A stretch of 41,431 nt of DNA. It comes from an uncultured Eubacteriales bacterium (GTDB lineage: Bacteria; Bacillota; Clostridia; Oscillospirales; Acutalibacteraceae). The notes under the pieces are model-generated. The model made no database searches. It had not been told where the DNA came from and worked only from the letters and a program-made list of their open reading frames with translations. How positions within the stretch are numbered: position 1 is the stretch's first letter; each line of letters starts with the position of its first letter. The stretch is taken from contig OMYO01000017.1 of assembly GCA_900315285.1 (NCBI GenBank), positions 1 through 41,431 of the forward strand, written 5' to 3'. This document shows, in pieces, positions 1 to 41,431 of this stretch. Made by a program: the position numbers and the translations under genes.

Positions 1-58
1 GACCGCATTCAAAGTGTAGCAGGAGGATTTTTTCTGTTCAAATGTAAAACATATCCGG

Positions 59-81
59 AACCACTCGCCTAGCGAGTGGTT
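59..81. terminator. Perfect short hairpin, possible IS end or terminator
   Basis: AACCACTCGC and GCGAGTGGTT form a 10-bp stem with a 3-nt loop, followed on the plus strand by a short T run. It would terminate a plus-strand transcript entering from outside the window. From memory, similar hairpins occur at the right ends of IS200/IS605-type elements in gut Firmicutes, but no transposase is visible here, so that is only a suggestion. Confidence 0.5.
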
Positions 82-99
82 TTACCTAAATACAAAAAA

Positions 100-132
100 T
101 TGCACCGTATGCCCAAAAAGCATTCGGTGCAA
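100..132 (-). terminator. Intrinsic terminator of thrH
   Basis: Read on the minus strand, TTGCACCG and CGGTGCAA form the stem around an A/T-rich loop. It is followed by a run of T residues at 93-99. It lies 17 nt past the thrH stop codon. Confidence 0.85.
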
Positions 133-149
133 ACTATTTTTCAGAAAAT

Positions 150-752
150 TCAGCCGAGGTTTGCCTTGATGGCGGCAAGCAGCTCGTCATATTCCTCATA
201 GGCGGGAATGTCCGGATACTCCTTCTTGATGGCGTCGGTGCTCTTGAAGAGGAAACCGGCCTTGGAGGCCTGGATCATACCGAGGTCATTGTGGCTGTCA
301 CCGGAGGCAATGGTCTCGAAGCCAATGGACTGCAGTGCCTTGACCGTGGAGAGTTTGGACTGCTCACAGCGCATTTTGAAGCCGGTGATTTCTCCGTCGT
401 CTGCCACTTCAAGCTCGTTGCAGAAGAGGGTCGGGTAGCCGAGCTTCTTCATGAGCGGGCCGGCAAACTGGGTAAACGTGTCGGAGATGATGATGACCTG
501 AGTCAGCGTGCGGAGCTCGTCCAGGAACTCTTTAGCACCCGGCATGGGGTCAATAGTGGCAATGACGTCCTGCACTTCCTTCAGGCCGAGTCCGTGCTCC
601 TTGAGGATGCCGAGGCGCCAGTTCATGAGCTTGTCGTAGTCCGGCTCATCCCGCGTTGTGCGTGTAAGCTCGGGAATTCCCGAGGCCTTGGAAAACGCGA
701 TCCAGATTTCCGGGACGAGTACGCCCTCCATATCCAAACAGACAATATCCAT
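150..752 (-). CDS. thrH: Phosphoserine phosphatase / homoserine phosphotransferase ThrH
   Basis: This 200-aa protein belongs to the HAD superfamily, ThrH type. The nucleophile motif is near the N-terminus (CLDMEGVL), and the C-terminal Mg-binding motif is GDSHNDLGMI. The segment TTRDEPDYDKLMNWRL is typical of ThrH. Known family activity is hydrolysis of phosphoserine and transfer of its phosphate to homoserine, linking serine and threonine synthesis in the cytoplasm. A longer reading frame begins at 812. I chose the ATG at 752 because it has GGAAGGG just upstream and gives the normal family length. It stands alone, with its own candidate promoter (840-868) and terminator (100-132). Confident for the family; which of the two activities dominates in vivo cannot be seen. 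Confidence 0.9.
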   Translation of the reverse strand: MDIVCLDMEGVLVPEIWIAFSKASGIPELTRTTRDEPDYDKLMNWRLGILKEHGLGLKEVQDVIATIDPMPGAKEFLDELRTLTQVIIISDTFTQFAGPLMKKLGYPTLFCNELEVADDGEITGFKMRCEQSKLSTVKALQSIGFETIASGDSHNDLGMIQASKAGFLFKSTDAIKKEYPDIPAYEEYDELLAAIKANLG

Positions 753-839
753 TGTTTCTTTCCCTTCCAATTTCTTTCCTGTAAAATTCATTTCGTCCTT
801 GCTGCAGCGCAAAATATCTGCGGGCAGACCAACGGACTA

Positions 840-868
840 ATGATAGTACAAAAGCGGGAAATCTGCAA
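840..868 (-). promoter_or_regulatory. Candidate promoter for thrH
   Basis: On the minus strand, TTGCAG (863-868) and TATCAT (840-845) are 17 nt apart and lie 88 nt upstream of the thrH start. It is a plausible but imperfect sigma-70-type match. Confidence 0.4.
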
Positions 869-870
869 CA

Positions 871-1536
871 TTATTCCGTCTTCAGGGCGGTGCCTTTTCC
901 GGAGAGATAGACCATCCAGTCCAGAAGGAAGGTGACGGCGAGAAGGAGAAAACCGACCAGTATGTCCAGCCACACCTCGTGGGTGGAGACATCAAAGACC
1001 GGATATGGGTTGGGAAGATATCCAAAATAGACCAGCGGAAAGACCACTCCACCGTATATTGTATTGATTAGAACGCCCCACCAGGAGTCCCGGAACCGAA
1101 GGGCGGGGTTTGGCTCAAAGATGGCGAGAGAGGAAAAGGCCAGCACCGGGGACAGGAAATTCAAAAAGAGTGCCGGACCGGCAAACAATGCCTTTATATA
1201 CCCCTCTTGTGGCCCCACGAACATGACTATGGTGGCAAAGTTAATGACCAGAAGGCAGGTTGTAATATACCGGAGCGCCCGGACAAACGGTGGAATGCTG
1301 CGGGAGGCGTTCCTTAGAGCTCTGGCGCAGTAACCGACAAGGAGCGCTGCAGAGACCAGAGCGAGAGCGCCACTGAGACTCTCATAAAGGATAAAGGTAT
1401 TGGAATGGTATTTCACAACTTCCATAATAAGTCCAATACCGGTGAAGAGTACCAGGGCAGAATTGCAGATCAGCGCCCCGACCGTGCGGCTGCGCTCTGC
1501 AACATACCCCGCATACTCCTGTATACTGTTACCCAT
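871..1536 (-). CDS. Multi-pass membrane protein of unknown function
   Basis: This 221-aa protein has about six hydrophobic segments, for example around SALVLFTGIGLIMEVV, the alanine-rich segment before residue 80, the central leucine and phenylalanine-rich part and a C-terminal segment ending LLLAVTFLLDWMVYL. I do not recognise the family. The frame opens at 1560, but GGGAGGATC lies inside that extension, 8 nt before the ATG at 1536, so I take 1536 as the start. It is divergent from the AraC-type regulator with a 140-bp spacer, the usual arrangement for a regulator and its target. That relationship is inference only. Confidence 0.75.
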   Translation of the reverse strand: MGNSIQEYAGYVAERSRTVGALICNSALVLFTGIGLIMEVVKYHSNTFILYESLSGALALVSAALLVGYCARALRNASRSIPPFVRALRYITTCLLVINFATIVMFVGPQEGYIKALFAGPALFLNFLSPVLAFSSLAIFEPNPALRFRDSWWGVLINTIYGGVVFPLVYFGYLPNPYPVFDVSTHEVWLDILVGFLLLAVTFLLDWMVYLSGKGTALKTE

Positions 1537-1603
1537 AAATGATCCTCCCTTGTTCAACACACCTCATCATAGACCGGGGATATGAATGACAAAAGAACAA
1601 ACA

Positions 1604-1633
1604 TTGACGGAAAGACAGAAAATCTGGTATATT
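1604..1633 (+). promoter_or_regulatory. Candidate promoter for the AraC-type regulator
   Basis: TTGACG (1604-1609) and TATATT (1628-1633) are spaced 18 nt apart, with the gene start at 1677. The match to the sigma-70 consensus is good. Confidence 0.6.
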
Positions 1634-1676
1634 TTGCGAGAAATAGCAAAATGTGCGAAAAAATGGAGGATAGGCG

Positions 1677-2918
1677 ATGGACCCCGTTCAAGAAAAACTG
1701 AATTGGTTCATGGAGATGACCGAGTGTGCCGACGGACTGTTCCTGTGGGACTACACCACAAGCTGGGACATCCGCAGCAGCAATTGTCCCGAGGACAAAG
1801 CGGTATACTGGAGCCATCTTTTCCGCGTTGTCGGCGGCCCGGAGCAGGTCTCTCCCCTGTTTGCCCACAGCCGGAAGCCGGTACTGTTTAACGCTGCTGT
1901 GGACCTATCCTGGATCATTGTCCCCGCGGTAGAAAAGCACACCATAGCCCGCTATCTTGTCCTGGGACCGGTCTTCCTCTCCTCCATGTCGCAGCAGGAA
2001 CTGGACAAGGCGCTGGACTCCTATGATTTTGCCACCTCCTCCAAGTATGAGTACAAAACCCATCTGGAGGACCTCCCGAGTATTCAGTACCCCGCCTTCC
2101 TCCTCTATGGAAAAATGCTGAACCGCTGCCTGTACCCGGAGGTCGTCGACCTCATGGATTTCCGGATCGTCTCCGCCAAGAACGTCCGGGTAAGGCCAGA
2201 GAACCGGCTCTCCAGCGAGATCGTTCTGGACTCCAGCGAGGGCCGTGCCGACATTGAGGACCTCCTGCTCCAGCAGATCCGTCAGGGAAATCCGAACTTC
2301 CGCAATGCCATTCCCGCCCTTCAGCTGGGGCAGTACGGGGAGATGGCGCCCCAGAGCACCCTGCGTCAGCTAAAGGACGAGTGTATTGTGGCTATTACGC
2401 TCAGCAGCCGTGCCGCCATGGACGGCGGACTGTCCCGGCAACAGGCTCTGGGTGTCGGGGACAGCTACATCCGCCAGGTGGAGTCCGCCGACACCATTGA
2501 GGAGGTCATGGGCATCTACGAGCCCATGGTCAGCGACTTCATCCGGAGGGTCCACAACAAACATCTACAGCAGCAGTACTCCGTGCCCATCCGCAACTGC
2601 ATGGACTACATGGAGCAGCACATTACCGAGCCCCTGACCGTCCGCTCTGTGGTGGAGGGGACGGGATACAACGGGTATTATATCTCCAATCTTTTCCGGA
2701 GGGAGACCGGTAAATCGCTCGGGGAATATATCAACGAACGCAAGGTGGAATACGCCAAGCATCTTCTCCTGGAGACTGGGGACTCGGTTGGGGCAATTTC
2801 CAAGCAGCTCAATTTCTCATCGGCCAGCCATTTCACAGCTGTCTTTCGCCAGGTGACCGGCATGACACCCAGTGCCTTCAGGGAAGCCGGTAGTGCAGGA
2901 GAACAAAGCTCACCGTGA
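1677..2918 (+). CDS. AraC-family transcriptional regulator
   Basis: This 413-aa protein has an AraC/XylS-type DNA-binding domain in about the last 100 residues. Two helix-turn-helix parts are visible: EPLTVRSVVEGTGYNGYYIS followed by LFRRETGKSLGEYINERKVE, then SVGAISKQLNFSSASHFTAVF followed by RQVTGMTPSAFREAG. The roughly 300-residue N-terminal part has no domain I recognise and would be the effector or signalling part. The start is supported by GGAGG 8 nt upstream. The 3' end overlaps the convergent rlmA gene by 41 bp. Its target may be the divergent membrane protein at 871-1536; the ligand is unknown. Confidence 0.88.
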   Translation: MDPVQEKLNWFMEMTECADGLFLWDYTTSWDIRSSNCPEDKAVYWSHLFRVVGGPEQVSPLFAHSRKPVLFNAAVDLSWIIVPAVEKHTIARYLVLGPVFLSSMSQQELDKALDSYDFATSSKYEYKTHLEDLPSIQYPAFLLYGKMLNRCLYPEVVDLMDFRIVSAKNVRVRPENRLSSEIVLDSSEGRADIEDLLLQQIRQGNPNFRNAIPALQLGQYGEMAPQSTLRQLKDECIVAITLSSRAAMDGGLSRQQALGVGDSYIRQVESADTIEEVMGIYEPMVSDFIRRVHNKHLQQQYSVPIRNCMDYMEQHITEPLTVRSVVEGTGYNGYYISNLFRRETGKSLGEYINERKVEYAKHLLLETGDSVGAISKQLNFSSASHFTAVFRQVTGMTPSAFREAGSAGEQSSP

Positions 2919-3660
2919 GTTCCATCTCGTCCACGCGGTCGAGCTTTGCCCGGTCGCTCTCCGAGGTTCGGTAATAGTAGGGCGTCATAGAGAAGCAGGT
3001 CTTCAGGTCCTCCTGGGAAATGGTCACCCGGTCGGTGACGGTCTCCCGCTCCAAGAGCCGCAGCTGCGGGACCTCCGGGGCCTGCTCGTCGTTTTTATAC
3101 GGGGTGTCGTAGACGACCTGTTTCATCTCATAGAGGTGATCCGCCCCGGGAATGACCGAGTACAGGTCTCCGTTCCCCTTGAGAATCCGTGAGAACTCCT
3201 CCCCGTGGAACGGCGCAAACAGGTGGATGGCCGTATCTATACTGTGGTCCGCCACCGGTATGCTGCTCAAATTAGCCACGAAGAAATGGTAATTCGGCTC
3301 CGGATGCCGCCGCGATGCCAGCCGCACCATCTCCTTGCTGAGATCAAACCCGTACAGCGCCCCCGCATAGTCGTCGTAATACCCCTCTCCACAGCAGATG
3401 TCGAGGACGGTCCCCCGCATCTTCGCGGCAATGGCGCGTTTCAGGCACCCATAGTAGTCCCGGGAGAGAAATTCCTTGCGGGCGAGGGCAGACGCCCGGG
3501 AGTCCCCGCGGCTCTCCCCGCTCCGCGACCCCACCATGAGGTTCACGTACCCCTCCTTGGCTCGGTCAAAACTGTGGCCGGATGCGCAGACCAGCTGCTT
3601 TCCGCCGTTGGCCGGTGTAAGGGGTTTCCCGCAGTTGGGGCAAATCATGACATTTTGCAT
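2878..3660 (-). CDS. rlmA: 23S rRNA (guanine-N1)-methyltransferase RlmA-like
   Basis: This 260-aa protein starts with a zinc-binding element (CPNCG, then CASGHSFD) followed by RAKEGYVNLMVGSRSG, the arrangement known in RlmA enzymes. A class I SAM-binding motif follows (VLDICCGEGYYDDYAG). The family methylates G745 or G748 of 23S rRNA, at the peptide exit tunnel; some members give macrolide or tylosin resistance. The frame opens at 3747, but GAGGAG just upstream of the ATG at 3660 and the zinc motif at residue 7 favour this start. The 3' end overlaps the AraC-type gene convergently by 41 bp. The exact guanine modified cannot be read from the sequence. Confidence 0.87.
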   Translation of the reverse strand: MQNVMICPNCGKPLTPANGGKQLVCASGHSFDRAKEGYVNLMVGSRSGESRGDSRASALARKEFLSRDYYGCLKRAIAAKMRGTVLDICCGEGYYDDYAGALYGFDLSKEMVRLASRRHPEPNYHFFVANLSSIPVADHSIDTAIHLFAPFHGEEFSRILKGNGDLYSVIPGADHLYEMKQVVYDTPYKNDEQAPEVPQLRLLERETVTDRVTISQEDLKTCFSMTPYYYRTSESDRAKLDRVDEMELTVSFVLLHYRLP

Positions 3661-3755
3661 TGGTTGTCTCCTCTGTTGTTTGTGGGCGATGCAGGGGTCG
3701 CCGGGTATAATTACCGCATTTTTTCGTCGACTAGGCCGTATGCTCATAAAAGAAA

Positions 3756-3783
3756 AGGCTGTGTCACTTGGGTGGTGCAGTCT
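3756..3783. terminator. Bidirectional terminator-like hairpin
   Basis: AGGCTGTGTCAC pairs with GTGGTGCAGTCT, including G-T pairs. T runs follow on both strands (plus 3783-3788; minus 3752-3755). It resembles other terminators in this window at 28359-28386 and 35818-35850. Confidence 0.65.
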
Positions 3784-3837
3784 TTTTTGCAGGGCATAGG
3801 GGCGATTTAACTACTTTTCATCCATTTACTCCTTTTT

Positions 3838-4175
3838 GCAGTTAGAATTTCTGCTGCCGGCATGACTGGTTAACTGCATTTAATATAAAGAAAATGGTTT
3901 GCAGTTAAATTTTTCTGGTGGCAGGCGGCGAATTAACTGCATTCGTTCTTCGAACTGCCTTTTGCAGTTAAATTTTCTGCTGTCGCCATGACTGGTTGAC
4001 TGCATTTGATCAGAAGAAAATGGTTTGCAGTTAATTTTATCTAGCAGCAGACAGCGAGTTAACTGCATTCGTTCTTCCAATATCCTTTTGCAGTTAAATT
4101 TCCTGATGTTGCTATGGCAGGTTAACTGCAATTGATTTCATAAATGCGGTTTGCAGTTAATTTCCGTAAGTCCGC
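3838..4175. repeat. Array of six 63-bp units with GCAGTTAA/TTAACTGC half-sites
   Basis: GCAGTTA begins at 3838, 3901, 3964, 4027, 4090 and 4153, an exact 63-bp period. Each of the first five units carries an inverted TTAACTGC (TTGACTGC in unit 3) about 24 nt further on. Units 1, 3 and 5 resemble each other more than 2 and 4, giving a 126-bp higher-order period. Because 63 is a multiple of three, one minus frame stays open across several units with a 21-residue repeat (MQLT..., KFNCK). It has no usable ribosome binding site and unit 1 falls outside it, so I regard the array as non-coding. The stretch 3661-4361 contains only this array and two terminators. Confidence 0.9.
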
Positions 4176-4301
4176 AAAAAAATTTGGGCGGTTCAGACCT
4201 CTATCCTCGCTACATTACCCCATTTTTCCTAAATACAGTAAGAACCGCGACTGGATTTGAACACTATATAGCATTAAATCCCACAATGATGAGCAAAAGA
4301 A

Positions 4302-4350
4302 GAGAGGTTGTATCTCAATGGCGAAAAACGCCATTTTGACACAACCTCTC
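4302..4350 (-). terminator. Terminator downstream of rubredoxin
   Basis: GAGAGGTTGT and ACAACCTCTC form a 10-bp stem, extended by CAATGGCG and CGCCATTT around an A-rich loop. It lies 11 nt past the rubredoxin stop on the minus strand. The downstream T run is weak. Confidence 0.65.
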
Positions 4351-4361
4351 TCATTTTCTAC

Positions 4362-4520
4362 TTATTCCTCAGAGAAGTCGTCCTTGCCGACTCCGCAGAG
4401 CGGGCAGACCCAATCCTCGGGGAGATCTTCAAATGCGGTCCCTGCAGCTACGCCGTTGTCCGGGTCGCCGACCTCGGGATCATAGATATATCCACATACG
4501 TTACATACATATTTAGCCAT
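4362..4520 (-). CDS. Rubredoxin
   Basis: This 52-aa protein matches rubredoxin over its whole length. The iron ligands sit in two CxxC knuckles: [12 protein letters not shown] near residues 5-15 and [13 protein letters not shown] near residues 37-49. The typical [16 protein letters not shown] linker lies between them. It is a small cytoplasmic electron carrier in anaerobes, often serving peroxide, superoxide or NO reductases. The start has AAAGGA upstream. The genes beside it (galT upstream, the repeat array downstream) do not point to a redox partner in this window. Confidence 0.96.
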
Positions 4521-4571
4521 GGGGGTTTTCGTCCTTTCTATATTGGATTTGCCCTCATTGTAGCACGCAGT

Positions 4572-6077
4572 TTAGAGGATGGCAAGAAAACGGGAGAAAG
4601 CTTTTCTCCCCTCCTCCGTGCACGGGTAGACCCCGGCGCACTCGAGGACCTTGACAAAAACTTTGCCGGTTTCCTGCAACAGGATATCATTTACGTTCTC
4701 TGCGTTGAGCTCAGGGTGAATCGCCAAAATGTCGTGGGCCCAGTCCTCGTGCTTGCGGAGTTCCTCATGGGCGTGGATATCCTCCCCGCTCACGAGGCAT
4801 TTTCCGAGCAGGTCCAGCTCCGTCTTGAGCCGGGCCGGCAGGATGGCAAGCCCCATGACCTCAATGAGGCCGATGTTCTCCTTCTTGATGTGGTGGTACT
4901 CCGGGTGCGGATGATAGACGCCGAGCGGGAATTTCTCCGTCGTGAGGTTGTTGCGCAGTGCCAGATCCAGTTCAAAGAGTTCCCCTCTCCTGCGGGCGAT
5001 TGGCGTGACCGTATTATGCGGCACACCCTCCGTCTCCGCGAAGATGTTGGCCTCCTCATCCGTGTACGCTCTCCAGGATTTCTGGATGTGATCTGCCAAG
5101 TCCACGAGACGATCTTCGTCTGCACAGCGCAGGCGGATGACGGAGAGCGGCCATTTCACAATGCCGCACTCCACGTCCTCATACCCCGGCACCGTGAAGG
5201 TGGACTCCAACGGTGCCTTGGCCATGGCAAATTCGTAGCGGCCGCCCTGGAAGTGGTCGTGGGTCAGGATGGAGCCGCCGACGATGGGGAGGTCGGCGTT
5301 GGACCCGAGGAAGTAGTCTGGAAACATCCGGACGAAGTCAAACAGTCTCCGGAATGTGCTCCGGTCAATGTGCATGGGCGTATGTTTACTGTTCAGCACA
5401 ATGCAGTGCTCGTTATAGTAGACATAGGGCGAGTATTGGAAGCCCCACTCCTCGCCGCCAAGCGTGACGGGGATAATGCGAAGATTCTCCCGGGCCGGAT
5501 GGTCCAGACGGCCGGCGTACCCCTCGTTTTCACGGCAGAGCTGACATTTCGGGTAGCTCTCCTGCTTCTTGCTGCGGGCAGCGGCAATGTCCCGGGGATC
5601 TTTCTCCGGCTTGGAGAGGTTAATAGAGAGGTCAATAGGCCCATATGGGCTATCCACCTGCCAGCGGATGTCTCTCGCCACGCGGGTGGTCCGAATGTAG
5701 TTGGAGTCCCGGGAGACCTGATAGAAGTAGTCCGTGGCCTCCGATGGGCTATCCTGATATTTCTCCTGGAACGTGCGGATGACCTCGGAGGGACGCGGTG
5801 TCAGGACGCCCATGAGCTGGGTGTCAAAGAGGTCGCGTCCCGCAACGCCCTCACTCTTGAGAAGACCATTCTCTGCGGCGTAGTCCAGCAGCGGTTCCAG
5901 AATGTCCTCTATTTTCTCGGGTACACCGTCAAAGGGAACCTCCTCGAAACTATCCTTCCGGAGCGTCAGGAGAAGCTGGTTCACCGCATATCTGCGGTCA
6001 TACTCGCTGATGAGTCCCTTTTGAATTCCATATTCGACCAGCTGCCCTATGCAGCGGTCCACTATTTTCTCGTCCAT
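4572..6077 (-). CDS. galT: UDP-glucose--hexose-1-phosphate uridylyltransferase (type 2)
   Basis: This 501-aa enzyme exchanges UMP between UDP-glucose and galactose-1-phosphate in the Leloir pathway. Length and sequence fit the Firmicutes-type GalT (type 2) rather than the short E. coli form. The active-site motif is GGSILTHDHFQGGRYEF near residues 268-284, containing the His-x-His that carries UMP. The start ATG at 6077 overlaps the galK stop in a TAATG, so the two are translationally coupled. No galE or galM lies in this window, so the rest of the pathway must be elsewhere. A long plus-strand open frame over this gene is a codon-bias shadow. Confidence 0.95.
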   Translation of the reverse strand: MDEKIVDRCIGQLVEYGIQKGLISEYDRRYAVNQLLLTLRKDSFEEVPFDGVPEKIEDILEPLLDYAAENGLLKSEGVAGRDLFDTQLMGVLTPRPSEVIRTFQEKYQDSPSEATDYFYQVSRDSNYIRTTRVARDIRWQVDSPYGPIDLSINLSKPEKDPRDIAAARSKKQESYPKCQLCRENEGYAGRLDHPARENLRIIPVTLGGEEWGFQYSPYVYYNEHCIVLNSKHTPMHIDRSTFRRLFDFVRMFPDYFLGSNADLPIVGGSILTHDHFQGGRYEFAMAKAPLESTFTVPGYEDVECGIVKWPLSVIRLRCADEDRLVDLADHIQKSWRAYTDEEANIFAETEGVPHNTVTPIARRRGELFELDLALRNNLTTEKFPLGVYHPHPEYHHIKKENIGLIEVMGLAILPARLKTELDLLGKCLVSGEDIHAHEELRKHEDWAHDILAIHPELNAENVNDILLQETGKVFVKVLECAGVYPCTEEGRKAFSRFLAIL

Positions 6078-7360
6078 TACTCCGTCACCTTCATTCCACC
6101 GTATTTCCGAATTTGCAGTACATGGCAGGAACCCTCGCCGAAGACGGAGTCCAGCGCCTCCTGATAGGCCGTCACAAGGTCGTGGGGCACGAAGGCCTGA
6201 ATGGTTCCGGCAAAGCCGCCGCCGTGGACGCGGGAGGCACCGCGGTCCTGTAATACCAGGTCACTTACCGAAAGCGCCACCGGGATATTCTGTTCCCTCT
6301 CTCTCTTGGGCGATGTAACATTCTGTAAATACTTAAAAGAGGAATTTCCCGAGGACTGTTCTCCCTTCAGGAATGAATCAAAGTCCCCACTCTCCAGGGA
6401 ACGGACCTGAGAATCCACGCGCTGTTCCTCGGCGAAGAAGTGCATGGCGCGGAGAACGGGCCGATCCCCACAGGTCTCCCGGAGCTTGGGAATGGCGGAG
6501 AAGAACTTCGCCTCATCCACGTCCCGCAGGAATTCCTTTCCGAAATAGGATGCGACCTGCTTCATCTCCTGCGGAATGGCCGCGTAGTCCTCGGTCAGGT
6601 CGGCGTGGGAGCCCTTGGTGTCCGTAATGCAGAGGGCGTAGCCGAACTGGGAAAAGTCGGTGTCAAGCTGATGGATGACTGGATTGGCAGGGTCTTTAAA
6701 GTCGATGGAGATCATTCCGCCAACAGAGCAGGCCATCTGGTCCATGAGGCCGCTGGGCTTTCCGAAGAAGACGTTCTCCGCGTACTGGGATGCAATGGCA
6801 ATTTGAACCGAGTCCACCTTCATGTCGTTGTAGAGGCCGGAGAGGATAGTTCCCACCAGCACCTCAAAGGCAGCAGAGGAGGACATGCCGGAGCCCTTTA
6901 GTACCTGACTGGTCGTGTAGGCGTCAAAGCCGCCAATCTCGTAGCCGCGATCTTTGAACCAGGCGACCACGCCACGGATAAGAGAGGCAGACGTCCCCTC
7001 CTCTTCCGAAACCGGCTCCAGAACAGAGATGTCCACCTGGTCCTCCGGGAAGCCCTCTGATTTAATACAAATGCGCTGATCCTCCGTCTTCTTGACCACC
7101 GCAATGACATCGAGATTCAGAGATGCCGCCAGCACTTTGCCGTGCTGATGATCCGTGTGGTTTCCGCAGACCTCGGTCCGGCCGGGTGCGGAGTAGATGG
7201 AGAGGTCCCCATCCCCGTAGAGTTCCACAAACTTGTCCACAGCAGAGAGATATCTCTCCGACTCGTGTGCGAGCACGGACTTGTCTAAATAAATTTTCTG
7301 CAGCTTTTCCTGGAAGGGAGAGCCTGGAATGGTCCGCTTCAGTTCCGCTGAATTTGCCAT
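6077..7360 (-). CDS. galK: Galactokinase
   Basis: This 427-aa GHMP kinase phosphorylates galactose at C1 with ATP in the cytoplasm. Visible motifs are the galactokinase signature GRTEVCGNHTDHQHG near residue 60, the ATP-binding loop LKGSGMSSSAAFEVL in the middle and the C-terminal HGGGFAGTIQAF. The start has GGAGG seven nt upstream. It is the first gene of a galK-galT pair with a 1-nt overlap. An 8-bp inverted repeat 20-56 nt upstream may be an operator. Confidence 0.96.
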   Translation of the reverse strand: MANSAELKRTIPGSPFQEKLQKIYLDKSVLAHESERYLSAVDKFVELYGDGDLSIYSAPGRTEVCGNHTDHQHGKVLAASLNLDVIAVVKKTEDQRICIKSEGFPEDQVDISVLEPVSEEEGTSASLIRGVVAWFKDRGYEIGGFDAYTTSQVLKGSGMSSSAAFEVLVGTILSGLYNDMKVDSVQIAIASQYAENVFFGKPSGLMDQMACSVGGMISIDFKDPANPVIHQLDTDFSQFGYALCITDTKGSHADLTEDYAAIPQEMKQVASYFGKEFLRDVDEAKFFSAIPKLRETCGDRPVLRAMHFFAEEQRVDSQVRSLESGDFDSFLKGEQSSGNSSFKYLQNVTSPKREREQNIPVALSVSDLVLQDRGASRVHGGGFAGTIQAFVPHDLVTAYQEALDSVFGEGSCHVLQIRKYGGMKVTE

Positions 7361-7379
7361 AAAAAGACCTCCGAAACGT

Positions 7380-7416
7380 TATTCTGTTACTATCGCTTTC
7401 AGTTTATCACAGAATA
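7380..7416 (-). promoter_or_regulatory. Operator-like inverted repeat upstream of galK
   Basis: TATTCTGT (7380-7387) and ACAGAATA (7409-7416) are perfect inverted 8-mers separated by 21 nt. They lie just upstream of galK and could bind a galactose regulator or form a leader hairpin. No regulator gene for galactose is in the window. Confidence 0.4.
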
Positions 7417-7504
7417 GGTGGAATTCCAATGAACATGGGAAAAAGCTCAACTATCCGGCTTTGTAGAGAGTCTTACTATTGAGAATTCAAAGAGGAGTTT
7501 TGAA

Positions 7505-8545
7505 ATGACAGATCGCATGGTCCAGAAGATCCGGCGGGAAGCCCGGTCTCTGGAGCAGGAATCCATCGAGCTGGAGCTGAGCGGAAGATCCCACAGTGCC
7601 GCGGAACAGGCCGAGGCCGCCCTCCGGAAGATGGAGACCGTCGCAAAAATTCAAAACAAAATATCTGCCTATCGTGATCTGGTGTCCGCCAGCTGGAACT
7701 ATCTGAACGTGACCCGTGTCAGCTACCCATTCACCGAGGTATCTGCGGAGGCAGCCAGAGTCGGCATACAGGCCCAGAAGTCCATACTTCGAATCAGCAA
7801 CTCCCTTGCGGAAAAGAGGAACCTCGCGGGAATTTGCCGGGACGGCTGTATCTATCTGGGGAATTCCTCTCTTTCCATGGCGGAAGAAGCGGTCTCTTTG
7901 GCCGAAGAACTTGTAAAGCTATCCAGCCGCAAAGAGGACCGAAAGCTGTTGGGAACCTGTTATGCCCGCCGGGGCGAGGTGCTCACCGCTCTCGGCCAGT
8001 ATGACAGCGCCCAGAAGGATCTTGACCGTGCCACCCTGATACTATCTACCCTTTATAAGGATGAGCCGTGGGACTGGACAGCCGCCATTCGGGTTCGCTG
8101 CATGTACATCGCCTTCTATCTGGAGAAAAAGATGTTTGCTGCGGCAAAAGCGAAATGCCAGGAGGCCATCTCGTTCCTCCGCCACGCACTGGAGTGCTGC
8201 AAGCCGGCCTATTATGCTACCATTGCCATTGCAGCCACCGCGCTCTTCCGTTTCTTCGAAAAAAATGCTCTGACCGCAGAAGAGGATCAGAGCATGAATC
8301 TATTAGTTCAGTTTTATCGCACCCACAAGGCGGAGCGCGCATTCAAAATAGATATTTCCGAGACCATCCATGTCGCAGCCCGTTACGTGGAACAGCTCTC
8401 CGAAAAAGGAGAACTCGCCGAGGCACAGGCCGTAGGCCAGAAGGTCGAGCAGACTGCTGCGCACATTCTCTGTGAAGAGGACAATCCCGAGGTCTATCAG
8501 GACTTCTGTCGCACCTGCGCAGTCTTAGCCCGCCAGCCAGTTTAG
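7505..8545 (+). CDS. Helical-repeat (TPR-like) protein of unknown function
   Basis: This 346-aa protein has no signal peptide or membrane segment. It is almost entirely helical, with TPR-like pairs such as GTCYARRGEVLTALGQYDSA followed by DLDRATLILSTLY, and AIRVRCMYIAFYLEKKMFAAA followed by KCQEAISFLRHAL. The N-terminal 70 residues look like a charged coiled coil. GAGGAG lies just upstream of the ATG. It stands alone on the plus strand and overlaps the convergent NERD gene by 4 bp. It may be a scaffold or an adaptor; no specific role can be assigned. Confidence 0.7.
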   Translation: MTDRMVQKIRREARSLEQESIELELSGRSHSAAEQAEAALRKMETVAKIQNKISAYRDLVSASWNYLNVTRVSYPFTEVSAEAARVGIQAQKSILRISNSLAEKRNLAGICRDGCIYLGNSSLSMAEEAVSLAEELVKLSSRKEDRKLLGTCYARRGEVLTALGQYDSAQKDLDRATLILSTLYKDEPWDWTAAIRVRCMYIAFYLEKKMFAAAKAKCQEAISFLRHALECCKPAYYATIAIAATALFRFFEKNALTAEEDQSMNLLVQFYRTHKAERAFKIDISETIHVAARYVEQLSEKGELAEAQAVGQKVEQTAAHILCEEDNPEVYQDFCRTCAVLARQPV

Positions 8546-9345
8546 CGGCGGGAGCTCTCCCGTACCAGACGGTCCGTCATGCGGTCAATGGTCTCCATAG
8601 AAAGGGGCCGACGCGTGGGATCGGCATAGCCGCGAATGTACCGGGCCAATTCCTCCGAGCCGCCCTCGGACGCAACAAACACCGGGACGCCGCCGTGCTC
8701 CGGAACAAAGTTCACATGGGTCTCCGGATTGGCAAAGTATACAATGCCCTGGACCCAGATATCGTTCTCCTGCTCCCGCAGGAACCCCGCCAGGTTGTGC
8801 ACATGGGTGCTGACCTGTTTCACCGGGTTATAAAATTCCTTCTGATAGGTGTTGCCTCCTCTTGAGGTCTTCACCTGAATCCATTTCTGATCTTCTTCAC
8901 CGCCGGTTATCCGCCCGCGGTGATTTTTTGTCTCCACAATAAAAATACCGTTCGGTCCCATGACCACCAGGTCCATCTCGCTCTGCTTGCCGCGGTAGCG
9001 AACATGTGCATTGGGGACAGCGGTATAGGTGTCCGGCAGAACAGCCAAAATACGGAGCGTGTGTTTCTCCCCGTCCACGCCGGAGCGCAAGATATCGGCA
9101 TTCTGCTTGTCCTGATACCAGCGGGTACCATAGGTGACGAGCAGGATGAAGCTTATGACAGCTCCGAGGATGCCGAGGGTGGTGAGGGCGTAGACAGCAG
9201 CTGCATCGCCCGACCAGAACAGAATCAGACTGCCGAGCAGGCCGGCCGCCGAGCCGATGACCTGTGTGCGTCTCCCCTTCTCTCTGCCCTGCACGGAGTT
9301 GAGGCGGGACCCCAGAGAGCCCTCCTCCGGTCTTTTAACAATCAT
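8542..9345 (-). CDS. NERD-domain protein with two N-terminal membrane segments
   Basis: This 267-aa protein has two hydrophobic segments at about residues 28-70, then a NERD (nuclease-related) domain with the restriction-endonuclease-like core GEKHTLRIL..., SEMDLVVMGPNGIFIVETKNHRGRI near residues 122-146. The acidic pair and the ExK core (VETKN) that such folds use for metal binding are present, so nuclease activity is possible but unproven. It is the last gene of a packed operon, 9 bp downstream of the Suv3-like helicase, with AGGAGG upstream. Pairing with an RNA helicase suggests nucleic-acid processing near the membrane. Confidence 0.85.
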   Translation of the reverse strand: MIVKRPEEGSLGSRLNSVQGREKGRRTQVIGSAAGLLGSLILFWSGDAAAVYALTTLGILGAVISFILLVTYGTRWYQDKQNADILRSGVDGEKHTLRILAVLPDTYTAVPNAHVRYRGKQSEMDLVVMGPNGIFIVETKNHRGRITGGEEDQKWIQVKTSRGGNTYQKEFYNPVKQVSTHVHNLAGFLREQENDIWVQGIVYFANPETHVNFVPEHGGVPVFVASEGGSEELARYIRGYADPTRRPLSMETIDRMTDRLVRESSRR

Positions 9346-9354
9346 AGAATCCTC

Positions 9355-11391
9355 CTATCTCCAGCGGTGCTTCTTGTGGCACCGCTCGCACATTCCATAG
9401 CGGTAATTCCAGGGAAGCGGCCGCCCGCAGTACTTGCAGTGCTTGGCCGGGAGCTTCTGCTCCTCCAGAATGCGCATGATCATGTCGGAGATCTCCTGTT
9501 TTGTCTCCGTTATCTCCTCCAGGTCCTCCGTGTGGGAGAAGCGCTGGTCATAATAGAATGTGAGGTCACATACCTTGTAGGCAAGCTCTAGTTCCGGCAG
9601 GTCCCGGGCCTTCGGGTCCACAAAGTTCTCGAGGTTGGGACGGACAGAGGAAAAACGGATTTCCCGCCCGGCGCGCTCGGCCCGGTAGAAGTCCTCCCAG
9701 AGGTGGTTTAAGTAGTCCTCTTTCTCATCGAAGGGGATCATGAGGAACTGGTAGATGAGCTCCTTGTCCCCCTTGCCTGAGATCTTCTCGAGCTGTTCGC
9801 ACAGAGCAATCTCAATGTCCAGGTTCTCCTTCTCATACCCCGGTTTCTCCGGGATAGTGTTCCACCGCTTCAGGATGTCGGAGAGGCTGGCATCCAGACC
9901 CAGAAGGGACTGGGGAAATGCAATGGCAGCATGGGTCAGGTCCGGCACCTTCTCGGTGAGGGAGGAGGCAATAAACGGGCGGTCGCCGAAGGCGTTGACA
10001 TAGCCTACGTTGAAAAGACCGCGGCGGCCGGCACGGCCGGCTATCTGCTGGACCTCCTCCGGGAGCAGCGGACGCAGGTCCTTGCCGTCAAACTTTGCGG
10101 TCTCCAGGAACACGACGCGCTGAATAGGCAGGTTCATGCCCATGCCGATGGCGTCTGTGGCAACGACGACCTGGGTGTCCCCCTCCATGAATTTCCGCGC
10201 CTCGTCGTGGCGGACATCATAGGGCAGCGAGCCGTAGATGACGCTGCAGGCAATGCCATGGCGTTGTAGCTCGGAGGCAACGGCATGGACGTCTCGCTTA
10301 GAGAAGACGATGAGGGCATCCTTCTCCTGGACGGATTTCGGGAAGGAGAAGTCTCTCTGCTCCATGCGAAGCGGGGTCTGCCGCTTGTGGTGGACGACCT
10401 CGTAGTCGTCCTCGCAGTCCTCAATGAGCCGGATGAGCAGCGGCACCGCATTGGAGGCACAGCACAGGTGCACTTCGTCGGCGCAGATGCCGAGGATGGC
10501 CGCGGTCCAGGAACCGCCCCGGGACTCATCCGAGATCATTTGGCACTCGTCAATGACCGCCACCTCGTACTGGGCCTCTGGGTTAAACATTTCCACCGTG
10601 GAGGCCTGGTATCGGGAACCCGGCACCTCAATGCGCTCCTCGCCGGTGACGAGACTACAGGGGTATTCGTCCATATTCAGGGACTCAAACTGCTCATAGG
10701 CCAGCAGGCGCAGCGGTCCCAGGTAGATGCCCTTCTCGGATTCCCGGAGGGCGTTTATGGCCTGATAGGTCTTGCCGCTGTTTGTCGGTCCCTCATGGAT
10801 GACAAAGTGCCGGTGCATTTGCCGGGCCAGCGGGTAGAATTCGGTGTAGTCGTCCGGGATCTCCCGGAGCATGTTCTCATGGAGGATGGCATTCTGCTCG
10901 CTCAGGTTCTCGTAGTGCTCCACCGCCGCGTGGTAGCGGGGGTTGCGGCGCAGATAGTAGAAAATCTGCTTCTTCGGGAACCGTTTTGCCAGCTCGTGCG
11001 TGACGTCCTCGTTCCAGGTCGTGAGGCCAACCCGGCGCGTCAGCATTTTCAGGTCTCGCTTGCTGATGCGTTGGCGATCCATCTCCGGTACATAGTCACA
11101 GACCTTCAGAGCCAGATACCGGTCGAGGTTGTAGCCGGTGCGCAGGGCCGACATCAGGATCTGCTCAAAGATGCCGCTCCCGTGGTAGTCGTCAAAAAAC
11201 TGGGCTATGTTGGTCTCACTGAGTTCGACCCGCCGGCCGTACCCGGGGCGTCCCTCCACAAGGACGACGCCGTCGGAGAGGTAGCGGCGGATCTGTTTTG
11301 CCATGGACGCCAGCATCTTGGAGCGGTGCTCCTCGAGGATAGCGTCTATGTCCAGGGACCAGATGAGGTCCTCATAGTTGTCTTTCTGCAT
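9355..11391 (-). CDS. Suv3-like superfamily 2 RNA helicase with C-terminal zinc ribbon
   Basis: This 678-aa protein resembles the Suv3 helicase family known from mitochondria and some bacteria. Walker A is GPTNSGKTY at residues 201-209, Walker B is DECQ at 281-284, the helicase motif VVVATDAIGMGMNLP follows, and motif VI is QIAGRAGRRG. The N-terminal 190 residues are specific to this type. The C-terminus carries CKYCGRPL and CERCHKKH, a CxxC...CxxC zinc ribbon that eukaryotic Suv3 lacks. Known Suv3 proteins unwind RNA for degradation by a partner nuclease. The next gene encodes a NERD protein, so the pair may act together. The start has AAGGAA upstream. Confidence 0.85.
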   Translation of the reverse strand: MQKDNYEDLIWSLDIDAILEEHRSKMLASMAKQIRRYLSDGVVLVEGRPGYGRRVELSETNIAQFFDDYHGSGIFEQILMSALRTGYNLDRYLALKVCDYVPEMDRQRISKRDLKMLTRRVGLTTWNEDVTHELAKRFPKKQIFYYLRRNPRYHAAVEHYENLSEQNAILHENMLREIPDDYTEFYPLARQMHRHFVIHEGPTNSGKTYQAINALRESEKGIYLGPLRLLAYEQFESLNMDEYPCSLVTGEERIEVPGSRYQASTVEMFNPEAQYEVAVIDECQMISDESRGGSWTAAILGICADEVHLCCASNAVPLLIRLIEDCEDDYEVVHHKRQTPLRMEQRDFSFPKSVQEKDALIVFSKRDVHAVASELQRHGIACSVIYGSLPYDVRHDEARKFMEGDTQVVVATDAIGMGMNLPIQRVVFLETAKFDGKDLRPLLPEEVQQIAGRAGRRGLFNVGYVNAFGDRPFIASSLTEKVPDLTHAAIAFPQSLLGLDASLSDILKRWNTIPEKPGYEKENLDIEIALCEQLEKISGKGDKELIYQFLMIPFDEKEDYLNHLWEDFYRAERAGREIRFSSVRPNLENFVDPKARDLPELELAYKVCDLTFYYDQRFSHTEDLEEITETKQEISDMIMRILEEQKLPAKHCKYCGRPLPWNYRYGMCERCHKKHRWR

Positions 11392-11404
11392 GAACTGAAT
11401 TTCC

Positions 11405-12088
11405 TTAACTTGCTTTTAGTTTCTCATATATCTTCCGGTAGGTGTCGCCGTGGTAGTGGAGGCCGTAACGGTCTGTCATGTCCGGGTCACCGGCAATGTC
11501 GGTGTAGAGCATGCTGTAGGTGTCCACATAGGTGACGTCCCGGGAGAGGCCGGAACGCATGGCGGCGTTGAATGCCTCAATGGAAGCATTCGTCACCGTG
11601 CGGCACTTCTGCTCATTCACCGGGTTCACCGAGACAAAATAGACCTTTGCCCCCGCTGCGCGCCAATCGGCGGCTTTTTTATTGATGAGTTCCAAATACC
11701 GGCTTTCATTGCTTAAGTCGTTGACGCCAAACAGGATATACACAGCGGTGCCGGAGCGGATTCCATACTCCTCCGCTTTTGGAATGGCGGTGGAGGAGAA
11801 ATAACTGTAGCCGGCGCCCTCCCGGGCGTTCCAATACTCGCCGTCCTCTGTGGCGTCGATGGTGTGGTTGTACTTGCCATAGAGGGTTGTGTACATGCCA
11901 ACGGTTCGTGAATCGCCCAAGAAAATGCGATTCGTTATGGTCGTACGGGTTGGATTCGTCATAATACCGGGAAACAGCCAGGAAAGGATAGAGGCCGAGG
12001 CCGGGACAGCCAGCACGCCGGTGAAAAGCAGTACAGCGGACAGCACGATGGCCACTATTCTAGCGGATTTTCTCTTCGTTTTCTTCAT
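11405..12088 (-). CDS. Secreted or membrane-anchored SGNH/GDSL-type hydrolase
   Basis: This 227-aa protein has a lysine-rich N-terminus and a hydrophobic signal or anchor ending near AVPASAS. The SGNH catalytic blocks are visible: FLGDSRTVGM with the serine, GVNDLSN with the glycine and asparagine, and a C-terminal DRYGLHYHG segment carrying the histidine. Such enzymes deacylate esters on glycans or lipids outside the membrane. The frame opens at 12271, but GAGGAG just before the ATG at 12088 and the signal peptide fix the start. It follows the acyltransferase gene by 10 bp. An acyltransferase plus an SGNH partner is a known arrangement for O-acetylation of cell-surface polysaccharides. Confidence 0.85.
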   Translation of the reverse strand: MKKTKRKSARIVAIVLSAVLLFTGVLAVPASASILSWLFPGIMTNPTRTTITNRIFLGDSRTVGMYTTLYGKYNHTIDATEDGEYWNAREGAGYSYFSSTAIPKAEEYGIRSGTAVYILFGVNDLSNESRYLELINKKAADWRAAGAKVYFVSVNPVNEQKCRTVTNASIEAFNAAMRSGLSRDVTYVDTYSMLYTDIAGDPDMTDRYGLHYHGDTYRKIYEKLKAS

Positions 12089-12098
12089 TCGTTTCTCC

Positions 12099-13157
12099 TC
12101 AGGCCCGCTCCATCGGGACCGTCTTCTTGCCCTTGGCGAGCTGACCAAACCAGTTGCCCATACGGTGCAACGGGATGGAAAGGATGACGGAGACCGCAAT
12201 GACGCACAGGTAGACCCAGAATTTGTTGGTGGGAATGTCCCAGGCCTTTGCCAGGTTCCAACAGCAGACATGGGTCAGATACAGCTCCAGGGAGTAGGAA
12301 CCGGCAGCCCGCAGGAAGAGGCGGCCCTTGTTGTCCACATTCTTTTGGACCTCCACCAGAGCGGAGAACAGGATGATAAGGCCAAGGGTGGGAAGGATAT
12401 CAATGTAGCGGCGGACCAGATACGTGGTGTCATAATAGCGCAGCACAAAGCCAATGCCATACAGAATGGCGGCGCCAGAGAGGAAAGCAGGGCGGTAAAA
12501 GCTCATGCCCTCCTTGATGTATTTTCCTAGGTAGCATCCCAGCAGGAAGACCGGAATGCGGCCGTACACAATATCCTTTGCAATAGGTGTCTGATGGAAC
12601 CAGTGGAACAGAGTCAGAGACACCGCAATGACCACAGCTACCAGCAACACAAACCGCAGCGTCCGAATACTGTCCTTTTCGGTGCTGTTCAGGTACTTAT
12701 GGATGAGCGGGTACACCAGGTACATGACGAGGATAAAGAAGATGAACCACAGCGTCAGGGTGCCCTTGGTGAAGTAGGTGACAAACAGGAGATTCTGCCA
12801 CCAGTCAGTGAATGTCCCGCCCTTTATCCACAGGCGGATAGCCCAGAACACCATACCCACCACGAGATAGGTGGGAACGATGCGGGCAAGCCGCTTCTTA
12901 TAGAAGTGCGAGACGCTCGGGTCCCGGCTCATGGAGTAGTAGAGTCCCATGCCGGAGAGGAACAGGAACACATCGACGCCGAGTGCGCCCATGCCTATGC
13001 CGTACCAGTGGGCCACACCCCGGAGCCAGCCCGGGCCGCCCAGCTGATTCACATCCTGGAAGAAGTGCAAAAGCATGATGGAGAGGATGGCAAAGCCGAA
13101 GAGCTCATCCCTTGTGGAGCTTATGGTCCCCAGCGAGTACGTCTTTTGTTTTCCCAT
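12099..13157 (-). CDS. Acyltransferase family 3 membrane protein
   Basis: This 352-aa integral membrane protein has about ten membrane segments and resembles acyltransferase-3/OafA-type enzymes. These transfer acetyl groups to exopolysaccharide or peptidoglycan sugars. The N-terminal motif SIMLLHFFQD contains the conserved histidine of helix 1. GVDVFLFLSGMGLYYS and FYKKRLARIVPTYL are typical. The ATG at 13157 is chosen; an upstream ATG at 13199 is possible. Either way the start lies inside the 3' end of glgB (53 nt overlap with the chosen start), so translation is probably coupled. It pairs with the SGNH hydrolase downstream. Confidence 0.88.
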   Translation of the reverse strand: MGKQKTYSLGTISSTRDELFGFAILSIMLLHFFQDVNQLGGPGWLRGVAHWYGIGMGALGVDVFLFLSGMGLYYSMSRDPSVSHFYKKRLARIVPTYLVVGMVFWAIRLWIKGGTFTDWWQNLLFVTYFTKGTLTLWFIFFILVMYLVYPLIHKYLNSTEKDSIRTLRFVLLVAVVIAVSLTLFHWFHQTPIAKDIVYGRIPVFLLGCYLGKYIKEGMSFYRPAFLSGAAILYGIGFVLRYYDTTYLVRRYIDILPTLGLIILFSALVEVQKNVDNKGRLFLRAAGSYSLELYLTHVCCWNLAKAWDIPTNKFWVYLCVIAVSVILSIPLHRMGNWFGQLAKGKKTVPMERA

Positions 13158-14982
13158 TGGATTTCGGTTCTCCTTTTTTCTTCTGATTGTTCGGATCATA
13201 GAGGGAGTAGCAGAGCGCCGTGAATGGCTTCAGGGTCAGGTGTGCCACGCCGTGGTCGTCGGGCGTCACATCCATCTCCCCTTCCGGGTCTTTGCCGTGA
13301 TAGGGCTGAAGATTGGAGTCCAGCAGCAGCTTCATGTTTTCGCCGAAGACCTCGTGATAATCATAGGTTCTGGTCTCCGCCGAGAAGTTGAACACAAACA
13401 GCAGCGACTCCCCGCCGCCGTGGCGCTTGAATACGTAGACCGACTGCTGGTTTAAGTCCGCCTCCACCCACTGGAACCCGGCCGGGTCAAAGTCCTTGGC
13501 CCAGAATGCGGGATGCGTGAGGTACAGATGGTTCAAGTCCATCATGAAGTGGTGGAAGGCGTCGTGGATAGGATATTTGAGCATGAACCAGTCCTGCTCT
13601 TTCTCCTCGTCCCACTCCCGGAACTGGGCAAACTCGTTGCCCATGAAGTTCAGCTTTTTGCCGGGGTGCGCGTACATATACAGGTACATGGCACGTGCCT
13701 GATCAAACTTGCCCTCGTAGAGCCCCTCCATTTTCTGGACGATGGTGGCCTTTCCATGGACCACCTCGTCGTGGGACAGCGGGAGCATGTAGTTCTCATT
13801 GTAGAAATAGGCCATGGAGAACGTGAGCTTGTTGTGGGCCGCCGGCCGCTCGGCGCTGGGGGTGCGGAAGTAGTTTAGCGTGTCGTTCATCCAGCCCATG
13901 TCCCACTTGTAGTCGAAGCCGAGACCGCCCCAGTCCACCGGAGTCGTGACCTTCGGGTAAGCCGAGGAGTCTTCTGCCACGAGGATGGCCGTGGGGAATT
14001 TTTCCTTGAGTCCGCGATTCATCCTCTTTAAGAACTCAATGGCCCCCTTGTTCTCACCCCTGGCCTCTTCCCCCTGCCAGTAGATGAGGTTGCCGACGGC
14101 GTCCATGCGGAGGCCGTCGAAGTGGTACTCGTCCAGCCAGAAGGCAGAGGCCGACTGCAGGAAGCTGCAGACCTCCGGCTTCCAGTGGTTGAAGTTGCAG
14201 GAGCCCCACTCGTTGTAACCAACATCTTTGTTGGGGTACTCGTAGAGCGCCGTGCCGTCGTAATTCCATAGGGCAAAGTCGTTGACGGCAAAGTGGACGG
14301 TAACAATGTCCAGCAGGACACCAATTCCATTGGCGTGGCACTGGTCAACAAAAGCACGCAGCTGGTCCGGTGTGCCGTAACGGGACGTGGCGCTGAAGAA
14401 GCCGGTGGCCTGGTAGCCCCAGGATCCGTCCGCCGGATACTCATTGAGCGGCATGAGTTCCAGATAGTTGTAGCCGTTCTCCTTGAGATAGGGAATGAAG
14501 ATGTCCCCCAGCTCGTCGTAGGCGTACCAGTCCTCTTTGTCCTCCCCCGGCTTACGCCAGGAGCCGAAGTGGAGTTCGTAGATGTTGAGCGGTTTTTCCC
14601 GCATGGCGGTGCGGTTTTTCATCCACTCGGCGTCGTGGAACTCATAATTTCTCATGTCGTAGAGAACAGATGCCGTTCCCGGCCGCCGCTCGGAGAGGTA
14701 TGCGTATGGGTCCTGATGATCTATAAAACTTCCGTCATACTTATAGATGCGGTATTTGTACATTTGCATGGACTCGGCGCCCGGCACGAAGACCTCCCAG
14801 ATCTGACCGTCGTAGCCCCGCTGCATGGGGACTTCCTGCCAGTCCGAGAACTCGCCGATGACCGCCACATGGGCGGCGGCCGGTGCGTAGACCCGGAACA
14901 TGGCCCCGCCGTCCTGGATATGGGCACCCAGCTTCCGGTAGGCCTCAAATTCCTGTCCGTAGTGGAAATTGTAAAAGTCCAT
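13105..14982 (-). CDS. glgB: 1,4-alpha-glucan branching enzyme
   Basis: This 625-aa GH13 enzyme introduces alpha-1,6 branches in glycogen. An N-terminal CBM48-type module (GAMFRVYAPAAAHVAVIGEF) precedes the catalytic barrel. The nucleophile Asp is in DGLRMDAVGNLI, the acid/base Glu in ILVAEDSS and the third acidic residue in LPLSHDEVVHGK. The last 15 or so residues are lysine-rich and overlap the start of the acyltransferase gene by 53 nt. No other glycogen gene is in this window. The ttcA gene ends 1 nt upstream, so glgB is second in the operon. Confidence 0.95.
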   Translation of the reverse strand: MDFYNFHYGQEFEAYRKLGAHIQDGGAMFRVYAPAAAHVAVIGEFSDWQEVPMQRGYDGQIWEVFVPGAESMQMYKYRIYKYDGSFIDHQDPYAYLSERRPGTASVLYDMRNYEFHDAEWMKNRTAMREKPLNIYELHFGSWRKPGEDKEDWYAYDELGDIFIPYLKENGYNYLELMPLNEYPADGSWGYQATGFFSATSRYGTPDQLRAFVDQCHANGIGVLLDIVTVHFAVNDFALWNYDGTALYEYPNKDVGYNEWGSCNFNHWKPEVCSFLQSASAFWLDEYHFDGLRMDAVGNLIYWQGEEARGENKGAIEFLKRMNRGLKEKFPTAILVAEDSSAYPKVTTPVDWGGLGFDYKWDMGWMNDTLNYFRTPSAERPAAHNKLTFSMAYFYNENYMLPLSHDEVVHGKATIVQKMEGLYEGKFDQARAMYLYMYAHPGKKLNFMGNEFAQFREWDEEKEQDWFMLKYPIHDAFHHFMMDLNHLYLTHPAFWAKDFDPAGFQWVEADLNQQSVYVFKRHGGGESLLFVFNFSAETRTYDYHEVFGENMKLLLDSNLQPYHGKDPEGEMDVTPDDHGVAHLTLKPFTALCYSLYDPNNQKKKGEPKSNGKTKDVLAGDHKLHKG

Positions 14983-14983
14983 T

Positions 14984-15844
14984 TCATTCCCCCCTGTCTG
15001 ATGGTTTCAGTATATCATAGTCATCTAAGAAGGAGTGCTCCTCATCCCGATAATTATAGCCCGGGAAAGTGTCGAGACAGACATTGTGGACGCTGTTGAA
15101 CAGGCTCCGCTCCAGGTTCGGATTCTCCTTGCGCAGTTCCCGGATAAGCCGTTTCATCTCCTGGCGTTTGGACTCCGCCACCCCTCGCTCCGTGTTCTCT
15201 GTGAACCGGCAGGCACACTGGAGAAACGTGAGATTATTGTAGTTTGCCCAGGCAATGATGTTCTCCTCCCGAATGCGGTACATAGGCCGGATGAGCTCCA
15301 TGCCCTCATAGTGGAGGCTGTGGAGTTTTGGCGGCATGGTTCGGAGTTCTGAGCTGTAGAACATGCTCATGAGCGTCGTCTCATTGACGTCATCCATGTG
15401 GTGGCCGAGAGCGATTTTCCCACAGCCCAGGCTCTTGGCCGTCTTATAGAGCCAGCCTCGGCGCATTTTCGCACAGAGGTAGCACGGGTTCCGGTCTGTC
15501 CCGTTGGCAATGTCGAAGATGTCCGTCTCAAAGTAGGTCATGGGAATATGGAGAAGTTCCGCATTCTCCTCAATTTTTTTGCGGTTCTGGGGCGCATAGC
15601 CCGGGTCCATACAGAGATAGACCAGGTCAAACTGCTTGTTCCCGTGGGCCTGAATTTCCTGCATGAGCTTTGCCATGAGGAACGAGTCCTTGCCCCCGGA
15701 GATGCAGACCGCAATTTTATCTCCCTCGTGGATGAGATCATACTCGTCCAGCGCCATGACAAACGGGTGCCACAGCGTCTTACGGTATTTTGTGATGATG
15801 CTCCGCTCCACCTGCTGATACGGTTCCAGCGCCTTCTTTGCCAC
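14984..15844 (-). CDS. TtcA-like tRNA thiolation ATPase
   Basis: This 286-aa protein of the PP-loop ATPase family has SGGKDSFLMAKL near residue 50 and a CxxC pair in PCYLCAKMRRGWLY, followed by GHHMDDVNETTLM. TtcA enzymes bind a [4Fe-4S] cluster and 2-thiolate cytidine 32 of tRNA. Related proteins act on other tRNA positions, so the target base is uncertain. I take the GTG at 15844 as start because AGGAGG lies seven nt upstream; the frame itself opens at 15862, but that would place the ribosome binding site inside the gene. It is the first gene of the six-gene operon that runs to 8542. Confidence 0.85.
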   Translation of the reverse strand: MAKKALEPYQQVERSIITKYRKTLWHPFVMALDEYDLIHEGDKIAVCISGGKDSFLMAKLMQEIQAHGNKQFDLVYLCMDPGYAPQNRKKIEENAELLHIPMTYFETDIFDIANGTDRNPCYLCAKMRRGWLYKTAKSLGCGKIALGHHMDDVNETTLMSMFYSSELRTMPPKLHSLHYEGMELIRPMYRIREENIIAWANYNNLTFLQCACRFTENTERGVAESKRQEMKRLIRELRKENPNLERSLFNSVHNVCLDTFPGYNYRDEEHSFLDDYDILKPSDRGE

Positions 15845-15901
15845 GCACACCCCTCCTGTCACAATCCTGTCTATTATACCTTAATTAGTATAAAAGAAAA
15901 A

Positions 15902-15928
15902 GGACTGTGCCCCTGCCGGACACAGTCC
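15902..15928 (-). terminator. Terminator after the 3-hydroxyacyl-CoA dehydrogenase gene
   Basis: On the minus strand GGACTGTG and CACAGTCC form an 8-bp stem, followed by TTTTTCTTTT. It lies 13 nt past the stop at 15942. A TATAAT-like -10 element for the ttcA operon follows at 15873-15878. Confidence 0.85.
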
Positions 15929-15941
15929 CAAATTCTATACG

Positions 15942-16910
15942 TTATTTCTCAATTTTATTGCCGTCTTTGTCATACTTGTAGAAGCCCTCACCGGCCATTT
16001 TGCCGATGTGACCGGCCTCGATCATGGGTTTGAGGATGGCGGCCTGCGCCTTGAAGTTGTAAGGAGCAATGAAGCCCGGGAGCTTCGTATACCGGTTGAT
16101 GATTTCATAGGCGGTCTTGAGGCCGACGATATCAAAAATCTCAAACGGGCCCTTCGGAGCACCGGTGCCGAGTTTCCAAGCCTTGTCGATGTCCTCCGGA
16201 ACGGAGATGCCGTTGGCATAGAGGTCAAAGCCGGACATGAGGAACGGAATGAGCATGGAGTTCAGGAGATATCCGTCCTTCTCCTTCGTCAGCTTCAGCG
16301 GGACCATCTTGATGTCCAGAGCAAACTGAACGACGGCGTCAAAGGCGGCCTCATCCGTCTTGGAGGTCATCATGACCTCGGCGGTGTTGTGCTTATAGAT
16401 GTCGTTGGCAAAGTGGAGTGCCAGGAACTTGTCCGGCCGACCCGTGTACTTCATGAATTTGGACGGGAGCAGCGAGGAGGAGTTCGTGACGAGGATGGTC
16501 TTCTCCGGGAGGAGCGGCGCCAGGCGCTGGAAGATGGCCTTCTTGGCATTCTTCTCCTCGGTCATGGCCTCAATGACGAGATCAGCGTCGGCGAGTGCTT
16601 TCTCCATGTCAAGTTCAAGCTTCAGCGTGGAGTAGGCATACTCTGTCTTCTTGACGCACTCGTCATAGTCGAAGTCCTCATAGCTGTCCGCAAGTCCGGG
16701 GCAGAAAGCCTCCTCGGACTGGGTGTCCTTCATTTCCTTCAGGGCCTCAAGATAAGTGGCGTGAATTTTGTCCAGCTTCGGCTGGGTACGGCCGATGGAG
16801 CCCTCGCTCCGCAGCCAGATGGTGGTGTCAAATCCGCAGTACTGGGCCTGGAAGGCAATCTGGCTTCCGAGGACGCCGCCGCCGCAGACTACAACTTTTT
16901 TTATGGCCAT
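15942..16910 (-). CDS. 3-hydroxyacyl-CoA dehydrogenase family protein
   Basis: This 322-aa protein has an N-terminal NAD-binding Rossmann fold (KKVVVCGGGVLGSQIAFQA) and a C-terminal helical domain. The catalytic histidine region is LALHFANDIYKHNTAEVM and the second conserved part is KEKDGYLLNSMLIPFL, followed by GTGAPKGPFEIFD. The family interconverts 3-hydroxyacyl-CoA and 3-oxoacyl-CoA with NAD(H), for example in butyrate formation. No thiolase, crotonase or acyl-CoA dehydrogenase gene lies nearby, so the pathway is not shown. AAGGAGG is upstream of the start. It is monocistronic, with the terminator at 15902-15928 and a GGGCGATTTA site about 90 nt upstream. Confidence 0.88.
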   Translation of the reverse strand: MAIKKVVVCGGGVLGSQIAFQAQYCGFDTTIWLRSEGSIGRTQPKLDKIHATYLEALKEMKDTQSEEAFCPGLADSYEDFDYDECVKKTEYAYSTLKLELDMEKALADADLVIEAMTEEKNAKKAIFQRLAPLLPEKTILVTNSSSLLPSKFMKYTGRPDKFLALHFANDIYKHNTAEVMMTSKTDEAAFDAVVQFALDIKMVPLKLTKEKDGYLLNSMLIPFLMSGFDLYANGISVPEDIDKAWKLGTGAPKGPFEIFDIVGLKTAYEIINRYTKLPGFIAPYNFKAQAAILKPMIEAGHIGKMAGEGFYKYDKDGNKIEK

Positions 16911-17040
16911 AATGGTCCCTCCTTGAAAACGTTAGTTGTTCGAAACCATAATAACACATATTTTGTCAAGGTGGAATATTTTTGTCATATTCTCCCGGGC
17001 GATTTACGACAAGTTACACAAAACCTGCAAAAACGGCCGT

Positions 17041-17427
17041 TTAGTCGATGGTCATAATCTGGTCTACCTGCCAGATGATCTGCGTGACCCTGTCGTTCTC
17101 ATCAAAATAGATGGTCAGATAGTGGTCTGTCACCGTCTTATCCGAGTACAGATTCATATTTCCAATGGCGCTGAGCTCATACATGAGCGGGAACTCCGGT
17201 TTGAGCTTCTCGTTGGCCTCGGCCTTGGTGTCGCCGATCTTCACGCCGTGCCAGTTGGCGTTCTCGTTCTCGCCTTGCGCAATGACAATGGTATCCTTCC
17301 CCTGCCGGCCTTTCGAGAGGTCGTTTCCGCCTTTGCCGCCGGTGAGGAGGCCGGTGCACGCCGCAGCCGGCAGCGCCATGGCGAGGCAGAATACAAGGGC
17401 GAGTAAGATGGATATAGTTTTTTTCAT
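17041..17427 (-). CDS. Small exported, possibly lipid-anchored protein
   Basis: This 128-aa protein has a signal peptide with lysines then a hydrophobic core and ends PAAACTGLLTGG. The cysteine after AAA suggests a lipoprotein, although the lipobox lacks the usual leucine at -3. The mature part is hydrophilic (VKIGDTKAEANEKLKPEFPL, then a C-terminal YLTIYFDENDRVTQIIW); this resembles small-protein-A or PepSY-like beta domains only vaguely. I do not recognise the family. It stands alone; the following 380 bp upstream (17428-17807) hold a GGGCGATTCA site, the TGTATGAG array and a terminator. Confidence 0.7.
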   Translation of the reverse strand: MKKTISILLALVFCLAMALPAAACTGLLTGGKGGNDLSKGRQGKDTIVIAQGENENANWHGVKIGDTKAEANEKLKPEFPLMYELSAIGNMNLYSDKTVTDHYLTIYFDENDRVTQIIWQVDQIMTID

Positions 17428-17541
17428 GGTGGGTGTCTCCTTTATTGGAATTAAGGCAATGATAGGGCACGGGGCTTTAGGATGTCTGAAAAGTTGATGG
17501 GAAACCAGGTGTAAATTGCCGGGGCGATTCAGCGTTCTTCC

Positions 17542-17727
17542 CTCTTATACATTCCCCCGCCCGAAGCGCCATAATGTATGATAAAAATCGTCATCCCAAA
17601 AGAAAACCTACTACACTTCTTCCAAATTTGGGGCATGATGTATGAGACAACAACTCAAGCCAAAGAAAGTGTATGAGAAACCGCGAAATCACCTCATACA
17701 ACGATTCTCATTTTTCTCATCCTTGTA
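17542..17727. repeat. TGTATGAG/CTCATACA inverted half-site array, locus 1
   Basis: TGTATGAT (17575), TGTATGAG (17639) and TGTATGAG (17670) alternate with CTCATACA (17693) and degenerate versions (17608). The 17575 and 17639 sites are 64 bp apart. The same half-site is used in the arrays at 28.0-28.3 and 35.6-35.7 kb. Confidence 0.7.
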
Positions 17728-17746
17728 TAAACAATATAATGAAAGA

Positions 17747-17776
17747 CTGCCATGCCGCCCGAGCGCGACATGGCAG
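17747..17776 (-). terminator. Terminator of the broken transglutaminase gene
   Basis: CTGCCATG and CATGGCAG form the base of a 12-bp stem read on the minus strand, followed by TCTTTCATT. It lies 31 nt past the stop at 17808. Confidence 0.7.
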
Positions 17777-17807
17777 ATAAATATTATTTGGAATTATTCC
17801 ACTCTCA

Positions 17808-18956
17808 TTAATAGCGGAATCCGGTTGCACCGAGAGTACCTTTCTTGCTGGTGTAAATTGCTTTTCCGCCAGTAAGATCATTCATAGAACCAGCCGTACC
17901 ACCAGTAATATGGGAGCTGATTTCATTGGCCATCTTTGTGGACGGAAGACGGAACGAAACAGGATTTCCTTTATCTCCACCCTGCTTTGCAATCATGGTC
18001 GGCATTGCCTTCATGACTTCATCCCAAGAGTTGAAATAGAAGCCATTCTTGCGATACCAATCCTGATCCGTGTTGGTGCATTTGCTCCACTCAGAAGCAT
18101 TTTTCGGAGTATGGGTCTCCGACATCATGTCTTTTGTTACGTTGAAATAACGGTACGGGGCGTAGTTGTAACCATTAACGAGAACATCATCCCAGGTAAC
18201 ATCGACCAGATATTCTTTACCGTTCAGAGTCACAATATTCCACATATGATCTTCTTTGTTTCCTTTGGGGTTAGTGGCCACACCAGTTTGAACACGGCAG
18301 GTCACACCAAGCTTGTTAAGAAGATACTGCATTGCAAGAGAATAACCCATGCAGCTGCCTTTATGCTCAACAAGGCTGTTGTAAATATTGTTCTCGCCTA
18401 CCTAATAGGAGACAAGGTTGCGAAGCTGGTCGTGAACGTACAGCTCCTTATCATAATCCGAACCACTCTTCGGAGCATTGGCAAGGATCTTATTTGCTGC
18501 ACTCTCAACATCAGAGACCTTCTGGCGGGCATTGCTCATATATTTGAAGTTATAAATATAGGAGACAACAAAACCATTCTCATTTTTTGCCTTGGCAGGC
18601 TTAGAATTAAGAATGTCAACATAGAAGATTTCAGGATGCTCCTGCTGGATAATCTGAGGAATTTCAGCGAGCTCCTTGCTGTCCAGGTTGTTAGAAAGCG
18701 TTACACTATCTTGAAATTTTGTGAGGGCATCTACGATTTTGCAATAAGCAGTCTGTCCATTACGGGAAAGGTTTTTAGACCAATAGCCATCTGCAGACTG
18801 AGCATTCACAACATCTGCGCCCTTAGAGACAGCACTTTCCAGGCTGTCCTTAGCCAGAGAAGAAATGCCTGCTGCACTAGCTGAAACAGCGGCAGCCGAA
18901 ACGGAACACGTTGCCGCCATTGCTAATGCAATGATTTTTTGAGTTAACTTCTTCAT
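17808..18956 (-). pseudogene. Secreted transglutaminase-like protein interrupted by an in-frame TAG
   Basis: One frame of 383 codons runs from the ATG at 18956 to the stop at 17808 with a single TAG at 18402-18404. Before it lie a signal peptide (ending near VSASAAG) and about 180 residues ending LRNLVSY. After it the frame continues with VGENNIYNSLVEHKG, then the transglutaminase core: catalytic Cys in GSCMGYSLAMQ, His in EDHMWNIV and Asp in LVDVTWDD. All catalytic residues lie behind the stop, so the shortened product would be inactive unless the TAG is read through. TAG ends other genes here (for example at 8543), which argues against recoding. A recent nonsense mutation or a sequencing error are both possible. 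Confidence 0.8.
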
Positions 18957-19050
18957 TCTTGTCCTTCTTTCATCTTTCGGGGCAAAGCCCCGCCTTGCTG
19001 TTTATTGTTCCATAACATTAGACCACAAAGTTGAGCGATGAGGTTGAAAA

Positions 19051-19091
19051 AAAGCGTCGGATTTCGTTTTCCAAACGAATTTCGGCGCTTT
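19051..19091 (-). terminator. Terminator of the metallophosphoesterase gene
   Basis: On the minus strand AAAGCGCCGAAATTCGTTT pairs with AAACGAAATCCGACGCTTT with few mismatches, followed by more T residues. It lies 36 nt past the stop at 19127. Confidence 0.85.
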
Positions 19092-19126
19092 ACCCATTTT
19101 TCTGGTTAAATCAGTCTAGTTCCTGT

Positions 19127-20563
19127 TCAAATTTTTGCAGTGTAATTTTGGTTCATGGGGGCATAGCCGCTCTCGTCCAGACCCATGACGAGCTTGTACA
19201 GGACCGCATTCAGCGCAGCGGCGCCCGGTGTCTGCAGCTTGCAGAACAGTGTGTTCCATTCTGACTCTGGGAGGATGACGCGCTTGAGGAGGCTTCCATC
19301 TTGGACCATGGAGAGGGCCTGCTTGACCCACTGGGGGTCGTTGCCGTCATCCGTGCCGGAAAATAGATTTTTGGCGATGTAGTTGCCAAAATCCAGGAAA
19401 GTATGTGTGTCGTCGATCTTGCTGTTCGCGAGCTGGTCGATAATCTCAGTCACTACATCGCCCGCCTTGGTATCCTCTAGTTTCAGCGCCTGGTTAACAT
19501 TGGAGGCGAGCCACTCCACGGTGACGCAGCGCTTGTCCAGCATGTCGGTGATTTTCGGGTCTGTCTGGACTGTCTGCCAAGATACCGTGCCGTCCGGCTG
19601 GAAGTTGAGAAGGCGGAAGACCGATGGGAACGTGAGCGGTGTGCAGGTCTCCACGTCATAAAGGTCGTTGCCCTTCTCCGTTTTCAAGTGAGAAACGCGC
19701 TGGTTGTGCATGTGGCCGGTGAAAATCATGTGCATTCTGGCGTCGGCAAACTCCTTGGAGAGGCGATCATGATCTGCCACAAGATTCGGGCCCTCCAAAT
19801 TGTAGTGGGCCACCTCGCCATGATGCTGCATGCCGATAATCTTGTCGCCGCGCTGTTTGGCGGCTTCAATCTGCTGGAGGATCCATTTCTCCAGGTCTGG
19901 TGTGATCTGGCCGCCGCCCTCTGCTATGTTCTTGCCGCTCTTGGTGTTGTCAGAGCTGTATCGCCCATCATCCATGGCAATGATGGTGTAGCCTGGTTTC
20001 GGCCGGGCCACGTAGGACTCCTGACCTGCCACGGCGCCATTCTTCGGGACGTAGCGGGCAATGATCGTCGGATCCTGATACGTTATCTTATAATAGGAAC
20101 GGAACTCCTCCGGGGTAATGCGCGCAGTGCCCGGCACCGGCGTGTTCCCCTCGGCGTTGATGTCGTGGTTGCCGTTGATGACATAGACATGCATTCCCGG
20201 GACAGACTTCTGCAGAGCCTCCAGCCAGCGGGAGAGCTCGGCATGGCCCAGCTTCTCGCCGTTTTTGGTGAGATCACCGGAGACGAGGAGGACCTCGGGC
20301 TTCAGCTCCTTGACCTTCTGCAGCGTGGACGAAATAATGGCCTCGTTATGCCAGTTGTCCTTGATATCGGTGCTAAAATTTTTCCGGCAGAGTTCGGGGT
20401 CGGTCATAAGCTCCCCGGGGAGAATGTGGATATCGGAGAGGCTCACGACCCGCAGATTCTGGTCTGCCTCCTCCGTCTTTTTCTTTGCCGCCGCAGCAGG
20501 GATGGCTGCGAAGACGACCATCAGCAGTGCCATAAGGCACGCCAGCCATTTTTTACAATTCAT
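19127..20563 (-). CDS. Exported calcineurin-like metallophosphoesterase
   Basis: This 478-aa protein starts with a signal peptide ending AAIPAAAA. The five metal-binding blocks of calcineurin-like phosphoesterases are present in order: SDIHIL, LLVSGDLTKNG, INGNHDINAEG, IGMQHHGEVAHY and TGHMHNQ. Such enzymes cleave phosphomonoesters or diesters; the substrate is unknown. About 150 residues follow the catalytic domain and are helical. The ribosome binding site AAGGAG lies inside one arm of a 13-bp inverted repeat (20569-20610), so translation may be controlled. It belongs to a run of genes for exported proteins at 17.0-23.5 kb. Confidence 0.9.
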   Translation of the reverse strand: MNCKKWLACLMALLMVVFAAIPAAAAKKKTEEADQNLRVVSLSDIHILPGELMTDPELCRKNFSTDIKDNWHNEAIISSTLQKVKELKPEVLLVSGDLTKNGEKLGHAELSRWLEALQKSVPGMHVYVINGNHDINAEGNTPVPGTARITPEEFRSYYKITYQDPTIIARYVPKNGAVAGQESYVARPKPGYTIIAMDDGRYSSDNTKSGKNIAEGGGQITPDLEKWILQQIEAAKQRGDKIIGMQHHGEVAHYNLEGPNLVADHDRLSKEFADARMHMIFTGHMHNQRVSHLKTEKGNDLYDVETCTPLTFPSVFRLLNFQPDGTVSWQTVQTDPKITDMLDKRCVTVEWLASNVNQALKLEDTKAGDVVTEIIDQLANSKIDDTHTFLDFGNYIAKNLFSGTDDGNDPQWVKQALSMVQDGSLLKRVILPESEWNTLFCKLQTPGAAALNAVLYKLVMGLDESGYAPMNQNYTAKI

Positions 20564-20568
20564 AAAAT

Positions 20569-20610
20569 TAACACTCCTTTTCGCCGAACCATCTTAGAAA
20601 AGGAGTGTTA
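20569..20610 (-). promoter_or_regulatory. Inverted repeat that sequesters the metallophosphoesterase ribosome binding site
   Basis: On the minus strand AACACTCCTTTT and AAAAGGAGTGTT are perfect 12-mers (13 bp with the flanking T-A) around a 16-nt loop. The second arm contains the ribosome binding site AAGGAG of the gene starting at 20563. In RNA this stem would hide the site, as in riboswitch-like or thermosensor leaders. Confidence 0.7.
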
Positions 20611-20703
20611 TACTTGTATGCATTTTTCAGTTAAGTTCCGTCGGGTGTGCTGTTAAACCCCGGAGAATCCGGTTAACGCCCGGTCAAGTCGGTAAAGTTT
20701 TCG

Positions 20704-21585
20704 TTAACCGATGACGCTGAGAATCTGATTCGCCATGTACCGATGGCCGTCCTCCGTGGGATGCGGATCAAAGCCGATCATGATGATATGGTTCCGGTCG
20801 GTGATGACCTCGGTCTCGTGGACATCGGCAAATTTGACGCGACCACCGTACTGCTCAGCGAGGGACTTCTTGTAGTCGTTCATCTGGTCAAAGAAGACGT
20901 TTAGCAGCTGCCCGACATAGATGGGTGTGTAGGGCGGCAGGGACCAGTGCTTGCAGGGGTTATAAGAACCGACGAGCACGAGAGTCACGTCCGGGTTCAG
21001 CTCAAGGATGCGCTTGACAAGGGCGCCATAGTTCTCCTCAAAGGCTTTCTCCCAGGAGAGGAGCGCCTTCGGATACTCGACGGCGACGGCAAGTCCCTGA
21101 TCCGTTGCATAGACGATGGGGAGCCAGAGATCATTGAAGCCGACATCCAGCGTAATGAGGTCAGCCTTCTTCACGGCGTCCTGATAGAGGCCGCGCTCTG
21201 CCTTGAGCTTATCCACGTCAGCATAGCCGCCCGAGACGTCGGGAATTTCGGTTTTCGTAATATCGTCTCCGTCATAGGTCGGATCCAGCAGCATGCGGAA
21301 TTCTGCAGAGCGGAAACCGTCCTGGGCATAAGGATAATAGGTCTTGGCGTGAACGGCGTCTGCCACATATGCGCCATAGGTGCCCTCTACCCGGCTCATC
21401 CGCTTTGAGCGGTCAAAGTTGTCGAGACCGAAGCCCTCAGCCACGCTGTCGCCCAGCAGTAGATAGGTGTCGTAGGATCTTCCGTTATATGGGTTGAGGC
21501 TCTCGGCAAATACGCCGACTGCAACCGTTGCCGTCATGAGGACAGCGAGCAGCAGCGCTGCCAGTCTTCTTCCGAGATTTTTCAT
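20704..21585 (-). CDS. Secreted SGNH/GDSL-type hydrolase
   Basis: This 293-aa protein has a signal peptide (KKNLGRR-like start, hydrophobic core ending VGVFAES). Its SGNH blocks are YLLLGDSVAEGFGL with the serine, LDVGFNDLW with the glycine and asparagine, and a C-terminal GFDPHPTEDGHRYMANQIL with Asp and His. The family contains esterases, lipases and carbohydrate deacetylases. The frame opens at 21651, but the ATG at 21585 has GGAGA upstream and starts the signal peptide. It is separate from the SGNH protein at 11405-12088, which differs in sequence. Confidence 0.87.
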   Translation of the reverse strand: MKNLGRRLAALLLAVLMTATVAVGVFAESLNPYNGRSYDTYLLLGDSVAEGFGLDNFDRSKRMSRVEGTYGAYVADAVHAKTYYPYAQDGFRSAEFRMLLDPTYDGDDITKTEIPDVSGGYADVDKLKAERGLYQDAVKKADLITLDVGFNDLWLPIVYATDQGLAVAVEYPKALLSWEKAFEENYGALVKRILELNPDVTLVLVGSYNPCKHWSLPPYTPIYVGQLLNVFFDQMNDYKKSLAEQYGGRVKFADVHETEVITDRNHIIMIGFDPHPTEDGHRYMANQILSVIG

Positions 21586-21775
21586 GGAATCGTCTCCATT
21601 CCTTATATTAATGGTTAAAATATACGGGAAATCCGCGAGAAAATCAACCATTTTTCCGTAAAGCTTATGTGCTTTACATCTTCGGCGATTTGCAAATTTT
21701 TCCCATACCTACGTTCTCTCCAAAGCACCCTCAGCCTGATTTTCCGCATAAATTTCCTTTACACGCAAAAATACT

Positions 21776-21805
21776 GCGCCGCGGACCATTTTTGGTCCGC
21801 GGCGC
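21776..21805. terminator. Terminator downstream of the CAP-domain gene
   Basis: GCGCCGCGGACC and GGTCCGCGGCGC form a perfect 12-bp stem with a 6-nt loop. T-rich DNA follows on both strands. It ends the CAP gene (stop at 21826, minus strand) and could work in both directions. Confidence 0.85.
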
Positions 21806-21825
21806 CTATTTTTACATCAGCTTTT

Positions 21826-22344
21826 TCACTTTTTTCCGAAGCACTGGACCCAGTAGGTCTCACCGTTCACCGTAAACGATGCGGTGCCGACGACGTTGAA
21901 CTTGGAGTCCAGCAGATTGCGGCGATGCCCCTGTCCGCTGTAGGACTCATTGGCCTCCTCCCAGTCCTCCATGACTTCCTCATAACTTCTCTGGCCGTGG
22001 GCAATGTTCTCTCCCTTTGCCATGTAGTTCGGGTAAGCCGTGAAACAGCTGGAGCCATCCGGACGAGTATGACTATACTTTGTGGCAAGCTCTCGGGCAC
22101 GGGTCTCAGCGGTCTTCTCCAGAGCGGGATCTCTCTGCAGGGGCTTCAGAGTATTGCTCTCACTGGTGTTGTAGACCGCTTTCGTTCCGTGCGAAGTCCA
22201 AGCCCACTGGCCCTGCTTCGTTCGGAAAGCATTGATCTGATCATACCAGCTGGAATTGGTCTGCGCCGAACAGGTCACCGCTGTGATGGCCATTAGGACG
22301 GCAAGCAGTACAGCCGAAGTCGCTGTGCGTATTCTTTTTTTCAT
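21826..22344 (-). CDS. Secreted CAP-domain (SCP/PR-1) protein
   Basis: This 172-aa protein has a signal peptide ending TCSAQ and a CAP domain. Typical elements are RDPALEKTAETRARELATKY with the first helix, SHTRPDGSSCFT with the first histidine, AKGENIAHG and SGQGHRRNLLDSKFNVVG with the second histidine, then YWVQCFG at the end. Bacterial CAP proteins are extracellular; their function is mostly unknown. GAGGAA lies upstream of the ATG and a TATAAT-like element on the minus strand is at 22394-22399. It is divergent from the NAGPA-type gene. Confidence 0.93.
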   Translation of the reverse strand: MKKRIRTATSAVLLAVLMAITAVTCSAQTNSSWYDQINAFRTKQGQWAWTSHGTKAVYNTSESNTLKPLQRDPALEKTAETRARELATKYSHTRPDGSSCFTAYPNYMAKGENIAHGQRSYEEVMEDWEEANESYSGQGHRRNLLDSKFNVVGTASFTVNGETYWVQCFGKK

Positions 22345-22530
22345 TTGGGGTTCCTCACTTTAGGTAACAGGGTGTGCTTTTACAGGTGTAAATATTATAC
22401 AACTAAATACCGTTTAATATCTACCTATAATTTGTAAAAAATTATACATTTGCAAACTGTGTTACTATGGAGAGGAAAGTAGTCCCATAATAAAACCATC
22501 GTAAATCGCCCCAATGATAGGAGATACACC

Positions 22531-23451
22531 ATGAAAAAGACCTCCACCCTCCTCCTCTCCCTCCTGCTGGCCCTCTCGGTCCTGTTTTCCGTCCCGGTCA
22601 GCGCCCAGACGCTGGGCCTGCTGCCGGACACCGTTCGTCGCCCCGCAGCCGGCGTCACCGAAACCGAGTATTCCACCCAGACCGAGGACGGCAAACCTGT
22701 CCGCTACTTCGTGCTGGACACCGCATACGGCCTGCCGGGCTCGCACCTGAAAATTGGCGTAGGTCTGCCAAATAACGGTACTTCCTTCGGCATGCAGAAA
22801 CTGACAGAGCAACTAGCTGCCATCCGCGCCGGCGGCACCAACGTCCTGGCCGGTGTCAACGGCGATTTCTACAATATGGTCACCGGTGAGCCCGAGGGCC
22901 TGTTCGTGAAGGATGGCGTCCCGCTCCACGGCTGGTCCGCGCCCAACGCGTTGCCGGACAGTCTCGGCCGCATTCCGTACCGCACGTTTTTCGGCATCAA
23001 GTCAGATGGGCGCGCTGTCATCGGCGGCCGTACTGTCTACGACTCCGTTAAGGGCTGCCTGCAGCAGGCCATCGGCGGCGCTTTCATGCTGGTGGAGAAC
23101 GGCCAGCCGGTGAAGGTCCGCTACCCCGCTTCTGTCCGGAGTTTTGTGGAGAATCGCCACCCGCGCACCGCCGTCGGCATTCGCCGCAACGGCACAGTCT
23201 TCTTCATCTGCGTCGACGGCCGCCGCGAGAACTACTCCAACGGTATAAGTCTCTATGATCTGGCCGACCTTATGCGAAAGTTCGGCGCCTGGACCGCTAT
23301 GGATCTCGACGGCGGCGGCTCCACAGCCCTCTGCACGCTCGACCGCGAAACCGGCACCCTGCCCCTGCGCAACTCGCCATCCGGCCAGAAGCTGGGATCG
23401 GCGACGGGTGGCGAGAGGAAGATTGCGAATTGCGTTTATGTTTATGAATAA
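22531..23451 (+). CDS. Exported phosphodiester glycosidase (NAGPA-type) family protein
   Basis: This 306-aa protein has a signal peptide ending PVSAQ. The C-terminal part matches the NAGPA (phosphodiester glycosidase) domain: HPRTAVGIRRNGTVFFICVD, NGISLYDLADLMRKFG, then AMDLDGGGSTALCT. The eukaryotic relative removes GlcNAc from phosphodiesters on lysosomal enzymes; bacterial members are thought to act on cell-surface glycans, but the substrate here is unknown. The start has AGGAGA upstream. A GGGCGATTTA site (minus orientation) lies 20 nt before the start and a GGGCGATTCA site immediately after the stop. Confidence 0.88.
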   Translation: MKKTSTLLLSLLLALSVLFSVPVSAQTLGLLPDTVRRPAAGVTETEYSTQTEDGKPVRYFVLDTAYGLPGSHLKIGVGLPNNGTSFGMQKLTEQLAAIRAGGTNVLAGVNGDFYNMVTGEPEGLFVKDGVPLHGWSAPNALPDSLGRIPYRTFFGIKSDGRAVIGGRTVYDSVKGCLQQAIGGAFMLVENGQPVKVRYPASVRSFVENRHPRTAVGIRRNGTVFFICVDGRRENYSNGISLYDLADLMRKFGAWTAMDLDGGGSTALCTLDRETGTLPLRNSPSGQKLGSATGGERKIANCVYVYE

Positions 23452-23502
23452 CTGGGGCGATTCACGGGTGATGCTGTCCGAATAACTTTGAATTTATGCT
23501 TG

Positions 23503-23693
23503 AACTAGGACCGTGGCGGCGGTGAGTGGCTGCTTCGGTCCTAGTTTTTTCTTCGTTCGAATGAGCGGAGCCCGGGAAACTAGGACCACATTGCTGATTT
23601 CAGCCAGTCCGGTCCTAGTTTTTGCTCCGCTCGAGCCCGTGAAACACGTGAAACTAGGACCGAAACTCTGTGAGTGGCCATTCCGGTCCTAGT
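23503..23693. repeat. Three AACTAGGACC/GGTCCTAGTT inverted half-site units
   Basis: AACTAGGACC at 23503, 23578 and 23652 is followed by its perfect inverse GGTCCTAGTT at 23537, 23611 and 23684. Inner lengths are 24, 23 and 22 nt, and the period is 74-75 bp. No coding frame is supported here. The whole gap 23452-24104 holds this array, the next one and three GGGCGATTYA sites. Confidence 0.88.
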
Positions 23694-23745
23694 TTCCCTT
23701 CCCCTACGCATCCCACTTTCGTAAAATACGAAACTCAGCGAGGCT

Positions 23746-23965
23746 GTCAGACCTTTTCCCCTAAAAATTCCATTTTGGTCTGACGATTTGCCCCCTTATC
23801 TGGGGCGATTCAGCCCATTGTTAGACCATTCCACTTGAATTTTCCCGTTTGGTCTAACTTTTCAACCGAATTCGGTTTATTTTTTTAGACTGAATAAGGA
23901 TTCACGGGCCGTTTGGTCTAACTAACCGCGTAAAATCAACCGAAAGTGGTCGGAATTGTCAGACT
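23746..23965. repeat. GTYAGACC/GGTCTRAC inverted half-site array
   Basis: GTCAGACC (23746) and GGTCTGAC (23777), then GTTAGACC (23820) and GGTCTAAC (23850), then a degenerate TTTAGACT (23884) and GGTCTAAC (23915), then GTCAGACT (23958). Inner lengths are 22-23 nt for the clear units, and spacings are 64-74 bp. The half-site differs from the adjacent array although the layout is the same. Confidence 0.75.
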
Positions 23966-24047
23966 AAATCGCCCCAAAAATAAGAAAAGGTATAAGGGGG
24001 CCGGCTGGAACCGAGCAGCCCCTCCATCGCCCCCTAAAAACAATAAA

Positions 24048-24087
24048 CGCGCCGCAGCTCCGGAACAAACTCCAAAGCCGCGGCGCG
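24048..24087 (-). terminator. Terminator of the alcohol dehydrogenase operon
   Basis: On the minus strand CGCGCCGC and GCGGCGCG form the base of a longer imperfect stem, followed by TTTATTGTTTTT. It lies 17 nt past the stop at 24105. Confidence 0.75.
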
Positions 24088-24104
24088 CCTTAGTTTACAT
24101 TCAA

Positions 24105-25484
24105 TTATTTGCCGGCAACCTCGTCGAGGATGGCGATCATTTCGTCATTCGTCATGACCTTCGGGACCGGATACGGGAAGCTCTCAATGCGGATGGACTT
24201 GATGATTTCCTTGTAGTCCAGGGTGGCAATCTGCGGGACTTTGCCGTCGATGCCATATTTCGCACAGAGTTCACGGATGGCCTGGATGAAGGCCTCGGCG
24301 TTGTCCTCCACCGAGAGGATCGGGTCAGCGACGCCGATGAGCTCAGCGAGTTCAGCCAAGCGCTTGTCGGCCTGCGGGCGGTACCACTCAAGGATTGGCG
24401 GCATGAAGGAGCCAATCAGGTAGCCGTGAGTCAGGTGCGTCATGGCGCCGACTTTGTGGGCAAACGGATGGACATAGGTGGTCTCGCCGGTGATGAGGAC
24501 CTGGCCGCCCTTGTGGGCTGCAATCATCATGTTCTCGCGGGCCTGAATGTTGTCGGGCTCGGCGACAGCGGTGTCAAGGTTGTCGAAGATGAGCTTGATG
24601 CCCTCGCGGGAGAGCTTGTTGGACTTGCGGGTGCGGCCGATTCCGAGGTAGGCCTCGACGCAGTGGGAAAGAGCATCGATGCCGGTGAGTGCCGTCATCT
24701 CCGGGTCCATGGTGACACTGAGCTCGGGGTCCAGGAACGTGTAGTCCGGCTGGAGCGAGGTGTCGTTGATGGTGTATTTCCGACCAGTCCGGCGGTTGCT
24801 GATAACCGACGAGAACGTCGTGTCAGCACCAGTTCCGGAAGTGGTGGGAATGCAGATGGTCTTCGGATAGTTGGCGGGCTTTTTGAAGATCCACTGAACG
24901 TCAGGGAGCGTTACGCCGAAGAGGCCGCCCATCTTGTCCGGTTTGCGTGCGGGGCGAACGACACGGCCGGCGACTGCCTTGCAGGTGTCGATGGGCGAAC
25001 CGCCGCCGAGACCGATGATGACATCGCATCCGTTCTCGAGGTAGGTCTTGTAGCCGCCCTCAATGTTCTCAATGGTCGGATCCGGGACAACGCCGTCATA
25101 GATGGCATAGCCGACACCGGCCTTGGTGAGGGACTCGGTGACTTTGGTGACCTGGCCAAACTTTACCATGTTCTTATCGGTGACGATGAGGGCTTTCTTC
25201 CAGCCGTTCTTTGCAGCGAAGTCGCCAATCTGGGAGATGACGCCCGGGCCCTCGGCCACGGCGTTCTCCGGGAACTTGAAGCCAAGGGAATGGTTTCCAG
25301 CGGCGACGGCAAGGGCAGCAAACTGCTTGAACGCCGGTAAGAAGGAGCCGACATAGAAGATGGTATCAAGGGAGGCGATGAAGCCCTCCACAAGATCCTC
25401 GACCCGGTTTCCGCAGGAGACCTTGATTTCGGGTTTATATTTTGAGAGATCTACGTTGAAGAAATCCACAAGTTTTTTATTCAT
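24105..25484 (-). CDS. Iron-containing alcohol dehydrogenase
   Basis: This 459-aa protein belongs to the Fe-ADH (group III) family. It has the NAD(P) motif IIGLGGGSPIDTCKAVAG, the segment CIPTTSGTGADTT and metal ligands in ALTGIDALSHCVEAYLG and in HPFAHKVGAMTHLTHG. It reduces aldehydes or ketones to alcohols, or works in reverse; the substrate is unknown. It is somewhat longer than the usual 380-400 residues because of an N-terminal extension of about 60 residues. AAGGAG lies upstream of the ATG. It is 12 bp downstream of the Fe-S flavin reductase gene, so the two probably act together on one substrate. Confidence 0.92.
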   Translation of the reverse strand: MNKKLVDFFNVDLSKYKPEIKVSCGNRVEDLVEGFIASLDTIFYVGSFLPAFKQFAALAVAAGNHSLGFKFPENAVAEGPGVISQIGDFAAKNGWKKALIVTDKNMVKFGQVTKVTESLTKAGVGYAIYDGVVPDPTIENIEGGYKTYLENGCDVIIGLGGGSPIDTCKAVAGRVVRPARKPDKMGGLFGVTLPDVQWIFKKPANYPKTICIPTTSGTGADTTFSSVISNRRTGRKYTINDTSLQPDYTFLDPELSVTMDPEMTALTGIDALSHCVEAYLGIGRTRKSNKLSREGIKLIFDNLDTAVAEPDNIQARENMMIAAHKGGQVLITGETTYVHPFAHKVGAMTHLTHGYLIGSFMPPILEWYRPQADKRLAELAELIGVADPILSVEDNAEAFIQAIRELCAKYGIDGKVPQIATLDYKEIIKSIRIESFPYPVPKVMTNDEMIAILDEVAGK

Positions 25485-25496
25485 ATCTCGTTCTCC

Positions 25497-27611
25497 TTAC
25501 TTCAGAGCCATGGCGGCCTTGTATGCCGTATGGGTTGCGTCTGCAATACGGCCGGCATGCATGGCGTCGCCGACGTTGATACACTTATAGGTCAGTTTCG
25601 TAATGGCCGGGTCCAGTCCGGTGGGACGGACGCCGAGAGACATGATAACGGTGTCACAGGGGACGTTCTTCTTGTTGTTGACGATATGGGCATTCTCAAT
25701 TTCCACGCTGTCCTCGCGGATTTCCACGAGTTTCCAGCCGGCGTAGAACTTGGCGCCTGCGTCCTTGAGCTTCGGAATAACGTCCTCTTTGTGCTGGCAC
25801 CAGGTGCCCGGGGCAATTTCGTCCATCATCTCAATGATGGAGACCTGGTTGCCGTTGTCCGACAGGAACTCTGCGGTCTCGAGTCCGGTCATACCGGAAC
25901 CGATGACGGCGACATTCTTGCCCTCAAGCTTGACATCTCCGCGGAGGATCTGGTCCGGGGTGTAGACGTTCGGGAGGTCATAGCCCGGAATCTTCGGTAC
26001 AAACGGCGTACCGCCGGTGGCGTTAAAGATGGCATAAGGCTTGAGTTCGCTGACATTTTCCAGCGTGGCCTCGGTGTTCAGACGGATCTCGACGCCGAGT
26101 TTCTCGCACTGGGTCTTGTAGTCCTGGGTAATCCAGCCGATCTTCTTCTTCTGAGGCGGTGCGGCGGCAAGAAGGACCTGTCCGCCGACCTTGTCGGCCT
26201 TCTCAAATACGGTGACCTTGAAGCCCTTCTGGGCGCAGACACGGGCTGCCATGAGTCCGGCGGGGCCGGCACCTATGACGACGACCTGGCGTCCATCGCC
26301 AACCTTGGGCGGATTCAGCGGATACATGAGCTCGTTGCAGGTACGCGGGTTGACGGCGCACTGTCCAGGCAGGCCGCCGGCGAGGGCGTTGCCCATCATG
26401 GACTCGAGGCAGTACAGGCAGGACAGGCAGCGGTTGATTTCATCCGCGCGGCCCTCTTTGGCCTTCTTCGCCCAATAGGGATCGGCGAGGAACGGACGAG
26501 CCATAGCGATGACGTCCTGATAGCCCTCTTCAAGGAGCTTCTCAGCCTGCTCCGGCGTACGGATGACACCGGTGTTGCCGACAGGAATGTTGACGGCTTC
26601 CTTAATGCGTTTGCCGTTTTCTTTTCTCCAGCCCTGCGGATAGGAAGTGGGCTCGCACCATGTGTTCATGGTGTCATAGGTGCCGCAGGAGAGGTCAAGA
26701 TACTGGACGCCATAGGACTCAAGAGCCTTGGCAATTTCAACAGCGTCGTCGATGGTGTAACCCTGGTCGTAGCCAAAGTTTCTGTAGTACTCATCGGCGG
26801 TAAAACGCGCGGAAATAGGATAGTCCGGGCCGCAGAGCTCATGGATCTTCTCGATGATCTCCTTTACGATACGGGTCCGGTTCTCCACGGAGCCGCCATA
26901 CTCGTCGGTGCGGCGGTTGGTGTACGGGGAGATGAACTGCTGCAGGAAGTAACCGTGCGAGCAGTGCAGCTGGACACCGTCGATGCCAGCCTGTTTGCAG
27001 CGGTAAGCGCCGCGGGCAAACTCGTCCTCAATGGCCTTGATTTCCCACTTGGAGAGGGAACGGACGATCTGCGGGTTGCCGATGGGCGTGCAGGCAAGGG
27101 CAGCCGGTGTGCCACCGGAGGCCGATACGTTGCGAGGATACACTTTGTGTAGGGCGGGCATATCAAAGAAGTCCAGATACTTGGTCAGTCCGAAAAAGAT
27201 ATTCCAGTACCCGTCCCAATGACGGCCGATGATATCGGACAGCTTCCACGCCGTGACGACCAGCTGATAGGTCTGACGGCCCGGGTGATGCAGCTGTACG
27301 AATATTTTCGAGCCCTCTGCATGGATGGCATCTGCCAGTTTCTTCAGGCCGGGAATGCAGCGGTCGCTGGTGACCGAGAGCTGTCTCGGTCCGGTACATC
27401 CGGTCCAGTCACTGATCCGGGTGACCTCGGTCTGAATGAGACCGACACCGCCGCGAGCTCTCTCTCTGTAGTACTCAATGAGCCGGTCCCCTGCGGTTCC
27501 GTCCAGCTCCGCCACCTCCATGAGCATGGGGGTGAGGGCAATTCGGTTCGGGATGACACAATTTCCGATCTTCCACGGCTCAAAGAGCTTCGGGTATTCC
27601 ATTTTCTCCAC
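25497..27611 (-). CDS. Fe-S/FAD NADH:flavin oxidoreductase, enoate reductase / 2,4-dienoyl-CoA reductase type
   Basis: This roughly 704-aa protein has an N-terminal old-yellow-enzyme FMN barrel (PKLFEPWKIGNCVIPNRIAL; CSHGYFLQQFISPYTNRRTD), a four-cysteine iron-sulfur motif and a C-terminal FAD/NAD(P) domain (VVVIGAGPAGLMAARVCAQ; NVAVIGSGMTGLETAEFL). The family reduces C=C bonds of enoates, dienoyl-CoA or bile-acid intermediates. The cysteines are CLSCLYC followed by QCAVNP, a CxxCxxC spacing unlike the common CxxCxxxC. I choose the GTG at 27611 because GGAGG lies 8 nt upstream; an ATG three codons on (27602) is possible. It forms an operon with the alcohol dehydrogenase. The substrate cannot be named. 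Confidence 0.88.
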   Translation of the reverse strand: MEKMEYPKLFEPWKIGNCVIPNRIALTPMLMEVAELDGTAGDRLIEYYRERARGGVGLIQTEVTRISDWTGCTGPRQLSVTSDRCIPGLKKLADAIHAEGSKIFVQLHHPGRQTYQLVVTAWKLSDIIGRHWDGYWNIFFGLTKYLDFFDMPALHKVYPRNVSASGGTPAALACTPIGNPQIVRSLSKWEIKAIEDEFARGAYRCKQAGIDGVQLHCSHGYFLQQFISPYTNRRTDEYGGSVENRTRIVKEIIEKIHELCGPDYPISARFTADEYYRNFGYDQGYTIDDAVEIAKALESYGVQYLDLSCGTYDTMNTWCEPTSYPQGWRKENGKRIKEAVNIPVGNTGVIRTPEQAEKLLEEGYQDVIAMARPFLADPYWAKKAKEGRADEINRCLSCLYCLESMMGNALAGGLPGQCAVNPRTCNELMYPLNPPKVGDGRQVVVIGAGPAGLMAARVCAQKGFKVTVFEKADKVGGQVLLAAAPPQKKKIGWITQDYKTQCEKLGVEIRLNTEATLENVSELKPYAIFNATGGTPFVPKIPGYDLPNVYTPDQILRGDVKLEGKNVAVIGSGMTGLETAEFLSDNGNQVSIIEMMDEIAPGTWCQHKEDVIPKLKDAGAKFYAGWKLVEIREDSVEIENAHIVNNKKNVPCDTVIMSLGVRPTGLDPAITKLTYKCINVGDAMHAGRIADATHTAYKAAMALK

Positions 27612-27885
27612 TCTATTTTCCTCCTTCCGGAAAATAAAAAATTCGGGCGATTCACACGCGTTTGAAATATTTGGACACGTGTTTTTCAATCACTTTTACT
27701 GTATCACCAAACCGACGTCCGGTTCAATCCAAATTTGTAAACTTGTGATATTTTTGTCGGTTTTCATAAGAAAAACGTATGAAATTTGTACAAGTATGAA
27801 CAGTGCCGAATTGGATAATCTGTGACAGGGAAATAGCACAAATCTGGTAATACCAGACTAAATAGGACCTATTTTCAGGCAAAAA

Positions 27886-28326
27886 AATTCCAACGAGTTC
27901 GTTATAACGAGTTCGTTGGAATTTTTGGCGCCTAAAACAGCAAAATGCGTTTTCGGCACATTGCACAACTTGGTGTCGCCCAGGCAAGCGGCTCATACAC
28001 AAGCCTCCCTTTCAAGCAGTTATGTATGAGAAAAATATGGGCCCGCCGGGAAACATAATACACTCGGGCCCTATTCTTTCGATTCTGTATGAGAAAAATC
28101 GCCTTCAAATCGGAAAACATAATACACTTCCTCCCTAAATCTCCGATTCTGTATGAGAAATTTTCCATTGAACACAATGCATCTCATACAAGATGGCCGA
28201 ATTTGGCTTGCATTGTATGAGTTGGCTCATACATGAATCATCGAATTCGGCGCCACTGTATGATATTTTCGAAAAACATGACGATTTTTCTCATACATTG
28301 AGGCCAATAATCGGCCGGAATGTATA
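27886..28326. repeat. Composite dispersed repeat, copy 1 (left of the nitrogenase-like operon)
   Basis: It begins with AATTCCAACGAG, two tandem AACGAGTTCGTT dyads and TCGTTGGAATT, able to form a strong hairpin. About 70 nt of conserved sequence follow, then a TGTATGAG/CTCATACA array (TGTATGAG at 28023, 28086, 28150, 28214; TGTATGAT at 28257; period 63-64 for most). It ends ATCGGCCGGAATGTATA. The copy at 35494-35700 is in the same orientation and nearly identical but lacks 234 bp between two GGCTCATACA sites (27990 and 28224). The rest of the gap 27703-27885 shows only an A/T-rich stretch with a CTGGTA-A-TACCAG palindrome near 27850. Confidence 0.9.
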
Positions 28327-28358
28327 ACCGCCGCCGCCCCGCTCCAGAAAGCGAAAAA

Positions 28359-28386
28359 GAGCTGCATCGCCACAGCGACACAGCTC
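28359..28386 (-). terminator. Terminator of the nitrogenase-like operon
   Basis: On the minus strand GAGCTGTGTCGC and GGCGATGCAGCTC form the stem with a short loop, followed by TTTTTCGC. It lies 8 nt past the last stop codon at 28395. Confidence 0.9.
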
Positions 28387-28394
28387 TCATATTT

Positions 28395-28808
28395 TTATCG
28401 GATCCCCCGCAGCGACTCATGCCGGTCCACCCGGTCATAATATGCGGTGATCTTCTTTAATGCCTCGTCCACGTCCGCCTCCAGGTCGAACGTGGAAATG
28501 GCCTTTTTCTCCAATTGTTTTTGGGCTTGGAACCCGACTTTTGTGGCGAGGATGGCGCGGACATCGGAGAGGTGCTCCACTTTACCGGAGGTCGCGCCAC
28601 AGCCGCCACCTCCTCCATGGCCACAGCCACTGCCGGGGCCACAAGCAGACCCTGCATCGCCCCCGCCTTCCTCCAACGGAATTTCCCGGATGCCGCGAAA
28701 CTCGAACCGGGTCCCCTCCGCCTCATAGATGCGGAACGACTGGGCCGCGCCGAACGTGGTGTCAATGACTGAGCCGTCTGTCGACGCCACCGCCAAAAGA
28801 TAGCTCAT
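28395..28808 (-). CDS. NifX/NafY-type cofactor-binding protein with Cys/Gly/His-rich insert
   Basis: This 137-aa protein has the fold of the NifX/NifB-C-terminal/NafY family, which carries iron-sulfur cofactor precursors (start SYLLAVASTDGSVIDTTFG, then ...FEFRGIREIPL). The usual HFGRA motif is degenerate (TTFGAAQSF). A striking insert near residues 52-71 reads CGPGSGCGHGGGGGCG, with three cysteines and a histidine that could bind metal or a cluster. The ATG at 28808 shares one base with the preceding TGA stop (TGATG), so translation is coupled to the NifK-like gene; a GTG nine nt earlier is less likely. It is last in the operon and is probably a chaperone or carrier for the cofactor or for the D/K proteins. 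Confidence 0.85.
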   Translation of the reverse strand: MSYLLAVASTDGSVIDTTFGAAQSFRIYEAEGTRFEFRGIREIPLEEGGGDAGSACGPGSGCGHGGGGGCGATSGKVEHLSDVRAILATKVGFQAQKQLEKKAISTFDLEADVDEALKKITAYYDRVDRHESLRGIR

Positions 28809-30112
28809 CAGTTCCACCTCTGTACTGCAACGGAATAGATGTCCTCAATGACCTTGATGCCGCCCTGATAGCCCACGTAGGACTCATCCATGACGACCTT
28901 GTCCTGGACTGGCCAAGAGATGTTCAGGTAGTGGCCGTACATCTCCTCCGTCACCTCTTTCTCCCAATAGGAACCGAGGACGAGCGGGTAGCCGTGGTAG
29001 TCGTGGGCACGGATGGCCTGAGATATCTTCCAGCTGTCCGTCTCAAACTCCACCGGCGCCTTTATGCCATGGTTCAGATTCGAGAACTCAGCGGCCACGG
29101 ATTCCCGGTACTTCTTCGGCGTGTCGTCCACGACAAACTGGGTGGCCGGATTCAGGCTCAGGTCGTTGACGAGGAATTTTGTCAGGGCCAGGGAGTACTG
29201 GGCATCCGCGGACACCGTGAACTGCTTCGCCATGACGCGGGTCTCAAGGAAGAGGTCGGCGTATCGCTCAATCAGATAGTAGTAATAGCCCTCCTGGTCC
29301 GCAATGACGCTCTCCACCTTATCCGATGGGACGCCGGCATACTCGCCGAGGGCCCGCAGGAACTTGCTGGTCTCAAAGGCGCCCACTGGCAGGTTCGGCC
29401 AGTGCAGGAAGGGGATCCCGAGGCGCTTTTCCATGCGCTCCATGGGCTCGATCCCCACCCAGGGGGAGACTAGAAGGTTGAACTCGGCCTTGGGGATGTC
29501 GCGGACCCGGTCCGTGCCCCCTTCATATCCGAAGATAACATTGGGCGTCAGGCCCAGCAGAGAGACCAGTTTTGCCAGCTGCTCATAGTTTCCGAGCCAG
29601 AACAGGTCCTGGTACGGGACATCGGCGAAGATGTTGACGAGGCCTTTCTCCCGCTCCCCTTCCGGGGCCGGCTCGAGGTACTGGTCGGTGATGGCATCCA
29701 GCACCTGCTCATAGCCTGTGTAGCTGTTGCCCCGGAACCCGGCAGTCTCAGCCAGGATGACCGGCTTGCCGGCCTCGCGGAACTCGTCAACGACACTCAC
29801 GGAGTCATCGCCGACGATTTCCGGAATACATCCGGTGAGGACAATATAGAGATCCGCATCCAGGACTTTCATGGCATTCTCAATGGTCGTGCGGAGTTTC
29901 CGTGTACCGCCAAAGACGACGTCCTTCTCATTGAGGCTCGTGCAGGGGAAAATGTTCGGGGAGTAGTGTCCCGAGCTCCCGATGGTATCCGAGAGCTTTG
30001 CGGCGCAGCCGGGGCCCGAGTGGAGCACCGGGATGGCCCCGGGAATAGCCTGCACACTCTGCATGGCGGCCAGCGAGCACTTGTACCGCTGTCCGTCCAG
30101 TATCTTAGCCAT
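28808..30112 (-). CDS. Nitrogenase-like component 1, beta (NifK-like) subunit
   Basis: This 434-aa protein belongs to the nitrogenase component 1 family. Three cysteines match the P-cluster ligands of NifK: C12 (RYKCSLAAM), C36 (HSGPGCAAK) and C95 (VLTGCIPEIVGDD). The segment AETAGFRGNSYTGYEQVLD matches the conserved NifK region after it. It should form a heterotetramer with the NifD-like protein. It is shorter than molybdenum NifK (about 520) and lacks its N-terminal extension. The ATG at 30112 overlaps the upstream gene by 8 nt and has AAGGAG upstream; the frame opens at 30151. True NifK function in N2 fixation is unlikely given its partner's substitutions. Confidence 0.9.
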   Translation of the reverse strand: MAKILDGQRYKCSLAAMQSVQAIPGAIPVLHSGPGCAAKLSDTIGSSGHYSPNIFPCTSLNEKDVVFGGTRKLRTTIENAMKVLDADLYIVLTGCIPEIVGDDSVSVVDEFREAGKPVILAETAGFRGNSYTGYEQVLDAITDQYLEPAPEGEREKGLVNIFADVPYQDLFWLGNYEQLAKLVSLLGLTPNVIFGYEGGTDRVRDIPKAEFNLLVSPWVGIEPMERMEKRLGIPFLHWPNLPVGAFETSKFLRALGEYAGVPSDKVESVIADQEGYYYYLIERYADLFLETRVMAKQFTVSADAQYSLALTKFLVNDLSLNPATQFVVDDTPKKYRESVAAEFSNLNHGIKAPVEFETDSWKISQAIRAHDYHGYPLVLGSYWEKEVTEEMYGHYLNISWPVQDKVVMDESYVGYQGGIKVIEDIYSVAVQRWN

Positions 30113-31583
30113 TCTTTTTCTTCTCCTTCCCCTGCTGCATGAAGTAGTCAATGTTCTGCTGATACCACCAGTCGGTGTACGGCAGTTTCACGTGGGCCGC
30201 CAGGTTCTCCTCGAAGCTCCGGTTATGGATGGCATCGAGAACCGCGTTGGCGAACTCCAGCGTGTGCTTGTAACCGAAAATCATGTACTCGTCGGCGACA
30301 TAGACCGCCGGCGTGCCGTTCTTTATGGCCCATACCGTGGAGCCCGGATGCCGGGACAGGTACAGGTCCGGCTGATACCGGTGCAGGATGTTCATGACCT
30401 CGTAGTTTTGCTGGTCTGAGACGGAGGCACCGTAGTCTATGCCCTTGTCCAGCAGGTATTTCATGGATGGCGGTACATCGCCATTCTCATATTTCTTGTC
30501 GTAGTGCCAGGCCAGGGCCCAGACGACCTGGATTCCCAGCTCATCCAGCACACGGGAGACCTCGAACGTGTAGCCGGGACCCATGCCGATAACGGCGCGC
30601 AGGCCCTTGAGCTCCTTCTTGATCTCCTCGATCTGCGGAATATATTTCTTCCTCTCCCGGGCGATGTACGCCTCGATCTTGTCAGAACGGTTTGTGACCC
30701 GGCCAATCTCCCGCAGCCACGTCTCGAATCCGGTGATACCCAGCGGATTGACCGTGCGGATATACGGAACCCCGTACTTCTCCTCCAGACCGTTGCCCAG
30801 ATAATTGCCCAGAGTTCCGCAGATGCAGGTCGTCGCCTGGGCCTCGGACAGATGCCGCAGTTCCTCCACGGAGGAGTTGCAGTACAGGAAGACCGGGTCG
30901 AGATCGAACTCGTGGAACATCTCCACGATCTCCGGGCGGGCGCTCTCATAGAAGTTCTTGAAGTTGATGGTGTTGCGCTTCTGCTTCGGCGGCTCCACGA
31001 TCTCACTCAGAACGGCATGATCGGAGATATCAAAGCCTGTGGCCCAGATGCGGGACTTGAATCCTTCGCAGTGCACGGCGGCAATAGGTACGTCGATCTC
31101 CGGCCGCACCTCCTCGACGACGGCGTCAATGTCCTCGCCGGTAATGCCGGTGGTGCAGGAGCTGGCCACGAAGATGGCCTTCGGGTGATGGCGCTCATAG
31201 GTCTCGAGGATAATCTTGCGGAGCTGTTCCGCAGAGCCGAAGATGGTGTCCCGCTCGTTGACGTCAGTGCCAACGTATACGGTGTTTGTGGTAACTCCGC
31301 GCTTTTTGGCCATTACTTTGTCCTGCCAGTAGACCATGGCTGATACTGCGGAGCATCCGGAGGGTCCGTGGTGGATAATGGCTACATCGCGGATATTGGC
31401 GAGCTGCCCCAGGGCGCACATGGAGAGGCAGGAACTGGACTGGGAGAAACAACGGGAGCAGCCACGGAGCGTGCCGCACTCACTCTGCTCCGAGAGGTCC
31501 TGCAGGCTGCCGAAATAGCCGGTGATGGAGCCGATCCTGTTCTCGCGGGTGGCCACGTTGGAACTGTTTAGATCAATGGACAT
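30105..31583 (-). CDS. Nitrogenase-like component 1, alpha (NifD-like) subunit
   Basis: This 492-aa protein would hold the active-site cofactor. P-cluster-type cysteines are C52 or C56, C77 (HHGPSGC) and C143 (SSCTTGITGEDID). Aligned by eye to Azotobacter NifD, C255 (CICGTLGNYLGNGLEEKYGVP region) falls on cofactor ligand Cys275 and H440 (FGYKHTLEFA) on His442. The position of Gln191 is Trp180 and that of His195 is Phe184 in HCEGFKSRIWATGFDISDH, so the groups used for N2 and alkyne reduction are gone. Extra cysteines lie at 36, 42 and 45. AGGAGG is upstream of the start. A cofactor-bearing reductase with a non-N2 substrate is the best reading; relation to methylthio-alkane reductase is possible. 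Confidence 0.9.
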   Translation of the reverse strand: MSIDLNSSNVATRENRIGSITGYFGSLQDLSEQSECGTLRGCSRCFSQSSSCLSMCALGQLANIRDVAIIHHGPSGCSAVSAMVYWQDKVMAKKRGVTTNTVYVGTDVNERDTIFGSAEQLRKIILETYERHHPKAIFVASSCTTGITGEDIDAVVEEVRPEIDVPIAAVHCEGFKSRIWATGFDISDHAVLSEIVEPPKQKRNTINFKNFYESARPEIVEMFHEFDLDPVFLYCNSSVEELRHLSEAQATTCICGTLGNYLGNGLEEKYGVPYIRTVNPLGITGFETWLREIGRVTNRSDKIEAYIARERKKYIPQIEEIKKELKGLRAVIGMGPGYTFEVSRVLDELGIQVVWALAWHYDKKYENGDVPPSMKYLLDKGIDYGASVSDQQNYEVMNILHRYQPDLYLSRHPGSTVWAIKNGTPAVYVADEYMIFGYKHTLEFANAVLDAIHNRSFEENLAAHVKLPYTDWWYQQNIDYFMQQGKEKKKNG

Positions 31584-31603
31584 TTGTGGTATCGCCTCCT
31601 GGA

Positions 31604-32590
31604 TCAGACATCATAGAGCGGGGTCGTGAGATAACGCAGGCCGGTGTCGGGCGCAATGGCCACGATCAGCTTGCCCTCGGTCTCGGGCCGCTCGGCAATC
31701 TTTGTGGCAGCGGCCAGAATGGCACCGGATGAGGTGCCGAGAAGAATGCCGTCGTACCGTGCCGCAGCGCGGGCCGCCTCATAGGCCTCCTGGGTCTCAA
31801 TGCTGAAATACTCGTCATAGATATCCGGATTGAACGTCCTCGGGAGATGCTCTGCCGGAATGCCCACGAATGGGTGGACACCGAAGATCTCCTCCGGGGT
31901 CGGATTCTCCTCAGATGGGAGGGAATTCGGGCCCGGCTGTACCGCGGCAATCTTGATATTCGGGTTGCGGGACTTCAGATAGGCGCCGGCGCCGGTGACG
32001 GTTCCGCCGGTTCCCACGGCAGCAACAAAGTAGTCCACATTGCCGTCCGTGTCTTTCCAAATCTCAGGGCCGGTCGTTGTGCGGTGGATCTCCGGGTTGG
32101 CCGGGTTCACGATCTGGTTTACGAAGACCAGCGGGCCGCCCTCTTTTTTCAGGATCTCCTCCAGGGCATTGGTTGCGGCAATGAAGTCGCCACCGGTCTC
32201 CTGCAGGACCTGGAAGACCTCCGGGACCTCGGACAGTTTGACGGTCTCGCCGCCAAAGGCGTGGATGACCTGATAGCGCTCGACGCTGACCTCGTCCTGG
32301 ATATAGACCCGGAATTTGTAGCCCAGGACGGCGGCCGCAGCGGCAAGTCCAATTCCGGTGTTTCCGCTCGTGGTATCCACAATGGTGTCGCCCGGGTGCA
32401 GGATACCGCGTTTCTCAGCGTCCCGGATCATGGCGAAGGCAATACGATCCTTGACGCTCTGGTTCGGGTTGGCGAGTTCCAGTTTTACGGCGATCCGGCC
32501 GTAGAGCTTCTTCTTAATTTCGTAGTTGGAGAGCTCCAGCAGCGGGGTGTTTCCGACAAGTTCTTCTATGGATTTATGGATTGCAGGCAT
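31604..32590 (-). CDS. cysK: Cysteine synthase family (O-acetylserine sulfhydrylase type) PLP enzyme
   Basis: This 328-aa fold-type II PLP enzyme has the lysine motif PNQSVKDRIAFAMI near residue 45, the substrate loop TTSGNTGIGLAAAA, the PLP phosphate-binding GTGGTVTGAGAYLK and the C-terminal LLGTSSGAILAA. Enzymes of this type replace the acetyl of O-acetylserine by sulfide to give cysteine; related ones use other thiols. The gene lies between the nifH-like and nifD-like genes with gaps of 20 bp on each side, so it is transcribed with them. That placement suggests it captures sulfide or a thiol released by the reductase. No serine acetyltransferase gene (cysE) is present in the window. Confidence 0.92.
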   Translation of the reverse strand: MPAIHKSIEELVGNTPLLELSNYEIKKKLYGRIAVKLELANPNQSVKDRIAFAMIRDAEKRGILHPGDTIVDTTSGNTGIGLAAAAAVLGYKFRVYIQDEVSVERYQVIHAFGGETVKLSEVPEVFQVLQETGGDFIAATNALEEILKKEGGPLVFVNQIVNPANPEIHRTTTGPEIWKDTDGNVDYFVAAVGTGGTVTGAGAYLKSRNPNIKIAAVQPGPNSLPSEENPTPEEIFGVHPFVGIPAEHLPRTFNPDIYDEYFSIETQEAYEAARAAARYDGILLGTSSGAILAAATKIAERPETEGKLIVAIAPDTGLRYLTTPLYDV

Positions 32591-32610
32591 GATCGTTCCC
32601 TCTCTTTTCT

Positions 32611-33824
<1,214 letters not shown>

Positions 33825-33832
<8 letters not shown>

Positions 33833-34718
33833 GGGAGAACCGCTCCTTCACTGAGATCCTCCCGTAGACATCCCCGTGGCGGTCTTCCCGTCCGGGGACC
33901 CCTACGGCGTCGGCGCGGCAGCGGGCACAGTGACGGAACACGTCAATGTATTTGCCTGCCGCCGTCCTCGCCGCATCGATCTGCTCACAGGTGGGTTCTG
34001 GGATATCTTTCAGCTCATATTGCGGAATGAGCGGGATGATGTTGTAAATGCTGGCCCCGGCCTCTGCCACGGTCTTCGCCACAGTCTCAATGTGCTGGTC
34101 GTTGATCCCTGGCACAAGCACCGTGTTGACCTTCACGACAGTAGTTCCCGACGCGGCGACGCGCCGAATGCCCTCAATCTGGTTGTGGATCAGGATCTTC
34201 GCCGCGACCACGCCCTCAATCTTCTGGCCATGGTACAGGATATATTTGTTCAGCTTGGCCTCAATTTCAGGGTCCACGGCGTTCACCGTGACAGTCAGCG
34301 AGTCGATTCCGGCCTCTATGACCTCCTCGGCCCGTTCCGCCAAGAGGAGACCGTTTGTGCTCATGCACTTTATGAGTTCGGGATATTCCCGATCCACGTA
34401 GCGGAACGTCTCCAGTGCGTTGTCACTGGCCAGTGTATCGCCCGGACCGGCTATGCCGGCGACGGTAATGTAGGGACATACCTCCATGGCCTTTTCCAGG
34501 ACCCGGATGCTGTCCTCGGGTTTGATGACGGTGCCCGTGACACCAGGGCGCTGGGCGGTGTCGCTGACGGTGCGGTCGCAGAAGCGGCAACAGATGTTGC
34601 ATCCCGGGCTGACCGGGAGATGGATCCTTCCGAGGTTCCCCTGGGACCCCTGCCCAAAGCACGGATGCGACTGCTGCAGCCTGCGATAATTACTGCCGTC
34701 ACCCTGTGGTCCTGCCAT
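33825..34718 (-). CDS. NifB-like radical SAM enzyme
   Basis: This 297-aa protein is a stand-alone NifB-type radical SAM enzyme. The SAM-cluster cysteines are C40, C44 and C47 in PGCNICCRFCDRTVSD. The N-terminal HPCF motif and C-terminal HCARCRADAVGV motif match NifB, where they bind the two precursor [4Fe-4S] clusters. NifB fuses these with a SAM-derived carbide to give the 8Fe cofactor precursor. Its presence implies that the D-like protein binds an 8Fe-type or larger carbide cluster. The usual C-terminal NifX domain is missing and encoded separately. It begins 144 nt after the yezD-like gene, with a hairpin in between. Confidence 0.93.
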
Positions 34719-34755
34719 TCTTCATTCTTCCTTTCTTCTCCTCTCCGTGACGTGG

Positions 34756-34813
34756 AAAAACCGGAGGCACTGCGAGAGAGGAAATGACCTCACCCCGCGG
34801 CACCTCCGGTTTT
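34756..34813 (-). terminator. Terminator-like hairpin between yezD-like and nifB-like genes
   Basis: On the minus strand AAAACCGGAGG and CCTCCGGTTTTT pair over 11 bp around a 35-nt loop that holds a smaller GAGG/CCTC stem. A T-rich tail follows. It may cause partial termination or shield an mRNA end. Confidence 0.6.
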
Positions 34814-34862
34814 CCGGTCAGTGTGGGATTGGAGCTATGTAAACTATGGGATATAGTAGCTG

Positions 34863-35030
34863 TCAAAGTCTAAATTTTTCGGTCCGATCCACCTGGATGA
34901 CCTTGCCATCCTGGACAATGATGGTGACCGTACCATACTGCGTCTCTTCCACCAGTTCCCGGACACGGTCCAGATAAACCGGCTGGCCGCTGTTCCCCTG
35001 CGGCGTCTTCTCTTCTTTTTCGCGATTCAT
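34863..35030 (-). CDS. YezD-like (DUF2292) small protein
   Basis: This 55-aa protein resembles the YezD/DUF2292 family: DRVRELVEETQYGTVTIIVQ followed by DGKVIQVDRTEKFRL. The family is found in bacteria near sulfur-assimilation genes, as far as I recall; its function is unknown. The ATG at 35030 has AGGAGAG upstream, directly after the attenuator terminator. Translation of longer frames from 35102 would read through the attenuator and is rejected. It is the first gene of the nitrogenase-like operon, which points to a sulfur-related role for the operon. Confidence 0.85.
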   Translation of the reverse strand: MNREKEEKTPQGNSGQPVYLDRVRELVEETQYGTVTIIVQDGKVIQVDRTEKFRL

Positions 35031-35048
35031 GATCTCTCCTAAACAAAA

Positions 35049-35093
35049 ACCGGCAGGTACCGCAGTCCAATAAAAGACCAGGCACCTGCCGGT
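35049..35093 (-). terminator. Attenuator terminator in the leader of the nitrogenase-like operon
   Basis: On the minus strand ACCGGCAGGTGCC (35081-35093) and GGTACCTGCCGGT (35049-35061) form a 13-bp stem with one G-T pair, followed by TTTTTGTTT. It ends directly before the ribosome binding site of the first gene. Its loop contains ATTGGAC (35065-35071), perfectly complementary to GTCCAAT (35128-35134) inside the leader peptide gene, so a competing antiterminator pairing is possible. Confidence 0.9.
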
Positions 35094-35111
35094 GACATAC
35101 AAGCAGATAAC

Positions 35112-35183
35112 TTATGGTAATACAGCCATTGGACGGCGCGCATATTGAGTTTTCATCATCATCATGCAACAGCACATCATCAT
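35112..35183 (-). CDS. Cys/Met-rich leader peptide of the nitrogenase-like operon
   Basis: This 23-codon frame encodes MMMCCCMMMM followed by KTQYARRPMAVLP and TAA. AAAGGA lies about nine nt upstream of the first ATG. Seven Met and three Cys codons in the first ten codons are the mark of an attenuation leader like those of amino acid operons. The stop codon lies 18 nt before the terminator stem at 35049-35093. A ribosome paused on the Met/Cys run would leave GTCCAAT at 35128-35134 free to pair with the terminator loop; a ribosome that reaches the stop would cover it. This predicts operon expression when charged Met- or Cys-tRNA is scarce. It is too short to be found by length-limited gene callers. 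Confidence 0.85.
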   Translation of the reverse strand: MMMCCCMMMMKTQYARRPMAVLP

Positions 35184-35302
35184 GGCGAGTTGTCCTTTCT
35201 TGTTATAGTTGACCTTCTGGGTGGCAGCTTTCCCTTTTGGGGCCTCCCTCGGGCATTTCCTAGGCTGCCCTCTTGGCGTTTCTCAGGTGGTCCTTTTGGC
35301 AT
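35180..35302 (-). CDS. Possible small upstream frame overlapping the leader peptide gene
   Basis: This 40-codon frame (starting MPKGPPEKRQEG, rich in Pro, Arg and Lys) ends with TGA inside the ATGATG that starts the leader peptide, an ATGA overlap typical of coupled translation. Its own ribosome binding site is poor (AGGA only one nt from ATG). It lies inside the transcribed leader, about 40 nt after the expected transcription start. It could be chance, since the leader RNA is GC-rich and structured (GGCAGC and GCTGCC can pair). Confidence 0.25.
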   Translation of the reverse strand: MPKGPPEKRQEGSLGNARGRPQKGKLPPRRSTITRKDNSP

Positions 35303-35346
35303 TTCCTAGAATTTAAGTATGAATAATATGTTTTATTGATGTACCC

Positions 35347-35375
35347 ATAATAGTCCCCTATTTGTCCTTTGTCAA
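35347..35375 (-). promoter_or_regulatory. Promoter of the nitrogenase-like operon
   Basis: On the minus strand TTGACA (35370-35375) and TATTAT (35347-35352) are separated by exactly 17 nt. Transcription would start near 35340, giving a leader of about 310 nt that holds the small upstream frame, the Cys/Met leader peptide and the attenuator. It is a strong constitutive-looking promoter with no nif-type sigma-54 element. Confidence 0.85.
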
Positions 35376-35493
35376 GGGATTTTCGTGAGAAATTGGCCGT
35401 GCTCGGACAAGGTAGCGGAAAAATTAGGATCGGAGATGAAAAATGGAGGAAAAAATACTGAATCGCCAACTACCTTCGTGTTTTTCTGAAAAT

Positions 35494-35700
35494 AATTCCA
35501 ACGAGTTCGTTATAACGAGTTCGTTGGAATTTTTGGCGCCTAAAACAGCAAAATGTGTTTTCGGCACATTGCACAACTTGGTGTCGCCCAGGCAAGCGGC
35601 TCATACAGGAATCTTTGAATTCGGCACCTCTGTATGAGGTTTTCGAAAAACATGACGATTTTTCTCATACAAAGAGGCCCTAAATCGGCCGGAATGTATA
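35494..35700. repeat. Composite dispersed repeat, copy 2 (right of the nitrogenase-like operon)
   Basis: It starts with AATTCCAACGAG and the two AACGAGTTCGTT dyads, continues through GGCTCATACA at 35598 and ends ATCGGCCGGAATGTATA. It matches the copy at 27886-28326 in the same orientation and equals it minus a 234-bp internal stretch (441 - 234 = 207), the product expected from recombination between two GGCTCATACA sites. The rest of the gap 35376-35899 holds no supported gene. Confidence 0.9.
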
Positions 35701-35817
35701 GCAGCCTCCTCCCTGAGGCCTCCGCCCTAAAGCTTCCCGTTGCCCAAGGTCCCCAGAAGCCCTCTCCCCCGCGCCGGCCACCCCCTCGCCCCAAATCAAA
35801 CTAAGACAAAAAGCAAA

Positions 35818-35850
35818 GGAGCTGCATCACCCCACGGTGATACAGCCCCT
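35818..35850 (-). terminator. Terminator of the heptad-repeat membrane protein gene
   Basis: On the minus strand GGGGCTGTATCACC and GGTGATGCAGCTCC pair around a short loop, followed by TTTGCTTTTTG. It lies about 50 nt past the stop at 35900. Confidence 0.85.
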
Positions 35851-35899
35851 TCAACGCTTGAGCGCTGCTTTTCCTAATTATAAGGTTAGGCTTGTGCTC

Positions 35900-37408
35900 T
35901 TATTCTTTGATTTCTTTGGATTTTTTCGCTTTCTTCGTGCGGGTAGGCCAGAAGTAGCAAGTGGCAAGTACGGCGCAGACGGCCATGACGATGGTCATGA
36001 CAGAGGCGAACGTACCGGTGTAAGCACCGCTCCCCAGGGTGTAAGCATAGTCGAAGAAATGGCCCTTGATGCCAAGAACCAGCGCAGCAATTGAGAGGAC
36101 TGCGGTGATAGTAGCGAGGACGGAGCCCTTTCCACGGAGGAATGCGAGGATGCCGGCAATGAGACCGAAGAGACCAGCAAGAAGAAGAACCCCGTTCATG
36201 AGGATTCTGCTGGTGAGCTCGGCAGTGGCATCGGCACTGGAGTCGTCAACATACTGAAGCGATGCATTGGCAACATCGGCTGCCTTTGCAAGATCGATAT
36301 AGGTGGCACCGTTGTGCATGAGCACCGGTTTGCCGTCGGTTCCGAGTTTGGTGAAGTCGAGTTTGCCGAACTTGGTGGACGGGGAAGCTACGCGGAGCTG
36401 ATGCTTGTTGTAGCTGTAGACAGGCTCAAGAGCCATGACCTCTTTGAGGCCGCCCTTGATCTGGGCTACGCCGTCTTCAAATTCTGCGAGGGAGGCTTTA
36501 CCTTCCTTCAGCTGAACTGCGCCGTCAGCCAGCTGTTTCTGGCCGTCTGCGTAGTCTCTCTGACCCTTGGCATAATCTCTATAGCCCTGGTCAAGCTGTG
36601 CTTTACCTGCGGCAAGCTGTTTCTCACCCTCAGCCAGTTCTTTCTGACCGGCTGCATACTGCTCTTTGGCATCGGCGAGTTCTTTCTTACCGGCTTCGAT
36701 CTGGGCGACGCCGTCCTCATACTCTTTGAGCTGAGCTTTGCCGTCTTTGACCATGTTCTGGACATAACCCGGGAGGTCGTTTACGTCATCCGGAATGTCA
36801 AGGCCTGCCTGCTTAGCGACAGGTTTGACGACGGATGCGAACCATGCCTGGGCATTGTCGAAGCCAGGAAGTGCTTTGAGATTGCCGTCACGGAATTCAA
36901 CATACTGGTCTACATAAGGCATGAGGGGCTCGATCTGAGCGAGCTGCTCTTTACCTTCATTATAGGCCTGGGTATTGTCGTCGATCTGTTTCTGTCCTTC
37001 CGCAAGCTCTTTCTCGCCTGCAGCGATCTGCTTTGCACCGTCAGCCAGCTCTTTTTTGCCTGCTGCCAGCTGCTTGACGCCGTCGTCGTAATCTTTCTGG
37101 CCCTTTACAAGGTCTTTTTTACCCTGAACGAGCTGTACGCCGCCGTCTGCAAGATCTTTCTGCCCCTTCTTGTAGTCCTTAAGACCACTGTCGTACTCCT
37201 TGGCACCTGAGAAGTAGGCATCCTCATTGGCCGCGAGCTCTCCAATACCGTCTTTCAACGTATTGAGCTCTTTGATGGCCGCCGCGGTGTCCGTCTGCTC
37301 AAGGAAGGACTTGATGGCAAGAGTGTTTTTGAGACCGATTCCGCCAGCAATCAAGGCAATAACGCTGACGAGGGCCAGTAAAACACTGATTCCCTTGCGG
37401 ATATTCAA
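35900..37408 (-). CDS. xxxLxxG heptad-repeat membrane protein
   Basis: This 502-aa protein has an N-terminal membrane segment (residues 8-28), a long region of heptads of the xxxLxxG type (KQLAAGKKELADGAKQIAAG and similar, residues about 85-145 and 225-310) and three C-terminal membrane segments after residue 405. A non-repetitive insert at about 150-220 separates the two repeat blocks. The repeats resemble those of YhgE/Pip-type proteins and other ESX-like secretion or phage-infection proteins, which form extracellular coiled structures; the function here is unknown. The start is TTG at 37408 with AGGAG upstream. A good promoter lies at 37502-37531. Confidence 0.85.
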   Translation of the reverse strand: MNIRKGISVLLALVSVIALIAGGIGLKNTLAIKSFLEQTDTAAAIKELNTLKDGIGELAANEDAYFSGAKEYDSGLKDYKKGQKDLADGGVQLVQGKKDLVKGQKDYDDGVKQLAAGKKELADGAKQIAAGEKELAEGQKQIDDNTQAYNEGKEQLAQIEPLMPYVDQYVEFRDGNLKALPGFDNAQAWFASVVKPVAKQAGLDIPDDVNDLPGYVQNMVKDGKAQLKEYEDGVAQIEAGKKELADAKEQYAAGQKELAEGEKQLAAGKAQLDQGYRDYAKGQRDYADGQKQLADGAVQLKEGKASLAEFEDGVAQIKGGLKEVMALEPVYSYNKHQLRVASPSTKFGKLDFTKLGTDGKPVLMHNGATYIDLAKAADVANASLQYVDDSSADATAELTSRILMNGVLLLAGLFGLIAGILAFLRGKGSVLATITAVLSIAALVLGIKGHFFDYAYTLGSGAYTGTFASVMTIVMAVCAVLATCYFWPTRTKKAKKSKEIKE

Positions 37409-37501
37409 TTTTTTTCACTCTCCTTTTACTTTCTCTGGTAATTACAAATAAAAACTGCGCCCATAACCTCTCATCTTTTGGACACATTTTATTCATATAT
37501 T

Positions 37502-37531
37502 ACTATACTATAATAAAGTGCGCTGTGTCAA
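37502..37531 (-). promoter_or_regulatory. Promoter of the heptad-repeat membrane protein gene
   Basis: On the minus strand TTGACA (37526-37531) and TATAGT (37502-37507) are 18 nt apart, about 95 nt upstream of the TTG start. Confidence 0.65.
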
Positions 37532-37675
37532 AGAAATAGTGTAAATGGGAACGAAATACGCATGGGCGATGCAGTATTTTTAAAAATAATCAGCGAGTAA
37601 ATCGCCCAAAAAAGAGAGAAAACGAGAGAAAACGAGAGAACTCGACTTCTAAATTAAAAAATATGGAAATTTTTG

Positions 37676-37704
37676 TTGACACGCTGTGGGCGGAGTGGTA
37701 GGAT
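37676..37704 (+). promoter_or_regulatory. Promoter of rplM-rpsI
   Basis: TTGACA (37676-37681) and TAGGAT (37699-37704) are 17 nt apart. The rplM start follows at 37740. The short leader leaves no room for a large regulatory RNA. Confidence 0.8.
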
Positions 37705-37739
37705 AGTCGAGCAATTAAAAATTCTATGGAGGAACTGGT

Positions 37740-38168
37740 ATGTCTACTTATATGCCAAAAGCCAGCGAAGTAGAGCGCAAATGGTATGTGCTTGACGCTG
37801 AGGGCAAATCCCTCGGTAAGGTCGCAGCCGAAGCCGCTACTATCCTTCGCGGAAAACATAAACCGGACTTTATGCCGAATGTTGACACGGGAGACTTCGT
37901 CATCATCGTAAACGCTGCCAAGGCCGTTCTCACCGGCAAGAAGCTGGACCAGAAGGTCTACTATCGTTTCACCGGTTACATTGGTAACATGAAGAAAATC
38001 AAGTACAGCACCCTCATGAAGGAGCACCCCGAGGTTGCCATGAAGAAGGCCGTCAAGGGCATGCTTCCGGACAACACTCTCGGCAGAAAGCAGCTCACCA
38101 GACTGCACATCTACAACGACGCTGAGCACAAGCATGAGGCTCAGAAGCCGGAAATTCGCGAGTTTTAA
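37740..38168 (+). CDS. rplM: 50S ribosomal protein L13
   Basis: This 142-aa protein matches bacterial L13 over its full length: ERKWYVLDAEGKSLGKVAAE, the DTGDFVIIVNA segment and KGMLPDNTLGRKQL. It binds 23S rRNA early in large-subunit assembly. GGAGG lies six nt upstream of the ATG. It is followed by rpsI after 15 bp, the conserved order. Codons are strongly biased towards C-ending forms, as expected for a highly expressed gene. Confidence 0.98.
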   Translation: MSTYMPKASEVERKWYVLDAEGKSLGKVAAEAATILRGKHKPDFMPNVDTGDFVIIVNAAKAVLTGKKLDQKVYYRFTGYIGNMKKIKYSTLMKEHPEVAMKKAVKGMLPDNTLGRKQLTRLHIYNDAEHKHEAQKPEIREF

Positions 38169-38183
38169 GGAGGGTACGTAACT

Positions 38184-38579
38184 ATGTACGAAAGCAACTA
38201 TTATTACGGCACCGGCCGTAGAAAATCTTCCGTTGCCCGTGTCCGCCTTTATCCCGGCACCGGCAAGGTCACCATCAACGACAGAGACATTGACGACTAC
38301 TTCGGTCTTGAGACCCTGAAGGTCATCGTCCGTCAGCCCCTCGAGCTCACCGGCACTTCCGAGAAGCTCGACGTTGTCTGCCGCGTCCAGGGCGGCGGTT
38401 TCACCGGCCAGGCCGGCGCCATCCGCCACGGCATTGCCCGCGCCCTTCTCGTCTATGATCCGAACCTTCGTCCGGAACTCAAGAAGGCCGGCTTCCTGAC
38501 CCGTGACCCGAGAATGAAAGAGAGAAAGAAATACGGTCTCAAAGGCGCCCGTCGTGCACCGCAGTTCTCGAAGAGATAA
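38184..38579 (+). CDS. rpsI: 30S ribosomal protein S9
   Basis: This 131-aa protein matches S9: [56 protein letters not shown] and the C-terminal [10 protein letters not shown] tail that reaches the P-site tRNA. AGGAGG lies upstream of the start. It is cotranscribed with rplM and ends in the terminator at 38600-38628. Confidence 0.98.
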
Positions 38580-38599
38580 CTTTTTATCTTTCATATCAA

Positions 38600-38628
38600 A
38601 ACCCCGCAGCGTAGCTGTGGGGTTTTTT
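38600..38628 (+). terminator. Terminator of rplM-rpsI
   Basis: AACCCCGCAGC and GCTGTGGGGTT form an 11-bp stem with a 3-nt loop, followed by six T residues. It lies 20 nt past the rpsI stop. Confidence 0.95.
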
Positions 38629-38665
38629 GTGTTTCAAAATGTGTAGGTTTTTCTGTGTTGGATGC

Positions 38666-38742
38666 AGGTTGCCTGCAGGTTGCCTGCGCGTTGCCTGCGT
38701 GGGGCCTGCATGGGGACTGCATGTTCCCTGCAAGTTGCCTAT
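38666..38742. repeat. Seven tandem 11-bp units (AGGTTGCCTGC and variants)
   Basis: Units in order: AGGTTGCCTGC twice, GCGTTGCCTGC, GTGGGGCCTGC, ATGGGGACTGC, ATGTTCCCTGC and AAGTTGCCTAT. All are exactly 11 bp. They lie between the rpsI terminator and the next inverted-repeat array. Confidence 0.8.
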
Positions 38743-38787
38743 TTGGAGGGGGGCGGCATACCCCCAGGGGGTATTGTCTCCCGCAAT

Positions 38788-38988
38788 CTCATACCTTTTC
38801 CCTGCTTTTAATTAGGGAGGTATGAGATTTTAAACGGAAATCGGTTTATTTACTCACAGGGCAAAACGAATTCTTTCGTCTGACATCATACCTCACGCAT
38901 GATTTCCAGTTGTTTGGTATGAGTTTCCCGGTTAGATACCCCCATCAAACTCATACCATTTTTTGATTTTTGGCGGGTTTGGTATGAG
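38788..38988. repeat. CTCATACC/GGTATGAG inverted half-site array
   Basis: CTCATACC at 38788 and 38950 and ATCATACC at 38885 are each followed, exactly 23 nt later, by GGTATGAG (38819, 38981, 38916). The half-site differs by one base from the TGTATGAG arrays elsewhere. The gap 38580-39212 contains no supported gene; besides this array it holds the terminator and the 11-bp repeat. Confidence 0.85.
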
Positions 38989-39212
38989 TCTGCATTTTTA
39001 GATTGCTCTGCAGCCAAAAGAGCCCAAAGATCTCCACTCAGGAAGAAGTTGAGAGTCCTAAGAATGAATGGTCTTCTTTCTTTTGCGTGACTCAAAATCA
39101 GGCTAATCTGACTCAGATCTCACTCTATTTCCACTGCATCATACTCAAATTGATTGAAATTGCTCACCCAAATTCGATATCATTCTGAAGAATGGATAGA
39201 CAACAACGCTTT

Positions 39213-40553
39213 CTATTTACGTCTCCCGCTTCTTTTACCCGGGTTCTTTAATCTATATTCGCAGGCATCCAGCTCCTCCATCATAGTCGGCCGCCTATAA
39301 TATTTCTCGCGCAGTTCCTCTAGTAAACGGAGCGCCTCCTCTTTTCCGCCCAAATCATACAGTCTTTTTATTAATGAGCAGATCTTGCGGTATTTCTTTT
39401 TTGGCCCTGCTTCTTTCGCTTGCTCGCGGATGTCTTCGCAACATGCTTTATAAACCTCATCCGGATACTTTTGAACCAGATTCTCCGCATAACGAAAAGC
39501 CTCATGCGGATTCTTTGTAACCTGCTTAATCAGGAGTTTGTCCTCGCCCTCCTCCTCCAGAATACTCATATATATTTCCGGATAAAGGCTTGTCGAAAGG
39601 ATCTGAAGCAGTCCAGGATACTCTTGCTCCCAAATTCCTTCTTCCATGTACAGCTTCTTAAGGATATCGTAGTATTCTGTATTCCTTGCATGGATAAGCT
39701 GATTGCGGGCAATGGTCATCTGTCCTTTTCGATTTCCCGATTTCTCATATACATCAAAGAGAATTTTGGACCATTCCGAGTTATACGTTGTAAAGCCTTC
39801 CCAATTCTGCAGTTCTTCCTTACATAAAGCTTCTGCGCGGGAAAAATCTTTCACTTCTACGGCCTGTTTTACTGCAATTTTACGGACTTCCATGTACTGG
39901 AGATTCGCATTAATAAGTTTATCCGCTGCCTCTTTGCCTTCGCTTGCCCTCGTTGCCGTAATTCGAACCAGGCAATCACTTTGCTTTTCAAATGACCAGT
40001 CTCCATCAACATTCCAGTGATATTTCGCTGCCTCGTCTGCATAACTTGCCAGATAATTTGTCTCTACTTGGTCAAGGGTATCATAGATTTTCTGCACATT
40101 GTCTTTTGTGGCCAGCCGTGCCGTCCGAAGCAGGATATCATAAGAATAATAATTACAGCCATCAAAAGCCTTGTTCAGTGCGTCTTTGCAGGACTTCGAC
40201 AATATTGCATCGGCAAGTTCTGGATTCAACACAACTTCGCTGCTGGTGCAGATTTCGTCCAGTAAATTGTCAACCCTGTTTTTCACAAAGGTCACGCCGC
40301 CATAACTGTCATCCGCTGAGCTTGCAAGCCGGGCAGCATTGATAAGAACGACCCCGGTAATGGTATAGGCGAGCAGATACTGGCCATCTTCCATATATTT
40401 TCTGGCGTCCTCCAGAATATCAGCCAGTTCATCGCAAACCTGAATACAGCCCTTCCAATCGATAAAACCTCTCCAGGTGTTATGGCTTTTTGACTGTGCA
40501 ATGCGATGCCGGATATCTGATACCGTCTGGCGCTCCTCCGGGGTAAGTTTCAT
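39213..40553 (-). CDS. Helical-repeat protein of unknown function
   Basis: This 446-aa protein is nearly all helical and lacks signal peptide or membrane segments. The second half has TPR-like repeats, for example SRAEALCKEELQNWEGF and KEEALRLLEELREKYYRRP followed by MMEELDACEYRL. This C-terminal pattern reminds me of the region following SWIM zinc fingers in some Firmicutes proteins, but no SWIM motif is present, so it may be a shortened relative. GGGAGG lies upstream of the ATG. Base composition is lower in GC than in the genes to the left, which may indicate later acquisition. Confidence 0.7.
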   Translation of the reverse strand: MKLTPEERQTVSDIRHRIAQSKSHNTWRGFIDWKGCIQVCDELADILEDARKYMEDGQYLLAYTITGVVLINAARLASSADDSYGGVTFVKNRVDNLLDEICTSSEVVLNPELADAILSKSCKDALNKAFDGCNYYSYDILLRTARLATKDNVQKIYDTLDQVETNYLASYADEAAKYHWNVDGDWSFEKQSDCLVRITATRASEGKEAADKLINANLQYMEVRKIAVKQAVEVKDFSRAEALCKEELQNWEGFTTYNSEWSKILFDVYEKSGNRKGQMTIARNQLIHARNTEYYDILKKLYMEEGIWEQEYPGLLQILSTSLYPEIYMSILEEEGEDKLLIKQVTKNPHEAFRYAENLVQKYPDEVYKACCEDIREQAKEAGPKKKYRKICSLIKRLYDLGGKEEALRLLEELREKYYRRPTMMEELDACEYRLKNPGKRSGRRK

Positions 40554-41026
40554 GGTGACGTCCTCCCTTCAATTGGGCCGTATGCTATTCCATATTGCTT
40601 GGGCGATTTACCACTCGTTAATCAACACTAAGATGTGCTATATTCTACTCATATCAATATGATATTTGGAGTAATATATGGTGTCAACGTTCCAAAAAAA
40701 TTAGAAAAATAGAACCCCAAACAGCAAGACAAAGATTTTTGACGATGAACTTCTTAATTATAAAAATGACACCCCATCCCCCACCCATGTTCATCCAAAA
40801 ATCCACCGAAATTTCAGCAATATCTTTGGCGCTGAAGCACATTGAAGCAACGCCAAAATCTCCCTATAATAAAGGTGTTTTCGGTACGGTCTAATCCGTC
40901 AATGTACTCGAGCAATTGGAGCTCCCGATACCACCTGACAAGGAAGACCGTAAATCGCCCGTGAATTTGGGATGTAATTTGCCACCGCATTTTGCCTCAA
41001 CCGAATTCCGGTGAAAACGAGGTCCA

Positions 41027-41062
41027 GGCAGGGTTTCCCTTCAAAGCCCTGCCCTATTTTTT
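41027..41062 (+). terminator. Terminator-like hairpin upstream of the antitoxin gene
   Basis: GGCAGGG and CCCTGCC form a 7-bp stem around a 14-nt loop, followed by TATTTTTT. No gene is seen upstream on this strand in 40554-41026, which holds only two GGGCGATTTA sites and a TTTGGCG/CGCCAAA inverted repeat (40825-40857). It could be a leader attenuator. Confidence 0.6.
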
Positions 41063-41090
41063 GAGCCAGCCTGCCACAAGAAGGTGCAAC

Positions 41091-41315
41091 ATGAACATTT
41101 CCATCCCCTTGAGCGAAGAAGAAAAGAATCTAGCGGAAAGATACGCCAGCAAACATGGCCTCTCCTTGGAGGAAGCCTTCAAATCTGCCTTATTTGGGGC
41201 GATTGAGGATGAGCATGATCTCGAAGCCTATGAGAAAGCAATCAAAGAGTTTGAAAAGAACCCAAAGGCCTACAGTCTGGACGAAGTGGAGAGGTTTTTG
41301 GATTTGAAAGAATAG
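41091..41315 (+). CDS. RelB/DUF6290-like antitoxin, without a toxin gene
   Basis: This 74-aa protein begins MNISIPLSEEEKNLAERYAS, the ribbon-helix-helix start typical of RelB-like antitoxins, followed by LSLEEAFKSALFGAIEDEHD and a charged C-terminus that would bind a toxin. The ATG at 41091 has GAAGG upstream; the frame extends to 40992 but only through the terminator hairpin. No RelE or other toxin follows; a transposase fragment begins 16 nt downstream instead. It may be an orphan antitoxin or the toxin may have been lost by insertion. Confidence 0.75.
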   Translation: MNISIPLSEEEKNLAERYASKHGLSLEEAFKSALFGAIEDEHDLEAYEKAIKEFEKNPKAYSLDEVERFLDLKE

Positions 41316-41330
41316 CACTACTTCAATTAA

Positions 41331-41431
41331 AGAAAGGGTCTGACAAAAGCAACTACCGAGATAGAAGAACGCGAGAACCTGATCAAGCAGGACTTCACTG
41401 CGCATGCACCGTTTTCGAAACTCCTGACGGA
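41331..41431 (+). mobile_element. 5'-truncated IS3-family transposase fragment, runs off the window
   Basis: The frame after the TAA at 41328 reads ...GLTKATTEIEERENLIKQDF then TAHAPFSKLLT. This matches, from memory, the segment before the DDE core of IS3-family OrfB proteins. It has no start codon and no upstream transposase sequence, so it is a remnant or the product of a deletion. The rest lies outside the window. Confidence 0.55.

Follow-up and report, generated by a model that had tools for sequence, protein, structure and literature searches.

Analysis of the window (the whole stretch of DNA under study, 41,431 nucleotides) has indicated that a short leader ORF carrying Met and Cys codon runs, together with the hairpin located after it, very probably constitutes a ribosome-mediated transcription attenuator that would respond to these codons and control a mar-like operon. 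A probability of about 0.85 is given to this reading, with less confidence in the individual details of the proposed switch. Attenuation by Met and Cys codons had been proposed in a first-pass annotation of the same DNA, and it is supported by a layout that recurs in other genomes, by codons that follow the pathway of the downstream gene and by a leader-to-terminator helix that appears to be kept, all of them features read from sequence.

The mar-like operon and its leader region

The top solved structures for the MarD-like protein (alpha subunit) of the window were 9fmg and 9d9u (E values of 2e-100 and 1e-99, the next nitrogenase being at 2e-32), and 9d9u_C was the top solved structure for the MarK-like protein (beta subunit). 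Both 9fmg and 9d9u, entries titled Nitrogenase, we take to be the methylthio-alkane reductase of Rhodospirillum rubrum, the published residue numbers fitting 9fmg. According to the accessible part of PMC12552129, Cys270 and His429 of R. rubrum MarD are cluster ligands and Arg428-His429 is a possible hallmark. The alignment places Cys270 at C255 and Arg428-His429 at R411-H412 of the window protein; at the active-site pair His194/Trp195, Trp195 is kept and His194 is replaced by Ile, and Phe199 is also kept. The top structure matches and the kept Cys and Arg-His residues point to a Mar-like operon, and the nitrogenase-like system recognised in the first-pass annotation would be of the methylthio-alkane reductase kind. 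The product of this reductase, methanethiol, is described in the accessible part of PMC12552129 as a direct methionine precursor. A Mar-kind identity fits methionine supply, and the operon is likely to be a sulfur-scavenging one.

Relatives of MarD with 76-83% identity were found in Ruminococcus, Lachnospiraceae, Treponema and others (best 120 of 1124). Among 60 genomes near that of the window, a MarD match was present in four, its own and three at 29-36% identity, and none of the seven genomes of the same genus had one. This distribution suggests that the operon was probably acquired.

Table 1. Features of the leader region and of the mar-like operon, in the order of transcription
Feature	Position	Strand	Basis
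Predicted sigma-70-type promoter TTGACA-17-TATTAT	35375-35347	minus	consensus match only, 11/12 letters
Two 19-nt direct repeats around CTAGGAAATGCC, untranslated region 5' of the leader ORF	35245-35263 and 35291-35309	minus	
Shine-Dalgarno AGGA of the leader ORF, 9 nt 5' of the first ATG	35196-35193	minus	read from sequence
Leader ORF MMMCCCMMMMKTQYARRPMAVLP and stop	35183-35112	minus	open reading frame and translation; matched by model R3 from other genomes
Regulatory codons (ATG three times, TGC TGT TGC, ATG four times)	35154-35183	minus	read from sequence
Candidate antiterminator 5' strand CGCCGTCCAAT, leader codons 16-19	35138-35128	minus	complementarity; shuffle p 0.037 and 0.027
Predicted terminator hairpin, 13-bp lower and 6-bp upper stem	35093-35049	minus	inverted repeat, folding
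Candidate antiterminator 3' strand ATTGGACTGCG, within the terminator apex	35071-35061	minus	complementarity
T run TTTTGTTT, directly 3' of the hairpin	35048-35041	minus	read from sequence
yezD-like gene (DUF2292), first gene of the operon	34863-35030	minus	PF10055, E 4e-17
Second conserved hairpin with T run, between the yezD- and nifB-like genes	34756-34820	minus	
NifB-like radical SAM protein (MarB-like)	33825-34718	minus	
NifX-like protein (Nitro_FeMo-Co domain)	33467-33832	minus	
NifH-like reductase (MarH-like)	32611-33477	minus	
CysK-like PLP enzyme	31604-32590	minus	
MarD-like nitrogenase component 1 subunit, with the Mar R-H pair and cluster Cys	30105-31583	minus	
MarK-like subunit (nitrogenase component 1)	28808-30151	minus	
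Second NifX-like protein	28395-28817	minus	

The leader ORF comprises 23 codons, and the first-pass description of its length, ribosome binding site and MMMCCCMMMM start was exact. Codons 1-10 are ATG ATG ATG TGC TGT TGC ATG ATG ATG ATG, and codons 11-23 with the stop codon are AAA ACT CAA TAT GCG CGC CGT CCA ATG GCT GTA TTA CCA TAA. An untranslated stretch separates the promoter-like site from the AGGA of this ORF, and two promoter-like sites were found around the leader versus 1.1 expected from shuffles. The two direct repeats in this untranslated region are possible regulator sites.

The hairpin starts 18 bases after the leader stop codon, and the T run is followed by the Shine-Dalgarno sequence and the ATG of the yezD-like gene. 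The 13-bp stem with a T run that had been noticed before the ribosome binding site of the first gene is present (35093-35081 / 35061-35049, 13 pairs including one G-U), with a 6-bp apical stem above it, and with -33.5 kcal/mol the hairpin is the strongest among 31 systems. Folding of the leader region, a check proposed along with the attenuator, gave a leader-terminator region more stable than 199 of 200 shuffles (z -3.7), the value being z -2.0 for a longer stretch starting at the promoter. A terminator scan listed the leader site only with a 5-pair stem, a type of site found twice versus 1.3 expected. Rfam at gathering gave no match in the window, SAM riboswitch and T-box included, and up to E 5 over positions 34700-35420 nothing relevant (neither SAM riboswitch nor T-box) was obtained.

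The second conserved hairpin, located after yezD, looks like another attenuator or a riboswitch-like RNA. The consensus of this element is ACTGACYGGAAA(R)CCRGAGG ... CCTCYGGTTTTTT, in which a small CYGG/CCRG hairpin would exclude the terminator. The pattern was present in 30 of 147 sequences, duplicates included. Outside the window, 20 of 30 such places follow a yezD match at a distance of at most 40 nt; instances of the element are L022:4044, L090:5695, L083:1519, L114:1636, L078:2194, L098:499, L099:4295 and L080:7916. No Rfam match to this element was found in the window or in the seven loci scanned.

Leaders in related loci and in other genomes

The locus set consisted of the best 80 of 220 MarD relatives. 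The order yezD-nifB-nifX-marH-cysK-marD-marK-nifX recurs in many of these 80 loci, often with a second cysK in front, and because many relatives carry this second cysK before yezD, a scan for M/C runs directly 5' of yezD missed most leaders. A recognisable operon head preceded by at least 350 nt was available in 57 loci, the other 23 having no usable head. A Cys/Met-rich ORF with a Shine-Dalgarno sequence was found before 14 of the 57 heads, 12 of them also with hairpin and T run, versus 3 leaders and 1 terminator at 232 control genes scanned alike in the same loci (Fisher p 1e-8); a narrower control set gave 2 leaders, 1 of them with a terminator. By the criteria used the other 43 heads carry no such leader, including L020-L023, the nearest in MarD, and the comparison of leaders upstream of related operons, also proposed in the first-pass annotation, gave a mixed result, with leaders at the 14 heads and none by these criteria at the 43. 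In L090, which is among the 43, a leader is visible by eye with no Shine-Dalgarno sequence by the pattern used, and the leader of L067 stands at a locus for which the rule gives no head; neither is counted among the 14. The Cys leaders of L063 and L073 have no terminator by the criterion used. Seven of the 80 loci were scanned with Rfam at gathering and gave only tRNAs; five of the seven (L067, L069, L073, L088 and L090) hold such leaders. Cultured relatives with leaders of this class are [Clostridium] polysaccharolyticum DSM 1801 (L069) and Lachnospiraceae bacterium 3-1 (L034).

Two further observations were made in these loci. Of 60 loci scanned, 23 (L020:5789-5861, L034:5674-5743, L083:1599-1668 and L090:5775-5845, among others) carry a tRNA-Cys gene within the mar operon, immediately 5' of the nifB-like gene, so that the supply of Cys-tRNA would be expressed together with the operon; no tRNA-Cys gene is present in the window. 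A Paludibacteraceae mar locus contains, about 5 kb before cysK, a long ORF ending in MRCSMHCCCCRCCMPIC (L096:2955-3137).

A covariance model of seven leaders of this type (R1) recovered leaders outside its training (L090, L083, L071 and L067). Applied to 200 genomes, it yielded 22 places, of which 15 had no leader, two were already known (L110 and L116) and five were new and kept: L111 and L112 before cysK, L113 (kept by eye) before a metN-like gene, L114 before a solute-binding protein gene (SBP_bac_5) and L115 (...MCMMMCCC...) before a metQ-like gene. A second model (R2), made from 16 leaders and applied to 392 genomes, gave 35 places (2 known, 5 without locus and 28 new loci), and nine of the new loci were kept. 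Seven of these leaders, several of them near-identical, precede cysK-like genes (three confirmed as PALP by Pfam, the rest read from translated starts), another (L161) precedes a gene whose start reads as a nifB-like mar gene, and the last, L172 (TMMMCGRSMMMSM), is at a contig end. The R2 match L160 was dropped as chance. In 39 genomes of relatives of the window, its own included, R2 gave many weak places, and none of the 15 loci examined was kept. One of these loci, L138, from a genome in the family of the window, does have a 46-codon ORF with CCICC and a Shine-Dalgarno sequence, followed by a hairpin and T run (about 1468-1608, minus strand).

When L172 served as query for a DNA search of 58 genomes, L176 proved to have MMMMCSRSMMMSM ahead of a metN-like gene, and in L177 (1304-1648, minus strand) what appear to be two complete Met/Cys attenuators stand in tandem ahead of a single metN-like gene. 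A sequence-only model (R3) was built from four leaders of L172, L176 and L177. The leader place was the sole R3 match in the window (E 1.6e-4) and in its source genome (E 0.0075), a recovery that owes partly to the ATG repeats; it was not listed in a stricter R3 run (E up to 0.001), and it was missed by R1 and R2. Four genomes among 40 relatives matched R3, the window's own, L208 (kept), and L206 and L209, which were dropped because they have no leader ORF. Within the family of the window (G015), R3 found MNSTFSNRNRMMMCNVSCFCMMRTCACSCRC with a terminator; the genes behind it are cysK, a DUF2292 gene and mar genes with identities of 32-50%. Elsewhere it found ...MDMMMSMGMMMCM... and close variants, which precede metA in L222, L223, L225 and L226, whereas the sequence of L224 stops short of a gene. 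In L211 it found ...MCCCSFMQMCMAM... in front of a PLP gene of the cystathionine type (Cys_Met_Meta_PP). The metA leaders are Met-dominated, with MDMMMSMGMMMCM and MDMMMSMGMMMSM or MGMMMSMGMMMSM, and have hairpins and T runs. One of seven matches was kept in one R3 search, and five of seven non-training matches (L222-L226, with L221 and L227 dropped) in the other.

Concerning the downstream genes, two of four MetA proteins tested were above the NCBIfam cut-off as homoserine O-acetyltransferase, and the MetN and MetQ models were the best matches for their genes yet below cut-off; a NIL domain is present in the metN-like proteins of L176 and L113 and absent in that of L177. In the genome of the window, the ABC ATPases nearest MetN (33 matches, 6 loci examined) showed no convincing leader.

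The Met runs of the leader ORF are ATG repeats at the DNA level, and the Met/Cys run is an imperfect repeat because its Cys codons are TGC, TGT and TGC. Such runs are simple repeats that read HHHH and HHH on the opposite strand, as would be found if an ATG microsatellite lay by chance beside a terminator. This explanation is highly improbable in view of the in-frame mixed TGC/TGT codons, the Shine-Dalgarno sequence and the terminator 5' of the first gene. In addition, MMMC..MMM leaders are found again in two other genomes, ahead of metN-like genes, and an MMMC leader stands ahead of cysK-yezD-mar genes in the family of the window.

Codon content, leader-terminator pairing and folding

The Met share of the leaders (Met/(Met+Cys codons), start codon excluded) averaged 0.33 before cysK (18 leaders) versus 0.72 before met genes (10 leaders; p 1.8e-5). 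The sample is non-random, Cys-rich or Met-rich leaders having been used to build the models, but no model made use of the downstream gene. After removal of near-duplicates, 13 versus 7 leaders gave p 5e-4. The codon test did not include L063 (whose first gene is cysK), L067, L073, L096 and L114, nor the duplicates L075, L116, L149, L152 and L153; Met shares of left-out leaders were 0.29 (L063), 0.38 (L067), 0.40 (L073) and 0.38 (L114). The share was 0.70 in the window, 0.70 in L172, 0.43 in L161 and 0.40 in L090.

These codon counts bear on whether cysteine only, or methionine only, is sensed, the remaining codons being passengers. In most cysK leaders Cys predominates and Met codons often fall where a conserved hairpin also forms, and Cys runs are found in leaders of Mycobacterium (PMC1262725, accessible part). 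However, metA leaders hold 10 Met with 0-2 Cys. In L176 and L177 the metN leaders contain MMMM and MMM runs, with totals of 8 Met and 3-5 Cys, and the leader of the window holds 7 non-start Met and 3 Cys. Sensing of a single amino acid is considered unlikely. A leader that senses a general slowdown of translation (by an antibiotic or poor initiation) instead of charged Met or Cys tRNA is a still weaker candidate, and very unlikely, since codon content tracks the sulfur amino acid pathway to which the next gene belongs; it would be compatible with start-like ATG runs, which could slow initiation, and with another bacterial uORF that senses ribosome inhibitors (PMC12121999, accessible part).

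The complementarity between GTCCAAT and ATTGGAC pointed out in the first-pass annotation is real, and it lies inside an 11-nt match, 91% complementary, between the two candidate antiterminator strands. For each system, the stretch after the Cys codons was compared with the apex of its own terminator. The median shuffle p of 19 systems was 0.075, versus 0.42 for 298 between-group cross-pairings, and single values were at most 0.1 in 10 of the 19 versus 9% of cross-pairings. With 12 systems taken as independent, the Mann-Whitney p was 1e-7 (3e-7 on repeat), a value that like the others serves as a guide because the cross-pairings are mutually non-independent. The better member of two groups was the representative in the first of these runs; with the least favourable representatives p was 3e-6, with group medians 1e-6 and with both groups left out 3e-6. 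Six later-found systems, two of them related to each other, gave shuffle p values of 0.066-0.25, the median of 151 cross-pairings being 0.34 (p 0.007), and four further systems gave 0.028-0.16 versus a median of 0.61 in 111 cross-pairings; an earlier test with 13 systems had shown less separation from cross-pairings. Single systems are weak (p 0.027-0.037 in the window and 0.17-0.34 in 8 of the 19), and so is, member by member, the seven-leader group around L034 (0.035-0.34). The sequence of the helix varies by system as judged by eye (CATATGC/GCATATG, CATGTGT/ACACATG, ACACTTTAT/ATAAAGTGT and CTTTTTTGG/CCAAGAAGG). A predicted leader-to-terminator helix that is kept across systems while its sequence changes is supported by these comparisons.

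Soft metals are bound by Met and Cys, and MMMCCCMMMM might be a functional micropeptide binding a metal such as copper. This is hardly to be expected, because the same position is occupied elsewhere by unrelated peptides that share codon type, terminator and antiterminator, features of the attenuator preferred here.

Folding of the window RNA has been carried out at different transcript ends. With a stalled ribosome having codon 4, 5, 6, 7 or 10 in the A site, the predicted probability of the antiterminator was 0.99-1.0 when the transcript ended at 35061 or 35058, and 0.12-0.88 at 35055. It was 0 for transcripts reaching 35052 or beyond, in which the terminator prevails; when no ribosome was modelled, it was 0.37 at 35061 and 0 at 35055. 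In the full-length RNA the terminator wins at every stall position tested. The terminator also forms with a ribosome at the stop codon, in a fold that omitted the antiterminator strand by construction; with usual ribosome footprints, a ribosome at this codon shields only part of leader codons 16-19. In the 30 other systems, upstream pairing was at least 0.88 with 35% of the 3' arm made in 29 (exception L067), and the terminator exceeded 0.5 at full length in 27 (exceptions L111, L147 and its near-duplicate L149). The model is one of equilibrium folding, with pseudoknots outside it, and because the full-length RNA favours the terminator, antitermination would have to be kinetic or act by partial occupancy. 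The competing fold claimed in the first-pass annotation dominates in nascent RNA behind a stalled ribosome and gives way to the terminator at equilibrium. Similarly, the classic attenuation layout stands as to leader, codon run and terminator, but the helix hits the terminator apex instead of the whole 5' arm, unlike textbook trp. One leader group has a conserved hairpin just 3' of the Cys codons (R1 structure), which is not clear in the window.

Proposed switch and comparison with known systems

When Met and Cys are ample, the ribosome would reach the stop codon and partly cover codons 16-19, and the terminator (35093-35041) would fold. With Met-tRNA or Cys-tRNA in short supply, stalling of the ribosome within codons 2-10 would leave codons 16-19 free to pair with the terminator apex once this is transcribed; the pairing would delay the terminator and RNA polymerase would proceed into the operon. 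The genes then read would provide methylthio-alkane reductase, cleaving methyl sulfides to methanethiol, the methionine precursor. In a wider sense, the clostridial leader-peptide attenuators probably form a family of sulfur amino acid sensors whose proportions of Met and Cys codons determine which shortage is read (Met-only for metA, mixed for met transporters and mar, Cys-rich for cysK), MMMCCCMMMM placing the nitrogenase-like enzyme of the window under charged Met-tRNA and Cys-tRNA through a timing-based terminator-apex antiterminator.

Methionine control in Firmicutes is usually attributed to SAM riboswitches, T-boxes and repressors, and a Met/Cys codon gauge, if true, would add a tRNA-charging input. 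It would also tie to amino acid supply a nitrogenase-like enzyme by which hydrocarbons would be released from organic sulfur, and would represent a natural two-amino-acid sensor with a setting readable from codons. Among the literature matches listed, in a search whose coverage largely excludes subscription papers, no paper was found on a Met or Cys leader in front of a nitrogenase-like operon or of clostridial metA, metN or cysK genes.

The trp, his and leu attenuators consist of a short leader ORF with runs of pathway codons, an intrinsic terminator and a competing helix. The window shares the leader ORF with pathway codons, the terminator and the competing helix with them, and differs by its Met and Cys codons, by an apex-targeted helix that loses at equilibrium and by having no clear 1:2 hairpin. 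Polycysteine leader ORFs of Mycobacterium cys operons have reportedly been described by Canestrari in 2020. Cys leader ORFs are known from Mycobacterium, Propionibacterium and Bifidobacterium (PMC1262725, accessible part); the Mycobacterium cys leaders similarly have Cys codon runs before cysteine genes, but they belong to Actinobacteria, no conserved terminator hairpin was found and Met runs are not mentioned in the part of that source covered. As far as PMC8632094 is accessible, uORFC-8-2 before cysS of Rhodobacterales has tandem Cys codons and a terminator, and differs in having two Cys codons, a tRNA synthetase gene and an alphaproteobacterial host. The metL leader of Streptomyces lividans before metNIQ, MSTTSDRTPATEATTTPGARCMCRRMCAF, also combines Met and Cys codons (CMCRRMC), whereas its transcript is leaderless, no typical terminator was found and there is no nitrogenase-like operon; methionines and threonines are named by its authors (PMC8079986, accessible part). 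The His leader peptides before hisS paralogs of bacilli are likewise a case of leader peptide attenuation in Firmicutes, with histidine as the amino acid (PMC2965389, accessible part). With R. rubrum MarBHDK (PMC12552129 and PMC9147875, accessible parts) the window shares MarD/MarK similarity and the R-H pair, but it is distant in sequence and adds yezD-, cysK- and nifX-like genes and the putative leader attenuator. Cys leaders and one Met/Cys leader before metNIQ are already known, and what would be new is leader-peptide attenuation with Met and Cys input on a Mar-like relative of nitrogenase, as part of a wider set in Clostridia, the attenuation by Met/Cys codons being highly probable from the sequence comparisons.
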